Source: Edaphobacter acidisoli (lineage in GTDB: Bacteria > Acidobacteriota > Terriglobia > Terriglobales > Acidobacteriaceae). Taken from it: 64,000 nt of DNA. Both the position numbers and the translations under genes were made by a program. The stretch lies in the NCBI RefSeq assembly GCF_014642855.1, contig NZ_BMJB01000001.1:496001-560000 (forward strand). Reading direction: 5' to 3'. This document shows positions 1-64,000 of the stretch, in pieces (positions within the stretch are counted from its first letter, which is position 1; the number at the start of each line of letters is the position of its first letter). A model generated the notes under the pieces. It ran no database searches and was not told the origin of the DNA. It saw only the letters and a program-made list of their open reading frames with translations.

Positions 1-865
1 TGGCGTGGAGGAGAAAGCGATAGGTCTCGCCCGTCTTCCATGGATAGACGAGATGGCTGTGGCCGCCGGTGCCTTCGTTGCCAAAGCTGCCGGCAACGAC
101 ATCCGGGCCTTTTGCGAGAAGCTGGACACGATTGTCCGTTGCAACCTTGCCGCGGTCGGTGTGCTCGTTGCCGGCGTCCCAGACGGAGAAGATGATGCGG
201 CGCTCGGTTGGACTGTTGACCTGAATGCCAAAGTATCCGCGGGCGAAGCCGCACGCCTCGTAGTAGGACCAGATGGGGTCGGTCTTGACCGTCACCTCGT
301 TGTAGAACCACTCCACCTGCGCTCCTGCGGGAGCCGGATAGTGCAGGTGCACTGACGGCGCTCCGCGCTGCGGGGTGAGGTTGAAGAGAGCGTCTTCCGC
401 GGCAGGGCCTGCGAGGTCAAGCGCCTGGATATCGGCAAATACAGTGCCGGATTTTTTGATGCCCGTGAGAGCGAATTTGTATGGGCCGGTTTTATCGATG
501 TGGATGGAGCCGAAGGATACGATGGCTGGGCTGGAGGTTCCTTTGACGGATTTGGTGGCCACGTTATGACCGCCAACCGTCAGGTGGATTTTGGACTTGC
601 TGCCTTCAGGCACCTGTAAACGAATGGAGATGCTCAGCTTGCCAGTGCTGCGAATCTGGCCATACCACGCGACTGTGGTGGCAGGGTCGCTCCAGCCGGT
701 AAGCGGGCTGTTTTCGGAGATATGCAGCGCTTCAGGGTTCGGCTCGGAGTAGGCGGTGAACCCTGGAACATCAAGCGAGGGAGTTTGACCCGCTGCAAAT
801 GAGACGATAGTGACGAGAAGGCAGAGCGCGAGCATGCTGCTCCAGCGCCGAGGATATAAGTTCAT
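1..865 (-). CDS. DUF5077/DUF3472 secreted protein (C-terminus cut off by window edge)
   Basis: The frame is open from an ATG at 865 to the window edge, giving 288 codons without a stop, so the C-terminus is missing. Residues 1 to about 22 form a signal peptide ending near AAG-QTP. Residues about 25-150 resemble the DUF5077 beta-sandwich. From about residue 155 the protein matches DUF3472, with the motifs WFYNEVTV, GFARGYFGIQV and IFSVWDAG. These domains occur in secreted proteins of polysaccharide-degrading bacteria, but no reaction is established. The gene is divergent from the GH95-type glycosidase across a 144-bp AT-rich gap, which suggests co-regulation in carbohydrate use. Function beyond the domain names is unknown. 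Confidence 0.8.
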   Translation of the reverse strand, partial: MNLYPRRWSSMLALCLLVTIVSFAAGQTPSLDVPGFTAYSEPNPEALHISENSPLTGWSDPATTVAWYGQIRSTGKLSISIRLQVPEGSKSKIHLTVGGHNVATKSVKGTSSPAIVSFGSIHIDKTGPYKFALTGIKKSGTVFADIQALDLAGPAAEDALFNLTPQRGAPSVHLHYPAPAGAQVEWFYNEVTVKTDPIWSYYEACGFARGYFGIQVNSPTERRIIFSVWDAGNEHTDRGKVATDNRVQLLAKGPDVVAGSFGNEGTGGHSHLVYPWKTGETYRFLLHA

Positions 866-906
866 GCAGCACACTCCAGTCAGCCAGTGCGGGTTTTATT
901 GCTATA

Positions 907-934
907 TATTTCGGTTGTTATTTATATCGAAATA
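907..934. promoter_or_regulatory. Inverted repeat in a divergent promoter region
   Basis: A 7-bp inverted repeat, TATTTCG (907-913) and CGAAATA (928-934), has a 14-bp spacer and lies in the AT-rich gap between two divergent carbohydrate-related genes. A further CGAAAT occurs at 955-960, and a TATAAT hexamer at 946-951 could be a -10 element for the glycosidase. The arrangement looks like an operator, but no regulator gene is nearby and the protein that would bind is unknown. Confidence 0.35.
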
Positions 935-1009
935 AAACGCAAGGATATAATACTCGAAATTCCTGGGCGACGGTTCTTTCGTCGTAAATCCGCGTATTTG
1001 AGGAACTTG

Positions 1010-3310
1010 ATGAGCAAGCCTGCGTCGTGGCGATTCGTAATCTGCGTTTGTACAGCATTCCAGTTGCTGACTGCGCCTGCATTTCTTCCTGCGCAGGAGC
1101 AGCCTTCAGGCCTGACCCTCAATCTTCCGGCTCCTGTCTCAACGTGGGAGAAGGGCATTCCGCTCGGCAATGGAATAACCGGTGGCCTGCTGTGGGGAGA
1201 TGGCGGAACCGTGAATCTCTCGCTGGATCGCGGCGATCTGTGGGACCTGCGCGTGCCTGCCGTCTACCAGCGGCCCGACTGGACCTATGCCACGCTGGAG
1301 CGGCTGGTGCGCGCTGGTGATGAAAAACAGATCCATGCGATGTTCGACAATCCTTACGACGAGCTGGCCTATCCGACCAAGCTGAATGCAGGACGGCTTG
1401 TGCTTACGTTTCCGCAAGGGGAGAAGGCATCGCGGTTCACGCTGGACGCGCATCGCGCCGAGGGTGGCGTGGTGTTGAGTGAGGGGAAGGTTTCGGCCAT
1501 CTTTGCAGCGACGCAGCCGGTGGCGTTGTTGCGGATCTCCGGTCCGGCTCCTGAGATCTCGCTGATGGATCCCTCGGGAGTGGTGGAAAAGCTCGGCTAT
1601 GCTCCGGCTGCGCATGGCCAGTCTTCGGAGCGCGGCATCCATACGCGGTGGCTCGTGCAACATGCTGCTCTGGGCCTCGATTATGCAGTTGTGGTTGCGA
1701 GCAGAACTGAGCATGGCACGACGGAGATTGCAGTCGCTATTGTGTCGAATCGAGAGGGACGCGATCCGGTAGCGCTAGGCAAACGCCGCGTGGCGAAGGC
1801 GCTCAGTCGCGGATATGACGCGGTGCTCGCGGAGCACATGGCCTGGTGGAAGAATTTCTGGTCCACTTCGCAGGTCCGGGTTCCACAAGAGGACGTGCAG
1901 CAGCAGTATGTCCTCGACAAGTATTTTTATGGCTCGGCGTCGCGTGCGGATGCGCCTCCGATGCCTCTGCAGGGAGTGTGGACGGCGGACGATGGCGGGC
2001 TTCCTCCGTGGAAGGGCGACTATCACAACGACCTGAACACGCAGATGATGTACATCGCCGCTCCTGAGGCCGGCCTGTATCCCGAGGGCGAGAGTTTTCT
2101 GAACTTCAATTGGCGGCTCCTGCCGGTCTATCGAAACTTTGCGCGATCGTTCTATGGCGTGCCGGGTGCGATTGTGCCGGGTGTTGAAGCCATCAACGGA
2201 AAGCCGCTCGGTGGCTGGGCTCAATATTCCTTATCGCCAACAATGGGGGCGTGGGTGGCGCAGAGTTTTTATCTGCATTGGCGATACACGATGGACCCGG
2301 TGTTCCTGCGAACGCGAGCGTATCCCTTTGCGTCAGAGATTGGCACAGCTTTGCTTGCGCTGATGAAGCCCGGGCCTGATGGAAAGCTCGCACTGCCGCT
2401 GTCGAGCTCGCCGGAGATGTTTGACAACTCACTGAAGGCATGGCTTCCGCACACGTCTAATTTCGATCTGGCGCTGGAGCGTTGGCTCTATGGCGCGCTT
2501 GCGGAGATGGCCGATGCGCAGGGCGACACTGCTTCTGCTGCGCACTGGCGTGGAGTGCTGGACCGGCTGGGACAGCTTGATGTGATGAACGGAGCGTTAA
2601 CAATTGCGCCGGGGATTCCGCTGCCTTTCTCGCACCGCCATCTTTCGAACCTGATGTCGATTTATCCGCTCGGCCTTGTGGATGTGGATTCGGAGCAGGG
2701 GCACGCGCTGGCCATGAACTCCATCGACGATTTTGCCTCCAAAGGCCACAGCGCATGGTTGGGCTACACGTACGGATGGCTCGCGTGCATGATGGCGCGA
2801 ACAGGCAACGGTGACGGAGCGCTCAGGTATCTCGATGATTATCTGCGGGGCTTCATCTTTGAAAATGGCTTCCATGTGAATGGAGACCAGAGCCGCCTTG
2901 GGCTCTCTGAATCGCACTATCACCCGTTCACGCTGGAAGGAAATTTTCTGGCAATGCAGGCGGTGCAGGAGATGTTGCTGCAGAGCTGGGGCGGGGAAGT
3001 GCGCATCTTTCCTGCAGCGCCTTCGCAGTGGCAGAGCGCATCGTTTGAAGGGCTTCGCGCCGAAGGTGGTTATGTTGTTTCAGCCGAGCGACGCGACGGA
3101 CACACGACGAGTGTCAGCATCACGGCGAGCGTCGACGGAATTCTGCGGCTGCGTGATCCCTTTGCGGGGTCGGGAAACGTCCAATGGAACAGGCCTGTGC
3201 AGCTCTCGGGAGAAATTTTGACGGTTCACATGACGAAAGGCCAGACACTCTCCGGCAGCACAGGACGACGCCAGGAGGCAGCCCCGCCCGGGCCCGATGC
3301 GCTACACTGA
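1010..3310 (+). CDS. GH95-type glycoside hydrolase (alpha-L-fucosidase/galactosidase-like)
   Basis: The predicted secreted enzyme has 766 residues. The start at 1010 is chosen because GAGGAA lies just upstream and a signal peptide ending in LPAQ follows; an in-frame ATG at 887 would add 41 residues with no signal-peptide logic. Features of the GH95 (alpha/alpha)6 fold are visible: an N-terminal block with GNGITGG, a motif GDYHNDLNTQMMY that corresponds to the conserved Asn pair region, SSSPEMF at the general-acid Glu position, HRHLSNLMSIYP, and a C-terminal EGNF...EMLLQSWGGEVRIFP block. GH95 enzymes usually have DGNF in the last motif; here Asp is Glu. The family releases terminal L-fucose or L-galactose from plant glycans. 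Substrate here is not predictable. Confidence 0.78.
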   Translation: MSKPASWRFVICVCTAFQLLTAPAFLPAQEQPSGLTLNLPAPVSTWEKGIPLGNGITGGLLWGDGGTVNLSLDRGDLWDLRVPAVYQRPDWTYATLERLVRAGDEKQIHAMFDNPYDELAYPTKLNAGRLVLTFPQGEKASRFTLDAHRAEGGVVLSEGKVSAIFAATQPVALLRISGPAPEISLMDPSGVVEKLGYAPAAHGQSSERGIHTRWLVQHAALGLDYAVVVASRTEHGTTEIAVAIVSNREGRDPVALGKRRVAKALSRGYDAVLAEHMAWWKNFWSTSQVRVPQEDVQQQYVLDKYFYGSASRADAPPMPLQGVWTADDGGLPPWKGDYHNDLNTQMMYIAAPEAGLYPEGESFLNFNWRLLPVYRNFARSFYGVPGAIVPGVEAINGKPLGGWAQYSLSPTMGAWVAQSFYLHWRYTMDPVFLRTRAYPFASEIGTALLALMKPGPDGKLALPLSSSPEMFDNSLKAWLPHTSNFDLALERWLYGALAEMADAQGDTASAAHWRGVLDRLGQLDVMNGALTIAPGIPLPFSHRHLSNLMSIYPLGLVDVDSEQGHALAMNSIDDFASKGHSAWLGYTYGWLACMMARTGNGDGALRYLDDYLRGFIFENGFHVNGDQSRLGLSESHYHPFTLEGNFLAMQAVQEMLLQSWGGEVRIFPAAPSQWQSASFEGLRAEGGYVVSAERRDGHTTSVSITASVDGILRLRDPFAGSGNVQWNRPVQLSGEILTVHMTKGQTLSGSTGRRQEAAPPGPDALH

Positions 3311-3674
3311 TGCAGTGGACGTTCTTCCTCAATTGAACCGCCGTAGCGCGTTACGCTATGCGGTGGGAGCGATGCTGTGCTGGCTGCTGGTAGTGTATGC
3401 GGTCGGGGCAAAGCTGGCGCTCTATCATATCCACCAGCCTGGAGCGAAGTCTGTTGCTTCGACGAAGGCGTGGCAGGACCATGACATCAATGTGGTCTCT
3501 GCGGATGTTCAAATTGCTCCGGCGGTGACTGTTCTGCCGCAGGTGAGCGTTGGCGCTCTGCTGTTGGCGATGGCTTTCGCGACGGTGTGGGTGCTGCCTG
3601 TGGAGCGGAACGCCCCCACCATGGTTCTCGGATTCTCTCCGGAGCTTTCCGTCAGGCCTCCTCCGGCTGTTTAA
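3297..3674 (+). CDS. Small membrane protein, unknown function, upstream of RND operon
   Basis: The frame encodes 125 residues. The start overlaps the end of the glycosidase gene by 14 bp, and an AGGAGG at 3273-3278 is rather far upstream, so the start is uncertain. Two hydrophobic segments are visible, at about residues 21-43 and 84-101, separated by a loop carrying the motif HIHQPG. I do not recognise a characterised family. The gene points the same way as the efflux operon that begins 108 bp later and may be transcribed with it. It could be an accessory membrane component, but nothing in the sequence proves it. Confidence 0.6.
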   Translation: MRYTDAVDVLPQLNRRSALRYAVGAMLCWLLVVYAVGAKLALYHIHQPGAKSVASTKAWQDHDINVVSADVQIAPAVTVLPQVSVGALLLAMAFATVWVLPVERNAPTMVLGFSPELSVRPPPAV

Positions 3675-3781
3675 TGATTTCAATTTAATACCGTTCGCTT
3701 TTTGCCGCGTCTTCTGATCTGGACGCGGGGGTAGTGCGTGCTTCGGCAGGCACGGATTTTCTTCCACGTAAGCGGGTATTC

Positions 3782-5029
3782 ATGATGAAAGTTTCTTCTT
3801 TGCAGACAAAGGTCTCGAAGGGTCTTTTGGCGCTGCCGTTGTTTCTTGTTGCCGGTTTGGGATGCAACCACTCGGATGCAAGCGCGAAGGATGCGGCCGC
3901 AACTTTGCCCATTGCTCCGGTTGTTACGGTAACGCGCGCCCCTTTGAACAACACGCTGGAGGTCGCGGGCGAGTTCATTCCATACCAGGAAGTGGAGCTC
4001 CACGCGAAAGTGGCCGGATACATCCGGCATATTAGTGTCGACATTGGCGATCGGGTGAAGGCCGGTCAGGTGCTGGCGACGCTCGATGTGCCGGAGCTTT
4101 CTGCGCAGGTGGCTGGCGCGAACGCCGGCGTTGCCCAGACGCGAGACCAGATTGCACGCGCGAAGAGCGACATTCTGAGCGCACAGGCGAACCACGATGC
4201 GCTCCACGCCGCGGCGAGGCGTTTGCAGCAGGCCTCGGCAGCGCGTCCGGGCCTGATTGCGCAGCAGGAGCTGGACGACGCGAATGCGAAGGACCGTGCA
4301 GCGGAGGCGGAGCTTGATGCCGCAAAGTCGACGCTTGCAGCGGTGGAGCAGCAGCTCGGCGTCTCGCAGGCAGACCAGCAGCGCTACTCGGCGCTGGAGG
4401 ACTACTCGCACATCACCGCGCCGTTCACCGGAGTGGTGACATGGCGTTATGCCGATACCGGCGCGCTGATTCAGGCAGGCACATCGAACGAGAATTCGAT
4501 GCCTGTCGTGAAGCTGGCCGAAGTGGACGTGCTGCGTCTGCGCCTGCCCGTGCCGGCGTCGCTGGCTTCGAGCGTGAAGATCGGCGATACCGCTACGGTG
4601 CACGTGCAGTCGCTGGGCTTGACGTTCCCGGGCAAGGTGACAAGAACGACCGATGCTTTGGATCTTGCGACGCGCACGCTGCAGGTGGAGATCGATGTCC
4701 CGAACAAAGACGGCAGGCTCCAGCCGGGCATGTATGCCGATGTGAAGCTGAACATCAATCGCACAGGCGACTCGATGGTGCTACCTGTGCAGGCTGTGGA
4801 CATGTCAGGCGGATCTCCATACGTGATGCTGGTCGACCGCGACAACCGCGTGGAGAAGCATCCGGTGGAAGTGGGCGTTGCGACCGCGAACCGCACGGAG
4901 ATTCTGAGTGGCCTTAATGCAGGCGATCGCGTAATCGCGACCAATCTGTCGGGCTATCAGACGGGCGAGACAATCGAGCCGAAGGTCAGCTCGATGATCG
5001 GCGCGGGCTCCCGCGTGGAGGGCAAATAG
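3782..5029 (+). CDS. RND efflux periplasmic adaptor subunit (membrane fusion protein)
   Basis: The product has 415 residues and belongs to the HlyD/AcrA-type membrane fusion proteins that bridge an inner-membrane RND pump and an outer-membrane channel. The start at 3782 (or 3785) puts a hydrophobic leader ending in AGLGC at the N-terminus. This is an imperfect lipobox, so the protein is probably a lipoprotein. A biotinyl-lipoyl half-motif follows (KVAGYIRHISVDIGDRVKAG), then an alpha-helical hairpin rich in Ala and Gln (about residues 95-190), the second lipoyl half (ITAPFTGVVTWR), a beta-barrel and a membrane-proximal domain. The stop codon is immediately followed by the pump start, so the two are translationally coupled. 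Confidence 0.93.
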   Translation: MMKVSSLQTKVSKGLLALPLFLVAGLGCNHSDASAKDAAATLPIAPVVTVTRAPLNNTLEVAGEFIPYQEVELHAKVAGYIRHISVDIGDRVKAGQVLATLDVPELSAQVAGANAGVAQTRDQIARAKSDILSAQANHDALHAAARRLQQASAARPGLIAQQELDDANAKDRAAEAELDAAKSTLAAVEQQLGVSQADQQRYSALEDYSHITAPFTGVVTWRYADTGALIQAGTSNENSMPVVKLAEVDVLRLRLPVPASLASSVKIGDTATVHVQSLGLTFPGKVTRTTDALDLATRTLQVEIDVPNKDGRLQPGMYADVKLNINRTGDSMVLPVQAVDMSGGSPYVMLVDRDNRVEKHPVEVGVATANRTEILSGLNAGDRVIATNLSGYQTGETIEPKVSSMIGAGSRVEGK

Positions 5030-8000
5030 ATGTCCAGTTTTGCTCTTCGTTATCCATTCTTCATCATCATGCTGTGCCTGATTATTGCCGTTGTCGGCTC
5101 GACGACGGTGGCGCGCATGCCCGTAGACCTTTTCCCGGACATCAACATCCCTGTAGTGGTTGTGGCGACGTTCTATAACGGCATGCCGCCGGAGGAGATC
5201 GAGTCCAACATCACCAATCCGTTCGAGCGGTTCTTCACGCTGGGCAGCGGTATCGATCACATCGAATCGCGCTCGCTGACGGGCGTGAGCCTCATCAAGG
5301 TGTACTTCCAGCCGGGCACAAATGCCGACGCGGCAGTGACGACCATCTCGAACCTTGCGATGGCGCAGTTGCGCCGTCTGCCGCCGGGCACGCTGCCGCC
5401 GGTGGTGCTGAAGTTCGACGCGTCGAGCCTGCCAGTGTGCCTGATTACGCTGAAAGGGCAAGGGCTGAACGAGACGCAACTGCACGACCTGGGGCAGTTC
5501 AACGTGCGCAATCAGCTTGCAGGCGTGCCGGGCGCATCGGTGCCGCAGCCCTTCGGCGGCAAGTATCGCCAGATTCAGGTGTACGTCGATCCGGTAAAGC
5601 TGGAAGCGCATCAGTTGAGCGCGATGGACGTTGTGCGCGCGGTGAACAAGGCGAACCAGATTCTTCCTGCCGGTGACGTGAAGATCGGCCCGAAGGACTT
5701 CAACATCTACACCAACTCGCAGTTCCCGAACGCCCAGGACATCGACGATATGCCGTTGAGAACGGTGGGCAACGGCCAGCTGCTCATCTCCGACATTGGC
5801 TATGCGAAGGACGACTCGGCAATTCAAACCAATATCGTGCGCGTCGATGGGCAGAAGTCGGTGTATCTGCCTATTCTGAAACAGGGCGGCGGAAGCAACA
5901 CGATTGCCGTGGTGAACGGCATCCGCGACAAGCTCAAGCACCTCGTAGATATTCCGAAGACGCTCAAGTCCGACGTCGTCTTCGACCAGTCGGTGTTTGT
6001 GAAGACCGCGATCCGCAACCTGGGCAACGAAGGCGGCATTGGTCTGGTGCTGACCGGGCTGATGATCCTGATCTTCCTCGGCAATATGCGCGCGACGGTT
6101 GCCGTCATGTTGTCGATTCCGCTCTCGGCATTGGCTGCGTTTCTCGCCCTGAACATGATGGGCGGCACGATCAACTCGATGGTGCTGGGCGGACTGGCGC
6201 TGGCCTTCTCTCGACTGATCGACAACTCGGTGGTCGTGCTGGAAAACATCTTCCGACATTTGGAGATGGGCGAGCCTCCGGAAGAAGCTGCGGAAAAAGG
6301 CGGCCGCGAGATGGCGCTGCCGGTGTTGGCGGCGACGTTCACCACGTCGATCGTCTTCTTCCCGGTAGTGTTCCTCTATGGCGTCAGCCGCTTCCTGTTC
6401 ACGGCGCTGGCGCTGGCAGTGGTGCTGTCGATGTTCGCGTCGTATGCGGTGGCGATGACGGTCGTGCCGCTGTTCTGCGCGAAGTACATTCGCAACGCGC
6501 ACCACGAAGCGGGACACCACAGTGGTGGCAACCCGTGGCAGCGGTTTGTGCGCTGGTTCAATCGGCGTTATGACCGCACACTGATGCAGTACGACCGCTC
6601 CGTGCGCAAGAGTCTGCTGCGACCCGCGGCGACAGTGATCGGCATCATGGGCGTGTTCCTGCTCAGCCTTGGGCTGTTTCCGTTCCTCGGGCTTTCGTTC
6701 TTCCCGCGGACTGATCCTGGCCAATTCGTCATCAACGTGAAGGCGCCGACGGGCACGCGCATTGAGCTGACCGACAAATACATCGCGCGCGTGGAAGACG
6801 ACATCCGTTCCGTTGTTCCACCGAGCGATCTGGGGATGATCGTCTCGAACATCGGCATCACTCCGGACTTTTCGGCGATCTACACCAGCAACTCGGGGCA
6901 GAGCACGGCGTTTGTTCAGGTGAGCCTCAAGACGGAGCATAAGCGCAGCAGCTTCGAGTACATGAACCTGGTGCGCGCGAAGCTGCGCAATGACCTGCCG
7001 GAGCTTTCAACGTACTTCCAGACGGGCGGTCTTGTAGACGCCGTTGTCAACCTCGGCCTGCCCGCGCCAATCGACATTCAGGTCGGCGGCAACGACATGA
7101 AGGAGGCCTACGCAACCGCGAACGAGCTGGCCACGAAGATTCGGCGGCTCAAAGGCGTCAGCGATGTGCTGATCCCGCAGGACATCGACTATCCGGGTCT
7201 GCAATTAAACGTGAACCGCGAGATGGCCGGCCGGCTCGGCCTCACGTCGAGCGAGATCGTCGATAACGTCATCACGGCGCTCACGTCGAACGGCATGATT
7301 GCGCCGAGCTACTACGTCGATCCGAAGAACGGCAACAACTATCTGCTCACGGTGCAGTTTCCCGAGACGGACATCAAGTCGATGACCGACTTCGAGGACA
7401 TCCCGCTGATGTCGCACGACGGCACCCAGACGACCAATCTGGGCGCGGTCGCGAGCATCAAGCAGATCGATACGCCGACGGAGGTGGACCACTACCAGCT
7501 TCGGCGCGTGATCGATGTGTATGTGTCGCCGTCGGGGCAGGACCTCGGCGGCGTCGCCAATCGCGTGGACGATATCATCGCGCACACCAAGGTCCCGGAG
7601 AATCTGAACGTCACGGTGCGCGGGTCGGTCGAAGGCATGAGGCAGTCCTTTAAGAGCTTCGGCGTTGGACTGATTCTTGCCGTCGTGCTGGTCTACCTGA
7701 TCCTGATGGCGCAGTTTGCATCGTTCGTCGATCCGCTCATTATTCTGCTTGCCGTTCCGCCAGGAATTACAGGCGTGATCGTTACGCTGCTGATAACGCA
7801 CACGACGCTGAACGTCATGTCGCTGATGGGCGTGGTGATGATGACCGGCATCGTGGTATCGAACTCGATCCTGATCGTCGACGTTGCGCGCATCCTTCGT
7901 GGAGAAGGTATGCCAATCGATGAAGCGGTCGCCACGGCGTGCAGAATGCGCCTGCGGCCGATTCTGATGACGTCGCTGGCGACGGTGCTGGGCATGATTC

Positions 8001-8179
8001 CGATGGCCCTCGCACTGGAGGCGGGCAGTGAGCAGTACGCTCCGCTGGCGCGCGCCATCATCGGCGGCCTGATCGTGTCGGTGATTCTAACCGTCTACAT
8101 CGTTCCGGCGGCGTATCTGTGGGTCCACCGGAAAGAAGAACGCAGCGTGGAAGTGATGGCGGGGGAGAGAGAGTCATGA
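5030..8179 (+). CDS. RND multidrug/solute efflux permease (AcrB/HAE family)
   Basis: The product has 1049 residues, the usual length for an AcrB-like proton-driven inner-membrane pump. It begins with the typical short helix and TM1 (SSFALRYPFFIIMLCLIIAV), followed by the porter domain (MPVDLFPDINIPVV), TM2-TM6, a second large periplasmic domain from about residue 560, and TM7-TM12 ending near IVPAAYLWV. In TM4, AcrB has two adjacent Asp residues that relay protons; here the motif reads SRLIDNSVVVLENI, so one Asp is Asn. The ATG abuts the stop codon of the adaptor, and the outer-membrane gene overlaps its end by 4 bp. The substrate is unknown. Confidence 0.95.
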   Translation: MSSFALRYPFFIIMLCLIIAVVGSTTVARMPVDLFPDINIPVVVVATFYNGMPPEEIESNITNPFERFFTLGSGIDHIESRSLTGVSLIKVYFQPGTNADAAVTTISNLAMAQLRRLPPGTLPPVVLKFDASSLPVCLITLKGQGLNETQLHDLGQFNVRNQLAGVPGASVPQPFGGKYRQIQVYVDPVKLEAHQLSAMDVVRAVNKANQILPAGDVKIGPKDFNIYTNSQFPNAQDIDDMPLRTVGNGQLLISDIGYAKDDSAIQTNIVRVDGQKSVYLPILKQGGGSNTIAVVNGIRDKLKHLVDIPKTLKSDVVFDQSVFVKTAIRNLGNEGGIGLVLTGLMILIFLGNMRATVAVMLSIPLSALAAFLALNMMGGTINSMVLGGLALAFSRLIDNSVVVLENIFRHLEMGEPPEEAAEKGGREMALPVLAATFTTSIVFFPVVFLYGVSRFLFTALALAVVLSMFASYAVAMTVVPLFCAKYIRNAHHEAGHHSGGNPWQRFVRWFNRRYDRTLMQYDRSVRKSLLRPAATVIGIMGVFLLSLGLFPFLGLSFFPRTDPGQFVINVKAPTGTRIELTDKYIARVEDDIRSVVPPSDLGMIVSNIGITPDFSAIYTSNSGQSTAFVQVSLKTEHKRSSFEYMNLVRAKLRNDLPELSTYFQTGGLVDAVVNLGLPAPIDIQVGGNDMKEAYATANELATKIRRLKGVSDVLIPQDIDYPGLQLNVNREMAGRLGLTSSEIVDNVITALTSNGMIAPSYYVDPKNGNNYLLTVQFPETDIKSMTDFEDIPLMSHDGTQTTNLGAVASIKQIDTPTEVDHYQLRRVIDVYVSPSGQDLGGVANRVDDIIAHTKVPENLNVTVRGSVEGMRQSFKSFGVGLILAVVLVYLILMAQFASFVDPLIILLAVPPGITGVIVTLLITHTTLNVMSLMGVVMMTGIVVSNSILIVDVARILRGEGMPIDEAVATACRMRLRPILMTSLATVLGMIPMALALEAGSEQYAPLARAIIGGLIVSVILTVYIVPAAYLWVHRKEERSVEVMAGERES

Positions 8180-9489
8180 GAGGATTTCAATTCGCTGTTG
8201 CACTTTCACTGATGATGGCGATTCCACTCGGTGCGCAGATGGGCAATCCACCTGCGCCCAGTGCGCCACCACAGACGCTGACGATCTCGCAGGCGGAACA
8301 GATCGCAATCAGGAACAACCCACGCATGGCCGTCTCGCGCCTGCTCGCACTGGCGCAGGGTCAGGTAAAGCGCGAGGTGCAGTCTGCCGAGTTGCCCACG
8401 GTGGGCGTCGATCTGACTGCCGTGGATTCACACAATGGCAGCCGCATTACGGCGGGTGGGTTGAACAACCCGACCGTCTATCAGCGCGCTGCTGCAGGAG
8501 CTACGCTTCAGCAACTCATTACAGACTTCGGCAGGACACGCAACCTCGTAGCCAGCTCGCAACTGCAAACCCAGGCCGCGCAGAGTGCGCAAATGGCAAC
8601 GTCTCAGGACATTACCTTTGCTGTGGACGAGGCGTTCTTTCACGCACTGAGCACACAGGCTGTGCTGAGGGTGGCGCAGGAGACCGTAGATGCGCGGCAG
8701 ACAACAGCAGACCAGGTCTCGGCATTGACGGGGGCAAAGCTGAAGTCAACGCTCGATCAGAGCTTTGCCAACGTCGATCTGGCGCAGGCGAAGCTGCTGC
8801 TGGTAGACGCGCAGAATGATAACGAAGATGCGATGGTTGTATTGAATGCGCTGCTGGGCAACGAACGTGCCGTCACGTATTCGCTGGTGGACGAGACGCC
8901 GAACGCTCCCAGGCCTGCTCCCGATGACGCAGAGCCGCTGGTTACGCTCGCGTTCAAGCAGAGGCCCGACCTGCTCTCGCTCAACGAGCAGTATGCTGCG
9001 GCGCAGAAGTACAGCAAGGCCGAGCACGACCTGTGGATGCCGACGGTTTCAGCGCTCGGTGTCTCGGGCGATGCTCCTGTGCGTGCCGATCAGATCACGA
9101 CACCGTGGTATGGAGCGGTCGGTGTCAACGTGAACATTCCTGTCTTCAACGGCTTTCTCTACTCGGCGAGAGCAAAAGAAGCAGACCTGCGCGCCAGCGC
9201 TGCCGACCAGCAGGTACAGTCGCTGCGCCAGACCATTGCACGCGATGTAAGGACGACGGTGCTGGAAGCGCAGTCCAACTTCCACCGCATTGCTGTGACG
9301 CAGCAGCTGGTGAATGAAGCGAACTCTGCGTTTGACCTTGCGCAGACCCGCTACAAGATCGGCCTCTCTTCGATCGTCGAACTGACTCAGGCACAGTTGG
9401 TACAGACGCAGGCGCAGATTGCTTACGTCAACGCTCGCTATGCCTATCAGGGGTCGCTGGCTGCTCTGCGATTCCAGACCGGCCAGTAG
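8176..9489 (+). CDS. TolC-like outer-membrane efflux protein
   Basis: The product has 437 residues. The ATG at 8176 overlaps the pump stop codon as ATGA and is followed by a signal peptide (MRGFQFAVALSLMM, cleaved near GAQ), so I prefer it to an upstream in-frame ATG at 8119. The chain shows the two internally repeated outer-membrane efflux protein domains of the TolC family, with long coiled helices rich in Ala and Gln and the motifs FNGFLYSARAKEADL and LTQAQLVQTQAQIAYVNARY near the C-terminus. It completes the tripartite pump as the trimeric channel across the outer membrane. Confidence 0.93.
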   Translation: MRGFQFAVALSLMMAIPLGAQMGNPPAPSAPPQTLTISQAEQIAIRNNPRMAVSRLLALAQGQVKREVQSAELPTVGVDLTAVDSHNGSRITAGGLNNPTVYQRAAAGATLQQLITDFGRTRNLVASSQLQTQAAQSAQMATSQDITFAVDEAFFHALSTQAVLRVAQETVDARQTTADQVSALTGAKLKSTLDQSFANVDLAQAKLLLVDAQNDNEDAMVVLNALLGNERAVTYSLVDETPNAPRPAPDDAEPLVTLAFKQRPDLLSLNEQYAAAQKYSKAEHDLWMPTVSALGVSGDAPVRADQITTPWYGAVGVNVNIPVFNGFLYSARAKEADLRASAADQQVQSLRQTIARDVRTTVLEAQSNFHRIAVTQQLVNEANSAFDLAQTRYKIGLSSIVELTQAQLVQTQAQIAYVNARYAYQGSLAALRFQTGQ

Positions 9490-9888
9490 CTCGCTTGAAT
9501 GCGCCGCGGGCCATCTGGTTCGTAGATTTGTATGCAGTTGGAAACCCGCTGTATACACAAGTTTTCACTGACAGGGAAAATGACTGGATGCCCGGCGGCA
9601 AAAGCCGGCCTCATTTGGGATGGTAATAGCTTTATTTTGAGTGCGATGCGAGAGTAGCGCCAGCGCTCTTCATCCTGGCCTTTTAGCTCGGGGTTTGGAA
9701 ATCAGAATGCTAGAACTTATGGCAGCCTCATGTGTAATGTGGAGGAACGAGTGTCCGTAGAGACGCTGTGATTGAGCAAAGGCCAGAATGGGACTGCATG
9801 TGTCTGGCGGCTTGAAGTAGATAAAATAATACGAATCCATCCGTAGGGATATGTAGAAACAATCGAACACCGGCCCTCAGGTGCTGCC
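9490..9888. other. Intergenic gap of 399 bp, no gene supported
   Basis: No open frame here has credible protein composition. A short imperfect hairpin, CCGGC and GCCGG around AAAA, lies near 9592-9608 and may help terminate the efflux operon, but it has no T-run. An AT-rich stretch near 9815-9840 could hold a promoter for the HD-domain gene, without a clear -35 box. Confidence 0.4.
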
Positions 9889-10557
9889 ATGCAACTCGTT
9901 GAAGCCTTCAAACTCGCCTTTGAGATTCACGGCAACCAGCGCGACAAGACAGGTGCGCCCTATCTCTTCCACGTAATGCGCGTGGCGATGGCAATGAAGA
10001 CCGATGAAGAGCGTGTGGTTGCCCTGCTCCATGACGCGGTGTCGTCCGCGTTGACGCTGGAGAGCCAAGTCGATCTGGTGCGGAAGATCCGGCTGCACTT
10101 TGGCGATGCAACCGTCAAAACGGTACTGCGGCTCACGCGCAATGAGAACGAAGCCTACATGGATTACATCCGTCGCTTAAGCACGGACAAGTTGGCCGTG
10201 AAGGTAAAGTTGGCTGACCTGGCCGACAACATGCTCGACGAGCGGCTGGACCTCATACCTGACGTGGAAGCAGAGCGTCTGCGCGCGATGTATGGCCCCG
10301 CATACCTCTTCCTGGGTGGCGACATGAAGATCGAGGCCTACGGTCACGAACACACCATGGCTGAGCGTGAGCAGGCGATTGAGGACAGCATGGCGTTGCC
10401 GCGGCGAACTTTCCCTGAGCAATGCTGTGCAGAGTGCCACGGGCCACTGGACGGCGCGTTTATGAAACGGACCCCTGAAGGCGGAGCGGTTGTCTGCTCG
10501 AAGTGCTTCACGCCAGTCTCGAACATCATCGAAATGCCGCTCACGCCGGAGCAGTAA
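9889..10557 (+). CDS. HD-domain (SpoT/MESH1-like) hydrolase with C-terminal zinc-ribbon
   Basis: The product has 222 residues. Residues 1-115 match the small HD phosphohydrolase fold seen in ppGpp hydrolases: a His in PYLFHVMRV (H28), the HD pair in ALLHDAV (H48-D49), and a distal Asp in VKLADLADN (D110). Unlike long RelA/SpoT proteins it has no synthetase or TGS domain. Residues 179-206 hold Cys pairs (CCAEC and CSKC) that look like a zinc ribbon, which is not part of the standard small alarmone hydrolase. The enzyme probably hydrolyses a phosphorylated nucleotide; ppGpp is a guess from similarity. It stands alone, upstream of a tRNA on the other strand. Confidence 0.75.
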   Translation: MQLVEAFKLAFEIHGNQRDKTGAPYLFHVMRVAMAMKTDEERVVALLHDAVSSALTLESQVDLVRKIRLHFGDATVKTVLRLTRNENEAYMDYIRRLSTDKLAVKVKLADLADNMLDERLDLIPDVEAERLRAMYGPAYLFLGGDMKIEAYGHEHTMAEREQAIEDSMALPRRTFPEQCCAECHGPLDGAFMKRTPEGGAVVCSKCFTPVSNIIEMPLTPEQ

Positions 10558-10596
10558 TCTCAGCGAAACTTATTTAGGATATTGGCGGGAGAGAAG

Positions 10597-10673
10597 TGGT
10601 GCGCCCGGAGCGATTCGAACGCCCGACCTACTGGTTCGTAGCCAGTTGCTCTATCCAGCTGAGCTACGGGCGC
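10597..10673 (-). tRNA. tRNA-Arg (anticodon ACG)
   Basis: The reverse complement folds as a 77-nt tRNA with a 7-bp acceptor stem (GCGCCCG with CGGGCGC), a D-arm containing AGCTCAGCTGGATAGAGC, a T-arm with GTTCGAATC, and an encoded 3' CCA. The anticodon loop is CTACGAA between ACTGG and CCAGT, so the anticodon is ACG, which decodes CGN arginine codons after A-to-I editing. Confidence 0.96.
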
Positions 10674-10734
10674 ACATTGCGTTAGAGGCAACTATGTAAG
10701 AATACTGGAATTTCCTGCCCAACGCAAACGCGCT

Positions 10735-12324
10735 TCACCGCGTCATGTCCTTCAGCACGGCCATCGCTGCATTGCGTCCGTTGATGCCAATGACGCTGCC
10801 GCCGGGATGCGTCGAGGCCCCGCACAAATACACGCCGGGCATAGGCGTGCGCGTTGCAAGCCGGTTCGACCACATGTACTCAGGCAGGCATTCGCCCTGA
10901 AAGATATGTCCTCCGGTGAGCCCAACCTTGCGCTCAATGTCAGGCGGCCCAAGCACCTGTGCATCGATCACCGCGCCATCGATATTGGAGCAGAAGCGCG
11001 CGAGTGAGCGGAGCGCAAGCCGGCGAACCTCATCGCGCCGCTCATCCCACGAACCGAGCGAAAATTTGTAGGGAACATACTGCGCGAAGACGCTCATCGT
11101 GTGCTGTCCGGCAGGCGCGACCGATGCATCGTGGACACTTTGAAAGTAGAGCTCGCACCAGAGGTGTTCGGGCAATTCGCCGCGCCTCGCAGCAGCAAAC
11201 CCGGACCTCCACTCGGCTTTCGTAAGCGGAGCATTAATCTGGCCGTAGTGGTGCGGACGATCCACGCCGGGACGAGCCGTGAAGTCAGGCAGCTCGCGCA
11301 GCAGCACGTTGAGCTTAACGGTGCATCCCTCGATAGGAATACTCTCGACGCGCTCGCTCCAGGCAGAATCAGCCGCATCACCGAGCAGCCTTTGCGTCTG
11401 GCGCGGGTCTGCATTTGAGATGACGACCGGCGCGAAGATGCGCTCGCCGCCTTCGAGTTCGACCCCTTCGGCAGGGACGATCCGTGCGACAGGAACTCCG
11501 GCAGCGACAACGGCGCCGGCCTCACGCGCAGCATCGCAGAAGTAGAACGAGACCATGCCCATGCCGCCTTTCACATAGCCCCACATGCCAGGCATTCCAC
11601 CAAGCCTCCCTGAGGCATGATGGAAGCGAATCGAAGCCGTGCCTCGATCAAACGGGCTGGCGTTCGTGCCGATAACCCCCTGGCCGAGATAGGCCGTCTG
11701 CAGGCGCTCATCGGAGAGATAGTGTTCGACGAACTCCGCCATCGACCAATCGAAGAGCACATGCTTTGCCTCTTCATCGGAGCCGAGCCGCTCTTCGATC
11801 TCGCCGCGCGCAGGAGGCTCACCAATCCACAAATCTTCACCGACTTCTGGCCGCAGAACATCGCGTAGCCTGCGGATGACGTCGTTCATCGCGCGCCAGC
11901 CTTCCACATCGCGCGGAGCAAAGGTGCGAATCTCCGTTTCGCAAAGCTGGTCGTCGTCCCATAGCTGCACGCTGGAGCCATCAAGGAAAGGAACGAAGAG
12001 ACCATTGACTGCGGGCGTCCATTCGAAGCCACGCGCAGGCAGATTCAGCTCAGAGACAACAAGCGGATGGAGCAGTCCCGCAAGATACGCGCAAGGCGAC
12101 ATGTGAACGCCGGGGAAGGGCTCCTCAATGGTGCAGGCGCCGCCTACGCGGCTGCGGCTCTCCAACACAAGCACTCGCCTGCCGGCCCGCGCCAGATACG
12201 TGGCACAGGCAAGGCCATTGTGCCCCGCGCCAACGATGATCACATCCCAGCGGCGCGACGCCAGTTCATGAATGGGCGCAGGCAGACCAATTTCACCGAG
12301 CACTGCGGCTGTAGGCGAGCTCAT
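10735..12324 (-). CDS. FAD-dependent oxidoreductase, CrtI/PYROXD2-like
   Basis: The product has 529 residues. A Rossmann FAD-binding motif is visible at about residues 27-60 (DVIIVGAGHNGLACATYLARAG followed by an acidic strand end and SRVGGACTIEE). A C-terminal FAD-contact block reads MPGVYLCGASTHPGGSVIGINGRNAA, typical of phytoene-desaturase-like and PYROXD2-like amine/carotenoid oxidoreductases. It has no transmembrane segment. No carotenoid synthase or other crt gene is near, so a carotenoid role is not supported; the PYROXD2-like branch, with unknown substrate, fits better. The gene sits between two arginine tRNAs and all three are on the minus strand. Confidence 0.85.
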   Translation of the reverse strand: MSSPTAAVLGEIGLPAPIHELASRRWDVIIVGAGHNGLACATYLARAGRRVLVLESRSRVGGACTIEEPFPGVHMSPCAYLAGLLHPLVVSELNLPARGFEWTPAVNGLFVPFLDGSSVQLWDDDQLCETEIRTFAPRDVEGWRAMNDVIRRLRDVLRPEVGEDLWIGEPPARGEIEERLGSDEEAKHVLFDWSMAEFVEHYLSDERLQTAYLGQGVIGTNASPFDRGTASIRFHHASGRLGGMPGMWGYVKGGMGMVSFYFCDAAREAGAVVAAGVPVARIVPAEGVELEGGERIFAPVVISNADPRQTQRLLGDAADSAWSERVESIPIEGCTVKLNVLLRELPDFTARPGVDRPHHYGQINAPLTKAEWRSGFAAARRGELPEHLWCELYFQSVHDASVAPAGQHTMSVFAQYVPYKFSLGSWDERRDEVRRLALRSLARFCSNIDGAVIDAQVLGPPDIERKVGLTGGHIFQGECLPEYMWSNRLATRTPMPGVYLCGASTHPGGSVIGINGRNAAMAVLKDMTR

Positions 12325-12399
12325 CGTGACAGTATCTATATCGCAAGCAGGCGAGGGAAGCGAATTGGTAGCGACGAGGGTTGGTAGCAGCGAGGGAGG

Positions 12400-12476
12400 T
12401 GGTGCGCCCGGAGAGATTCGAACTCCCGACCCTTTGGTTCGAAGCCAAATGCTCTATCCAGCTGAGCTACGGGCGC
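12400..12476 (-). tRNA. tRNA-Arg (anticodon TCG)
   Basis: The reverse complement folds as a 77-nt tRNA with the same acceptor stem and D-arm as the tRNA at 10597, a T-arm with GTTCGAATC and an encoded CCA. The anticodon loop CTTCGAA is closed by TTTGG and CCAAA, giving anticodon TCG for arginine CGA/CGG codons. The near identity outside the anticodon arm suggests duplication and divergence of one ancestor. Confidence 0.96.
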
Positions 12477-12503
12477 ACGCGATGACTCAACATAGCCGAG
12501 AAT

Positions 12504-12782
12504 TCAGGCCTTGGCAACAGGTTGTGCTTCAGCGGCCAGCTCAGGCACAGGCAGCGTGAACATGGCAATGTTCTCCACCAGGTCGATGCCAGCGCGGCGC
12601 AAAAGCTGATGGATAACCGGTTCGTTCAGGCGCGTTGCGTCGTACTCAACGCGAATGGTCTTCTCGGCCTCATTGACGGTGACGCGGCGAACGCCATAAA
12701 CCTCGCGAACTTTGGCCAGGGCCAGCGCAGATGCCTCGGTTGGCGCCGCGCCGAAGCGGTACAAAACGTCAAGCTGTGTCAT
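12504..12782 (-). CDS. Small HMA-like (ferredoxin-fold) protein without metal-binding CxxC
   Basis: The product has 92 residues with an alternating pattern that fits the beta-alpha-beta-beta-alpha-beta fold of heavy-metal-associated domains (strand DVLYRF, helix ASALALAKVREV, strands VRRVTVNE and TIRVEYD, helix EPVIHQLLRRAG). The CxxC metal site of that family is absent, so metal transport is unlikely. The role is unknown; it may be a small binding or adaptor protein. It is divergent from the HAD hydrolase across 55 bp. Confidence 0.65.
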   Translation of the reverse strand: MTQLDVLYRFGAAPTEASALALAKVREVYGVRRVTVNEAEKTIRVEYDATRLNEPVIHQLLRRAGIDLVENIAMFTLPVPELAAEAQPVAKA

Positions 12783-12837
12783 GTGTTGATGATATCAGCC
12801 AAGACCTCATGAAGGCGACGGCCCGTACAATCGAAGC

Positions 12838-13437
12838 ATGGCGATCTCGCTCACCGCAGGCACCTTTCGCGCGCTGGTCTTCGACTGTGACGGAACCCTG
12901 GTGGATTCAGCTCCCGCACACCTTGGAGCCCTGCAGAAGGCGATGGAGCCGCTGGGCCTGACGATGACTGCCGACTGGTACTACCCGCGGGTGGGATTGG
13001 GACCAGACGCGCTGCTGGATGCGTTCGAGGACCACGTAAACCGCAAGAGCCTGCCGCGCGGAGAGATTCTCGCGCGTTACGACGCCGCATTCAAGCGATG
13101 CCTGCCGCTGGTGCGCGAAGTTGCCGTGATCGCGGAAGTCGCGCGCGCGTGGCATGGCCGCGTTCCGATGGCGGTTGCTTCCAATGGACACCGTGAAAAC
13201 GTCGCAGCAACATTGAGCGTCGCGGGGTTGCTCCCGCTCTTCAACCTGATAGTCGGCGCAGAGGACGTCAAATACGGTAAGCCCGCGCCCGATGTGTACC
13301 TCGAGGCAGCGCGCCGCATGAAGGTCGCACCCGAAGAGTGCATCGCGTTTGAAGACTCGGACGAAGGCCTGAAGGCCGCGCGCACAGCAGGCATGAGGAC
13401 AATCGACATCCGCGAACACTTCACGCCGGTGCGGTAA
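12838..13437 (+). CDS. HAD-superfamily phosphatase (beta-phosphoglucomutase-like subgroup IA)
   Basis: The product has 199 residues, the normal length for a stand-alone HAD-IA hydrolase. Motif I reads FDCDGTLVDS, with the nucleophile Asp and the second Asp two residues on. Motif II is the Ser in VASNGH, motif III the Lys in KYGKPAPDVY, and motif IV the acidic pair in FEDSDEGLKAA. A short helical cap lies between motifs I and II. This layout resembles YqaB/YcjU-like sugar phosphatases, but the substrate cannot be read from sequence. A TACAAT hexamer ends six bases before the ATG and no Shine-Dalgarno sequence is visible, so the message may be leaderless. Confidence 0.88.
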   Translation: MAISLTAGTFRALVFDCDGTLVDSAPAHLGALQKAMEPLGLTMTADWYYPRVGLGPDALLDAFEDHVNRKSLPRGEILARYDAAFKRCLPLVREVAVIAEVARAWHGRVPMAVASNGHRENVAATLSVAGLLPLFNLIVGAEDVKYGKPAPDVYLEAARRMKVAPEECIAFEDSDEGLKAARTAGMRTIDIREHFTPVR

Positions 13438-13443
13438 GCAGCG

Positions 13444-13938
13444 CTACATCTTCGCCAGATAGCCCATAATGTTCGGATCGGTCCAGTCCTGCGCGCCGAT
13501 GAACTTCCTGCGCAGCACGCCCTGGCGGTCGATGATGTACGTCTCGGGAATCTGCACCGTCCCATAGAGCGCATTGATGCGCTGGTCTGCATCGCGGATC
13601 GTGACCAGATCGACGTGATGCTGAACGAGGAACTGGTGGTAAACATCGGGGTCCTGATCCATGCTGATGGCGACGATCTCAAGATTCGGCATCTTCTCGT
13701 GCAGCGCCAGCAGGCTGGGCAGCTCTTCCACACATGGCGGACACCACGTCGCCCACAGATTCAGCACAACAACATGGCCGCGCAGCTTGCTCAAATCCAC
13801 CGAATGGGTGCCGTCCGAAATAGAGAACAGCGGCGCAGACTTGCCGATGTTGCGTGGGTGGCTGCCGCGGTCGCAGCCGGTGACAAGAATCAGGGCCAGC
13901 GTAAGGGCCGCAAGGATTTTAGGCACGATCTTCTCCAC
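13444..13938 (-). CDS. TlpA/ResA-like thioredoxin lipoprotein
   Basis: The product has 164 residues. The N-terminus is a lipoprotein signal peptide with a good lipobox (LVTGC, Cys 22). The mature part is an AhpC/TSA-Redoxin domain of the TlpA/ResA group: NLWATWCPPCVEELPSL holds the active-site WCPPC, followed by the cis-Pro strand IPETYIIDRQG. Such membrane-anchored thioredoxins reduce disulphides of exported proteins, for example during cytochrome c maturation or general oxidative protection. The stop codon lies only 6 bp from the stop of the convergent HAD gene. Confidence 0.92.
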   Translation of the reverse strand: MEKIVPKILAALTLALILVTGCDRGSHPRNIGKSAPLFSISDGTHSVDLSKLRGHVVVLNLWATWCPPCVEELPSLLALHEKMPNLEIVAISMDQDPDVYHQFLVQHHVDLVTIRDADQRINALYGTVQIPETYIIDRQGVLRRKFIGAQDWTDPNIMGYLAKM

Positions 13939-13995
13939 TTCCTATAATACGAACTTGTGAGCGAACGCGTGCAATCGGCCGGAGTGACGGCCATC

Positions 13996-15036
13996 ATGGA
14001 ACTTTCGGTGATCGTGCCTGCGCGCAACGAGGAGCGCTCGCTGGGCGAGTGCCTCGCATCCCTGGTCCAGCAGTCGGAGCCGGGTTTTGAGCTAGGCAAG
14101 CAGTGGGAGCTGATCGTCGTCGACGACGACTCGACCGACGGCACGCGAAAGATCGCTGAAGCCATCGCGGCTAGCCAGGCAGGTGTGACCATCCTGACCG
14201 CGCCACCACTCGACCTAAGCGAGCGCGGCGGATTCACTGGAAAAACCAACGCCTGCTGGACCGCAGCACAGGTCGCGCAAGGCGGCCATCTACTCTTCAC
14301 CGATGCAGACACAGTCCACGAGCCGGGTGACCTATCGCGTGCCTTGCGCGAGGCCGAGCGGCATAACGCGGCGCTGCTCTCCTACTCGCCACGGCAGATC
14401 GTAAGCGGCTTCTGGCAGCACGCCGTGATGCCGCTGGTGTTTTCAGAGCTGGCGTCGGTGTACGCGATGAAGAAGATCAACGACCCGGACCAAAGCATCG
14501 CCGCGGCCAACGGCCAGTTCCTGATGGTCGAGCGCGCAGCCTACTTCGCAGTAGGCGGCCATCGAGCTGTAAGCGATGCCGTGCTGGAAGACGTGGAGCT
14601 GGCGTACAACATCAAGCGCAAGCCCGCTGCCATCCGCTTCCGCTACGCCCCCGAAGCCCTCCACACGCGCATGTACCGCACCACAACCGAGATGGTCGAA
14701 GGCTGGACAAAAAACCTCGCGCTGCTCTTTCCAAAGCCCGTAGCGCTGGCGCTGTGGCGTGTGCTCGACGTCATACTCTTCTTCGGATTGCCCCTGGCGG
14801 CGTTCGGCATCTGGTGGCTGGTGCCGTGGCAGCGCTGGGTCATTCTGCTGATCTGGGCACGCACGCTGTGGCGCTTCTACGCGCGCGTCGCCCGTTCGCA
14901 TTTTCCCGCCGCGGATATAGCCATTTCAGTCCTCGGCATACCCATGTTTGTCTATCTGTTGCTGCGCAGCGTCTACTACCGCAGAGTGAAAAAGTCGGTA
15001 GTCTGGAAGGGGCGTAGTTACAACCCGGTACGGTGA
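13996..15036 (+). CDS. Family 2 glycosyltransferase with C-terminal membrane segments
   Basis: The product has 346 residues. I use the ATG at 13996 because GGAGTG sits ten bases upstream and the GT-A fold starts directly after it (MELSVIVPARNEE). An in-frame GTG at 13957 would add 13 residues and lies just after a TATAAT at 13943-13948. The nucleotide-sugar site shows VVDDDSTDG, the metal motif is FTDADT, and the acceptor-side acidic motif is VLEDVELAY. Two or three hydrophobic segments occur at about residues 247-310. The overall build resembles lipid-directed glycosyltransferases of carotenoid or hopanoid type (CrtQ/HpnB-like), but the acceptor is unknown. Confidence 0.85.
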   Translation: MELSVIVPARNEERSLGECLASLVQQSEPGFELGKQWELIVVDDDSTDGTRKIAEAIAASQAGVTILTAPPLDLSERGGFTGKTNACWTAAQVAQGGHLLFTDADTVHEPGDLSRALREAERHNAALLSYSPRQIVSGFWQHAVMPLVFSELASVYAMKKINDPDQSIAAANGQFLMVERAAYFAVGGHRAVSDAVLEDVELAYNIKRKPAAIRFRYAPEALHTRMYRTTTEMVEGWTKNLALLFPKPVALALWRVLDVILFFGLPLAAFGIWWLVPWQRWVILLIWARTLWRFYARVARSHFPAADIAISVLGIPMFVYLLLRSVYYRRVKKSVVWKGRSYNPVR

Positions 15037-15081
15037 TTTGTAACCGGATGCCCCGTGTCGCATCTTAAGTAAAGGACAGGC

Positions 15082-15492
15082 ATGATCTTTCTTACGCGCA
15101 AAGCCGAGTTCTCCTCGGCACATTATTACTGGAACGACGCGTGGTCCCGCGAAGAGAACGAGCGTGTCTTCGGCAAGTGCGCCAACCGCAACGGCCACGG
15201 CCACAACTACACGCTCGAGGTCACCATCGGGGGCGAGATCGATCCCGTCACCGGCTTCGTCGTCGATCTTAAGCAGTTGAAGGACATCCTCGAGCACGAA
15301 GTTGTCAGCGTCTACGACCATCGCCATCTGAATCTCGAAGTCCCCGAGTTCAAAGATTCCATCCCAACGACAGAGAACATCGCCATCGCGATCTGGCGCA
15401 GGCTTGACGGCAAGATTCCTAACGCAAAGCTGCACCGCGTGCGCATCTACGAGATGCCCGACCTCTTCGCCGACTACTATGGTGAGCCATGA
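15082..15492 (+). CDS. 6-pyruvoyltetrahydropterin synthase-type enzyme, copy 1
   Basis: The product has 136 residues, a standard single-domain tunnelling-fold PTPS. Zinc ligands are visible as H14 in FSSAHY and H39/H41 in GHGHNY, and the catalytic Cys is C33. The spacing Cys-x5-HGH is that of PTPS enzymes making 6-pyruvoyltetrahydropterin, whereas QueD has Cys-x3-HGH. The substrate is dihydroneopterin triphosphate from FolE, encoded two genes downstream. Copy 2 overlaps its end by 4 bp (ATGA), so the two are made together, possibly as a hetero-oligomer. Confidence 0.9.
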
Positions 15493-15917
15493 AGGCCTAT
15501 CTCTCACGCCGCTATCACTTCAGCGCCTCGCACCGCCTCAACACGGATGCCTACGACGCTGCTCGCAACCGCGAGATCTACGGCAAGTGCAACAACCCGC
15601 ACGGACACGGCCACAACTACACCGTCCAGGTGACGCTGAGCGGCCAGGTCGATCCTGCAACGGGCATGGTCTGCAATCTCGCCGACCTCGATTTGTTCGC
15701 ACAGAAAAACCTGCTGGCGAAGTTCGACCACGCAAACCTGAACACGCTCGACTGTTTTCAAAACACGGTTTCAACGACCGAGAACCTTACAGCAGAGATC
15801 TACAGCATCTTCCAGAACTTTACCGCCGCCCATCTGGAGCGCATTCACGTCGAGGAGACCAGCAACAACTCCTTCGACTACGTCGGCGGTGCTTCACCTG
15901 CTCCGGGAACGCGATAG
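15489..15917 (+). CDS. 6-pyruvoyltetrahydropterin synthase-type enzyme, copy 2
   Basis: The product has 142 residues and is a diverged paralogue of the gene just upstream. Zinc ligands are H15 in FSASH and H40/H42 in the HGHGHNY motif, and the catalytic Cys is C34, again with Cys-x5-HGH spacing. The C-terminal glutamate motif IHVEET is present, which in PTPS holds the pterin ring. Translation is coupled to copy 1 through an ATGA overlap. The gap to folE is only 8 bp, so all three form one operon. Whether both copies catalyse the same step or one has specialised cannot be told. Confidence 0.9.
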
Positions 15918-15925
15918 GAGTTTTT

Positions 15926-16531
15926 ATGTCACGCAACGTATCGACCATTGAGTCTACGGCACTCGAGGCCGTCTCCACACAAGACCTCTACCGCGAACTG
16001 CTCGTCCGCATCGGCGAAGACCCCAACCGCGACGGCCTCCAGCGCACGCCAGAGCGCATGGAGAAGGCCATGGCCTTTCTCACCCGCGGCTACAAGATGA
16101 ATGTGAACGAGGTGCTGCACGGCGCTCTCTTCGATGTTGACTACGACGAGATGGTGATCGTCAAAGACATCGAGTTCTACTCGATGTGCGAGCACCACAT
16201 GCTGCCGTTCTTCGGCAAGGCGCACATCGCATACGTGCCCAACGGCAAGGTGATCGGCCTCAGCAAAATCCCGCGCCTGGTCGACGTCTTCTCGCGCCGC
16301 CTCCAGGTGCAGGAGAGGCTCACGCGTCAAATCGGCGAAGCCATCACCGAGGCCATCAACCCGCAGGGCGTGGCCGTTATCATGGAGGCGGCACACCTCT
16401 GCATGATGATGCGTGGCGTCGAAAAACAGCACTCCAGCACCGTCACCTCCGCAATGCTCGGCGTCTTCAAAACGCAGCTCCAGACGCGCAACGAGTTCCT
16501 CTCGCTGGTGCGGCAGAACGGCGTCCTCTAA
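15926..16531 (+). CDS. folE: GTP cyclohydrolase I
   Basis: The product has 201 residues. The start at 15926 is supported by ATAGGAG at 15914-15920. The enzyme converts GTP to 7,8-dihydroneopterin triphosphate, the first step to folate and tetrahydrobiopterin. Signature motifs are visible: the zinc-binding Cys and His in [30 protein letters not shown], and the second zinc Cys in [11 protein letters not shown]. The last in-frame Cys and the [12 protein letters not shown] block are typical of the type IA enzyme. It closes a three-gene pterin operon with the two PTPS genes and supplies their substrate. Confidence 0.97.
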
Positions 16532-16576
16532 ACGCTGAGCGCAACGCCGTCTGGGTTAGACTGACAAGACCTCCCC

Positions 16577-17452
16577 ATGAATGGCCTGCTCGTACTCGAC
16601 AAACCCTCCGGCCTCACCTCGCACGATGTCGTCGCCATCGTTCGCCGCGCCACCGGCGAAAAATCCATCGGACACCTCGGCACGCTGGACCCGATGGCCA
16701 CTGGCGTTTTGCCGCTGCTGCTCGGCAAATACACGCGCCTCGCGCAGTTCTTCGGCCAGGCCGAAAAACACTACGAGGGACACATCCGTTTCGGCTTCGC
16801 AACTGACACCTTTGATGCCGAAGGCACGCCAGTCAGCGAGCCGCAATCGCTGACCAGATCGCTCGCAGACCTGCGCGCATTATCAGTGTCATTTCGCGGC
16901 GAGATAGACCAGGTGCCGCCCGTCTTCTCAGCGAAAAAGATCAACGGCGTACCCGCGCACAAACTCGCGCGCGCCGGCGCTGAAGTTCCCGTGAAGCCGG
17001 CGCGCATCACCATCCATAGCTTCGAGCTGACCGCACTCGAAGGTGACACGGCAACCTTCACCATGTGCGTCTCCGCTGGAGGCTACGTGCGTTCGGTCGC
17101 GCACGAGTTGGGCCAGATGGCAGGCTGTGGCGCGCATCTCGCGACGCTGCGCCGCACACAGGCGGGAGCATTCACACTGGCCCAGGCGGTCACGGTAGAC
17201 CGCTTGAAGCAGGCCTCGTCCCCCAAAGAGATCGAAGCGATGCTGCCGCACCCGCGCACGCTGCTGCCTGAGATGCCGTCTGTCACCGTGGACGAGCAAC
17301 TTGCAGGCCGCCTGCGCAACGGCATGCAGGTCAACCTGCCGGAGTTCTCCTCAGCCCCGCTCGTAAAGGTGTTCACCACACCCACGGACATGCTCGCCAT
17401 CACACGCCGCGTCGCCGGGACACTCATGCAGCCGATTGTTGTATTGGGCTAG
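16577..17452 (+). CDS. truB: tRNA pseudouridine(55) synthase TruB
   Basis: The product has 291 residues. It makes pseudouridine at position 55 of the tRNA T-loop. The N-terminus NGLLVLDKPSGLTSHDVV and the catalytic motif HLGTLDPMATGVL, with the nucleophile Asp, are diagnostic of TruB. The motif YEGHIRFG and a C-terminal SAGGYVRSVAHELG block follow, and the last 70 residues form a short PUA-like tail. The stop codon overlaps the stop codon of the convergent esterase gene by 4 bp. It lies 45 bp after folE and may be read through from that operon. Confidence 0.96.
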   Translation: MNGLLVLDKPSGLTSHDVVAIVRRATGEKSIGHLGTLDPMATGVLPLLLGKYTRLAQFFGQAEKHYEGHIRFGFATDTFDAEGTPVSEPQSLTRSLADLRALSVSFRGEIDQVPPVFSAKKINGVPAHKLARAGAEVPVKPARITIHSFELTALEGDTATFTMCVSAGGYVRSVAHELGQMAGCGAHLATLRRTQAGAFTLAQAVTVDRLKQASSPKEIEAMLPHPRTLLPEMPSVTVDEQLAGRLRNGMQVNLPEFSSAPLVKVFTTPTDMLAITRRVAGTLMQPIVVLG

Positions 17453-18186
17453 CGCTTCATCAGCGGCGTCACCAGCGGTAGAACATTCTTCGCCACAATC
17501 TTGTTCCCAGCCGCAGTCGCATGGGTTTGGTCCTCCTGCATCATGCCTGGAACACCGAAGACGCCCTTCAGCAAAAACGGCAGCAGTGGCACATGATACT
17601 TCGCGGCAAGCAGTGTGTATGTCTTATCGAACTGCTTGATGTAGTCCGGGCCATAGTTCGGTGGAAGTGTGATGCCAGCCAATGCGACCCTAATGCCATT
17701 CTTCTTGAGCGTCCCAACAATTTTGTCGAGATTAGCGCGCGTATCGGCAATGGGCAACCCGCGCAGTCCATCATTGCCACCGAACTCCACCACAACAACG
17801 GCAGGCTTCAGCGAGAGAATGTGGGCAAGCCGTCCGACGCCATCCTTGGTCGTATTTCCGCTGATGCCTTCATTTACAACACGATAGTGATAGCCGCGCG
17901 CGTCCAGGTCGGCTTGCAGATAATCGGGATAGCTCTGCCCAATATCCGTGCCGTGACCAGCGGTCAGGCTGTCGCCAAAACAGACCAGCAGGGGACCGTT
18001 ATCCTGCGCTGGCGTCAAAACTTGTTGATCTGACGCATTTTTTTCTTCTGAATCGATGATCTTTGCTCCATTTTGATGCGTATCTGCATCTGTGAAGGAG
18101 TGGGCTTCAGAGGAGGCAGGCGTACGGCAACCACTAAGCGTCAGCGCGATGATCGCTACTATAAGAAAAGACCGGGTTCGCTGCAT
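17449..18186 (-). CDS. GDSL-type arylesterase/lysophospholipase lipoprotein (TesA-like)
   Basis: The product has 245 residues from the ATG at 18186; an in-frame ATG at 18195 is also possible. The N-terminus is a lipoprotein leader ending LTLSGC. The four SGNH-hydrolase blocks are present: block I FGDSLTAGHG with the nucleophile Ser, block II GISGNTT, block III FGGNDGLRG, and block V DQTH with the catalytic Asp and His. E. coli TesA is a soluble periplasmic enzyme, so the lipid anchor is a difference. The gene is divergent from an ABC transporter pair, the same arrangement as tesA with ybbA-ybbP in E. coli, which supports orthology. It probably hydrolyses acyl esters in the periplasm. Confidence 0.9.
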   Translation of the reverse strand: MQRTRSFLIVAIIALTLSGCRTPASSEAHSFTDADTHQNGAKIIDSEEKNASDQQVLTPAQDNGPLLVCFGDSLTAGHGTDIGQSYPDYLQADLDARGYHYRVVNEGISGNTTKDGVGRLAHILSLKPAVVVVEFGGNDGLRGLPIADTRANLDKIVGTLKKNGIRVALAGITLPPNYGPDYIKQFDKTYTLLAAKYHVPLLPFLLKGVFGVPGMMQEDQTHATAAGNKIVAKNVLPLVTPLMKR

Positions 18187-18201
18187 TTCTTTCATCTGCC
18201 T

Positions 18202-18231
18202 AAAAGTGAGATGCTGAAAAGTGAGATGCGG
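18202..18231 (+). repeat. 15-bp tandem duplication around the start of the ABC ATPase gene
   Basis: The unit AAAAGTGAGATGCTG occurs at 18202-18216, and its first 13 bases recur at 18217-18229. Each copy supplies an in-frame ATG (18211 and 18226) preceded by the same AAAAGTGAG leader, so the gene has two nearly identical start sites. Confidence 0.7.
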
Positions 18232-18984
18232 ACAGTGAGTGAATCGGTCACAACGAAGGCGCCAATGATTGCTGTTGAGGGGCTGCGCAAATCCATCCGT
18301 AACGGCAGCCGTACCGTAGACATTCTTAAGGGCATCAGCTTCACGGTGCCACAAGGGCAGTTTATCGCCATCATGGGAGCCAGTGGCAGTGGCAAATCGA
18401 CATTGCTTGGTCTGCTCGCCGGGCTCGACACGCCAAGCGCAGGCAACGTGTGGCTCAATGGCACAGTGATTAGCTATCTGCCTGAAGACCAGTTGGCACA
18501 GGTGCGCGGAAAAACCATCGGCTTTGTCTTCCAGTCGTATCAACTTGTGCCCACCCTGACGGCGCTCGAAAACGTCCTGCTTCCACACGAACTGAATGCC
18601 GACACAAAGGAGAGCGGCCTGACCCGCGCGCGCGAGCTGCTCGCCAACGTTGGCCTCGGCGACAGAATGAGCCACTACCCCGTGCAGCTCTCTGGCGGCG
18701 AGCAACAGCGCGTTGCGCTGGCCCGCGCCTTTATGCTGCGCCCGCCCATTGTGCTGGCCGACGAGCCCACGGGCAATCTGGACACAACAAACGGTTCGCA
18801 CGTACTCAACCTCCTGCTCGACCTGAACCGCATCGAAGGCACAACGCTTGTGCTCGTGACGCATGACCCGGCGCTCGCCGCCCACGCCGGACGCCGCATC
18901 GTGCTGAGCGACGGTCAGATTATCTCCGACGACCTCGCAGAGTCCGACAACGAGCAGCAGCAGTCCGCTGCCGTAGCCCGATAG
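18226..18984 (+). CDS. ABC transporter ATP-binding protein, YbbA/LolD type
   Basis: The product has 252 residues from the ATG at 18226. Starts at 18211 and 18265 are also possible, the latter with GAAGG upstream. Walker A is GASGSGKST, the Q-loop is FVFQSYQL, the signature is QLSGGEQQRVALARA, Walker B is IVLADEPTGNLD, and the H-loop is VTHD. It belongs to the LolD/MacB/YbbA group of mechanotransmission ABC systems and pairs with the downstream FtsX-like permease 9 bp away. The divergent TesA-like lipoprotein gene matches the enterobacterial ybbA context. The cargo of YbbAP is not well defined. Confidence 0.92.
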   Translation: MRTVSESVTTKAPMIAVEGLRKSIRNGSRTVDILKGISFTVPQGQFIAIMGASGSGKSTLLGLLAGLDTPSAGNVWLNGTVISYLPEDQLAQVRGKTIGFVFQSYQLVPTLTALENVLLPHELNADTKESGLTRARELLANVGLGDRMSHYPVQLSGGEQQRVALARAFMLRPPIVLADEPTGNLDTTNGSHVLNLLLDLNRIEGTTLVLVTHDPALAAHAGRRIVLSDGQIISDDLAESDNEQQQSAAVAR

Positions 18985-18993
18985 GAGCCTACT

Positions 18994-21576
18994 GTGGCGA
19001 GCCTCTCCTGGAAGTCGGCAAGCAAAATCGCTATCCGCGAGATGCACTCCTCGCGCGGCAAATTCTTCTTCGTCGTGCTGTCGGTAGCGATCGGCGTTGC
19101 CGCGTTGAGCGGCGTGCGCGGCTTCTCTTACTCGTTCCGCAGCGCTCTGCTTGAACAGGCACGCAGCATCATGGCGGCGGATGTCTCCGCACGCATGTTT
19201 CAGCAACCCACGCATGACCAGCAGAAGGGCCTCGACAAGATTGCTGCCATAGGCGTCCAGATGACGCCCGTCACTGAGATGCTTTCCATGGTCTCCTCCG
19301 CGAAGACGCTCGATCCGCTGCTCGTCTCGCTCAAAGCTGTCGACCCGCTGAAGTACCCGTTCTACGGCACCGCGCAGCTCGCTCCTGCCGCGTCGCTCAA
19401 AGATGTACTCACGCCAGACACCGTAGTAGTAGCCGACGACCTGCTCGTGCGCCTCCATCTCAGCGTCGGCGACCAGCTCAAGATCGGCACAAAGATATTC
19501 CGCATCGCCTCAGTAGTCGTGAGCGAGCCGGACCGCCTCTCTGGAAGCTTCGCCGCAGGCCCACGCGTGCTCATCTCGCGCGATGGTCTGGATTCAAGTG
19601 GGCTGCTCGCACCCGGCAGCCACGCCGGACAGCGCTATCTCTTCAAAGTGCCGAAGCCCCCGAACGGCGAGCCAATCTCCGACAAAGCCGTCGCCGACCT
19701 GAAGACGCGCCTGGAACAACTCCTGCCTGAATCACAGGTAACAGACTACCGCGAGACCAATCCCGCGCTCACCCAGGGCCTAGACCGTGCCACCGGCCTG
19801 CTCTCGCTGATGAGTCTGGTCGCGCTCGTGCTCGGTGCAATCGGCGTTGCCATGGCGATGCGCGCGCACCTCGAACAGAGGCTGGACACCATCGCCATTA
19901 TGAAGTCGCTCGGCGCCCGCTCGAGTCAGATCATGAAGATCTACCTGCTCCAGACGCTGCTGCTGGGCCTGATAGGAGGCATCATCGGAGTGGCTCTTGG
20001 TGCAGCCGTCGAGCGCGCGTTTCCATACCTGCTCGCGCATCTGGTGAACATCCACGCCACCATACGCGTGCATCCGGCAGCAATCAGCACTGGCCTCGCC
20101 GTCGGCGTATTGACGACGCTTTTGTTCACGCTTCCTCAATTGCTCGACATTCGCGGCGTGCGTCCCATCCTCATCCTGCGCCGCGCAGTGGAGCAAAACG
20201 ACGATCCGTTTATCTCGGCGCTCTGGCAGAAAGCGCGTAAGAGCCTCGCGCAGATCTGCGCAGCCATACTGATTATCGGCGGGCTCATAGCCATTGCGGC
20301 GACACTCTCCGATTCCGCAATGATCGGCAAGATATTTTCTCTAGGACTGGTTAGCGTGCTGCTGGTATTGCTTGCCGCTTCCGCATTAGTACTCTGGGGA
20401 CTTCGAGTCTTTCTTGCGAAGACGCGCCTAAGCCTGCCTTCAGCCGTGCGCCACGGGCTTGCGAACCTCTATCGCCCTGGAAACCCTTCGGCGGCCATGC
20501 TAGCTGCGCTCGGCCTCGGCGTCATGCAGATGATGACGGTCTACCTTGTCCAGCAGGCCGTCGTCCATGAGCTGCACATCTCCGCTGCGCCCAACCTGCC
20601 GAATGTCTTCCTGCTCGACATCACCAGCAACGAGATCGACGGCGTACGCCACCTGCTCAAATCGCAGCCAAGCGTCACCGCTCCGCCTGAAATGATGCCC
20701 GTTGTGTCCTCACGCATCATCGCGATAGACGGAGTTCCTGTCGAGCAGCTCAAACTCAGGAACTTACCGCAGCGAATGCTCCGCTCGATCTCGCTCACTT
20801 GGTCAGACGCGCCCCCGCCGGGCACCAAAGCCGTAGAAGGGAAGTGGTGGTCGCCCCACGAGAAGCACCCGCTCGTGGCAATCGACCAGCGCCAGGCCGA
20901 GCGGCTCGGCGTCAAGGTCGGCTCCCACATCACCTTCGCCGCCGAAGACTCCACGATAGTCGCTACCGTCGCAGCACTCACCAAAGCCGACGGCCAGCAC
21001 GCATATTCCCGCGCCGAGTTCATCATGACGCAGCATCCGCTCGCCGGCCTGCCCGTGGTCTGGTATGGAGGCATCCATGCCACGCCGGGACGCGTAGGCG
21101 AACTGCAGCGAGCGCTCTTCAATGCCTACCCCACCGTCACCGTCATCAACGTGGCAGAGGCGCTCGAAGCAATCCGCGCCGTGGTCATTCAGATCACGTA
21201 TGTCATCCAGTTCCTCGCCGCGTTCAGCATCTTCGCTGGGGCGATCATCCTGGCAAGCTGCATCGCAGGCACGCGCTACCGTCGCATCCGCGAAGTGGTC
21301 GTGCTCAAGACCCTCGGCGCCACCCGCGCCCGCATCGCAACCATCTTCACCATCGAGTTCGCGGCGTTGGGACTGGTAGCGGGTTTGGTTGGTGTCATCT
21401 TCGCCAATCTGGTTGCACATGTCATGCTTGGCAGGATGAAGGTGTCCTACCACATTCGCTGGGACTGGTCACTCCTCGCGCTCGCTTCAACTGCAATCCT
21501 CATGGTCTTGACCGGTTGGCTTGCGAGCCACCGCATCCTCGGCCAGCGCCCGCTCGAAGTCCTCCGGGAAGAATAA
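18994..21576 (+). CDS. FtsX-like ABC transporter permease, YbbP type
   Basis: The product has 860 residues. It starts at a GTG at 18994 with ATAGGAG at 18981-18987. It has the ten-helix layout of YbbP-type permeases: a first TM helix at about residues 24-42, a periplasmic MacB-like domain, an FtsX block at about 265-395, two further helices at about 420-480, a second periplasmic domain, and a second FtsX block at about 735-855 that ends with RPLEVLREE. The repeated motif of helix plus IMKSLGAR / VLKTLGATRARI marks the two FtsX repeats. With the ATPase it probably moves or extracts lipids or lipoproteins from the inner membrane. Confidence 0.92.
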   Translation: MASLSWKSASKIAIREMHSSRGKFFFVVLSVAIGVAALSGVRGFSYSFRSALLEQARSIMAADVSARMFQQPTHDQQKGLDKIAAIGVQMTPVTEMLSMVSSAKTLDPLLVSLKAVDPLKYPFYGTAQLAPAASLKDVLTPDTVVVADDLLVRLHLSVGDQLKIGTKIFRIASVVVSEPDRLSGSFAAGPRVLISRDGLDSSGLLAPGSHAGQRYLFKVPKPPNGEPISDKAVADLKTRLEQLLPESQVTDYRETNPALTQGLDRATGLLSLMSLVALVLGAIGVAMAMRAHLEQRLDTIAIMKSLGARSSQIMKIYLLQTLLLGLIGGIIGVALGAAVERAFPYLLAHLVNIHATIRVHPAAISTGLAVGVLTTLLFTLPQLLDIRGVRPILILRRAVEQNDDPFISALWQKARKSLAQICAAILIIGGLIAIAATLSDSAMIGKIFSLGLVSVLLVLLAASALVLWGLRVFLAKTRLSLPSAVRHGLANLYRPGNPSAAMLAALGLGVMQMMTVYLVQQAVVHELHISAAPNLPNVFLLDITSNEIDGVRHLLKSQPSVTAPPEMMPVVSSRIIAIDGVPVEQLKLRNLPQRMLRSISLTWSDAPPPGTKAVEGKWWSPHEKHPLVAIDQRQAERLGVKVGSHITFAAEDSTIVATVAALTKADGQHAYSRAEFIMTQHPLAGLPVVWYGGIHATPGRVGELQRALFNAYPTVTVINVAEALEAIRAVVIQITYVIQFLAAFSIFAGAIILASCIAGTRYRRIREVVVLKTLGATRARIATIFTIEFAALGLVAGLVGVIFANLVAHVMLGRMKVSYHIRWDWSLLALASTAILMVLTGWLASHRILGQRPLEVLREE

Positions 21577-21853
21577 CTTCAGGCGGTCATTCCGGGAGAA
21601 GAAGCGAAAGCATCCTAAACTGATTCGTTTTAGCCAGACATGGCGCAAGCGTGAGCCGTGCTCTTAGCTGCCGCCTTGCCGTGGTTGCCCTCGGCGCAGA
21701 ATGTTCCGAATTGCGCGAAATTATTTTTCTATTGACATTCATTTCTGCGGTCACGTAGATTGCCCTCTAGCCAGACGAATAGCCGGGATGGTCAAACCAC
21801 CGCAGCCGCGTCTGGAACAAATTCCCGAAAGACTTTTCTGGAGAGGCCAACAG

Positions 21854-24800
21854 ATGCGGAACACAAGATCGTCGTTCAAGCACGAATTAGAAACGGTTTA
21901 CAGAATGAAATTGTGGCTGGCCCTGGCCATCTGCTTCGGCCTCTGCGCCGCAACATCATTCGCCCAGACCGCAGGTGAAGGCGCAATTACCGGCACTGTG
22001 ACCGACACGACCGGCGCTGTGATTCCGAGCGCGACCGTCACGGCACACAATAACGCGACCGGTGTCGAGACCTCACGCAAGACATCTTCGGCTGGGGTCT
22101 ACCAGATCAGCCCGCTTATCGTAGGCAGCTACTCGGTGACGGTCACAGCTCCTGGCTTTCAGACCTTCCAGCAGGACAAGATCGAGATCGACCAGAATCA
22201 GGTCTTCGGCCTGAACGCCGCGCTCAAAGTTGGCAACCAGAGCACGACTGTCACGGTGACAGAGGCCCCACCCGCGCTCGACACGGCGAACGCCACGCTG
22301 GGCGCCAACATCTCCAGCAAGGAGTTTATGGACCTGCCCCTGATGGTGGCGGGCAATCAGCAGCGCGACGTTACATCGTTCTCGAACCTGCTGCCGGGCG
22401 CGCAGGCGGGCAGCCGCTCCTCGCTCTTCTCCGGCACCGCCAATCGCGTTCAGGAGGTCTACCTCGACGGCATTCCTCTGACCACGATCAGCCAGATCGG
22501 CGACAATCGCCCCATCTTTAACGTCGTTCCCCTCGAAGGCATCGGCGAAATTGGCGCACTGACCAGCGGCCAGTCGGTTGAATACCAGGGCGCAGGTTCG
22601 GTGAACTATTCGATGAAGTCCGGCGGCAACGAGTATCACGGCACGATCGCCGACTTTGTTCGTAACACGATCTTCGACACGTGGGGCTTCACGGCGGCTT
22701 ACGCCACGCAGAAGAAGCTGGTCAATGGCGCCATTGTCACGGTTCCCGTTGGCAAGCCCGTGGATCATCAGAACGAATTCACCGCTGCTGTCGGCGGCCC
22801 AGTCGTCATCCCGCACGTCTTCGACGGACACAACAAGATGTTTTTCTTCGCTGCCTATGACCGAACCCACACCCGCTCGGCCCCGAACTATTCCACCGCG
22901 ACGATTCCCACCACGCTCATGCAGCAGGGCGACTTTACCGAGTTGCTCAACGCCAAGCAGTCCGCCGGTACTGGAGCAGGCCCGCAGAGCGGTCCCGGCT
23001 ACCTGATCTACGATCCGACGACGAATTCCTGCGTAGGAAGCGCCTGCACACGTCAGCCGCTCACCGGAATGAAGAATGGCCTGCCTACTCCGAACATCAT
23101 TCCCGCCGGCGAGATTTCACCTATTGCGCAGAAGATGCAGTCCTATATGCCAACGCCGACCACCTCGGGAATTCAGAACAACTATCTCGGCGGCATCCCG
23201 AGCGGCTATGACAACTGGCTCTACTCTGGACGCGTCGACTACACCGTCTCGCCGAAACAGTCGATCGCATTCACCATCACTGGAGGCAATCGTCATGCTG
23301 TGCCCTACACTGGCACATCGGACGTTCTGCCGCTGCCTTATCTTGGCACCACCTTCTCCACCGTCGCTGGCCACTGGGCCGATCTGTCCGACTCCTACAG
23401 CTTCACGCAGAACCTCGTCAACCAGTTCAAGTTCGGTTTCAGCAACTTCGGAGGACCGCCGGTCAAAAACATCACCGAGGGAACGCAATATGCGGCCTCA
23501 TTGATGGGCATTAATTTCTCCGGCGTACCATCGAACGGCCAGGCCGTTACAGAATTTCCCACCAGTATCTTCGGTGGAAGCAACGCGCAGAGCGAGTGGG
23601 GAGAAGGTGGCTCAGGCGTCACCTCCACGACGGTGAACAACACCTTTACGCTGGTCGACAATCTGCTCTGGATCAAAGGCAAACACGCCATGACGTTCGG
23701 CATCCAGGTGCAGAGACTCGAGGACCAGTCCTCGTCCTACGACGGCCCGACCTCTTCGCTTACTCTGAACTGGGGCACCAACGAAACCGCGCAGGAAAAC
23801 GGCAGCGCTTATGTGAGCAGCACGGGCTATTCCTACGCGAGCTTCCTGCTGGGAGCCGTCGGCAGCACGGGCATCACGCTGCAGCCGTTCTCTGTTCTGG
23901 GCGGACGCTACCGTCCCTTCGCTCCGTACTTCCAGGACGACTGGAAGATCACGCCCAAGCTCACGCTGAACCTCGGCCTGCGCTGGGATTACCTCCCCTC
24001 CTATCAGGAAGCGCAAAACCGCTTCTCCTTCCTGAATGCAACTCTGACGAACCCCGTTACCGGCAACCCTGGCACACTCCAATTCGCGGGTAACGTCGGC
24101 GGCGCGGGCGTCAGTTGTGGCTGCTCGTCGCCCGCGCACAATTACATGAAGAACTGGGGTCCACGCGTCGGCTTTGCCTATGCGATGAACGACAAGACAG
24201 TCTTCCGCGGTGCCTTTGCCACGGTCTACTCGCACGGCGGCGGCACGGGCGGCGCAGGCGGCGCGGGCACCGGCCCATCGCAGCTCGGATTCACCAGCTC
24301 ACCCTCGTTCCCTGACGGCGCTGCCGGTCCTGCTGCTGGCCCTGCCTTCTACCTCAACACGAGCTCCTACTTTGCGGGCATCGGGCAGAGCAACGCAAAC
24401 TTCGGCGGGCCCAACTACTCGGTCCCGGCGATCACGCCTCCGGGAGCGATCAGCCAGACCCTGAACGTCGGCAATACGGTCAGCAGCACCGGAGCATTCA
24501 TCCAGGCCAGCGGCGCCCCGGGATACGCCGATCCATATCTCTCGGGCCGCGCTCCGGAGTTCAATTTCTGGAACTTCGGCGTGCAACGTCAGCTTACCAA
24601 CGACATCACCATCACCGTGAACTACGCCGGAACGGAGAGCCACTTCCTCGCCGGTGCAAGCAACATGCGCGGTCTTCAGTCCGGCCAGATCAATCCGATC
24701 TACTGGGCACTGGGCACGCTGCTCTCGGCCCCTGCAACTCCTGCCAACGTAGCCGCTGCCAACGTCATTGCGGCGAAGGCCGGTATTCCGCAGTTGCCAG

Positions 24801-25807
24801 TGGCCGGGCCGTACGCCGGTTTCCAGGCCGCGGCGGCAACCAGCAAAGGACAGGGCCAGGCAACCATCGCTCAGAGCTTGAAGTGGATGCCGCAGTACTC
24901 CGGCACCACCGACACCTGGGGCAGCCAGTCGGCGAACTCCAGCTACCACTCGCTGCAGGTCTCGCTGGCCAAACGCGTCTCGAATGGACTCACCTTTAAC
25001 CTCAACTACACCTACTCGAAGGACATCGACGACGCAGGCACGCAGCGCAGCGGCTGGGCCATTCCGGCCAGCGTCATCGCCACCGGCAAGGCGTACAAGC
25101 AGAATCGTATCGACCGTTCTCTGAGCGCCAACAACGTTCCGCAGAACCTCTCCATCTACGGTGTCTACAGCCTGCCATTCGGCAAGGGCCAGATCGGATC
25201 CAATAGCCTGCTCGTCCGCACGCTGGCTGGCGGTTGGACGTTCTCCGGCGTCTTCACCTACGTCGCGTCCGCGCCGCTGGCCGTCACCGCAAGCTCCTGC
25301 ACCGGCACGTATCAGCCGACTGCGGGTACCTGCATGCCTGACATCAACCCTGCCTTTGCCGGCAAGAGCATCCGCCAGAACGGAAGCTGGGGCAAGGGAA
25401 CCACCGCGACAACGCTCGGCAAGATCGTGTATGCCAACGGCTACATCGGCAACTCGACGCTTGGCGACGGCGGCGATGCGAACGGCAACGCCACTCCATG
25501 CGGCACGTCTGTAACAGCGTTCTGCAACCCCGGCCAGTTCATGATCGGCGACGCACCGCGTATGGGTGTCTACAACCTCCGTGGTCCTGGCGTCTACAAC
25601 CTCAACGCCAGCCTGCGGCGCAGCTTCAATGTTACTCCGGAGCGTGTGAAGTTTATCTTCGCCGTGGACTGCCAGAATGTAACCAATAAAGTTACATTTG
25701 GCGGCATTAACGTAAGCGCCAACAGTGCCAGCTTCGGAACCGTAAGCTCCGCCACCAACAACGGCGGCAGCCGCGACTTCCAGTTCTCCGGAAGGCTGAA
25801 CTTCTAA
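21854..25807 (+). CDS. Oar-like TonB-dependent receptor with carboxypeptidase-regulatory domain
   Basis: The product has about 1317 residues. I prefer the ATG at 21854 because GGAGAGG lies 7 bases upstream; the ATG at 21905, just before the hydrophobic leader, is the alternative. The leader ends near TSFAQ. Next is a CarboxypepD_reg-like domain (GAITGTVTDTTGAVIPSATV to about residue 125), then a plug region and a long Gly/Asn/Ser-rich 22-strand barrel ending in QFSGRLNF with a terminal Phe. Such giant receptors are expanded in Acidobacteriota and are thought to import glycans or peptides using TonB energy. A terminator follows, and a GH105/GH88-type hydrolase gene lies 88 bp downstream. Confidence 0.93.
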   Translation: MRNTRSSFKHELETVYRMKLWLALAICFGLCAATSFAQTAGEGAITGTVTDTTGAVIPSATVTAHNNATGVETSRKTSSAGVYQISPLIVGSYSVTVTAPGFQTFQQDKIEIDQNQVFGLNAALKVGNQSTTVTVTEAPPALDTANATLGANISSKEFMDLPLMVAGNQQRDVTSFSNLLPGAQAGSRSSLFSGTANRVQEVYLDGIPLTTISQIGDNRPIFNVVPLEGIGEIGALTSGQSVEYQGAGSVNYSMKSGGNEYHGTIADFVRNTIFDTWGFTAAYATQKKLVNGAIVTVPVGKPVDHQNEFTAAVGGPVVIPHVFDGHNKMFFFAAYDRTHTRSAPNYSTATIPTTLMQQGDFTELLNAKQSAGTGAGPQSGPGYLIYDPTTNSCVGSACTRQPLTGMKNGLPTPNIIPAGEISPIAQKMQSYMPTPTTSGIQNNYLGGIPSGYDNWLYSGRVDYTVSPKQSIAFTITGGNRHAVPYTGTSDVLPLPYLGTTFSTVAGHWADLSDSYSFTQNLVNQFKFGFSNFGGPPVKNITEGTQYAASLMGINFSGVPSNGQAVTEFPTSIFGGSNAQSEWGEGGSGVTSTTVNNTFTLVDNLLWIKGKHAMTFGIQVQRLEDQSSSYDGPTSSLTLNWGTNETAQENGSAYVSSTGYSYASFLLGAVGSTGITLQPFSVLGGRYRPFAPYFQDDWKITPKLTLNLGLRWDYLPSYQEAQNRFSFLNATLTNPVTGNPGTLQFAGNVGGAGVSCGCSSPAHNYMKNWGPRVGFAYAMNDKTVFRGAFATVYSHGGGTGGAGGAGTGPSQLGFTSSPSFPDGAAGPAAGPAFYLNTSSYFAGIGQSNANFGGPNYSVPAITPPGAISQTLNVGNTVSSTGAFIQASGAPGYADPYLSGRAPEFNFWNFGVQRQLTNDITITVNYAGTESHFLAGASNMRGLQSGQINPIYWALGTLLSAPATPANVAAANVIAAKAGIPQLPVAGPYAGFQAAAATSKGQGQATIAQSLKWMPQYSGTTDTWGSQSANSSYHSLQVSLAKRVSNGLTFNLNYTYSKDIDDAGTQRSGWAIPASVIATGKAYKQNRIDRSLSANNVPQNLSIYGVYSLPFGKGQIGSNSLLVRTLAGGWTFSGVFTYVASAPLAVTASSCTGTYQPTAGTCMPDINPAFAGKSIRQNGSWGKGTTATTLGKIVYANGYIGNSTLGDGGDANGNATPCGTSVTAFCNPGQFMIGDAPRMGVYNLRGPGVYNLNASLRRSFNVTPERVKFIFAVDCQNVTNKVTFGGINVSANSASFGTVSSATNNGGSRDFQFSGRLNF

Positions 25808-25827
25808 CGGCACAACTCTGAACCATC

Positions 25828-25870
25828 CCCGGTCTGGACTTCTCTCATGTCCAGGCCGGGTTTATTTTTA
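25828..25870 (+). terminator. Rho-independent terminator after the TonB-dependent receptor
   Basis: A 12-bp stem, 25828-25839 with 25849-25860 (one G-T pair), encloses a 9-nt loop and is followed directly by TTTATTTTTA. It is placed 20 bp after the receptor stop codon and before the next gene, so the hydrolase probably has its own promoter or depends on read-through. Confidence 0.9.
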
Positions 25871-25895
25871 GAAAGCAAAACGCGGAGGATCTTTC

Positions 25896-27092
25896 ATGTA
25901 TCGGGGAATCAGCATCTGTCTTTGTCTCGCCTTGGGCACAAGCATGGCGGCAACAGCGCAGCAGGTCACGATGGCAAACGCCACGCCGCAGCAGTTGGCA
26001 GGCATTGCCAAGGACAATTCGCGCCACTTCGGCGACGACCCCGACAACCCCGGCCCTCTCGCCAAAGATCTCTCGCACTCGCTCAAGCCCGCAGCCGTCG
26101 CCAAAGCTATGCGCAAAGTGGGCGACTGGCAGATGGCCCGCGCCGAGCCTTACTTCGACCGCATCTGGACCTGGAGCGCGCTCTACGCCGGTTACATGGC
26201 CGCTGCCGACTCGCTCCACTACACGCCCTACCGCGACGCCATGCAGCAGGTCGGCAAAAAGTTCGACTGGCAGCTCCGCTCGCACCTCCCCGACGCCGAC
26301 GACCAAAGCATGGGCCAGATGTATCTCGAGATGTACCTGCTCAAAAAAGATCCAGGCATGATGAAGCCGACCCAGGCCGAGCTGGACGCGCTCATCGCCG
26401 CGCCGCACATCTCGCGCCGCCCCGGCAAAAAGCTCGTCTGGTGGTGGTGCGACTCGCTCTTCATGGCCCCGCCCGTCTGGGCGCGGATGTACGCTGCCAC
26501 CGGCGATCACAACTACATCACCTACCTCGACGAGGAATGGTTGAAGACCTCCAACCTGCTCTGGGACAAGCAGGAGCACCTCTACGCCCGCGATGCCACC
26601 TACCTCACCCGCACCGAGGCCAACGGCAAAAAGATGTTCTGGGCGCGCGGCAACGGCTGGGTCATGGGCGGCCTCGCCCGCACGCTCGAATATCTCCCCA
26701 AAGACGACCCCTCCCGCGCCATGTATGAGACGCAGCTCAAAGAGATGGCCGCGCGCATGGCCCAGTTGCAAGGCAAAGACGGCCTCTGGCGCTCCGGCCT
26801 GCTCGATCAGGCCAACTACGACCTGCCCGAGATGTCCGGCTCCGCTCTCATTACCTACAGCCTCGCCTGGGGCGTCAACCACGGCCTGCTCGACCGCAAA
26901 GTCTACCGCCCGGTCATCGCACGGGCCTGGTCGGGCATGCTCGACCACGTTTACGCAGACGGACGCCTCGGCTGCATCCAGCAGACCGGGGCCGAGCCTG
27001 CCCCATTCAAAGCAAGCTCCAGCTACACCTACGGGGTCGGCGCATTTCTCCTGGCCGGAAGCGAGATACGCACGATGGAACGGCATCGCTAA
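25896..27092 (+). CDS. GH105/GH88-family unsaturated glucuronyl (rhamnogalacturonyl) hydrolase
   Basis: The product has 398 residues with a signal peptide ending near ATAQQ. The (alpha/alpha)6-barrel family is recognised by DWQMARAEPYFDRIWTWSAL near the N-terminus, by DDQSMGQMYLEMY, whose Asp corresponds to the general acid/base of YteR-type enzymes, by WWWCDSLFMAPPVWARM, and by KKMFWARGNGWVMGGLAR. These enzymes hydrate the double bond of unsaturated uronic acid at the end of pectin-lyase products. With the receptor upstream it forms a minimal polysaccharide-utilisation pair aimed at pectin-like material. Confidence 0.9.
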   Translation: MYRGISICLCLALGTSMAATAQQVTMANATPQQLAGIAKDNSRHFGDDPDNPGPLAKDLSHSLKPAAVAKAMRKVGDWQMARAEPYFDRIWTWSALYAGYMAAADSLHYTPYRDAMQQVGKKFDWQLRSHLPDADDQSMGQMYLEMYLLKKDPGMMKPTQAELDALIAAPHISRRPGKKLVWWWCDSLFMAPPVWARMYAATGDHNYITYLDEEWLKTSNLLWDKQEHLYARDATYLTRTEANGKKMFWARGNGWVMGGLARTLEYLPKDDPSRAMYETQLKEMAARMAQLQGKDGLWRSGLLDQANYDLPEMSGSALITYSLAWGVNHGLLDRKVYRPVIARAWSGMLDHVYADGRLGCIQQTGAEPAPFKASSSYTYGVGAFLLAGSEIRTMERHR

Positions 27093-27357
27093 ACCGGTAA
27101 AGCCACATTCACCGCAAACGCTTTCACGGACAGCGGAAAATTTCAGGTTTTTCGGGCCATGGGGCTAGCTTCAGCGTTGACGCTGCCTCTTGGCCATGAA
27201 CTTTTCTGGGGCTTTCTGCGTAAAAAAGACGCAGGCATGGGTCTTTCGGCCTGGATGCACGTCTCTGGAATTTAGGACATAAATCACAGCCAGACATCTC
27301 AGTGTGTCTTCGTCATTTGGATTAGGATAAAGTGGGCAGGGAAGATTGTTAGAGCAA

Positions 27358-28542
27358 ATGCAAAGCACGATGAAAACGGATACTGAAGAAGCGCTCCGCA
27401 AACACGAGGCGAGGTTCGGCCAAACTGCGCAAGCGTTTACAGCGCCGGCGCGCGTGAACCTGATCGGGGAGCACACCGACTACACCGGCGGCCTCGTGAT
27501 GCCGATGGCGATAGACTTTCACACCATCGCCACCATCAGCCCGCGCAGCGATGGGCGCGCGGTCTTCTATTCGGCGAACTTCAACGAAGAGCGTTCCATC
27601 GACATCGCCTCGCTCAGCAGCAACACACCCGCAGGCCATTGGAGCGACTATCCGGCTGGTGTCGTCTGGAGCCTCCGCCAGGAGGGAATTGCGGTCGGTG
27701 GCTTCAACATGGGCCTCTCGGGCAATGTGCCCCCCGGAGCCGGGCTGAGCTCCTCAGCTTCGATCGAAGTTGCGGCGACGATGGCGCTGTTGGCGCTTCA
27801 AAAAAAATCGCTTCCGTTGAAAACGGTTGCAATTCTCTGCCGCCGCACCGAAAACGAGTACGTCGGCGCCAAGAGCGGCATCATGGACCAGTTCATCGTC
27901 GCCGGCGGCGTGGCCCACCGCGCCATGATGCTCGACTGTCGCTCCCTCGAATTCGAACTCCTGCCGCTCCCTGAAGACGAGCGCATCGTCATCTGCAACT
28001 CCATGGTCAAGCACTCCCACGCCTCAGGCGGCTACGGCGACCGCAGCGACGAGGTCGCCGCCGGCCAGGACGTCATCCGCCGCGAGCGGGGAATCGACCT
28101 GCTCCGCGACGCTACACTCATCGATCTCGAATCCTGCCGCGACAAGATGAGCGAAGCCAGCTTCAAGCGCTGCCGCCACATCATCACCGAAAACGCCCGC
28201 GTGCTTGAAGCCCGCAAGGCGCTGCTCGCTGACGACCTCGTGCGCTTCGGCAAACTCATGTTCGAAGCCCACGCCAGCATGCGCGACGACTTCGAAGCGA
28301 GCTGCGAAGAGGTGGACAAGCTGGTCGCAATCGCCGCACGTCAGCCCGGCTGCCTCGGCGCGCGCATCACCGGCGGAGGCTTCGGAGGCTGCACCGTCAA
28401 CCTTGTAAAATCCGCCGACGCCGAAAGCTTCGTCGAAGCCGTACGCCGCGCGTACCACGCCGAGACCGCGATCACTGCCGACTGCTTCGTCTGCGAAGCC
28501 TCCGACGGCGCACTCGCGCTGCTGAAGAAAGGCCTCGCATGA
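27358..28542 (+). CDS. galK: Galactokinase
   Basis: The product has 394 residues from the ATG at 27358; a TTG at 27346 and an ATG at 27370 are alternatives, and an AGGGAAG lies at 27338-27344. GHMP-kinase signatures are clear: the galactokinase motif [16 protein letters not shown], the ATP-binding loop [17 protein letters not shown], the catalytic Asp region KSGIMDQF, and the third motif [10 protein letters not shown]. It phosphorylates alpha-D-galactose at C1 as the first Leloir step. Its stop codon overlaps the start of galT as ATGA, so both are expressed together. Confidence 0.97.
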
Positions 28543-29573
28543 ACCCTCTCGCCGAGAATAATCCGCACCGCCGCTACAATCCGCTCAAGCGCGAATGGGT
28601 CCTCGTCTCGCCGCACCGCACGCAGCGCCCCTGGCAGGGCCAGGTCGAAAAGCCCGTCCAGCCCGCGGCCCTCACCTACGATCCCAACTGCTACCTCTGC
28701 CCCGGCAACACCCGCGCAGGCGGCGTACGCACCGACAAGTACACCAGCACCTACGTCTTCGAAAACGACTTCGCAGCACTCAAGCCCGACGCCCCGCAGT
28801 TCGCCGACGACCAGGGCAACCAGGGCCTGCTCGTAGCCGAAGGCGAGAGCGGCATCTGCCGCGTTATCTGTTTCTCGCCGCGCCACGACCTGACGCTCGC
28901 AAAGATGTCCGTCCCCGAGATCCGCGCCGTCGTCGACGTCTGGGCCGAGCAGTACAAAGAGCTGGGCTCGCGCGAAGACATCGCCTACGTGCAGGTCTTC
29001 GAGAACCGCGGCGCCATGATGGGCGCCAGCAACCCGCACCCGCACGGACAGATCTGGGCCAGCCGCTCCATCCCCAACGAAGTCGTCGCCGAGCTCGCCG
29101 GCCAGCGCCAGTATCTCGCCGAGCACCACACCTGCCTGCTCTGTGCCTACCGCGAGATGGAGACGCGCCTCGCCGAGCGCATCATCGCCTCCAACGCCAG
29201 CTTCATAGCGCTCGTCCCATTCTGGGCCGTCTGGCCGTTTGAAGTGATGGTGCTGCCCACGCGCCACGTCGCCGGCCTCGAAGAGATGACCGACGCCGAG
29301 CGCGAAGACTTCGCCGCTATCCTCAAAAGCGTCACCAGCACCTACGACAAAGTCTTCGACACGCCGTTCCCCTATTCAATGGGCCTGCACCCGCAGCCAT
29401 TCAACGACGAAGACCACCCCGAGTGGCACTTCCACGCGCACTTCTACCCACCGCTGCTGCGCTCGGCCACAGTCCGCAAATTCATGGTCGGCTTCGAACT
29501 CCTCGGCGGCCCGCAACGAGACATCACACCCGAGTCCGCCGCCGAAACCCTCCGCCAGGCCGCCGCCCGCTAA
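28539..29573 (+). CDS. galT: Galactose-1-phosphate uridylyltransferase
   Basis: The product has 344 residues, the usual length of the GalT family. It transfers UMP from UDP-glucose to galactose-1-phosphate. The active-site motif NPHPHGQIW, with the nucleophile His between Pro residues, is intact. Zinc-site Cys residues are visible in [12 protein letters not shown] and the C-terminal domain shows [10 protein letters not shown]. It overlaps galK by 4 bp and completes a two-gene Leloir operon. No galE or galactose regulator is in the window. Confidence 0.97.
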
Positions 29574-29866
29574 TCGCTACTAGCCGAAAGGTGTGCACGC
29601 CAGCGATGTGAAAGAGATTTTAAAGAGCACGCTAATAGTCCGTAGAGAACTACGTTACCGCCGTAGATAAAAATTAGAAGGGGTATTCTGCTCGATATGC
29701 TGTGCCTGGAGTGACGAGCTATGTGGCCGATTAAGGAAGTTGGCCAGAGAATTAGCCACCATGTGGTAGGCAGCAATTGATCGAATAAAAAAATTACAAG
29801 AGGCATGACCAGGCCTATAAGTGCTCCACGCCAAAAATACGAGTCCTTTGAGGGGAGTCTCATCAT
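29570..29866 (-). CDS. Small membrane protein, unknown function
   Basis: The frame encodes 98 residues and converges on galT with a 4-bp overlap. Two clear hydrophobic segments are seen, at about residues 12-43 ([19 protein letters not shown] onward) and 61-80 ([19 protein letters not shown]), with a positively charged tail. The composition is that of a real membrane protein rather than a chance frame, but no family is recognised and no convincing Shine-Dalgarno sequence is present. Confidence 0.55.
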
Positions 29867-30053
29867 GCGCGCAATATTCTCACCGATCCTCTAGTAGTGC
29901 AACCTAATTCAAAGAAATGTCAGAAGCGTGGCGGGAGGAATCTGATTTCCTTGCTTCGACAGTACCGTTCGTTTCGGGAACACGAAGAACAAGCGAGCAA
30001 CATCCCCTCATCGCGATTAATCTTTCTCACAGCGACGCTTGCGATAATGAAGT

Positions 30054-32570
30054 ATGAAGCGCCGCGAGATCAAGCAATACGAATTTGTCCGCCGCATCGG
30101 CTCCGGCGGCAGCGGAGTCGTCTTTCTCGCCAACGACACCCTCCTCCAGCGCCCGGTCGTGCTCAAACTCCTCAAGCGCGGCAACCTCTCCACCGAGCAG
30201 ATGCGCGCCACGCAGCTCCGCGAAGCGCGCATGGCTTCCGCCATCGACCACCCCAACGTCTGCGCCATCTACGACGTCGGCACCGCGCCCGCGGAAAACG
30301 GCCAGGGGGGCGCCCGCGGCGAAGAGCAGGAAGCCTACATCGTCATGCAGTACATCCCCGGCAAGAGCCTCGATCGGCTCATCGCCGAAGGCCCCGCCTC
30401 GCTGCAACTGGTCCTCTCCGCCGGCATCCAGATCGCCGACGGTCTCTCCGCCGCGCACTCGCTCGGCATCTTCCACCGCGACCTCAAGCCCGCCAACGTC
30501 ATGCTCACCGACGGCGGTCTCATCAAGATCCTCGACTTCGGTCTCGCCCGCCGCCTCGCCCCCGAAAAGCTCGACTTCGACCCCTCCGGCCCCGCGTCAA
30601 AACCCAGCCAGCCAGCCGCCGGCGCCACCTACACCGCACGCGGAGGCACCATCGCTTACATGGCGCCCGAGCAGTTCGTCACCGGTCAGTCCAGCGTGCA
30701 GTCCGACATCTTCGCCCTCGGCCTCATCCTCTACGAGCTCGCCACCGGCCGCCATCCCTTCCATCGCCCCGACGCGCCCGAGTTTCAGACCATCCGCGCC
30801 ACGCAGTTCGCCGACCCGCCACACATCCGCGAGATCGCGCCGCACCTGCCCGTGGAGCTCGAAAGCGTCATCCTGCACTGCCTCGAAAAGCAGCCCTCCG
30901 CGCGCTTCGCCACCGCCGCCGACGTGCGCGAGGCCCTCAAGACCATCATGATGGCCATGCAGCTCGACTCGGTGCTCATCCCCGGCGAGCCGCCCGTCTC
31001 GCTCACCTCGCAGCAGGGACGCCTGCAGCTCGAAACGCCGGAAGAAGAGAAGCGCTCCACCGGCATCCTCTCCATGCTCGCCGAACGCTTCCGCGAATCC
31101 GCCATCACTGCGGCGGACAAGCAGCAGACCATCGTCGTGCTGCCCTTCGTCAACTTCGGCCCCTCCGACGTCGCCCCGCTCTACGGCTACGCTCTGGCCG
31201 ACGCCATCGCCACACGCCTAGCCCGCATGTCCTCGCTCGTCGTGCGCCCGTCCAGCTCGCTCATGAACCTGCCCACGCAGCAGCTCGACCCGCTCAGCAT
31301 CGGCAAAAAGCTGATGGTGAACTTCGTTCTCGCCGGAAACTTCCTGCGTTCCGAAAAAGGCTTCGACCTCAACTGGCAACTACTCGATGTGAACGGCCAG
31401 AGCGTCCGCGCCGGAGGCTCCATCAACGTCGCCTCCTTCGACCTCGTCAGCGTGCAATCCGAGATCTGCAACGAAGTCTTCAGCACCATTCAGGGCTTCG
31501 GCAACCTGCAAGCGCCCAAGCAGGAGAACCAGCACCGCGCCGACTCGCTCTCGGAAGATGTCTCCGAAGAGTATCTCCGCGCCCGCGCCCTACTCTCGTC
31601 GTTTATGACGCGCACCGGCAGCCGCGACGAGCTCGACCGCGCCTCCCAGCTCTTCAGCTCCGTCGTCAAGCAGGACGCAAAGTACGCCCCCGCATGGTCG
31701 GGCCTCGGCATCGCGCACCTGCAATACACCCGCAACGCACTCGGCGGCCAGATGCATCTCGTCGAAGCGCGCCGCGCCTTCGACAAAGCTCTCGCCCTTG
31801 ACCCCGGCTCCGTCGAAGCCAATCTCTACCGCGTCTACATGCTGCTCTCGCGTGGCGAAAAAGAGTCGGCGCGCCACGGCATCGAAAACCTGCTCCAGAC
31901 CGCGGGCAACGACTGGAACGTCCGCCTCGTCGCCGGCCTCACCCTGCGCACCGACGGCATGTACGACGAAGCGATGGAGCAGTTCAGCGCCTCTCTGCGC
32001 ATGAACCCATCGAACGCGGCCATCATCTACAACCACCGCGCCCGCGTCTATCAATATCAAAACCAGCTTGAGCTCGCCGCAGACGAGCTCGAAAAGGGCC
32101 TCACGCTCGAACCGCGCCAGCCCATGCTGCGCATCTCGCTCGGCTACCAGCAGATGCGCACCGGCGATCTCACACGCGCCATCGAAACGCTCGAAGGTGT
32201 TGTCCGCGACGAGAAGACCATCCGCATCGTCTACCCAACGCTCGCGCTCTGCTATGTGCAGTTAGGCGAGCGAGAAAAAGCCGCGACCTTCATCATCGAA
32301 GACACGCTTGCCGCCGCCGAAGCCGACAGCGAGATGGCCTATCGCCTCGCCACCTACTTCGCGCTCGACGGCGACGAATCCGAAGCGCTCCACTGGCTCC
32401 GCCGCGCCATCTATCTCGGCAACGAGAACTACCCGTGGTTCTCGAAAAACCCAGCCTGGCGCAAGCTGCAGGGCCACACCGACTTCGAGCGCATCCTCGA
32501 AGACCTCAAAAAAAGCTACCGCCGCAACCAGAAAAACTGGAAGCGTCTCCTCGCCCAGGTCCGCGATTAG
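30054..32570 (+). CDS. Soluble Ser/Thr protein kinase with TolB-N-like module and TPR repeats
   Basis: The product has 838 residues. Residues about 8-300 form a Hanks-type kinase: glycine loop RIGSGGSGVVF, Lys in VVLKLLK, catalytic loop FHRDLKPANV, DFG in KILDFGLARRL, and APE in AYMAPEQF. Residues about 360-480 (TIVVLPFVNF to EVFSTIQGFG) resemble the TolB N-terminal/FlgO-like module found between kinase or cyclase domains and TPRs. The remaining part, about 500-800, is a run of TPR units such as PAWSGLGIAHLQYTR and AIIYNHRARVYQYQNQ. There is no transmembrane segment, unlike most PknB-type kinases. It stands alone; a GATAAT 5 bases before the ATG suggests a leaderless or very short leader transcript. 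Confidence 0.92.
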   Translation: MKRREIKQYEFVRRIGSGGSGVVFLANDTLLQRPVVLKLLKRGNLSTEQMRATQLREARMASAIDHPNVCAIYDVGTAPAENGQGGARGEEQEAYIVMQYIPGKSLDRLIAEGPASLQLVLSAGIQIADGLSAAHSLGIFHRDLKPANVMLTDGGLIKILDFGLARRLAPEKLDFDPSGPASKPSQPAAGATYTARGGTIAYMAPEQFVTGQSSVQSDIFALGLILYELATGRHPFHRPDAPEFQTIRATQFADPPHIREIAPHLPVELESVILHCLEKQPSARFATAADVREALKTIMMAMQLDSVLIPGEPPVSLTSQQGRLQLETPEEEKRSTGILSMLAERFRESAITAADKQQTIVVLPFVNFGPSDVAPLYGYALADAIATRLARMSSLVVRPSSSLMNLPTQQLDPLSIGKKLMVNFVLAGNFLRSEKGFDLNWQLLDVNGQSVRAGGSINVASFDLVSVQSEICNEVFSTIQGFGNLQAPKQENQHRADSLSEDVSEEYLRARALLSSFMTRTGSRDELDRASQLFSSVVKQDAKYAPAWSGLGIAHLQYTRNALGGQMHLVEARRAFDKALALDPGSVEANLYRVYMLLSRGEKESARHGIENLLQTAGNDWNVRLVAGLTLRTDGMYDEAMEQFSASLRMNPSNAAIIYNHRARVYQYQNQLELAADELEKGLTLEPRQPMLRISLGYQQMRTGDLTRAIETLEGVVRDEKTIRIVYPTLALCYVQLGEREKAATFIIEDTLAAAEADSEMAYRLATYFALDGDESEALHWLRRAIYLGNENYPWFSKNPAWRKLQGHTDFERILEDLKKSYRRNQKNWKRLLAQVRD

Positions 32571-32600
32571 AGTATCTTTATCTTCAAATTCCTCCACCTC

Positions 32601-32689
32601 GTCATCCTGAGCGAAGCGACCGTAGGGAGCGGAGTCGAAGGACCCCGCGGCCGCTTCGGTTGCCCATATCCTCGAACCCTTTCGGCCAC
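32601..32689 (+). repeat. 89-bp intergenic repeat R1, copy 1
   Basis: This copy begins GTCATCCTGAGCGAAGCGAC and ends with TTTCGGCCAC. Two further 89-bp copies, differing at only a few positions, are at 34047 and 37258 in the same orientation. CGAAGCG near the start can pair with CGCTTCG inside the element. The next ~55 bp (to 32745) carry a degenerate copy of the hairpin tail found in the R2 elements. Confidence 0.9.
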
Positions 32690-32754
32690 GTCGTGCCGGG
32701 AGCCCCATCCATCGCGTCTTTGCGCCGGGTGGGATAGCACACCGCCCCAGGCCA

Positions 32755-32786
32755 AAAGAAAAACGCCCCGGAAACCCAGGGCGTTT
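32755..32786 (-). terminator. Rho-independent terminator of the TrbI/VirB10-like gene
   Basis: AAACGCCC (32761-32768) pairs with GGGCGTTT (32779-32786) around a 10-nt loop. Read on the minus strand, the stem is followed by TTTTTCTTTT, as expected for termination 20-50 bp after the stop codon at 32809. Confidence 0.88.
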
Positions 32787-32808
32787 CGCATCAACAAACA
32801 ATCTCCAG

Positions 32809-33753
32809 TTATTGCGCCGGAGCCACTGCAGTCGCACTCGCCGAAGCGCTATTCGTATTCGCCAGCGGAGTAATCATCATCGGGGCCGTCAAGCTGAACG
32901 TCAGCCGTACATCCTTCGGCAACTCAGCCTGCCGGTCCGCCTTCGTCCACATAATCGCGCTTACTCCAGCGCCAAGCCCAGCACCGACCAGCGCGCCCAC
33001 GCCACCGCCAACCATCGCTCCCGCAGCAGCGCCGCCGCCCGTCGTCAACCCCAGAATCCCAAGCTCCTGGTTCCGGTTATCGCGCCGCTTCAGAGTGCCC
33101 TCGCCATCCACGTTGAAGTCGCTTCGGCTCGTGTCGGTCAACTGCGCGTGAACCACATACTTCGTTCCATCCGGCAGCAGAATATCGCGCGTCTCCAGAT
33201 GCATCGAAGCCGGGCCGGTAATTCTGTGGCCCGTATGCACATCCGTCACCTGGCCCTCAAGAATCGCGCCGATAGGAACAATCACGCGACCATCCTTCTC
33301 CACCGGAGCCATCACCTCGGCGGTGAACCTCTGTCCCGGCTGCGTCGTTGCGGTCGAAAGTCCTGCAAGCATCCGCGTCTGCAGCAGCGTTCCCTCAGAC
33401 AGTTCCCCAGGAACATCCGGCGCGCTGGTCACAATCTTTCCATCCGCGCTGCCGTCCGGCAAAGCCTCATCGGCGTTCTGATAATCCGACGTCGTCGCAG
33501 CAGCAGTCGTCCCCGCAGCCTTCGGTCCGGTGTAGGGAACATACGGTCCATACACAACCGGTGCAGAGTTCGCCGCAGGAGTAGCCGCCGAAGGCTTAGC
33601 CTGCGTGCGCGGCGTCAACACCGGCGCTGGTGCCGCGTCCTGGCTTGCTGAGATGTCGGTTTCATCGGGATGCGAAACCCCAGTCATCTGGGCATAGCCC
33701 AGAGCGGGAAGCGTAGCGACAACAAACGCGGCTGCGGCGACTTGTATCTTCAT
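32809..33753 (-). CDS. Secreted TrbI/VirB10-like glycine-zipper protein
   Basis: The product has 314 residues. A signal peptide ends near LGYAQ. A Pro/Ala/Thr-rich linker runs to about residue 110. Residues about 115-215 resemble the beta-barrel part of TrbI/VirB10 proteins (LLQTRMLAGLSTATTQPGQRF-like start, VPIGAILEGQVTDV). A glycine-zipper segment follows (GGGAAAGAMVGGGVGALVGAG), which could insert in a membrane. No conjugation genes are near, so this is a domain resemblance, not evidence for a secretion system. It has its own terminator. Confidence 0.75.
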   Translation of the reverse strand: MKIQVAAAAFVVATLPALGYAQMTGVSHPDETDISASQDAAPAPVLTPRTQAKPSAATPAANSAPVVYGPYVPYTGPKAAGTTAAATTSDYQNADEALPDGSADGKIVTSAPDVPGELSEGTLLQTRMLAGLSTATTQPGQRFTAEVMAPVEKDGRVIVPIGAILEGQVTDVHTGHRITGPASMHLETRDILLPDGTKYVVHAQLTDTSRSDFNVDGEGTLKRRDNRNQELGILGLTTGGGAAAGAMVGGGVGALVGAGLGAGVSAIMWTKADRQAELPKDVRLTFSLTAPMMITPLANTNSASASATAVAPAQ

Positions 33754-33899
33754 GGCTGAATCCTCATTGCGAGAGCGGGAGCGCCTATATCAATAGGACG
33801 CCGCCCTCCATAAAAGGGTAGATTCTTCAGCCCCGCGCGTGCAGCAAATTCAGGGGCGGGGAATCGACCCTGCCAACAACAATCCGCACTCCCGAATGA

Positions 33900-35687
<1,788 letters not shown>

Positions 35688-35700
35688 GAATCATCACCCT

Positions 35701-35738
35701 ACGCGACGATGCCGCTCATATGAGCGGCATCGTCGCGT
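35701..35738. terminator. Perfect 38-bp palindrome, likely bidirectional terminator
   Basis: Bases 35701-35719 are the exact reverse complement of 35720-35738, giving a 19-bp arm with no spacer. It sits between the convergent eno and phosphatase genes and its right end overlaps the phosphatase stop codon. There is no strong T-run on either side, so termination is inferred from position and stem strength. Confidence 0.7.
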
Positions 35739-36517
35739 TAAGTCTCGATAGGCCGCGTCACCGCCAACGCAGTCATGTCCTCACGCCGTTCGCGTCTGCC
35801 ACGCAATCTGAAAGCCCTGAACCGCGAAGGCCTCTGAAACTCCGCAGCCGCATCAAGCACACTTCGACAAAGCTCCCCTGCCGAATCCGAAGCAGCCTCT
35901 TCCACCACGCGAACCACGCGCTCCACTCCAAACTGCTCCCGCCCTCGCTGGCTTTCCACAACACCTTTGGTGACGATCAGCAATCGCGCTCCCGGTACAA
36001 ACGCCTGGATCGACGGCTCATACACCAGGTGCGTAAACAACCCCATCGGCACCGAAACATTCGGCAGCAGCCGCGTTCCATCTCCATCGCGAAACACCGC
36101 CGGCTGGCCACCGGCATTGATGTACGCCATCACATCCAGCGTCAGGTCGAAGCACCCGACAAACGCCGGGGCGAAACAAACCGAGCCTTTCGCATCGATC
36201 ACGCTATGGTTGATCTCATGCGCCAGTTGCGCGATCGAGTCCATCAGGTTGACGTCCATCGCTCCAAATATCTCCTGCGCACCCTTGCGAAACGTGTCCT
36301 GAACGCGCGCCGCAACCGTATCGGTCTCGGGACGTCGCCCTGCAATGTCCATGATGAGAAAGATCAGCCGCTCGCCGACCACCAGCGCGTCAAAAAAGTC
36401 TCCGCCCGTACGAGCAGACTGATACGCTGCATGGAGCTCGATGCCCGGCAGCTCACCAATCTCGGTGTGGCGCGGAGTTCGCTGGACGGTTGCCACTTCT
36501 TTTCGCGAATGGCCCAC
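35738..36517 (-). CDS. SpoIIE/RsbU-type PP2C phosphatase with altered metal motif
   Basis: The product has 259 residues from a GTG at 36517 with GGAGG placed 5 bases upstream. Core motifs of the SpoIIE fold are visible: RTGGDFFDAL (D40, D43), FLIMDIAGR (D57), AYINAGGQPAVF, and the C-terminal EDMTALAV (D247). In the motif usually written TDGV, the metal-binding Asp is Lys here (TKGVVES, K184). This may change metal use or make the protein a weak phosphatase or a binding protein. Such proteins act in partner-switching control of sigma factors, but no anti-sigma or STAS gene is adjacent. It is convergent with eno. Confidence 0.8.
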   Translation of the reverse strand: MGHSRKEVATVQRTPRHTEIGELPGIELHAAYQSARTGGDFFDALVVGERLIFLIMDIAGRRPETDTVAARVQDTFRKGAQEIFGAMDVNLMDSIAQLAHEINHSVIDAKGSVCFAPAFVGCFDLTLDVMAYINAGGQPAVFRDGDGTRLLPNVSVPMGLFTHLVYEPSIQAFVPGARLLIVTKGVVESQRGREQFGVERVVRVVEEAASDSAGELCRSVLDAAAEFQRPSRFRAFRLRGRRERREDMTALAVTRPIET

Positions 36518-36646
36518 GCGGCCCTCCAATCGTCCCACACGCTGTGGAGGATTGTAACGTGCGGGTGCCCCATGTCCCGATTCATCTTCAAGACAGACTT
36601 CCCCATACGCCCCACTCAGCGTACCCTCACCTCTGAGGCCACCCAC

Positions 36647-37201
36647 ATGACGACCAAACTTCTGCTCGCCTGCACCCTCCTCTGCGCAACGCTCCACGCG
36701 CAAACCCAGCAAACCCAGCCAGCGCCCACCACCCCTGCCCATCCCGCCACCGTCGAGCAGATCCACCAGTACTACGCCATCACCCACTCCATCGAGACAG
36801 CCCACAAAGTCATGGACCAGATGGTCACAGCCATGCAGTCCACCGCCCCCTCCTACCTTCCCCAGAATTTCTGGGACGACCTCCGCCAATCGATCAACGC
36901 CGTCGATCTCGAAGGCGCCTTCATCCCTGCCTATCAAAAATACTTCTCCGAAGAAGACATGAACGCCGTGCTCGGCTTCTACAAATCCCCGGCCGGCCAG
37001 CACATGCTCGAAGCCCAGCCGCTCATCAGCTCCTACGCCCAGCAGGAGCTGCGCGAGATCGGCCAGAAGATCGGCCAGGAGGTCTACCTCCGCCACAAAG
37101 ACGAGATCGAAGCCGCCCGCAACAAGTACGAGGAGAGCCAGCACCCCGAAGCCACACCAGACACCACCCCGGCTCCAACCCCACCTACGCAAAAACAGTG
37201 A
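36647..37201 (+). CDS. Secreted DUF2059 protein
   Basis: The product has 184 residues. The ATG at 36647 has GAGG at 36634-36637. A signal peptide ends at LHAQ, followed by a Thr/Pro/Gln-rich linker. Residues about 30-150 match DUF2059: VEQIHQYYAITHSIE, then AFIPAYQKYFSEEDMNAVLGFYKSPAGQHMLE, a helical domain common in periplasmic proteins of unknown role. The Pro/Thr-rich tail is low complexity. It is divergent from the SpoIIE-type gene with 129 bp between start codons. Confidence 0.82.
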   Translation: MTTKLLLACTLLCATLHAQTQQTQPAPTTPAHPATVEQIHQYYAITHSIETAHKVMDQMVTAMQSTAPSYLPQNFWDDLRQSINAVDLEGAFIPAYQKYFSEEDMNAVLGFYKSPAGQHMLEAQPLISSYAQQELREIGQKIGQEVYLRHKDEIEAARNKYEESQHPEATPDTTPAPTPPTQKQ

Positions 37202-37257
37202 GCCTTAGGGGGTCCACGCTAGACGCATGGCGCAAATCATTAGCTTACAGATGAAGT

Positions 37258-37346
37258 GTCATCCTGAGCGAAGCGACCATAGGGAGCGGAGTCGAAGGAC
37301 CCCGCGAACGCTTCGGTTGCTCATATCCTCGAACCCCTTCGGCCAC
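37258..37346 (+). repeat. 89-bp intergenic repeat R1, copy 3
   Basis: This is the third copy, same length and orientation as those at 32601 and 34047, with a few substitutions (for example GACCATAGG for GACCGTAGG). It lies 56 bp after the DUF2059 stop codon. Confidence 0.92.
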
Positions 37347-37363
37347 GTTATTTCCTCAAAACA

Positions 37364-37452
37364 GGGCCAAAGGCCCGTCTCATACCAGCCTGGGGCAAAG
37401 CCCCAGGTTCGAGACACCCGAAGAATCAGAGGGCTGAAGGCCCGACTTATAG
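37364..37452 (+). repeat. R4 three-hairpin intergenic repeat, copy 1
   Basis: Three short hairpins follow one another: GGGCC-AAA-GGCCC (37364-37376), CCTGGGGC-AAA-GCCCCAGG (37389-37407) and GGGC-TGAAG-GCCC (37431-37443). A second copy in reverse orientation lies at 61976-62064. The inter-hairpin words CATACCAG and AGG(T/A)(T/A)CGA are shared. Confidence 0.85.
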
Positions 37453-37577
37453 TTCTCGACATTAAGCCAGTAAATTAAATCAATACATTGATAAACCGCA
37501 TCTAACGCATAGATATAAATAATCTTGAACCTGCACCCTCTTGACAGCCCCGCTATAATGAACCTATAGACATCCAA

Positions 37578-37601
37578 AAGACCCGGCCCGCGCCGGGTCT
37601 T
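37578..37601 (+). promoter_or_regulatory. Leader hairpin 1 upstream of zinc-motif gene
   Basis: AAGACCCGGC (37578-37587) pairs perfectly with GCCGGGTCTT (37592-37601) around the tetraloop CCGC. A moderately T-rich stretch follows (TCGCATTTAA). It may be an attenuator or part of a structured leader or small RNA. Confidence 0.6.
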
Positions 37602-37617
37602 CGCATTTAACCCAGAA

Positions 37618-37654
37618 GGCCTGCCCGGTACACCCGGCGCAGGCCCTTTCTTTT
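37618..37654 (+). promoter_or_regulatory. Leader hairpin 2 with T-rich tail upstream of zinc-motif gene
   Basis: GGCCTGC (37618-37624) pairs with GCAGGCC (37639-37645), and the inner CCGG/CCGG bases extend the stem with a bulge. CTTTCTTTT follows, so the element looks like an intrinsic terminator placed 37 bp before the start codon. It could act as an attenuator, or end a short transcript that starts near 37560. Confidence 0.6.
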
Positions 37655-37691
37655 GAAGACTTTCGTACCCAAGTACGGGGAGGGGTAACCC

Positions 37692-38834
37692 ATGCCAGAA
37701 GCCGCCATCCAGTCAGCCGAGAAACCAACCCGCTACCAGTGCCGCCACATCTTCACCGACGGTCACCGCTGCGGCAGCCCCAGCCTCCGCAACGAGGAGT
37801 TCTGCTACTACCACCACACCTCCCGCCGAGCCTTCGAGCAGGCGCAGGAGGGCCGCGACCGCTTCGTCACCTTCGACGTCCCCCGCCTCGAAGACCGCCG
37901 CTCCGTCCTCGTCGCCATCGAAGAGGTCCTCCAGCGCCTCGCCGCCTGCGCCATCGACAACCGTCGCGCCGGCCTCATCCTCTACGGCCTCCAGACCGCC
38001 GTGCTTGCCCTCGCGAAGACCGAAGATCCCGCACGCGACGCCGCCCCGGTCGAAGAGGTCATCCACCATCCGAAGCTGGGTACCGTAGCCCGCCGAGCCG
38101 TAGTCACAGCCGAAGGAGAAATTGAGCCAGTACTTGAAGAAGAAGACCTAAATGAATGTGATCAAACACTAAAAGCGTCAGAGCCAGCAAAGCCAACCGG
38201 CGTCGCCGCCATGTCGCAGGAAGAGATCGCAAAGCTCTACGAACAGCACACCGCCAAACTCATCAACCGCAAACCCACACCGCAGCCAGCCATCCTCGCC
38301 TCCATCAAGGCAACTCACTCTGCTTCGGAAAGCTGTCATTCAAAACCTATTCCTTCCATCTGTCATTCTGAGCGCAGCGAAGAACCATCTGCCTCGGAAA
38401 GCTGTCATTCTGAGCGCAGCGAAGAACCCCGGTATTTTGCTGATAGCGCCACAACCGCTCGGGTGCCCCATCCATCGCGGCCACATCGCGATGGGTGGGA
38501 AAGCACAAAGCCCACCCAGCACGATTTAGCGCCAACGCACACCCCCACGCACTCTTGTTATCCTGACCATAATCATGTCGAAAAAACCAATCGTCCTCAC
38601 CATCCTCGACGGATGGGGTTATCGCGCCGAAACCAACGGCAACGCCATCGCCCTGGCCCGCAAACCCACCTACGACAAGCTGTTGACCGAGTACCCGAAC
38701 ACCCTGCTCCGCGCCAGCGAGCACTTCGTCGGCCTGCCCGACGGCCAGATGGGCAACTCCGAGGTCGGTCACCTCAACCTCGGCGCAGGCCGCATCGTCC
38801 GCATGGACATGACCCGCATCGACTCCGCGATTGA
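37692..38834 (+). CDS. WRC-like zinc-motif protein whose 3' end runs through repeats into gpmI
   Basis: The ATG at 37692 has a strong GGGGAGGGG just upstream. The open frame is 380 codons, but only the first ~205 look like a native protein. Residues 17-41 have C17-x9-C27-x10-C38-x2-H41, with TDGHRC around the second Cys, and residues 70-110 form a helical segment. From about residue 212 the frame is built from R2 repeat sequence (peptides with SERSEEP), and the last 86 codons overlap gpmI in another frame, so the native stop has probably been lost. The plant WRC domain has the same Cys/His spacing. The function is unknown; a nucleic-acid or protein-binding role is a guess. Confidence 0.65.
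38320..38505 (+). repeat. R2-type repeat cluster inside the 3' part of the zinc-motif frame
   Basis: CTGCNTCGGAAAGCTGTCATT occurs at about 38320-38340 and 38390-38410, and TGTCATTCTGAGCGCAGCGA at 38361-38380 and 38403-38422. The element at 38401-38505 matches the R2 composite at 33912 and ends in a hairpin where CCATCGCG (38472-38479) pairs with CGCGATGG (38487-38494), extended outward by CCCCA/TGGG. Confidence 0.85.
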
Positions 38835-40185
38835 AGACGGCAGCCTCTTCGACGACCCCACGCTGGTCCGCGCTTACGAGCTAGCCGCGCACGAAGGCCG
38901 CGCCCTGCACCTCATCGGCCTCGTCTCCGACGGCGGAGTCCACTCGCACCAGCGCCATCTCTACGCGCTGCTGCGCATGGCCGCCCAGCGCAAGCTCACC
39001 CACGTCTACGTCCACGCCTTCATGGACGGACGCGACACCATGCCCACTAGCGGCGTCGGCTACCTCCAGGAGCTGCACCGCAAGTTCCACGAGTACGGCG
39101 TCGGCGTCATCGCCAGCGTCAGCGGCCGCTACTACGCCATGGACCGCGACCTGCGCTGGGAAAAAGAGCGTCAGGCATTTGACGCCATGGTCACAGGCCA
39201 TCCCGAAGGCGGACTCTACGGCAGCCCCGTCGAGCGTCTCCGCGAGCTCTACAACAACGGCATCACCGACGAGTTCGTCCCGCCCTTCACCTGCATCAAC
39301 CCAACCGATGGCAAACCAGTCGGCCTCATCCGCGACCGCGACGTCGTGATTAATTTCAACTATCGCGCCGACCGAGCCCGCCAGATCACCCGCGTCCTCG
39401 GACGCAACTCCGGCTTCGCGCCCGACGCAGGACAGCATCTGCCCAAAGCCGCTGAGCTGGACGAAATGATCCCGCGCAATCTCGTCCCGCGCGACCTGCA
39501 CTACGTAGCGATGACGCAGTACGACAAGACATTCACTGTCCCGGTCGTCATCCCACCCGAGAGCATGGACAACCTGCTCGCCAACCTCATGGCGCAGGCC
39601 AACCTCCGCAACCTCCGCGTAGCCGAGACGGAAAAGTACGCGCACGTCACCTACTTCTTCAACGGCGGAATCGAAAAACCCTTCGCCGGCGAAGACCGCG
39701 TCCTCGTCCCCTCGCAGAAGGTCGCAACCTACGACCTCGCGCCGGAGATGTCCGCCGCAGGCATCGGCGACGCAGTCGTCAAGGCCATTGGAGACACGGC
39801 GTTCGACGTGATCATCGTCAACTTCGCCAACGCCGACATGGTCGGCCACTCCGGCAAACTGGAGCCAACGATCAAGGGAGTCGAAACCATCGACACGCAG
39901 CTCGCGCGCATCTACCAGGCGATCAAGCAGCGCGGAGGCTCACTACTCGTCACCGCCGACCACGGCAACGCCGAGATGCTCATCGATCCGGCAACCGGCG
40001 GCCCGCACACCGCGCACACGACAAACCCGGTCCCGTTCATCCTGATCACCGAAGACGGCAAAAAAGTAAGCCTGCGCGAAGGCGGAAGCCTGCGCGACAT
40101 TTCGCCCACAGTCCTCGACCTGCTCAACCTCGGCCAACCGAAGGACATGACCGGAGGCAACCTCCGCATCGAGCAGACCCGCTAA
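38575..40185 (+). CDS. gpmI: 2,3-bisphosphoglycerate-independent phosphoglycerate mutase
   Basis: The product has 536 residues, normal for the two-domain iPGM. It interconverts 3- and 2-phosphoglycerate and so feeds enolase, which is encoded 3 kb upstream. Alkaline-phosphatase-superfamily metal sites are visible: ILDGWGYR at the start, the phosphoserine-forming Ser in [46 protein letters not shown] and VTADHGNAE. The ATG lies in CATAATCATG with little Shine-Dalgarno signal. The frame of the upstream zinc-motif gene overlaps its first 260 bp. It is convergent with recR. Confidence 0.97.
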
Positions 40186-40199
40186 GGGTTTGCTCGATG

Positions 40200-40802
40200 C
40201 TAAAACTCGCGACGCCCTTCCATCGCCCGCGTCATCGTCACCTCATCGGCATACTCTATGTCGCTGCCGGCGGGAACACCAGTCGCAATGCGCGTGACCT
40301 TCAGCGCAGGCTTTGTCTTACGCAGTTCAAGAGCAAGATAGCCCGCAGTAGCTTCGCCCTCAGTCGTCGGCGAAGTCGCCAGAATCACCTCATCGACCGC
40401 AGCCAGCCGCGTGAACAGATTGGCCATCCGCAACTGCTCCGGCCCAACTCCGCCGATAGGCGAGAGCGTTCCGTGCAGCACATGGTAGACGCCGTTGTAG
40501 CCGCGCGTCTTTTCGATGGTAGCGATGTTCGTCGGTTCCTCGACCACGCAAACTACGCGCTGATCGCGCACCGCGCTGGTGCAGAACGTGCATGGATCAA
40601 CATCGGTGATGTTGTTGCAGACCGAGCAAAGCCGCAGATGCAGCTTCAGCTCACGGATCGCTGTAGCAAGAGCCTCGGCGTCTTCCGCAGGTGAGCGCAG
40701 GATGTGAAACGCCAGCCGCTGCGCGCTCCTGGTGCCTACACCAGGCAGCTTGCGCAGCTCGTCGATCAGCCGCGTCATCGGTCCCGCAAAACGGTCCGCC
40801 AC
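40200..40802 (-). CDS. recR: Recombination protein RecR
   Basis: The product has 200 residues. RecR works with RecF and RecO to load RecA at single-strand gaps. The N-terminal helix-hairpin-helix (LIDELRKLPGVGTRSAQRLA), the zinc finger with four Cys (CSVCNNITDVDPCTFC), and the Toprim motif (VCVVEEPTNIATIEKT with later ATSPTTEGEATA) are all present. It starts one base after the ybaB stop and is the last gene of the dnaX-ybaB-recR operon on the minus strand, the same order as in E. coli. Confidence 0.97.
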   Translation of the reverse strand: MADRFAGPMTRLIDELRKLPGVGTRSAQRLAFHILRSPAEDAEALATAIRELKLHLRLCSVCNNITDVDPCTFCTSAVRDQRVVCVVEEPTNIATIEKTRGYNGVYHVLHGTLSPIGGVGPEQLRMANLFTRLAAVDEVILATSPTTEGEATAGYLALELRKTKPALKVTRIATGVPAGSDIEYADEVTMTRAMEGRREF

Positions 40803-40803
40803 G

Positions 40804-41136
40804 TTAGGTCAACCCCGGCAGGTCCGGCAATCCGAGTCCGCCCATCATCCCGGACAAGCTGGACTTAACCGTCTCATCGACACGCCGCCCGGCCTCATTC
40901 ACTGCGGCTGCAATTAAATCCTCGAGCAGTTCAAGGTCGCTGCCCGCGCTGCCAATCGCACTCGGCTCGATGCGCAGACGCAGCACCTCTTTTTTACCGT
41001 TCATCCGCACGGTCACAACGCCTCCGCCAGTCGAAGCCTCGACGACCGTCTCGGCAAGCTTGCGCTCCATCTGCTCCTGCATCTGCTTTGCCTGCCCGAG
41101 CACATCTTTCATCTTTGCAAGATCGGAAAAATTCAT
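40804..41136 (-). CDS. ybaB: YbaB/EbfC nucleoid-associated protein
   Basis: The product has 110 residues. YbaB family proteins form dimers that bind DNA and may shape the nucleoid. The sequence shows the N-terminal helix rich in Met and Gln (AKQMQEQMERKLAETVVEAS), the conserved GGGVVTVRMNGKKEVLRLRIEP block, and a C-terminal helix with a Gly/Leu-rich tail (MMGGLGLPDLPGL). It sits 20 bp after dnaX and directly before recR. Confidence 0.95.
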   Translation of the reverse strand: MNFSDLAKMKDVLGQAKQMQEQMERKLAETVVEASTGGGVVTVRMNGKKEVLRLRIEPSAIGSAGSDLELLEDLIAAAVNEAGRRVDETVKSSLSGMMGGLGLPDLPGLT

Positions 41137-41156
41137 TCGTCCCTCACGCTAAAAAA

Positions 41157-43061
41157 TTAATCATCATCGCGCAGATCGATCACGGTACGAATCTCAGCCT
41201 GAAACAACGATTGCGCCTGCTGCACCACCGGATGTTCGAGCGCCTTCGCCTGAACGCTTCCCGTCTTCGCTGCACGCTGCTTCTTCGGAGCCGAAGCGCT
41301 CGCCGTTCCCGGAAGCAGAACCAGCTTCAACGCGCCAGCTCCAGCATCGCGCAGCGCTGCACGCACAATCTTCTCCGCCTCCGCATTGACGACCATCGAG
41401 AGCATCGCCTTCGAGACCTCAGTCTGCACGCGGATCTCGCCGTTCTCAACGGCCCACTCCGCATCGTTGAGCGCATCAGCCGCAGTGTCCTGACTCTTCG
41501 CCTTCGAGAGTGCCTCAACCGCAGCCTTCTGCAAAGCATCAGCCGAAGCCGCTTCGGAAGCGGATGTCGCAGGAGCCGAAGATGCGCTCTCGCTTGCAGC
41601 CACAACAGGTTCAGTAACAGCAGAAGCAGAAATCGCAGGTGCTGCGACAGAAGCAGAAGCAGGAACCTCAACAGGCTTCGGAACCTGAGGAACAGAAGCC
41701 GCAATCGGCGCAGGAGCAGCTGCAGCAGGAGTTTCGTCGAACCGCTTCCTGCTCTGCTCGAACGGCGAGAACGCAGGCTTCGCCGAAACTACAGGAGCAG
41801 TAGCAACGCTCGCTTCCACCGCGCGAGTCGTAGTCACACTCTTCGCAGGAGCAGCCTGCGAAACTGAACTCGGTCGAGCCGCAGGACTTCCGCCAACAGG
41901 GAACTGACTCAGTATTTCCTCGACTGGAAGCAGACGACGCAAATGCACGAGCTTGAGCAGTCCAAGCTCGAAGTGGAATCGCTGCTCCTGTCTGTAACCA
42001 AGTTCGTCGAACGTCCTAAGCATCACCTGGAGAAAGCGCGTCAGCTCTTCCTCGGTGAACAGCGCAGCCGAACGCAACGCACGCCGCTGCTCGTCCGCCG
42101 ATATCTGAAGCAGCTCAGCCGCCGCACCATCACCAGCGATCTTAGCGATGAGGCAGTTGCGCAGATAGCGCACGCACTGGCGAGCCAGTTGTGCTGGCGA
42201 GTTTCCAGCATCGAGCAGTCCGTTCGCCACGGTAATGACTTCAGCGCTGCGGTTGCCATCAACAGCTTCGAGGATTCGCTCGAAGACAGCATTCGGCACC
42301 GTTCCCATCAGCTCGCGTATCTGCGAAGCATCGAGCCGCGGTTTGCCGTCCTCCAGCGGTGCGCTCGCAATCGCCTGGTCCATGATGGACAGCGCATCGC
42401 GCATCGAGCCATCGCCCGCTTCGGCGAGCAGGCTCAGCGCCGCATCATCGGCGATCACGCCTTCCTTCTCGGCGATGCCGCGCAGCTCGCTCAGAATGTC
42501 GGCGAGTTTGACGGCATGAAAGCTGAAGTGCTGGCAGCGCGAGCGCACCGTCTGCGGAATGTCTTCCGGCTGCGTCGTCGCCATCATAAAGACGATGTGC
42601 TCGGGCGGTTCTTCGAGCGTCTTGAGCAGCGCATTGAAGGCCGCATCGGTGATCTGGTGCGCCTCGTCGAGGATATAGATCTTGTACTTATCGCGAGCTG
42701 GTCTGTAACGAGCCGCATCACGCAGTTCGCGTATCTCGTCGATGCCGCGATTGGTCGCCGCGTCGATCTCAATGACGTCGACTGCGTTACCAGCACGAAT
42801 CTCGGTGCAGCTCTCGCAGACCTCGCACGGCTCAGGCGTTGGTCGCAGCTCAGAGCCGATGGCGTTGCGGCAGTTGAGAGCCATCGCGAGGATGCGCGCG
42901 ATGGTCGTCTTGCCGATACCACGATGGCCGCTGAAGATGTATCCGTGCGCGATCCTGTTCTGGCGCAGGGCATTCATCAACGTGACCGTGACGTGGTCCT
43001 GCCCCGCAACGTCCGCGAAGCGTTGAGGCCGGTATTTACGTGCGAGAACCTGATATGCCAT
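41157..43061 (-). CDS. dnaX: DNA polymerase III subunit gamma/tau
   Basis: The product has 634 residues from the ATG at 43061 (MAYQVLARKYRPQRF); a TTG 18 bases upstream is not preferred. It is the clamp-loader ATPase. Walker A is SGHRGIGKTTIAR, four zinc-binding Cys lie in the C-rich loop about residues 60-80 (EPCEVCESC), Walker B is YILDEAHQ, and sensor 1 plus the SRC motif follow (MATTQPEDIPQTVRSRCQHF). After about residue 370 the chain becomes a long Ala/Pro/Ser/Val-rich linker and ends in a short tau-like domain. No run of A residues suited to programmed frameshifting is seen. Confidence 0.97.
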   Translation of the reverse strand: MAYQVLARKYRPQRFADVAGQDHVTVTLMNALRQNRIAHGYIFSGHRGIGKTTIARILAMALNCRNAIGSELRPTPEPCEVCESCTEIRAGNAVDVIEIDAATNRGIDEIRELRDAARYRPARDKYKIYILDEAHQITDAAFNALLKTLEEPPEHIVFMMATTQPEDIPQTVRSRCQHFSFHAVKLADILSELRGIAEKEGVIADDAALSLLAEAGDGSMRDALSIMDQAIASAPLEDGKPRLDASQIRELMGTVPNAVFERILEAVDGNRSAEVITVANGLLDAGNSPAQLARQCVRYLRNCLIAKIAGDGAAAELLQISADEQRRALRSAALFTEEELTRFLQVMLRTFDELGYRQEQRFHFELGLLKLVHLRRLLPVEEILSQFPVGGSPAARPSSVSQAAPAKSVTTTRAVEASVATAPVVSAKPAFSPFEQSRKRFDETPAAAAPAPIAASVPQVPKPVEVPASASVAAPAISASAVTEPVVAASESASSAPATSASEAASADALQKAAVEALSKAKSQDTAADALNDAEWAVENGEIRVQTEVSKAMLSMVVNAEAEKIVRAALRDAGAGALKLVLLPGTASASAPKKQRAAKTGSVQAKALEHPVVQQAQSLFQAEIRTVIDLRDDD

Positions 43062-43130
43062 AAAAAAGAAGTCGACCAAGACACTACGAAGAATATCGAC
43101 CGAGACTCTATTGTATCGTTCGCGCGAGGG

Positions 43131-43595
43131 TCAGTTTTTCCCTACCGCGCGGGCGCGCCGTGTCTCACGGCGCCTGCGCCGCACGACCTCTTCTTCGCTG
43201 AACATGGTGCCCCGGCAGGCGAAAGCGCCGCAGTAGCAATCGGCGTCGGAGTCGTCGCTGTCGTGCAGGTTGTACTCGTAGGTCAGCTCTTCTCCGGCGG
43301 CGATGTCGCGCAGGGCCACGATGTAGATATGACCGCGAATGTCAGTGGTTTCGCAGTTCGGATCACAGGAGTGGTTGATGAACATCGCTGTGCCGAAGCC
43401 GTCGATGATGATGCCATCATCTCCGCAACTGAACAGGTAGGTGATGTCGCGGTCTTTATAGCGAGCATCGGCCTCGGCCTTGGTGAAGCGCGGGCCACCG
43501 TACTCGATGACACGTTCTCCCTTTTTGAACGGGCGTGTGGTGTAGCAGCCGGCGGCATGGATCGAAGAGGAGCGAATAATGAGACCTTCGGGCAC
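43131..43595 (-). CDS. SET-domain protein with post-SET zinc motif
   Basis: The product has 154 residues from a GTG at 43595. The SET fold is complete: the N-terminal HAAGCYTTRPFKKGERVIEY, the knot motifs INHSCDPNCE (residues 73-82) and GEELTYEYN (101-109), and a post-SET cluster DCYCGAFACRG with three Cys (120, 122, 127). This is the layout of SAM-dependent lysine methyltransferases known from eukaryotes and from bacteria such as Chlamydia. The Arg/Lys-rich tail could bind nucleic acid. The substrate is unknown. It lies 69 bp upstream of dnaX on the same strand. Confidence 0.9.
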   Translation of the reverse strand: MPEGLIIRSSSIHAAGCYTTRPFKKGERVIEYGGPRFTKAEADARYKDRDITYLFSCGDDGIIIDGFGTAMFINHSCDPNCETTDIRGHIYIVALRDIAAGEELTYEYNLHDSDDSDADCYCGAFACRGTMFSEEEVVRRRRRETRRARAVGKN

Positions 43596-43721
43596 GGAAA
43601 CAGTCCATCCAGATGTGCGGAGTGAGTAAAGTAGCTTCGAGCGAGAAGCTCCCTCAACGACAATCTATAACAAAGTGAGGACTTCCGCCGTCCAACACCT
43701 CAGTTGGATAATAGAAAGACG

Positions 43722-44468
43722 ATGATGTGGCGAGGGACAACCCGTCTTCTGCTGGCTGTGGGGACGCTTTCGGCAGCGTGCTGGGCGCAGAGTGCTCCAG
43801 CGGCAAAGCCCTCGGACGCGCCTTGTTCCGCAACAAAGCCTGCATCTGGTCAGGACAGTAATCAAAGCAGCCAGGGCAATACCCAGACGAAGCCTTGCGG
43901 TGCATCAACCAGCACGGCGCCAAAGTCTGTTGCGGATCAGTTCCCGTTTCCCGGAGAAGACAGCCAGCCTAAGGCACCTGCTGCGAATGCTCCTGCGCCG
44001 AATGCCTCTCATCCTTCGGCTGCGTCGGAGCATCCGTTTCCTGGTGAACCTCCTGCAGCGGACTCGGGTTCGAGTAGTTCAATCCCAGACTCTGGTGGTT
44101 CGAGCAGTTCCAGCAGCGATGATGATAATTACGATCCCAGTGCTCCACTTCCCTCAACATTGAAGAAGCCGCAACCAGCTCCGAAAATGCAGACTCCGGA
44201 TCAACGTGTTGATGAAGATCTCCGGGTCTCGAAGTTCTACATGGACAATGACAATCTTGCGGGAGCGTATTTAAGGGCGAAGGATGCAGTGAAGACTGAG
44301 CCGGACTATTCGGAGACGCACTTTGTGCTTGCTCAGGTGCTCACGAAGATGAAGAAGAAGGATGAGGCTATCGCTGAGTACCAGGCATACCTCAAGATGG
44401 ACCCGAATGGGGATCGTGCGAAGATGGTGAAGACGGCGCTGGCCGATCTCGACCACAGTAAAAAATAG
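43722..44468 (+). CDS. Secreted TPR-like protein with low-complexity linker
   Basis: The product has 248 residues from the ATG at 43722 (43725 is possible). A signal peptide ends at CWAQ. Residues about 25-160 are a Pro/Ala/Ser/Asp-rich linker with a run of serines and two copies of the motif FPGE (QFPFPGED and HPFPGEPP). The last ~85 residues form two TPR-like helical hairpins (VSKFYMDNDNLAGAYLRAKDAV and THFVLAQVLTKMKKKDEAIA). It is probably periplasmic, perhaps a scaffold or a partner of an outer-membrane assembly factor. Its role is unknown. Confidence 0.75.
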   Translation: MMWRGTTRLLLAVGTLSAACWAQSAPAAKPSDAPCSATKPASGQDSNQSSQGNTQTKPCGASTSTAPKSVADQFPFPGEDSQPKAPAANAPAPNASHPSAASEHPFPGEPPAADSGSSSSIPDSGGSSSSSSDDDNYDPSAPLPSTLKKPQPAPKMQTPDQRVDEDLRVSKFYMDNDNLAGAYLRAKDAVKTEPDYSETHFVLAQVLTKMKKKDEAIAEYQAYLKMDPNGDRAKMVKTALADLDHSKK

Positions 44469-44519
44469 GCAAAATTTGTTTAGGTCAGTGCGCAGGCAGT
44501 GTAACGTTGTCATGTTGCT

Positions 44520-45047
44520 ATGAACGAGCTTGGAGAACTGAACCACGCGATTGCCTTTTCGCTGCGCGGACTCGATGCGGCGCAGACCCAGTTTCGTCCC
44601 TTGAAGCGTAAGAATCGCTGGAGCATTCAGCAGATTGTAGAGCACCTGCTGCTGACCTACTCGTCTACGGAGGAGATGATTGCAACACGGTTAGCGAAGG
44701 GACGACCGACCCGGAAGAAGCCTGGTCTGATGCAACACATCAGCCAGTACACTGTGATTCGATTGGGATATTTCCCTCGCGGACGCAAAGCCCCAACGCT
44801 GGTTATGCCTCCAGCAGAGGTTGCTGCGCCGCTTTCAGGCGAAGAACTATCACACCGTGTTCGGGAGCAACTATTGCATCTGCATGAGCTCTGCAACGAC
44901 GCGGAAAAAGCCTTTGGCGAGAAGCAATGTGCAAGCCATCATGTGCTTGGTCCTCTGAGTGCTGCTCAGTGGCGGCGCTTCCATCTGATTCATGGTGAAC
45001 ACCATGCACGTCAGATACTTGCCATTCGTAAAGAGCATGGAATGTAG
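44520..45047 (+). CDS. DinB-superfamily protein
   Basis: The product has 175 residues and fits the four-helix DinB/YfiT-like fold. Metal-site histidines are visible in RWSIQQIVEHLLLTY near the N-terminus and in HLIHGEHHARQI near the C-terminus. These proteins often act as thiol-dependent transferases or have unknown roles. The gene is 50 bp after the TPR-like gene and convergent with the next gene. No substrate can be inferred. Confidence 0.8.
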   Translation: MNELGELNHAIAFSLRGLDAAQTQFRPLKRKNRWSIQQIVEHLLLTYSSTEEMIATRLAKGRPTRKKPGLMQHISQYTVIRLGYFPRGRKAPTLVMPPAEVAAPLSGEELSHRVREQLLHLHELCNDAEKAFGEKQCASHHVLGPLSAAQWRRFHLIHGEHHARQILAIRKEHGM

Positions 45048-45068
45048 CAATCCGAATGTGTAGAGAAG

Positions 45069-45527
45069 TTATAGGTCGTCGATGACTTCAATTGAGTCGA
45101 CGTCAATGGGAGTTGCTGCAGGCTCGTCAATCAGGTCTTCTGCGACCCGAAGGAAGCGACGCAGGTAGCGGAGTGGTTCTTCGGCAGAAGCCATCTCTTT
45201 GAGGTGATAGAGCCAGACATCTTCGCGCGTGCGGCGGCGAGTATAGCCTTTGCGCACAACGGTGCCTATGGAGCCGTCACGCATTCTGCGCTGGAAAGAT
45301 TGCGTCGGGACTTGGAACACCATATCTTCGCCGGGCTTCCAAAAGGCCTGCGCAAACTCGTGCGAAAAGACAAGCGAGTAATAACGTCTTTCTCCTGCGA
45401 GAAGCGCGGCTGCTTGCACGGCACCGGGCCAGGCCAAGCCCAGCTTGCCCGTGTACCATTTGCGGAATTCAAACCCGTTCGTGCGGGCCTGTCCTATGAG
45501 AAGCTGAAGCAGTTCAAGCCGTGTCAT
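45069..45527 (-). CDS. Conserved protein of unknown function
   Basis: I use the ATG at 45527 (152 residues) because the compact domain starts there (MTRLELLQLLIGQARTNGF); an in-frame start at 45626 would add 33 basic residues. The protein is rich in aromatic and charged residues (FEFRKWYTGKLG, RRYYSLVFSHEFAQAFWKPG, RKGYTRRRTREDVWLYHLKEM) and ends in an acidic tail. I recall similar proteins in Acidobacteriota, but no function is known to me. No transmembrane segment or metal motif is visible. Confidence 0.65.
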   Translation of the reverse strand: MTRLELLQLLIGQARTNGFEFRKWYTGKLGLAWPGAVQAAALLAGERRYYSLVFSHEFAQAFWKPGEDMVFQVPTQSFQRRMRDGSIGTVVRKGYTRRRTREDVWLYHLKEMASAEEPLRYLRRFLRVAEDLIDEPAATPIDVDSIEVIDDL

Positions 45528-45640
45528 CTTCGTTCCGCTTGGATGATCCGGGGAGTGCATGACTCGCCGGTCGAGCCAGTATAGTCTACGTTGAAGGACG
45601 GGGAGCCAAGGCAACGAGCGATTCAAGGTTAAGCTACGGG

Positions 45641-46894
45641 ATGGAAACTCGGAAACGGTCTGCTTACGGCTGGAAAGATGCTGGAATGCTGCTTGCGGTT
45701 GTGCTGGCGCTGGCCTTGTCTTCTGGGCTGAAGGCGCACGCTGCTGATTACGACGTTGCTGCCCATACGGACCCGATCAACCTGACGCCAGAGGTGCGTG
45801 CGGCTGAGGGGCGCTTCTATGACATGGACTACGATGGCGCGCTGCGCCAGTTTGAGGCCATCATGAAAGCGCATCCGAACGATCCGATGGCCATCGATTA
45901 TGTGCAGAAGACGCTAATTATCCGCGAGTTGTACCGTCAGGACCTGATGGATACTACGTATTACGCGCACGATAGCTTTCTGACTTCGAAGCGCAGGGTG
46001 GACATTCCGCAGGCGACCAGGGACCGCATCGAGGCGCTGACCGATCAGGCGATTGCTCTTTGCGATAGTGAGATTAAAGCGAACCCAACGGACAAGAACG
46101 CATATTTTGCGCGAGGGTATGCGCGTGGCATGCATGCCGTTCTCATCACGTTGGCGGATCATAGTTTTGTTGCTGCGGCGCGGCAAGGTCTGGCTTCGCG
46201 CAATGACAGCGAACAGGCGCTTAAGATTGATCCAAACTATGCCGATGCGAAGATGGCGATTGGCATTCAGGAGTTTGCCGTGGCGAGTCTGCCTCGATTT
46301 CTGCGGTTTATGGTGGGGATTGCAGGGATTGGCGGCAACAAGCAGCGCGGGCTAGAACTGCTGCGAGAGGCGGCCGCGGATGGGGTGGTGACGCCTGTGG
46401 AGGCAAAGACGGCGCTAGCCTTGTTTTTGCGGCATGACTCCAAGTATTCGGAGGCGATCCAGGTGGAGCGGGAGCTCGTTGCTGAGTATCCCCACAACTA
46501 CCTGTTTCACCTCGAGTTGGCGAATCTGACCAAGGACATTGGCAATGGTCCGGCAGCGATTGCGCTCTACAAGGTAGTCATTGCGAATGGGCATAGGTCG
46601 GGGTATTTTGTTGAGCCGCGGTTACATATGGCGTACTTTGGCCTCGCGGACACGGAACGCGGTCAAAACCAGCTTCAGGAGGCGGCTCAGGACTACCTGA
46701 ATGCGGCGGCGCAGCCTGGTTGTACGGAATGGATTCGCAGGCGGGCGCAGTTGAACGCAGGTGAGGTTCTAGACCTGCTGCATGATAGGGCGGCGGCAGT
46801 GCGGCAGTATGAGCTGGCTTCGGCAGGTGGAGAAGACCAGTCGCAGGCCGATGCAGCACGGCGCTATCTGAAGACGCCGTATACAGGCAAGTGA
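45641..46894 (+). CDS. Secreted TPR-repeat protein
   Basis: The product has 417 residues. A signal peptide ends at KAHAAD. TPR-like helical pairs span most of the chain, for example GRFYDMDYDGALRQFEAIMK, ALALFLRHDSKYSEAIQVER and LHMAYFGLADTERGQNQLQE. A glycine-containing insert (MVGIAGIGGNKQRG) interrupts the repeats at about residue 223. It is likely a periplasmic protein that binds partners. No catalytic residues are recognised. Confidence 0.8.
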   Translation: METRKRSAYGWKDAGMLLAVVLALALSSGLKAHAADYDVAAHTDPINLTPEVRAAEGRFYDMDYDGALRQFEAIMKAHPNDPMAIDYVQKTLIIRELYRQDLMDTTYYAHDSFLTSKRRVDIPQATRDRIEALTDQAIALCDSEIKANPTDKNAYFARGYARGMHAVLITLADHSFVAAARQGLASRNDSEQALKIDPNYADAKMAIGIQEFAVASLPRFLRFMVGIAGIGGNKQRGLELLREAAADGVVTPVEAKTALALFLRHDSKYSEAIQVERELVAEYPHNYLFHLELANLTKDIGNGPAAIALYKVVIANGHRSGYFVEPRLHMAYFGLADTERGQNQLQEAAQDYLNAAAQPGCTEWIRRRAQLNAGEVLDLLHDRAAAVRQYELASAGGEDQSQADAARRYLKTPYTGK

Positions 46895-47011
46895 GGGGGC
46901 GGGTTGGATGATGTGACGCTTCTTGGTAGGGAACCGAACGCAAGAGCTGCCCGTAATATAGCAGTGGAATGGCTGCCTGGTATGGCAGAATAGATTGTCG
47001 GAGCAAGAGAT

Positions 47012-47323
47012 ATGTACTGTAGCCGTTGTGGAAAGCAATTGGATCCAAGTTCCCGATTCTGTTCCGCATGCGGATCGACGGTGAACGTTGCCGGGGCAGT
47101 ACCCGGGGCGCAGCCTCAATCACAGATGGTAAGGCCACGTGAGAACCGCATGATTGCTGGTGTATGTGCCGCATTTGCCATGCACTATGGCTGGGACCTG
47201 AACCTGGTTCGCATTATTACGGCGGTGATTATCATTTTGACCGGAGTGGGCGCACTTGCATACATCGCCGCTTGGGTCATTATCCCTGAGGCTCCATACG
47301 GTGTACCGGTGAAGAGCGCCTGA
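47012..47323 (+). CDS. PspC-domain protein with N-terminal zinc ribbon
   Basis: The product has 103 residues. The N-terminus is a zinc ribbon with two Cys pairs (MYCSRCGKQ and RFCSACGS). The second half is a PspC domain: ENRMIAGVCAAFAMHYGWD followed by a hydrophobic segment (LVRIITAVIIILTGVGALAY) and IIPEAPYG. PspC proteins take part in phage-shock/membrane-stress control. No pspA or other stress gene is adjacent. The pairing of the two domains in one short protein is common in soil bacteria. Confidence 0.88.
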   Translation: MYCSRCGKQLDPSSRFCSACGSTVNVAGAVPGAQPQSQMVRPRENRMIAGVCAAFAMHYGWDLNLVRIITAVIIILTGVGALAYIAAWVIIPEAPYGVPVKSA

Positions 47324-47361
47324 GTGCTCTGAAAAATCTGAAGAAAGTCTCGCACAAGACA

Positions 47362-48648
47362 TTGCCTCAAAAGCCAGCTTCTCAAGAGTTTGACGCACGA
47401 CCCTTTCACTACCGGAAGGGCGATCTATACTGCGGCGGCGTTCCAATGGCCTCGCTTGCTGAAGCGCACGGTACGCCACTGTATGTTTATTCGGGCGAGC
47501 AGATTGATGAGCGATTTGGCCTGTTTCAAGCAGCGTTCCACGACCGGCCGCATACTGTCTGCTATGCCGTGAAGGCGAATTCGTCGCTTGCGATTATGCG
47601 GCGGCTGGCGAAGCTGGGCGCAGGGTTCGACATTGTCTCAGGCGGCGAGCTGGAGCGCGTCCGCAAGGCCAGCAGGGCTGCCTTGAAGCGGGTGGTTTTC
47701 TCCGGCGTAGGCAAGCAGGTGTGGGAGATCGACGCCGCGCTCGATGCGGAGATTCTGCTGTTCAATGTGGAGTCGGTGTCGGAGCTTGAGCTTTTGGCTG
47801 AGCGTGCAAAGGCGCTTGGGAAGAGGGCCCGGTTTGCCTTGCGGGTGAACCCGGATGTGTTTGCCGAGACGCATCCGTATATCTCGACTGGGTTGAGCGA
47901 GCACAAGTTTGGCATCGACATCAAACAGGCGCGGGCGATCTATAAACGTGCGGCGCGGCTGAAGTGGCTGGATGCTGCCGGTGTGAGTGTCCATATTGGT
48001 TCGCAGATTCGCAAGGTGGATCCGTTTGCGGCCGCGCTGGAGAGGGTGACGGCGCTGATTGCGGAGCTTCGACGTGACGGGCATGACATTCGCTATGTGG
48101 ATGCGGGCGGCGGTCTCGGCATTGATTACGGTGCGGGGGAGTTTGATCCGGCGCATCAAGTAGAGAAATATGCTACTGCCCTGGAGAAGGGATTGGGCGG
48201 TGAGACGGCACATCTGCTGCTGGAGCCGGGACGGTTCATTGTGGCGCAGGCCGGCGCGTTGGTGACGCGCGTGCTCTATGTAAAGAAGAACGGGGCGAAG
48301 ACGTTTGTGATTACGGACGCAGCGATGAATGACCTGATTCGACCTTCGCTCTATCATGCGCACCATGAGATCGTTCCGCTGAAGCAGGCACGCGGTGTTT
48401 CAGTAAAAGTCGACGTTGTAGGGCCTGTGTGTGAGTCAGGCGACTTCTTTGCTCGCGATAGAGAATTGGTGCGCGTGAAACCGGGAGACTTAGTGGCTTT
48501 GCTCGATGCCGGCGCGTACGGGATGAGCCTTGCATCGAACTACAACACACGGCCAAGGCCCGCCGAAGTAATGGTGGAGGGTGCTGAGTCGCGGCTCATT
48601 CGGCGCAGGGAGAGCCTGCGCGAGATGCTGGCTGGAGAGCAGGCCTGA
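47362..48648 (+). CDS. lysA: Diaminopimelate decarboxylase
   Basis: The product has 428 residues from a TTG at 47362; no ATG or GTG lies between the upstream stop and the conserved N-terminus (YCGGVPMASLAEAHGTPLYVY), so TTG is the likely start. The enzyme makes lysine from meso-diaminopimelate with PLP. Motifs: the PLP Lys in CYAVKANSSLAI, GAGFDIVSGGELERV, HIGSQI, DAGGGLGIDY, EPGRFIVAQAGALV, and the C-terminal catalytic Cys in GPVCESGDFF. It ends with DAGAYGMSLASNYNTRPRP. No other lysine gene is in the window. Confidence 0.96.
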   Translation: MPQKPASQEFDARPFHYRKGDLYCGGVPMASLAEAHGTPLYVYSGEQIDERFGLFQAAFHDRPHTVCYAVKANSSLAIMRRLAKLGAGFDIVSGGELERVRKASRAALKRVVFSGVGKQVWEIDAALDAEILLFNVESVSELELLAERAKALGKRARFALRVNPDVFAETHPYISTGLSEHKFGIDIKQARAIYKRAARLKWLDAAGVSVHIGSQIRKVDPFAAALERVTALIAELRRDGHDIRYVDAGGGLGIDYGAGEFDPAHQVEKYATALEKGLGGETAHLLLEPGRFIVAQAGALVTRVLYVKKNGAKTFVITDAAMNDLIRPSLYHAHHEIVPLKQARGVSVKVDVVGPVCESGDFFARDRELVRVKPGDLVALLDAGAYGMSLASNYNTRPRPAEVMVEGAESRLIRRRESLREMLAGEQA

Positions 48649-48741
48649 CGCGCATTCGGGGCCGCGAACATGCTAAACTTCCGAAGGCGGGCGGCTTTTG
48701 GAGCCTGATGGACCCGCTCGAAACCAAGACAGAGGTAGCGC

Positions 48742-49488
48742 ATGTCCGGCCATTCAAAATGGGCCACAATCAAGCACAAGAAGGGTGCGCTTGACGCCAA
48801 ACGTGGCAAGATCTTTACCCGCCTGATTAAGGAAATTACCGTTGCGGCAAAGGCCGGCGGCGGCGATGCGGATGGCAATCCCCGCCTGCGCACGGCAATT
48901 GCGGCGGCAAAGGCGGAGAACATGCCCGCCGACAACATCAAGCGCGCGATCCAGCGCGGCACCGGCGAACTGGAAGGTGTCTCGTACGAAGAGATTACCT
49001 ACGAGGGTTATGGACCGGGCGGGGTAGCGATCATCGTCGAAGTGCTGACCGACAACAAGAACCGCGCGGTGAGCGAGATACGTCATGCGTTTAGCAAGAA
49101 CGGTGGCAATCTAGGCGCCGAAGGCGCGGTAGCCTGGATGTTCACCAAGAAGGGTGTTATTTCTGTCGCCAAGTCTGCGGCCAGCGAAGACAAGCTGACG
49201 GAGATTGTGCTGGACGCCGGCGCCGAAGACCTGAGCGACCAAGGCGAAAGCTGGGAGGTCGTGACCGATCCCAAGGACTTTGAAGCCGTGACTGAGGCGC
49301 TGAAGAAGGCGAAGGTCGAGCCTGAGACCGCTGAGGTGACGAAGATTGCTTCGACTTATACGAAGCTCGAAGGCGCGCAGGCGAACGCGATGATACGGCT
49401 GCTGGAGACGCTCGAAGATTTGGATGACACGCAAAATGTCTACTCCAACTTCGACTTCGACGAAGCGGCGGTCGCTAACGCTGGTTGA
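48742..49488 (+). CDS. yebC: YebC/PmpR-family regulator (TACO1-like)
   Basis: The product has 248 residues. It starts with the family hallmark [27 protein letters not shown]-like N-terminus, followed by [15 protein letters not shown] and [14 protein letters not shown]. YebC proteins were first described as transcriptional regulators; work on the TACO1/YebC family also points to translation of difficult proline-rich stretches. It stands alone with a strong terminator 22 bp after the stop codon. Confidence 0.96.
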
Positions 49489-49510
49489 TTGGATTCCAAC
49501 GGTGTACCGG

Positions 49511-49540
49511 AGGCCGCCGTTGAACGGCGGCCTTTCTTCT
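49511..49540 (+). terminator. Rho-independent terminator after yebC
   Basis: AGGCCGCCGT (49511-49520) pairs perfectly with ACGGCGGCCT (49524-49533) around a 3-nt loop, and TTCTTCT follows. Confidence 0.92.
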
Positions 49541-49574
49541 GCGGACCACAAACCTTAAACCGGAGAGTTGCTGA

Positions 49575-50315
49575 GTGACGAAAAAAGCGAGAGGGATTAC
49601 CAGGGTCGTGGGAGTTACGGTTTTGCTGGTTTCCGGCCAGTTTGTGATGTCTCAGTCGCCTGCCGCAGGTGAAACACAGACACCGTTTCATACTGTTGGC
49701 GGACACCTTCCTCTTGAGGTGGGCGCGCTGGTGCAAAGCGGCTTCGGAGTCACGGAAGACCGCAACAGCTTCAAATTCTTGATGACCGGTGTGCAGGCAG
49801 GTAAGGTGCTTACTGGGAATTACGGTCCTGGAGCTTTGCGCGGCAACTTTGAATATGCTGTGCAGGTCTTTCCATTCTGGCAGTCGTATACGCCGAAGTT
49901 TCAACGGGAAACTTGTGCCGTAACCGCATACCTGTCATGCAGCGCACCTTACACGGTCGGTGGGACATTCACGGGTATCTCGATTACTCCGATTTTGCTG
50001 CGCTGGAATTTTGTCAGCACAGAGAAGCTATCTCCCTGGTTGCAGGGCGGAGGTGGGATGATCTGGACGAATCATAAATATCCCGCGTTCGGTGGCCCGC
50101 CGTACAACCCCACCAATGACGGAGTGAACTCGGACACGAGCGTGTGGAACTTTACTCCGCAGTTCGGCGTGGGGGCGCATTACTTTTTGAGCCCGCGCAG
50201 GTCCATTGATTTTGGAGCCAACGCGGTGCACATATCGAGCGCTTCAATCGGCGATAAGAATCCGGGTGTGAATGCGAGCGTACAGTTCACGATTGGATAT
50301 ACGTGGTGGAAATGA
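49575..50315 (+). CDS. PagL-like acyloxyacyl hydrolase (lipid A 3-O-deacylase family)
   Basis: The product has 246 residues from a GTG at 49575 with GGAGAG upstream. A signal peptide is followed by an 8-strand barrel pattern. The C-terminal motif AVHISSASIGDKNPGVN contains the His-x-Ser pair used by PagL (HIS), and the final residue-aromatic tail TIGYTWWK fits outer-membrane insertion. Family members remove a 3-O-acyl chain from lipid A. The last codons overlap the ftcD start as ATGA, although the two functions are unrelated. Confidence 0.82.
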   Translation: MTKKARGITRVVGVTVLLVSGQFVMSQSPAAGETQTPFHTVGGHLPLEVGALVQSGFGVTEDRNSFKFLMTGVQAGKVLTGNYGPGALRGNFEYAVQVFPFWQSYTPKFQRETCAVTAYLSCSAPYTVGGTFTGISITPILLRWNFVSTEKLSPWLQGGGGMIWTNHKYPAFGGPPYNPTNDGVNSDTSVWNFTPQFGVGAHYFLSPRRSIDFGANAVHISSASIGDKNPGVNASVQFTIGYTWWK

Positions 50316-51268
50316 AGAACGACGCGATCATCGAGTGTGTTCCAAATTTTTCCGAAGGGCAAGATGTAGCTAAGGTGCGTCAGATTGTGGCCGCGATGCA
50401 GGCAGACGAGGTGCGCCTGTTGGACTGGTCGTTGGACGCAGCGCACAATCGCTCGGTTGTAACGATTGCCGGCCCTGCGGCAGCGGTAGTCGAGTCGGCT
50501 GTGCGCGGAGCAGGGAAGGCTGCCGAGTTGATTGACCTTACCGGTCAGAGCGGTGTGCACCCAAGGATTGGAGCAGCCGACGTGGTGCCCTTCATCCCAG
50601 TTAGTGGAGCTTCGCTGGCAGATTGTGCGGTGCTAGCCCGGCAGGCAGGGCTGCAAATCTGGAGGCGCTTTGGCGTGCCGGTGTACTTTTACGGTGCTGC
50701 GGCAGCACGGCCGGATCGCGTACAGCTTGAAGATGTCAGACGAGGCCAGTTTGAGGGACTGCGCGAGTCGGTCCGCAAAGACTCGGCGCGGCGGCCTGAT
50801 ATCGGTGGCCCGGAACTGCATGATACGGCAGGAGCGAGCGCGGTGGGTGCACGCAGCTTTTTGATTGCGTACAACGTACATTTGCAGCAACCTGACATCT
50901 CGGCCGCCCGAGCGATTGCACGCGATATACGGGCGTCAAATGGGGGATTGCACGGGGTTAAAGCGATTGGAGTGTTGGCAAACGGCCGGGCACAGGTGAG
51001 CATGAATATCACGGATTTTCGCGTGACACCGATGCGCCAAGTCCATGCCACCGTGAGCCATCTGGCCCAACGGTATGGGGTTTTGACTGAAGATGCAGAG
51101 TTAATCGGCCTGATTCCGCAGGAGGCCTATGAGCCGGATTCGGAGTGGGTGCGTCAAATAACTGACTTCGACCCGGAGAGCAAAGTGCTGGAGCGAAGGC
51201 TGAACTCCCCGATTGCCTGGCCTAACACAGAAGTGGCAGGTCTGGACTCAACATGGCCACCCCGTTGA
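50312..51268 (+). CDS. ftcD: Glutamate formimidoyltransferase
   Basis: The product has 318 residues from the ATG at 50312, which overlaps the stop of the preceding gene. It is the single-domain bacterial FTCase: IIECVPNFSEGQD at the N-terminus, LDWSLDAAHNRSVVTIAG, GVHPRIGAADVVPFIP, the motif GARSFLIAYNVHL, and VSMNITDFRVTPM. It moves the formimino group from N-formimino-glutamate to tetrahydrofolate in histidine breakdown. No cyclodeaminase domain and no hut genes are nearby. Confidence 0.95.
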   Translation: MKNDAIIECVPNFSEGQDVAKVRQIVAAMQADEVRLLDWSLDAAHNRSVVTIAGPAAAVVESAVRGAGKAAELIDLTGQSGVHPRIGAADVVPFIPVSGASLADCAVLARQAGLQIWRRFGVPVYFYGAAAARPDRVQLEDVRRGQFEGLRESVRKDSARRPDIGGPELHDTAGASAVGARSFLIAYNVHLQQPDISAARAIARDIRASNGGLHGVKAIGVLANGRAQVSMNITDFRVTPMRQVHATVSHLAQRYGVLTEDAELIGLIPQEAYEPDSEWVRQITDFDPESKVLERRLNSPIAWPNTEVAGLDSTWPPR

Positions 51269-51346
51269 TGCTTGCTAGCGAGTCAAACTTCACGAAACAA
51301 TAGTAGTGTGCGCTCGCTGCGCATCAGGAATAGAAGGTACCGAACT

Positions 51347-52309
51347 ATGACCGGAAGAAAAACGATATTTTTAGCGATGGCCCTTGTGATGCTTGGCCTC
51401 AGCGCAGCTCCAGCACGAGCGCGCGCCGCGGAGCTTTCGAGCGATGCCAAGGCCGCGATCCCGCGCGACGTGCAGCAGTTAATCGTAGTGGATTACCGCG
51501 CCATGCAGAACTCGACTGCAGCAATGGACCTGAAGGACAAGGTACTGCCGCCGGAGTTGAAGCGACTGGAGACCGCGCTAAAGACTTCCGGTCTGAAAGT
51601 AGATCAGGATGCAGACGTGCTTGCGTTCGCTGCGTTCAATGATCCAGAGGCGCACGGGACACGGATTGTTGGTATAGCGCAGGGACAGTTCCAGACGGGA
51701 GCCATTCTGGCGCACTTCGCCAAAAACAAAATTAAGCCGACGATGCTGCGCAACAACAGCATTTATCCGATGGGATCAAATGGAATGAGCGTCGTCTTCC
51801 TGAACCAGACGACGATGGTCTTTGGCGATCATTCAGCTATTAAAGCCGCGTTGGACGCGCGCGATGGGATGGTGCCAAACTTTCTCGATAACAGTGACAT
51901 GGTGAACGAGATGATCGGCGTGCAACAAAAGGCAGTCTGGAGCCTGCTGGACCAGAAGGGGACGCAGACGATGATGCGCAGTGTTTTGGGTGACGCGGCG
52001 CAACTTGCTGACTACGACACAGTGCGAAACCGTATGAAGAGCTCACAGTACACGATGGACTTTTCAAACGGTGTAAAGTTCGATATGGCGGTGGTGACGT
52101 CAGATGCGTTAACTGCTGCAACGGCTGCGACGCTGATGAAGGGGCTTGTACTAGTGCGCAAGACGTCGGGTTCGCCGTTGGAGAAGACTGCGCTTGACCA
52201 GACGACGATCGACTCTACTGGTGGAACTTTGACGGTGGATTACTCCTCGTCAGACAGCCAGTTTGCAAGTCTACTGTCCTCGCCGTTGTTTCAGTCTGTT
52301 GTCCGATAG
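51347..52309 (+). CDS. Secreted protein of unknown function
   Basis: The product has 320 residues from the ATG at 51347 with AGAAGGT at 51332-51338. A signal peptide ends near ARAAE. The mature part alternates short strands and helices (LIVVDYRAMQNSTAAM, LAFAAFNDPEAHGTRIVGIA, TTMVFGDHSAIKAALDA) and resembles proteins of the DUF3352 style only loosely. I do not recognise a characterised family. A terminator follows. Confidence 0.75.
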   Translation: MTGRKTIFLAMALVMLGLSAAPARARAAELSSDAKAAIPRDVQQLIVVDYRAMQNSTAAMDLKDKVLPPELKRLETALKTSGLKVDQDADVLAFAAFNDPEAHGTRIVGIAQGQFQTGAILAHFAKNKIKPTMLRNNSIYPMGSNGMSVVFLNQTTMVFGDHSAIKAALDARDGMVPNFLDNSDMVNEMIGVQQKAVWSLLDQKGTQTMMRSVLGDAAQLADYDTVRNRMKSSQYTMDFSNGVKFDMAVVTSDALTAATAATLMKGLVLVRKTSGSPLEKTALDQTTIDSTGGTLTVDYSSSDSQFASLLSSPLFQSVVR

Positions 52310-52336
52310 TTAGTCAAAGTCATACAGCACAAGAAC

Positions 52337-52373
52337 AGCCCTTCTTCGGTTCGCGAAGAAGGGCTGAATTTCT
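52337..52373. terminator. Bidirectional rho-independent terminator
   Basis: AGCCCTTCTTCG (52337-52348) pairs perfectly with CGAAGAAGGGCT (52354-52365) around GTTCG. AATTTC follows on the plus side and GTTCTTG on the minus side. It separates the convergent secreted-protein gene and cheY-like gene. Confidence 0.88.
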
Positions 52374-52379
52374 TGCATA

Positions 52380-52769
52380 TCAGGCCGCGCGGATGAGCGG
52401 CAGGACTCGTGCCTTGACCTGTTCCGCCGTGAAGGGCTTGCAGATGTAGCCCTGTGCGCCCGCCGCTATGGCGCGCAAGACGAAAGGCTCGCTGCCCTCG
52501 GTCGTAATCATGACGACAGGCACGCCCTGGGCGAGGTTTTCCCTCTTCTTCTGTTCGAGAAACTGAAGCCCGTCCATGACGGGCATATTGATATCGCTCA
52601 GTATTAGGGAGAGGGGGGTGGTGGTCCCGCTTTCGTTGCGAAGAGCCTCAAGGGCTTCTTCCCCATTGGAAGCCTGAAGGACCTCGGAAACTTCGAGTCC
52701 GGCTTGATGCAACGCCCGCTCGATCACCTTTCTCATGACTGCCGAATCATCAATAATCAAAGCTCGCAA
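52380..52769 (-). CDS. CheY-like single-domain response regulator
   Basis: The product has 129 residues from a TTG at 52769, chosen because GGAGGG lies upstream and the receiver fold starts right there (RALIIDDSAVMRK). The phosphoacceptor Asp is in LILSDINMPVMDG, the acidic pair is IIDDS, the conserved Thr is in MITTEGS, and the Lys in YICKPF. It has no output domain, so it acts by protein contact, most likely on the flagellar motor or a phosphorelay. It is divergent from the flagellar operon. Confidence 0.92.
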   Translation of the reverse strand: MRALIIDDSAVMRKVIERALHQAGLEVSEVLQASNGEEALEALRNESGTTTPLSLILSDINMPVMDGLQFLEQKKRENLAQGVPVVMITTEGSEPFVLRAIAAGAQGYICKPFTAEQVKARVLPLIRAA

Positions 52770-52899
52770 AACCCAGCCCTCCCGGTAGGTGCATCTAGTC
52801 TGTGGTTTGTATCGGCAGGAAAGAGTGCAGCATGAGCGCTGATTGCACTTGTTCCTGCACAAACTCCCTTAGCAACTTCTAACGCATTCTGTTGCGGGT

Positions 52900-52916
52900 T
52901 CGGCACGAGAAATGCA
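52900..52916 (+). promoter_or_regulatory. Candidate sigma-54 promoter for the flagellar operon
   Basis: CGGCACGAGAAATGCA contains GG (52902-52903) and GC (52914-52915) separated by exactly ten bases, matching the -24/-12 elements (TGGCACG-N4-TTGCA with two mismatches). The predicted start point is about 52927, only two bases before the flgF ATG, and no Shine-Dalgarno sequence is seen there. Confidence 0.4.
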
Positions 52917-52928
52917 CAAGTCTGGTGC

Positions 52929-53684
52929 ATGGACAGCGGAATGTATGCGGCATATACGGGTTTGTTGGCGCGCACGCAGGCGTTGGACACGGCGGCCAAC
53001 AATCTCTCCAATGCCGGTACGAGCGGGTTTCGCGCACAGCGAGATTATTTTCGAGGCGTGCTAGCTGGCGGCATTGACGAGTCGCCTATGACTGCTTCGC
53101 AGGTAGGGCAAGCTGTGAACGGTTTTGGTGTACTCGGTGGCGATCGGCTTGACTTCGGACAAGGGCAGCTAGAAACGACAGGCAATCCACTCGACATGGC
53201 ATTGCAGGGTAGTGGGTTCTTCGCAATTCAGACAACGAATGGAGTGCGCTACACGCGCGATGGCTCATTTACACGCTCGTCGATGGGCGTTTTGGAGACG
53301 AGCATTGGCGAGCCTGTGCTTGATGCGAATATGCAGCCTATTACGGTTCCGACTGGATCGATTCATGTGAGCGCGGATGGGACCATCTCTGTTTCAACTT
53401 CAGGTGGCAGCGCAATCGCGGGACAAGTGGGTATTTTCGATTTCTCCGATGAGAATGTGCTGACTGCTGAAGGCACGAACACTTTCAATGCGAATGGGGT
53501 GAAGCCCATCGCGGGAGCCGCGACGGTGCAACAGGGGGCGCTTGAGAACTCAAACGAAGACACCATTCACGGAACGATGCAGATGGTGCTGGTGCAGCGT
53601 CAGTTCGAGATGATGCGACGCGCATTGAGTGTATTCAACAACGATTTTGACAAGACGGCGACAGAGGATCTGCCGCGCGTTTGA
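52929..53684 (+). CDS. flgF: Flagellar basal-body rod protein FlgF
   Basis: The product has 251 residues and is the first gene of the flagellar operon. The N-terminal rod motif LDTAANNLSNAGTSGFRAQR and the C-terminal motif MVLVQRQFEMMRRALSVFNN are the conserved helices of rod/hook proteins. The central part has LDMALQGSGFFAIQTTNG and YTRDGSFTR. FlgF is a proximal-rod subunit. The start MDSGMYAAYTGLLART is typical of this family, and the ATG has little leader. Confidence 0.95.
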   Translation: MDSGMYAAYTGLLARTQALDTAANNLSNAGTSGFRAQRDYFRGVLAGGIDESPMTASQVGQAVNGFGVLGGDRLDFGQGQLETTGNPLDMALQGSGFFAIQTTNGVRYTRDGSFTRSSMGVLETSIGEPVLDANMQPITVPTGSIHVSADGTISVSTSGGSAIAGQVGIFDFSDENVLTAEGTNTFNANGVKPIAGAATVQQGALENSNEDTIHGTMQMVLVQRQFEMMRRALSVFNNDFDKTATEDLPRV

Positions 53685-53712
53685 AGGTTTGTGAGGCAAG
53701 GGAGGAGCAACG

Positions 53713-54501
53713 ATGATTCGTGCGTTATATACGGCGGCCAGCGGCATGAGCGCGCAGCAGGCCAATCTGGACACGGTGGCGAACAATCTCGCCAACTCGG
53801 GCACGGCGGGCTTTCGCGCACGTCAGATGCAGTTTGAGGACATGATCTACCAGAATTTGGTGACTCCTGGAGCGGCCGATAGCCAGCAAACGATGTCTGC
53901 CGGATTGCAGATAGGTCTTGGCACTAAATCAACTTCCAGCGAGATGATTATGACGCAGGGAACGCTGAATCAGACTGGCAACCAGTATGATCTGGCGATC
54001 CAGGGCGGAGGTTTTTTTCAGGTCTCGAAACCTGACGGCACGATCGAGTACACGCGTGCCGGCAACTTCACGCGCAACAACCAAGGCACGATCGTCACCG
54101 AAGACGGCGATACTGTACTGCCTGCGATCACAGTCCCGCAGAATGCAACGAGCGTAACGATCTCACAGTACGGTGTGGTGACGGCCACGATCCCAGGGCA
54201 GACGAATCCTGCTCAGTTGGGAACGATTCAACTGGCGACATTTCCGAATCCCGAAGGGCTCGAGTCGGTTGGCAGCAATCTCTTTCAGCAGTCTGCCGCG
54301 TCGGGCAATCCGATCACGGATACGCCCGGTGGAAATAGCGGCATGGGTACGCTTCAGCAGGGCTACGTCGAGAACTCGAATGTCGATGTCGTAGGCGAGT
54401 TCGTGCAGATGATCCTCGCGCAGCGCGCCTACGAGAGCAACTCCAAAGTCGTGCATGTGGCCGACGACATGTATTCGCAGATTAACAACCTGGTGCAGTA
54501 G
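53713..54501 (+). CDS. flgG: Flagellar distal rod protein FlgG
   Basis: The product has 262 residues, with GGAG just upstream of the ATG. It has the rod hallmark MIRALYTAASGMSAQQANLD, then LANSGTAGFRARQ, the D1 motifs GNQYDLAIQGGGFFQV and YTRAGNFTRNNQG, and the C-terminal EFVQMILAQRAYESNSKVV helix. FlgG forms the distal rod through the LP-ring. It lies 28 bp after flgF. Confidence 0.97.
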   Translation: MIRALYTAASGMSAQQANLDTVANNLANSGTAGFRARQMQFEDMIYQNLVTPGAADSQQTMSAGLQIGLGTKSTSSEMIMTQGTLNQTGNQYDLAIQGGGFFQVSKPDGTIEYTRAGNFTRNNQGTIVTEDGDTVLPAITVPQNATSVTISQYGVVTATIPGQTNPAQLGTIQLATFPNPEGLESVGSNLFQQSAASGNPITDTPGGNSGMGTLQQGYVENSNVDVVGEFVQMILAQRAYESNSKVVHVADDMYSQINNLVQ

Positions 54502-54510
54502 GAGCTTGTG

Positions 54511-55050
54511 ATGCGTAAGATGACCTGGCCATGGTGGACAATGCTCTTCTGGTTTGCGGCTTGGGTACTTGCTGTACTCATCGCAACCGTAGCACAAGCG
54601 CAGTGCCTGCCAACACCAGCGGCGGCCGCAGCTTCCGTGGACCTTGCATCTTTTCCTACACGAGCGAAGAACGGATATCGTGTTGCATCAATAAATCAGG
54701 ACCACGCTCTACACAAGCGATGGGTCATGATTGTCAGTTGTGACCATCCTGATTGGCCCGCGATCGAAATGCCTCTTCAGACGATCCAGAAACAGCGCTC
54801 GGACCCGCGTGAGTTAGCGTTGCTGCTATTGCAGACGGGCCCATCAATTATCCGCGCAGGTGATGCTGTAGAGCTGTGGAACGAGCAGGGAAATTTAAGG
54901 CTTGAAGTCGCAGCCATCTCGGAGCAAAACGGAAAGCTCGGTGAAGTCGTGCGCGTCCGTTTGATGCAAAGGCAGACACTTGGAGCGCAGAACGAAAAAG
55001 AGTTTCGCGGTGTAGTGCTTGGGCCGCGTGATGTGGAGATGCAGCCATGA
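54511..55050 (+). CDS. flgA: FlgA-like P-ring assembly chaperone
   Basis: The product has 179 residues from the ATG at 54511, with TAGGAG at 54499-54504. A signal peptide ends at AQAQ. The second half resembles the C-terminal SAF/FlgA domain (SIIRAGDAVELWNEQGNLRLEV and VRVRLMQRQT), which assists FlgI ring assembly in the periplasm. The N-terminal part is diverged. Its position between flgG and flgH supports the call. The end overlaps flgH by 4 bp. Confidence 0.82.
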   Translation: MRKMTWPWWTMLFWFAAWVLAVLIATVAQAQCLPTPAAAAASVDLASFPTRAKNGYRVASINQDHALHKRWVMIVSCDHPDWPAIEMPLQTIQKQRSDPRELALLLLQTGPSIIRAGDAVELWNEQGNLRLEVAAISEQNGKLGEVVRVRLMQRQTLGAQNEKEFRGVVLGPRDVEMQP

Positions 55051-55877
55051 CGAGAGCAACGAATTTCGATCCGGAAGACATGCTCGATGGTAATGAGCAA
55101 CGAAATTTTGTCCGTCCGATTGCATATGCTCGGGTTGAGTGCGCGGGTGTCTGGCAGTTTGCGTTATGCATTGTGTTTGTCCTGATGCTGTTGGTGGCCG
55201 CGGCGTCACTTCATGCGCAGGTATTTGGAAAAGGTAAAAAGGACGTTACAGTCAAACCGAATGTCGCATCGGAATCGCTCGATGCGTATGTAGCGCGAGT
55301 GCGCGCAGAGAATTCAAATGTGCAGACAACGCCAGGGTCCATCTGGACGGACTCGGGTCGACTGACGCGTATGAGCACCGATGTGCGTGCGATGCGGCCG
55401 CATGATCTGATCTCTGTCGTGGTAATGGAGAACCTGGCCGCTTCGACCGATGGGACGGTGAAGAATTCGCGTTCTTCCAGTGCCAACTCGCAGGTTGCGT
55501 CGTTGCTTGGCAATCTCCACGCGGGTAATGCACTGCAGAATCTAGTCAATCAATCTTCCTCGGATGCTCTCAACGCCCAGGGGACCACTCAAACCAATTC
55601 GAGTCTCAGCACTGTCTTTGGTGGGCAAGTTGTGGATGTATTGCCGAATGGAATGCTGGTGATAGAGGCGGCGCGGCAAGTTACGTTCAGCCAGCAGACG
55701 CAGACAATTGTGCTGCGCGGTTTGGTCCGCCCTGAAGATATCTCGCAGCAAAATCAGATACTCTCGACGGCGATTTCAAGCCTGGAGCTAGAGGTGCGAG
55801 GTAAGGGGATCATCTCGGATTACACGCATAGACCAAATGTGCTGGTCAGATTGCTGCAACAGTTGTTGATTTTTTAG
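55047..55877 (+). CDS. flgH: Flagellar L-ring protein FlgH
   Basis: The product has 276 residues. The L-ring family is shown by SIWTDSGRLTRMSTDVRAMRP, HDLISVVVMENLAAS, the conserved VLPNGMLVIEAARQVTFS and GLVRPEDISQQNQILS. The N-terminus is odd: a 36-residue polar segment precedes the hydrophobic leader (ALCIVFVLMLLVAAASLHAQ), and no lipobox Cys is present, though FlgH is normally a lipoprotein. The ATG overlaps the flgA stop, which fixes coupling but not necessarily the true start. Confidence 0.92.
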   Translation: MTRATNFDPEDMLDGNEQRNFVRPIAYARVECAGVWQFALCIVFVLMLLVAAASLHAQVFGKGKKDVTVKPNVASESLDAYVARVRAENSNVQTTPGSIWTDSGRLTRMSTDVRAMRPHDLISVVVMENLAASTDGTVKNSRSSSANSQVASLLGNLHAGNALQNLVNQSSSDALNAQGTTQTNSSLSTVFGGQVVDVLPNGMLVIEAARQVTFSQQTQTIVLRGLVRPEDISQQNQILSTAISSLELEVRGKGIISDYTHRPNVLVRLLQQLLIF

Positions 55878-55886
55878 CAGGTGAGC

Positions 55887-57038
55887 ATGCAGAGAAAAAT
55901 ATATGCACGCAGGTCAGATGTTGGGTTGCTTTGTTTGATGGGAATGTTGGCGATGGCGATTGCATTACCAGCGTTTGCAGTGGACACGGCGATTCCGATG
56001 CATAGAATGGCGCGCATTAAAGATGTTGCGTCGATTGAGGGGATTCGCGATAACCAGTTGGTCGGTTATGGAATTGTCGTAGGCCTCAACGGAACTGGCG
56101 ACAGCCAGCAAACGACATTTCCTGCGCAGACACTTGCTGCGACGCTACTGCGCATGGGAGTGAGTGTGCCGGCGACTTCTATCAGAGTTCAGAATCTGGC
56201 GGCGGTATTCGTCGAGGCAACGCTTCCTCCGTTTGCACAACCAGGAACGAAGATTGATATAACGGTCTCTTCGGCTGGCGACGCGCGAAGTCTTGAAGGC
56301 GGTCTGCTCTTGATGACTCCTCTTTATGGTGCGGACGGCAAAATATATGCTCAGGCGCAAGGCCCGCTCGTTGTTGGAGGGTATTCCGTCAGCATGAATG
56401 GGAACGTGAAGCAGGTAAACCAGCCGAACACGGCGCGCGTGCCTTTCGGCGGAATGGTGGAGCGCGGCGTTCCGCTTAATATTGAAGGGCAGACGCACTT
56501 TTCGTTTCTCCTCAATGATGCGGATTTCCGTAGTGCGGAGGCGATGGCGCAGGCGATCAATCATCAACTGGGGCGCGATGCTGCGCACGCGCTCGATAGC
56601 AGGCGCGTAGACCTTGCAGTGAAGCCTGGAGAAGATATTCCAGAACTTTTGGCTGAAGTGGAGTCGATTGAGGTCCCGGTGTTTCCTCGCGCGAAGGTGG
56701 TAGTGAATGAGCGTACGGGAACGGTGGTGATTGGAGGAACTGTTGTCTTGCAACCTGTGTCGATTTTGCATGGTGGATTGGAGGTTAACGTGGTGAGCGA
56801 CTTTGAAGTCTCGCAACCATCCCCGTTCTCTTCTACTGGTACGACCCAGGTAGTGCAGCAGACACGCATCAATGCCAGGGACAAGCCAGTGAATCGCATC
56901 GAATTGAAGCAAGGCGCTACCGTGGACGATCTGGTGCGAAGCCTGCAAACGATTGGAGCAACTGCACGTGATGTCATTTCAATCCTTCAGGCGATGAAGG
57001 CAGCAGGCGCTCTGGAAGCGGAGATTGAGGTGCTATGA
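55887..57038 (+). CDS. flgI: Flagellar P-ring protein FlgI
   Basis: The product has 383 residues from the ATG at 55887 (a GTG at 55881 is possible). A signal peptide ends at PAFAV. The family blocks are all present: RIKDVASIEGIRDNQLVGYG, VVGLNGTGDSQQTTFPAQTL, TLPPFAQPGTKIDITVSS, GGLLLMTPLYGADGKIYAQAQ and RVDLAVKPGE, ending in QRMKAAGALEAEIEVL-like C-terminal helix. It forms the periplasmic ring around the rod. The end overlaps flgJ as ATGA. Confidence 0.96.
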   Translation: MQRKIYARRSDVGLLCLMGMLAMAIALPAFAVDTAIPMHRMARIKDVASIEGIRDNQLVGYGIVVGLNGTGDSQQTTFPAQTLAATLLRMGVSVPATSIRVQNLAAVFVEATLPPFAQPGTKIDITVSSAGDARSLEGGLLLMTPLYGADGKIYAQAQGPLVVGGYSVSMNGNVKQVNQPNTARVPFGGMVERGVPLNIEGQTHFSFLLNDADFRSAEAMAQAINHQLGRDAAHALDSRRVDLAVKPGEDIPELLAEVESIEVPVFPRAKVVVNERTGTVVIGGTVVLQPVSILHGGLEVNVVSDFEVSQPSPFSSTGTTQVVQQTRINARDKPVNRIELKQGATVDDLVRSLQTIGATARDVISILQAMKAAGALEAEIEVL

Positions 57039-57346
57039 CGATTTCTCCAGTGATGACGAATCCATCTGTAACCAGCGCAGACCGAGCGAAACAGGCGAAG
57101 TTGGTTGATGCTGCGCAGCAGTTCGAGGCGACGATGATGCAGGAACTGTTGAAGCCCTTCAGCAATAGTCAGGACAGTTGGGGTATCGACGCGCAGGACA
57201 GCGATGCTGGTGCGGACACGATGAGCAGCTTTGGCACTGAAGCGATGGCAAAGGCCATTGCCAAGAATGGTGGCCTTGGCATCGCAAGACAGGTAATTCA
57301 ACAGGTTACGCAGGAAAATCAGCGCATCGATGAAAAGAAACCTTGA
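57035..57346 (+). CDS. flgJ: Rod-binding protein, FlgJ N-terminal domain only
   Basis: The product has 103 residues. It carries the rod-cap/rod-binding domain (LVDAAQQFEATMMQELLKPF) and the C-terminal part GIARQVIQQVTQE, but not the muramidase domain that E. coli FlgJ has. Single-domain FlgJ proteins are common, and the peptidoglycan-cutting activity then comes from another protein. It is translationally coupled to flgI. Confidence 0.88.
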   Translation: MTISPVMTNPSVTSADRAKQAKLVDAAQQFEATMMQELLKPFSNSQDSWGIDAQDSDAGADTMSSFGTEAMAKAIAKNGGLGIARQVIQQVTQENQRIDEKKP

Positions 57347-57401
57347 GAGTACTAAAGTTTGCCAATCTCGTGCCGATACTCTGAAGTAGTGGAGGACTCG
57401 G

Positions 57402-57698
57402 ATGAGTGTGACAAACGGGATTGGCAATCTGCAGCAAACTACTGGTACATCCGCAACTGAGGCTGCGGCGCATGTCTCTGGCAGTGCGGTGAAGGCAAAG
57501 GGCACTGCCGAGACTCGGTCTGAACAGACCGATCATGCTGAGTTGAGTACCGCAGGAAGTTTGATCTCGAAAGCTTTGGGTGGCTCTGACGTTCGGATGG
57601 GCAAGGTGCAGGCGTTGCAGCAGGCGATTGCTTCAGGTAGCTATCAGGTGTCATCTTCCGATGTTGCGGACAAGCTTGTTGATTCCATGATGGAGTAG
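57402..57698 (+). CDS. flgM: Anti-sigma-28 factor FlgM
   Basis: The product has 98 residues. The N-terminal half is polar and probably disordered, and the C-terminal half holds the FlgM helices that bind sigma-28 (VRMGKVQALQQAIASGSY then SSDVADKLVDSMME). FlgM is exported when the hook is complete, which frees FliA. Its place before flgN-flgK-flgL is the usual one. Confidence 0.88.
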   Translation: MSVTNGIGNLQQTTGTSATEAAAHVSGSAVKAKGTAETRSEQTDHAELSTAGSLISKALGGSDVRMGKVQALQQAIASGSYQVSSSDVADKLVDSMME

Positions 57699-57700
57699 TG

Positions 57701-57961
57701 ATGCAGATGGAACAGAATGTTACGGAGATTCTCGACGAAGCGATTCGCGCGCTGGCAGTTCTTGACCTGAACAGATTGAAAGAGCTAGAAGTGCGTGTTG
57801 ACTCAATGGCGACCGCGGGAACGTTGCGTCAGTTTTCGGACCGCAGGAAGGTTGCTGAAAAGCAGCGGTTGCTGAGGATGCTTCTCGAAAATTGCAAGTC
57901 GAACCTGGATACGCTTCACCGCCTCCATGTTAAGAATACGAGGGAACAATGGGCTCACTAA
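57701..57961 (+). CDS. flgN: FlgN-like export chaperone
   Basis: The product has 86 residues from the ATG at 57701, with GGAG at 57692-57695. It is fully alpha-helical (EILDEAIRALAVLDLNRLKE, KVAEKQRLLRMLLENCKSN), as expected for the chaperone of FlgK and FlgL. It is shorter than the usual ~140-residue FlgN, and sequence alone would not identify it; the call rests on length pattern and location. Its end overlaps flgK by 13 bp. Confidence 0.6.
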   Translation: MQMEQNVTEILDEAIRALAVLDLNRLKELEVRVDSMATAGTLRQFSDRRKVAEKQRLLRMLLENCKSNLDTLHRLHVKNTREQWAH

Positions 57962-59352
57962 CCTCTTTAATGGATATCGCCCAGCAATCTCTGATTGCGG
58001 ACCAGAACGCGCTGAATATTACCTCAAACAATGTGGCTAACCAAAATACTCCGGGCTACACGCGCGAAGTGGTTTCCTGGCAGCCAGATGATGCGGTGAC
58101 GCTGAATGGCCAGACGTTTTATGAGGGCATTACGTCGTCCGCAGTCTCGCAGCGCGACCGTGTGTTGGATCAGCGTGTGCAACAACAGACGCAGGTGCAG
58201 GCGCAGAGTCAGGCGCTCGATGGTGCGTTGCAGCAGGTGGAGAACATATTTGGGCTCAGCTCATCGTCAACCTCGGCAGGTACAACCGCTCTGGGAACGG
58301 CGATAGATTCCTTTTTCAACTCGTTCTCATCGCTTGCTGCCAACCCGACGGATACGGCGACCCGGCAGAGCGTGTTGGACGCAGCAAACACACTGGCATC
58401 GAACTTTAATTCAGCTTCCAACCAGATATCACAGATTGCGACCGGGTTGAGCCAACAGGTTAGTGGAATCGTCGGTCAGGTCAATTCGTTGACTGCGGCG
58501 ATTGCCTCGCTCAACCAGCAGATTGGCAGTGTCAGCCCGAATAGCGATGCTGGCTCACTCGAAGACCAAAGGCAACAGGCGATCAATCAGCTCTCGCAGT
58601 TGGTAGGACTGGATCAAATCTCAACTGAAAGCAACGGCATTACCCTGACGACCAGTAACGGCGCGGTGTTGGTAGATGGAGGAAAATCATTTGCACTCGG
58701 AACTACCGATGCTGCAGGTGCAACCGATGTAGTATCAAGCGCGACAGGTGCCGACATCACCGCGGGGCTGACTGGCGGGCAACTTGGCGGTGTGTTGGAG
58801 GCGCGTGACCAGCAGATTCCGGCTTACCAGTCTTCTCTCGACAATCTTGCCTATGCAATCGGAACGCAGGTGAACAGCCAGAATGTGCTCGGCCTAGATG
58901 AGAATGGCGTTGCCGGCGCGGCTTTGTTTACGCTGTCAGCGACCGCAACGGGAGCAGCCTCGGCGATTGCCGTTTCGACGACCGATCCCTCGAAGATTGC
59001 TGCGGCAGCTTCGACCGAGGGCGCAGCCGGCAATAGTAATGCGCAGGCGTTGGCTGATCTTGCGAGCGCTACGCTCGTAGGCGGCTCGACTGCGGATGGT
59101 TTTTACTCCGGACTGCTGGGGCAGATCGGTAACGATGCTTCGGCGGCGACGACGGACAACTCTGCACAGCAGGCGACTTTGACTCAGCTCACCACGCAAC
59201 GGGATTCGCTCTCTGGAGTGTCTCTCGATGAGGAGGCCGCAAACCTGACAACGTATCAGCGATCGTACGAGGCGGCAGCGAAGGTATTCACGATTGTGGA
59301 CCAGGTTATGGCAGATGCGCTGAATCTGGGTGAGCAGACGACGGTGAGCTAG
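57949..59352 (+). CDS. flgK: Flagellar hook-associated protein 1 FlgK
   Basis: The product has 467 residues. The N-terminal rod-like motif LNITSNNVANQNTPGYTRE, the QVNSLTAAIASLNQQI helix, a central D2-like Ser/Ala/Thr-rich part, and the C-terminal VSLDEEAANLTTYQRSYEAA motif identify FlgK, the first hook-filament junction protein. It starts inside the end of the flgN frame, consistent with tight coupling. Confidence 0.95.
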   Translation: MGSLTSLMDIAQQSLIADQNALNITSNNVANQNTPGYTREVVSWQPDDAVTLNGQTFYEGITSSAVSQRDRVLDQRVQQQTQVQAQSQALDGALQQVENIFGLSSSSTSAGTTALGTAIDSFFNSFSSLAANPTDTATRQSVLDAANTLASNFNSASNQISQIATGLSQQVSGIVGQVNSLTAAIASLNQQIGSVSPNSDAGSLEDQRQQAINQLSQLVGLDQISTESNGITLTTSNGAVLVDGGKSFALGTTDAAGATDVVSSATGADITAGLTGGQLGGVLEARDQQIPAYQSSLDNLAYAIGTQVNSQNVLGLDENGVAGAALFTLSATATGAASAIAVSTTDPSKIAAAASTEGAAGNSNAQALADLASATLVGGSTADGFYSGLLGQIGNDASAATTDNSAQQATLTQLTTQRDSLSGVSLDEEAANLTTYQRSYEAAAKVFTIVDQVMADALNLGEQTTVS

Positions 59353-59397
59353 TGATGTGCAGTAGCGGATACGTTTGCGAAGTTTGAGAGTAGGAGT

Positions 59398-60297
59398 ATG
59401 GCATTGAGAGTCGATCCCTTTTACGTGAACAATTTGGCGGCTGCGGTGGACCAGTCGAGCAGCGTGGAGGCGACACTGACGAACGAGCTGTCGAGCGGGC
59501 TGCGGGTGTCGTCGCTGGAGGATGATCCGGTTGCGGCGGCGCAGAGTGAGTTGCTGAGCAGTGCGATCTCGAAGGACGATACCTACGTGCAGTCGGCTAC
59601 CAACGAGACGGCCAGGATGCAGGTGACGGATACGACGCTGGGCGATGTTGTAACGCAATTGACCTCGGCGGTGTCTCTGGCGATTGAGGGGAACAATGGG
59701 ACGATGAATGCGGCTAACCAGAGTTCGGTTGCCGAGCAACTCTCGGGCATCCGGGATGAGGTGGTTTCGCTGGCGAATACGAGCTACATGGGGCAGTACC
59801 TCTTCAGTGGGAGTAAGGCGGTTGAGCCGTTTACGGTGGACTCTTCGACCACGCCGGCGACGGTGACGTACAACGGCGACACGGCGCTCCAGTATGTGGA
59901 GGCTCCGGGTGGTCAGAAGATCCAGGTGAATCTGCCGGGGTCGAGTGTCTTCGGCGGGGCGACCGGGGCGCTGACGGTGCTGAACCAGTTGATTGCGGAC
60001 ATGGCCGGTGGGGCGGGGGCGACGACCCTCTCGAATGACACGACGGCGCTGAGGAATGCGCTGACGCAGGTGACGAGTCAGCGGAGTGTGCTGGATGGGT
60101 CACTGAGTATGGTGCAGCAGACGAGTACCTACACCCAGACGCAGGTGGCGCAGTTGACGGCGCAGCAGGGGAGTCTGGTGGCGGCGGACCCGGCGCAGGT
60201 GGCGACGGCGCTCTCGTCGTCGGAGACCCAGCACCAGGCGCTGCTAAGTGTGATGAGTGCGCTCAACAAGACGGACTTGTTCGACCTTCTACAGTAA
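59398..60297 (+). CDS. flgL: Flagellar hook-associated protein 3 FlgL
   Basis: The product has 299 residues, with AGTAGGAGT upstream of the ATG. The flagellin-like N-terminus LTNELSSGLRVSSLEDDPVA and the C-terminal half with LLSVMSALNKTDLFDLLQ identify FlgL, the second junction protein. It is the last flagellar gene in the cluster; csrA or fliW, often found next, are not seen. A tandem repeat and a terminator follow. Confidence 0.93.
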   Translation: MALRVDPFYVNNLAAAVDQSSSVEATLTNELSSGLRVSSLEDDPVAAAQSELLSSAISKDDTYVQSATNETARMQVTDTTLGDVVTQLTSAVSLAIEGNNGTMNAANQSSVAEQLSGIRDEVVSLANTSYMGQYLFSGSKAVEPFTVDSSTTPATVTYNGDTALQYVEAPGGQKIQVNLPGSSVFGGATGALTVLNQLIADMAGGAGATTLSNDTTALRNALTQVTSQRSVLDGSLSMVQQTSTYTQTQVAQLTAQQGSLVAADPAQVATALSSSETQHQALLSVMSALNKTDLFDLLQ

Positions 60298-60301
60298 GGG
60301 G

Positions 60302-60383
60302 TACCCCCCTCCCATACTTTTGTGGGTAAAGTCTTGATTCTGCGGGATTTTGTTGTAAAGTATTCATTTTATTGGAGTTGCAA
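60302..60383 (+). repeat. R5 element: GTACCCCCCTCCC box plus imperfect 29-bp tandem repeat
   Basis: After TACCCCCCTCCC (60302-60313), the unit starting GTAAAGTCTTGATT (60326) is followed 29 bp later by GTAAAGTATTCATT (60355). Twelve of the first fourteen bases match. It lies just upstream of a terminator, so it is probably part of the flgL 3' untranslated RNA or a small RNA. Confidence 0.6.
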
Positions 60384-60388
60384 TGAGA

Positions 60389-60417
60389 AAAGCCCCCGTT
60401 TATGGGGGCTTTCTTTT
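60389..60417 (+). terminator. Rho-independent terminator of the flagellar operon
   Basis: AAAGCCCCC (60389-60397) pairs with GGGGGCTTT (60404-60412) around GTTTAT, and CTTTT follows. It lies 91 bp after the flgL stop codon. Confidence 0.92.
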
Positions 60418-60620
60418 GCTCCTATTTCTATTGTAGTTGGTGGAGATAGGAAAACCGCCAAATTCGAGATGGAAAATGTCGTTTGTTTTGTGGTGGTTGG
60501 AAGAAATATTTCATGGAGGGGGCTTGACAGGGTTTTTGGGGAGATCATGCGCCATCGGTTGATGACTGTTCGGACGTAAGCTTGTGTGGTTGGAGAAATA
60601 AATTGAGTGGAGGAGCGAGG

Positions 60621-61340
60621 ATGTCCTGGAACTTTAAGGATCAGAGGGTGCTGGTTGCGGGTGGGACGGGTGGATTGGGCCGGGCGGTGAGTCTGGCGTT
60701 TCTTGGTGAAGGGGCCAGGGTGTTTGTCACGTATCGGTCGGATGCGGAGTTTGCCGCTTTGAAGAAGGATGCCGGGGCTTCGGCTGGTTTGCTTCAGGGG
60801 TATCGGGTGGATGTGACGGACGAGGCGGCGGTGCAGGCTATGGTTGAGAAGATCGTTGCGGGCCATGGGGGTGTTGATGCGCTGGTCAACACGGTTGGCG
60901 GGTATGCGGCGGGCTCGCCTTTGTGGGAGACGGAGCCGGAGGTGTTGGAGAAGATGCTGACGCTCAATTTGCGTGTGGGGCATTTGCTGGCGCGGGCGGT
61001 TGTTCCGGTGATGCTTGGGCAAAAGAGTGGGGCGATTGTGAATGTTGCTGCGCGGGCGGCGGTCGATCATGCGGCGGGAGCGTTTGCTTATGCTGCGTCG
61101 AAGGCGGCGGCGGTTGCGATGATGGATTCGCTGGCGGCGGATTTGAAGGGGACGGGGGTGCGGGTGAATTCGGTGTTGCCGAGCATTATCGATACTGAGG
61201 TGAACCGCAAGGCCATGCCTCAGGCTGATTTTGCAAAGTGGCCGAAGCCGGAGGAGATTGCCAGCGTCATTTTGTTTCTTTGCAGTCGTGAGGGAAGGGT
61301 TGTCGATGGGGCGGCTGTGCCGGTTTATGGTGGGCAGTAG
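60621..61340 (+). CDS. SDR oxidoreductase resembling dihydropteridine reductase
   Basis: The product has 239 residues from the ATG at 60621, with GGAGGA upstream. The Rossmann motif is GGTGGLG (14-20) and the catalytic pair is Y157-x3-K161. At the place of the usual catalytic Ser (13 before Tyr) there is Ala 144. Human quinonoid dihydropteridine reductase also has Ala there, and the block DTEVNRKAMPQADFAKW (191-207) is close to its DTPMNRKSMPEADF segment. NADH-dependent reduction of a quinonoid dihydropterin is therefore plausible, but other SDRs of this subgroup are uncharacterised. No aromatic amino acid hydroxylase is in the window. Confidence 0.8.
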   Translation: MSWNFKDQRVLVAGGTGGLGRAVSLAFLGEGARVFVTYRSDAEFAALKKDAGASAGLLQGYRVDVTDEAAVQAMVEKIVAGHGGVDALVNTVGGYAAGSPLWETEPEVLEKMLTLNLRVGHLLARAVVPVMLGQKSGAIVNVAARAAVDHAAGAFAYAASKAAAVAMMDSLAADLKGTGVRVNSVLPSIIDTEVNRKAMPQADFAKWPKPEEIASVILFLCSREGRVVDGAAVPVYGGQ

Positions 61341-61348
61341 TGAGCCGG

Positions 61349-61657
61349 TTAAATGTGTTCAGGGCCGAAGAGGGCTTCGAGGTCGCGCCGTCCATGAACG
61401 ACACGAAGAATCAGGACATCCTGTTCTTCGACGGCGTAGATGATGACGTACTCTCCGACCGGGAAACTGCGCGTGCCTGTTCCGAATTCATGGTCGCGGC
61501 TGCGGCCCAGGTAGGGATGCTGGGCCAGCAGGATAAATCTGCTGGTGAGGGAGTCTACAAGGTGGTCGGCGATCTCGATGCTGGAGCTTTCTTTGGCGAT
61601 GAAATACCAAATGTCGTCGAGGTCGATTTCGGCGCGGACGGAGACACGATGGGCCAT
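61349..61657 (-). CDS. ParE/RelE-family toxin
   Basis: The product has 102 residues with the ParE-type fold: an N-terminal helix pair (VRAEIDLDDIWYFIAKES), then LAQHPYLGRSRDHEFG and the C-terminal strands RSFPVGEYVIIYAVEEQDVLILRVVHGRRD. ParE toxins poison DNA gyrase and RelE toxins cut mRNA; the sequence cannot tell which. It is the second gene of a two-gene cassette and its start codon shares one base with the stop codon of the antitoxin. Confidence 0.9.
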   Translation of the reverse strand: MAHRVSVRAEIDLDDIWYFIAKESSSIEIADHLVDSLTSRFILLAQHPYLGRSRDHEFGTGTRSFPVGEYVIIYAVEEQDVLILRVVHGRRDLEALFGPEHI

Positions 61658-61938
61658 CAGCGGGAGGTGCCCAGTTCAGCGGCGAGGCGGGCGCGCCCGC
61701 GCTCTTTTACTGCATCTGCGAGTTCCTGCATGGATTCCTGAGTGATGGGGCGACCTTTGCCCTGGGCGAGGGAAGAGCGAGCTTCGTCGATGGTTGCCAG
61801 GAACGCGATGCGCTCACGCTCGCGAGTCTCCCAAAGGCTTAGTGCTTCCTCGATTGCATCTTCCTCGCGGTGCAGGCGTCCGCTTTCGACGGCTCGGCGG
61901 GCGAGGGCTTGCTGGTCGGAGGTGAGGTGGACTTCCAT
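61657..61938 (-). CDS. ParD-like antitoxin
   Basis: The product has 93 residues from the ATG at 61938 (MEVHLTSDQQALARRAVESG); the frame stays open upstream through a repeat, but that part is not protein-like. The N-terminal beta-strand and helices (EEDAIEEALSLWETRER) form a ribbon-helix-helix-like DNA-binding part, and the C-terminal helix (SMQELADAVKERGRARLAAE) would cover the toxin. No Shine-Dalgarno sequence is visible. It probably represses its own cassette. Confidence 0.85.
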   Translation of the reverse strand: MEVHLTSDQQALARRAVESGRLHREEDAIEEALSLWETRERERIAFLATIDEARSSLAQGKGRPITQESMQELADAVKERGRARLAAELGTSR

Positions 61939-61975
61939 GGGTTTAGGGTACGGAAAAGCGGGTGGCGAGGCAATA

Positions 61976-62064
61976 GTTATGAGTCGCGCCTTCAGCGCTC
62001 TGGGGTTTGTTGGGTTCGTACCTGGGGCTTCGCCCCAGGCTGGTATGAATCGGGCCTTTGGCCC
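61976..62064 (-). repeat. R4 three-hairpin intergenic repeat, copy 2 (reverse orientation)
   Basis: Reverse orientation relative to 37364-37452. The hairpins, read on the plus strand, are GCGC-CTTCA-GCGC (61986-61998), CCTGGGGC-TTC-GCCCCAGG and GGGCC-TTT-GGCCC (62052-62064). The outer hairpin differs from copy 1 by a compensatory pair change. It lies between the antitoxin start and the FRG-SET gene. Confidence 0.85.
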
Positions 62065-62216
62065 TCGCGCTTCGCGATCCGGGGGCAATGTATTGTGTTT
62101 CAGGTTGGTGGGCACGATTGGTTCAGGGGGCCTGAATGCAGATTTTTTGGTTCGTGGCGGGGTCGAGATTTTACTTCCCCACCCGTCGGCAAAGTGCACA
62201 AGCGCCACCGCAGACT

Positions 62217-63452
62217 TTACTTCGTCTTCTTCGCTCGCCTTCGATTGCGCTTCTCTGAAGGTTCTGGTTCGTCGCTAAAACTGCTGTAATCGATCGTTAG
62301 TTCTTGTCCTGCTGGGATCCGGCGTTCTGCATAGAAGTCATAGCTCTCGTCACATCTGGTATTTGGTTTCTTGGAGTCATTCATGAACCATGCTGGTGTA
62401 AGCCGATTAAAGGATGTCGGGCACCCATAGCGATCTCCCTTGATGATGGCGAAATCGTCGTAGAGTCGCCGCAACTCCGGGTTTTTAGGGAGAAGTTCCT
62501 TGCTTAGCCAGAAGACCTCTTCATTCTCCTCAGCGAATATGCGAGTGCCTTTAGGGATATCTCTAATTGCGAATACACCCACACCTTCCTTGTGGAGGCT
62601 CGAAGGCTTGATGCGAACATAAACCCCACGATGCGGTGAATCCGTTTTTGCATCTTTGTAGGCAGTTGCTAATGCACGTCCAAGACCCTCGAGATCGGGA
62701 AATATAGTCGTGTCATCGATTCCGTAATCTTTTAGATTTAGCCGAATCCCCTTCACGGCATGGCCCGGTATGATGATCTTCTTTAAGCAGGGCCTCGCGC
62801 CCTTCATGAAACGATCAAACCCATCTGCTTCACGACCATGAACAGTGAAGCACGATTTTTGACTACTGATTCGTCGCGCAATATGAGTGGGAAAGATTGC
62901 GACCGGGGATTGTGGGATCATCCTTCCTGCCCAACGGGGTGGTAGCCAACGGGCGACCGGTTTGCAGTCCTTCGGGTTTGCCCCGACGGCACTCGGTGAA
63001 ATGACCTCTCCTCTCTTGATAACGCGCCTGTTCAATTCATACGGATTGAGTACCCATACAGAGGAGTCGTAATAACCCGGATTATCACGAACCGCGAAGT
63101 ATAGGGCGATGACAGGGCTTTCTGTCCAATCTAACAATCTTGTTGGGGCGCCGTAATGTTGCATCAGAAAGTAGAGATCCCAATCTACAGTAGGCATTGA
63201 TTCAAAACGACTCAATGCTGGCGCTCGGATGGCAAACTCTTCTCTGATTTCATCCTCAGTATCGGCATCACAGCATCCGATCCTCAAAATGTTTGGCCAG
63301 AGTTTCCACTGTTTTCTTTGTTGTCCGCGATACCATGGCCCACTGACATCTTCACTGTCGAACCGCCATTCAGCGCGAATTTCAGAGGTTACAGACAGGA
63401 ATTCTTCAAGATTTTCTGCGACCCAATTAAGGTGGTCCTTTTTTGTGCTCAC
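62217..63452 (-). CDS. FRG-SET fusion protein
   Basis: The product has 411 residues. Residues about 17-265 form an FRG domain: PWYRGQ (39-44), then the block MQHYGAPTRLLDWTESPVIA (97-116). FRG domains are often seen in defence or toxin-like genes. Residues 278-390 form a SET methyltransferase domain: KEGVGVFAIRDIPKGTRIF, then WFMNDSKKPNTRC in place of the usual NHSCxPN motif, and AGQELTIDYSSFSD. There is no post-SET Cys cluster, and the C-terminus is strongly basic. I know of no characterised protein with this order of domains. The neighbours are the ParDE cassette and uvrB. Confidence 0.85.
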   Translation of the reverse strand: MSTKKDHLNWVAENLEEFLSVTSEIRAEWRFDSEDVSGPWYRGQQRKQWKLWPNILRIGCCDADTEDEIREEFAIRAPALSRFESMPTVDWDLYFLMQHYGAPTRLLDWTESPVIALYFAVRDNPGYYDSSVWVLNPYELNRRVIKRGEVISPSAVGANPKDCKPVARWLPPRWAGRMIPQSPVAIFPTHIARRISSQKSCFTVHGREADGFDRFMKGARPCLKKIIIPGHAVKGIRLNLKDYGIDDTTIFPDLEGLGRALATAYKDAKTDSPHRGVYVRIKPSSLHKEGVGVFAIRDIPKGTRIFAEENEEVFWLSKELLPKNPELRRLYDDFAIIKGDRYGCPTSFNRLTPAWFMNDSKKPNTRCDESYDFYAERRIPAGQELTIDYSSFSDEPEPSEKRNRRRAKKTK

Positions 63453-63474
63453 GTTCGATCCCCTTCAGGAGATG

Positions 63475-64000
63475 TTAACTAAACAGGAATTCTTTGGTGC
63501 GGAGTTCTTTGACCGTGTCGCGGAGTTTGGCGGCGCGTTCGAATTCGAATTTTTTGGCGGCTTCGCGCATTTCGGTTTCCAGTTTGGCGATGTAGGTGTC
63601 TAGTTCTTGTTGCGTGGCGAAGTCGGGGACGCCTTCGGTCTCTTCGGTGAGGTCGGCGTAGTCGGCTTTTAGGATGCCGGCCAGCGACATTTCGGTGGCG
63701 CGGATGACGGATTGCGGCGTGATACCGTTTTCTTCGTTGTAGGCTTCCTGGATTTCGCGGCGGCGGTTGGTTTCGTCAATGGCGCGCTGCATGGAGTCGG
63801 TCATCTTGTCGGCGTAGAGGATGGCGCGGCCTTCGAGGTGGCGGGCGGCTCGGCCGATGGTTTGGATGAGGGAGCCCTGGCTGCGGAGGAAGCCCTCTTT
63901 GTCGGCGTCGAGGATGGCTACGAGGGAGACTTCGGGAAGGTCGAGGCCCTCGCGCAACAGGTTAATGCCGATGAGGACGTCGTACTCGCCTTTGCGGAGG
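63475..64000 (-). CDS. uvrB: Excinuclease ABC subunit B (C-terminal part, cut by window edge)
   Basis: The frame enters from the window edge, so about 175 C-terminal residues are present. Helicase motif VI is visible (QTIGRAARH after [20 protein letters not shown]), followed by [14 protein letters not shown] and the family-typical [16 protein letters not shown]. The terminal UVR motif ([20 protein letters not shown]) contacts UvrC. UvrB is the damage-verifying helicase of nucleotide excision repair. The gene precedes the FRG-SET gene on the same strand, with 22 bp between the uvrB stop and the FRG-SET start. Confidence 0.97.

Follow-up and report, generated by a model that had tools for sequence, protein, structure and literature searches.

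A conserved stand-alone SET-domain protein of Edaphobacter acidisoli, very probably an active lysine methyltransferase, and its candidate substrates

Which of their own proteins bacteria methylate by means of SET enzymes becomes a directly testable question with a soil-bacterial SET gene that is kept through a genus whose genomes also encode a histone H1-like protein. This gene lies on the minus strand (43131..43595) of a 64,000-nucleotide stretch of Edaphobacter acidisoli DNA, referred to here as the window, and encodes a stand-alone SET and post-SET protein of 154 residues with a GTG start. By analogy with systems described elsewhere, a small enzyme of the histone-marking type might be at work in a soil bacterium whose own genome encodes a candidate H1-like bearer of the mark. 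Among the matches listed from the open-licence literature, none dealt with this gene or with the SET proteins of these bacteria, which is not proof that such papers do not exist.

Anatomy and predicted fold of the SET protein

The SET domain (Pfam PF00856) covers residues 16-109 (43269..43550, minus strand, as are all the following motifs) and scores above the curated cut-off of its family (E 5.8e-22, 78.6 bits, cut-off 22.4). In most homologues, an ATG is found at the position aligned with the GTG start of the window's reading frame, or no more than a few codons away. The initial annotation had described the SET motifs and the three-cysteine post-SET site as intact and followed by a basic tail, a description that is borne out on each point. 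Both NHSCDPNC, the cofactor/knot motif (residues 74-81, 43353..43376), and GEELTYEY (residues 101-108, 43272..43295), which carries the presumed catalytic Tyr108 and, at the Phe/Tyr switch, Tyr106, are present, and N74, H75, C77, N80, C81, E103 and Y108 are invariant in a 47-row alignment. The same holds for C120, C122 and C127 of the post-SET CxCx4C cluster, located within CYCGAFAC (residues 120-127, 43215..43238), while the NHSCDPNC motif presumably contributes the zinc site's fourth cysteine. At the level of the family clade, NHxCxxNC, CxCx4C and the catalytic tyrosine are kept in 153/153 rows, and the switch position is a tyrosine in 152 of them and a tryptophan in the other; these rows represent 126 distinct proteins, the two underlying collections sharing some genomes. 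The basic tail (residues 134-154, 43134..43196, predicted to be helical) is real as well, being net positive in 147 of 151 homologue tails of 5 residues or more, with a median charge of +6, a median length of 22 and 40% K/R. The protein comprises little beyond SET, post-SET and tail. In one relative (L044), the SET protein bears a long AKK-type tail that is H1-like in character.

An AlphaFold2 model computed from the 47-row alignment (mean pLDDT 91.1, C-terminal helix at 134-153) is predicted to adopt the SET fold, for which MLL1 comes out on top both with Foldseek (E 3.2e-12) and with VIA-align 2 (Z 17.4, rmsd 1.5, 129 aligned residues, 40% identity). MLL1 also ranks first when solved structures are searched by sequence (E 3.7e-19), and the best 60 of the 130 matches are all named histone-lysine or N-lysine methyltransferases. 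If positions are counted backwards from residue 3969, the last of the MLL1 chain, Tyr106 corresponds to MLL1 Tyr3942 and Tyr108 to Tyr3944, the former position being, as we take it, the Phe/Tyr switch that holds MLL1 to low methylation states. Judged from motifs, predicted fold and selection (see below), the SET protein is in all likelihood an active enzyme; that its role is endogenous, and not that of a secreted protein, appears very likely, and a specificity for mono- and dimethylation is somewhat favoured.

The window was also said to hold a second SET protein of a different type, and an FRG-SET protein is indeed encoded at 62217-63452 on the minus strand. The 4.2 Mb genome gives no SET match besides these two. 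By eye, the FRG-SET protein has NDS in place of NHS and lacks the post-SET cluster; its residues 12-267 match candidate defence models of PADLOC, PDC-S15 (best E 2.5e-49), and, its SET domain appearing degenerate, it is possibly a candidate anti-phage protein. The stand-alone SET protein finds no match at E 0.01 in PADLOC-DB 2023, which covers known and candidate anti-phage defence. Beside the FRG-SET gene lie two small minus-strand reading frames (61349-61657 and 61657-62208) that look toxin-antitoxin-like by eye, with a RelE/ParE-like product and a partner. Two Acido-Lenti-1 RNAs (RF01687) score above the gathering threshold in the window, at 37363-37407 (minus strand) and 62021-62065 (plus strand).

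Distribution, inheritance and neighbourhood of the SET gene

A strong SET match (E below 1e-40) is found in 60 of the 62 genomes of the genus, own genome included, the two genomes that lack it being 63% and 83% complete. At the same threshold, the gene is present in 38/57 genomes of other genera of the family, hence in 98/119 family genomes overall, and the looser threshold of E 0.001 raises matches in 129/199 genomes, more distant SET proteins included. When the phylum was sampled evenly, a strong match was obtained in 27 of 31 family members, and 90 of 297 genomes matched at all. In the named collection, the best 80 of 228 relatives were kept; these include Edaphobacter, Granulicella, Terriglobus, Acidobacterium, Acidipila, Bryocella and Silvibacterium, together with many Acidobacteria bins and one record titled Verrucomicrobia. 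Within the genus, the median pairwise dN/dS is about 0.11 (122 of 435 pairs with usable dS); for dnaX, the initial 230 codons give 0.035 (322 pairs). The SET value indicates that the gene is under purifying selection and, together with the motif conservation, excludes that the reading frame arose by chance. In addition, SET and dnaX similarities are moderately correlated over 96 loci (r 0.47; 0/500 permutations as high), which fits a mainly vertical inheritance. A search of phage records with the SET protein gave no match, and 47 plasmid records, mainly from Paraburkholderia and Caballeronia, contain relatives below 60% identity. In Terriglobus roseus DSM 18391 (NC_018014.1), the whole SET-dnaX-ybaB-recR locus occurs in two copies (L150 and L151), at about 2.50 and 2.96 Mb, that is about 460 kb apart, with near-identical gene spacing.

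On the minus strand of the window, the SET gene is followed by dnaX, coding for the DNA polymerase III gamma/tau subunit (41157..43061), by the gene of the nucleoid protein YbaB/EbfC (40804..41136), which thus sits two genes downstream, and by recR (40200..40802), which ends the dnaX-ybaB-recR cluster. A co-directional dnaX lies downstream of the SET gene in all 30 same-genus loci fetched, own locus included, with gaps of 47-208 bp and one of 677. In other genera, 15 of 35 loci have dnaX within 1.3 kb after the SET gene, and the remaining 20 do not. The genome collection, which overlaps with the collection behind these loci and consists of the closest 80 of 228 relatives, gives 58 of 72 loci with dnaX within 1.3 kb, when counting those with at least 1.8 kb of downstream sequence. 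The divergent neighbour upstream of the SET gene is also often kept, so that the region as a whole is stable.

Cross-locus comparison revealed a recurrent promoter-like element in front of each of the two genes. Upstream of the SET gene, the window displays an extended -10-like TGTTATA (43666..43672, minus strand), with TTGGACG 16 bases further upstream where the genus consensus reads TTtGACg; among 124 distinct 250-bp regions, 64 contain TGYTATA, where dinucleotide shuffles give 0.7. The genus form consists of TTGACg, 19 bases and TATAGT, the last lying within TGTTATAGTCAGC, and since the window's version combines TTGGACG with TGTTATAGATTG, its last -10 base is off the genus consensus. Another group of genera has TGCTATACT upstream of the SET gene. 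Between SET and dnaX, a second -10-like element, GATACAAT (43110..43117, minus strand), is probably dnaX's own promoter, the distinct regions upstream of dnaX containing the pattern GNTACAAT in 71 of 96 cases, where shuffles give 0.5. The regions preceding ybaB (0/65) and recR (0/68) have neither TGYTATA nor TACAAT. Within the 300 bases upstream of dnaX, family genomes devoid of the SET gene have G.TA.AAT in 4/14 and GNTACAAT in 1/14 cases, and SET-bearing genomes in the same comparison have them in 1/5 and 0/5; on this sequence comparison, the dnaX element is lineage-specific and not general outside close relatives. A standard sigma-70 scan of 40000-44600 returned 0 promoters with 0.8 expected, and Rfam at gathering threshold gave no RNA between SET and dnaX in 13 loci. 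In one relative, a tmRNA gene (L053:3336-3705, plus strand) lies about 1.4 kb upstream of the SET gene. The SET and dnaX elements, consensus-like sequences, resemble two distinct promoters, and this speaks against an obligate SET-dnaX operon.

The H1-like protein and other candidate substrates

The target of the SET protein had rightly been called not obvious in a bacterium; a candidate is now available outside the window, on a different contig of the own genome. There, a profile search identified a histone H1-like protein of 207 residues (G000:C2:49718-50341, minus strand, equivalent to L236:3719-4342), which is composed of an acidic N-terminus, an AKK-rich body and one non-repetitive island. 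Its gene adjoins an apparent peroxiredoxin gene (by eye), as it does in a relative (L203). The protein matches an independent three-sequence profile with E 3.6e-6 and a later profile, which contains its own sequence, with E 7.5e-34; it belongs to no Pfam or NCBIfam family at E 0.01. With either of the two profiles, an H1-like match is obtained in 60 of the 62 genomes of the genus, bearing in mind that the body is of low complexity and that weak matches may be other lysine-rich proteins. The H1-like proteins of relatives have about 200-350 residues, with the same acidic N-terminus and AKK-rich body and mostly one island, whose pattern, roughly SAAKK.SA.RGGK.APKKA.GNKST.SKK..KRG.TLATKKA, is present in 37 of 41 H1-like reading frames, some of them from the same genomes. 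A search with the chlamydial HC2 family gave matches in 48 of 120 relatives, of which 45 belong to the genus and 20 are over the cut-off, and none in the own genome.

Several further histone-related features were looked for. A resemblance of the island to the histone H3 tail was discarded, the score being not above shuffles (median z 0.7, 37 islands); the whole H1-like protein of the own genome does beat its shuffles against the H3 tail (0.2% as high), an excess that is read as uneven composition because the island itself is not above shuffles. Chlamydial Hc1 (PF07432) matches 0/199 genomes, own included, and is thereby rejected as the SET target. The own genome has no match to the archaeal-type histone fold PF00808, nor to the chromodomain reader PF00385, the latter giving no match in any control genome either, so that this second negative tells nothing.

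Across the whole family, the H1-like protein is found in 76 of 98 SET-bearing genomes versus 4 of 21 others (p 7e-7). The excess recurs in other genera (17/38 versus 3/19 without SET, p 0.04), in those of their genomes that are at least 90% complete (14/33 versus 1/13, p 0.035; 16/33 versus 1/13, p 0.016, with the first H1-like profile) and among the 31 family members in the even sample of the phylum (24/27 versus 0/4, p 0.001). Counting strong H1-like hits only, it is not significant (6/33 versus 1/13, p 0.65), and outside the family the association is weak (7/63 versus 9/203, p 0.07). The excess is moreover bound to relatedness: in other genera, an H1-like match accompanies 12 of the 15 SET proteins at least 59% identical to that of the window, whereas below 59% identity no difference from SET-less genomes is seen (5/23 versus 3/19, p 0.71), a matching of distances that is rough, as it was judged from dnaX for 12 of the 19 SET-less genomes and not at all for the others. 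SET-less genomes are far from the genus, and the H1-like profile rarely matches there, with or without SET. Co-occurrence was consequently abandoned as proof of a link, the excess being gone among roughly distance-matched genomes, and the association is treated as shared ancestry. An H1-like protein went undetected in 21 of the 38 other-genus genomes with SET.

In the model proposed here, the SET protein would be a small cytoplasmic lysine methyltransferase. Having bound S-adenosylmethionine, it would mono- or dimethylate a lysine in a protein of the same cell, and its basic tail would direct it to nucleic acid or to a protein bound there. Among named targets, the first choice would be the lysine-rich H1-like protein of the own genome, and methylation would tune its compaction of DNA. 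That the H1-like protein is the substrate, a choice guided by the chlamydial SET enzymes and Hc1/Hc2, can only be put forward tentatively, and the full chain from SET methyltransferase through H1-like methylation to tuned DNA compaction is likewise doubtful; the pairing is a reasoned lead and not a result.

It is quite conceivable that the SET protein is an active methyltransferase of a different housekeeping protein, such as a ribosomal protein, an elongation factor, RNA polymerase or HU, and that the H1-like protein is irrelevant. The retention of the SET gene in the 21 genomes just mentioned fits this proposal, as do three HU-family matches and a ribosomal-type protein with an AKK-rich extension in the own genome; yet no specific candidate emerged, and the HU proteins of the own genome are devoid of long lysine-rich tails. 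Another housekeeping protein is nevertheless at least as likely a target as the H1-like protein or YbaB. The ribosomal-protein-type gene, L22-like by eye, is located at L237:2655-3191 (minus strand), and its product, with the extension at the C-terminus, is another candidate substrate. The initial annotation had pointed to nucleoid proteins, with YbaB as the one named; nucleoid proteins are sensible candidates, but YbaB itself has little behind it. An action on YbaB, DnaX or RecR within a replication/repair operon would agree with the downstream position of dnaX in the genus and in most loci of the genome collection, and is nonetheless improbable in view of the two separate promoter-like elements, the adjacency in fewer than half of the other-genus loci, the stability of the region as a whole, its often kept divergent neighbour included, and a YbaB that here lacks a basic tail. 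The obligate operon that would make YbaB a natural target, weakened by these separate elements and by the 20 of 35 other-genus loci without adjacency, is weakly supported, and YbaB is a less likely substrate than the H1-like protein.

The two remaining explanations concern the nature of the protein itself. A secreted nucleomodulin that would methylate the histones of a eukaryote, for instance a soil protist or fungus, would suit the MLL-like SET domain and the presence of such effectors among the bacterial SET proteins described in PMC3980110, and the only NCBIfam match is a weak one, of 17.3 bits, to the Legionella effector AnkI/LegAS4. It is very improbable for a gene that is nearly universal in the genus, with a divergence that largely follows dnaX and a locus that is stable there, and whose 154-residue product has hardly any room besides SET, post-SET and tail. 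Still less probable is a non-catalytic SET-fold protein with a binding or structural role: catalytic activity is a prediction, but all 47 alignment rows keep the catalytic and zinc-site residues unchanged, and the motifs are found in 153/153 rows of the clade. The preferred reading is thus an active enzyme working on a protein of its own cell, with the H1-like protein as the leading named candidate. In its widest form, soil Acidobacteria would run their own chromatin-marking system, in which a near-universal MLL-like SET enzyme methylates lysines of an H1-like nucleoid protein, perhaps in the conserved non-repetitive island, and so controls nucleoid compaction or gene expression without a eukaryotic host; this we regard as unlikely.

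Comparison with known systems

Bacterial SET proteins are treated mainly as modifiers of host histones in the available text of PMC3980110. A works-like analogy is the C. pneumoniae enzyme cpnSET, which is reported to interact with both Hc1 and Hc2 and to methylate the former (PMC3980110; PMC10117894), whereas the related chlamydial SET protein NUE is there described as not methylating Hc1 (PMC3980110). The two cases have in common that a SET enzyme and a lysine-rich H1-like protein are encoded in one and the same cell. The differences are that Hc1 itself is not matched in the 199 genomes, that the H1-like protein has here an acidic N-terminus, and that methylation, reported for Chlamydia, is here putative. 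In the same line, Methanosarcina Go1-SET is reported to act on the endogenous DNA-associated protein MC1-alpha, this prokaryotic example being archaeal. With respect to the candidate substrate, Chlamydia Hc2 (PF07382) and the Burkholderia H1-like family (NF038053) share its Lys/Ala-rich repetitive body, and the H1-like proteins of relatives match either HC2 (the 48/120 genomes given above, 20 over the cut-off) or both HC2 and NF038053 below cut-off; the own protein departs from these two families by its acidic N-terminus and its RGGK...LATKKA island.

As for the enzyme, its score of 17.3 bits lies below the cut-off of 550 of the AnkI/LegAS4 effector family (NF043024). Short SET matches are provided by the bacterial "SET domain-containing protein-lysine N-methyltransferase" entries of Paraburkholderia, Caballeronia and Xanthomonas plasmids, the best among the matches listed reaching 42.5% identity over 86% of the query; unlike these, the window's gene is chromosomal, is kept across a genus, is preceded by a recurrent promoter-like element and encodes a basic tail. 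The best match in both sequence and fold among solved structures is to the SET domains of MLL1/KMT2A and SET1, the post-SET region included, and the tyrosine at the switch position is common to them and to the window's protein. The MLL/KMT2 family consists of large proteins with N-terminal domains, which the window's protein, with 154 residues in all, does not have. Going by these comparisons, it is MLL-like in its domain and not an MLL, and would be a well-conserved, previously undescribed member of the bacterial SET lysine methyltransferases that is very probably active.
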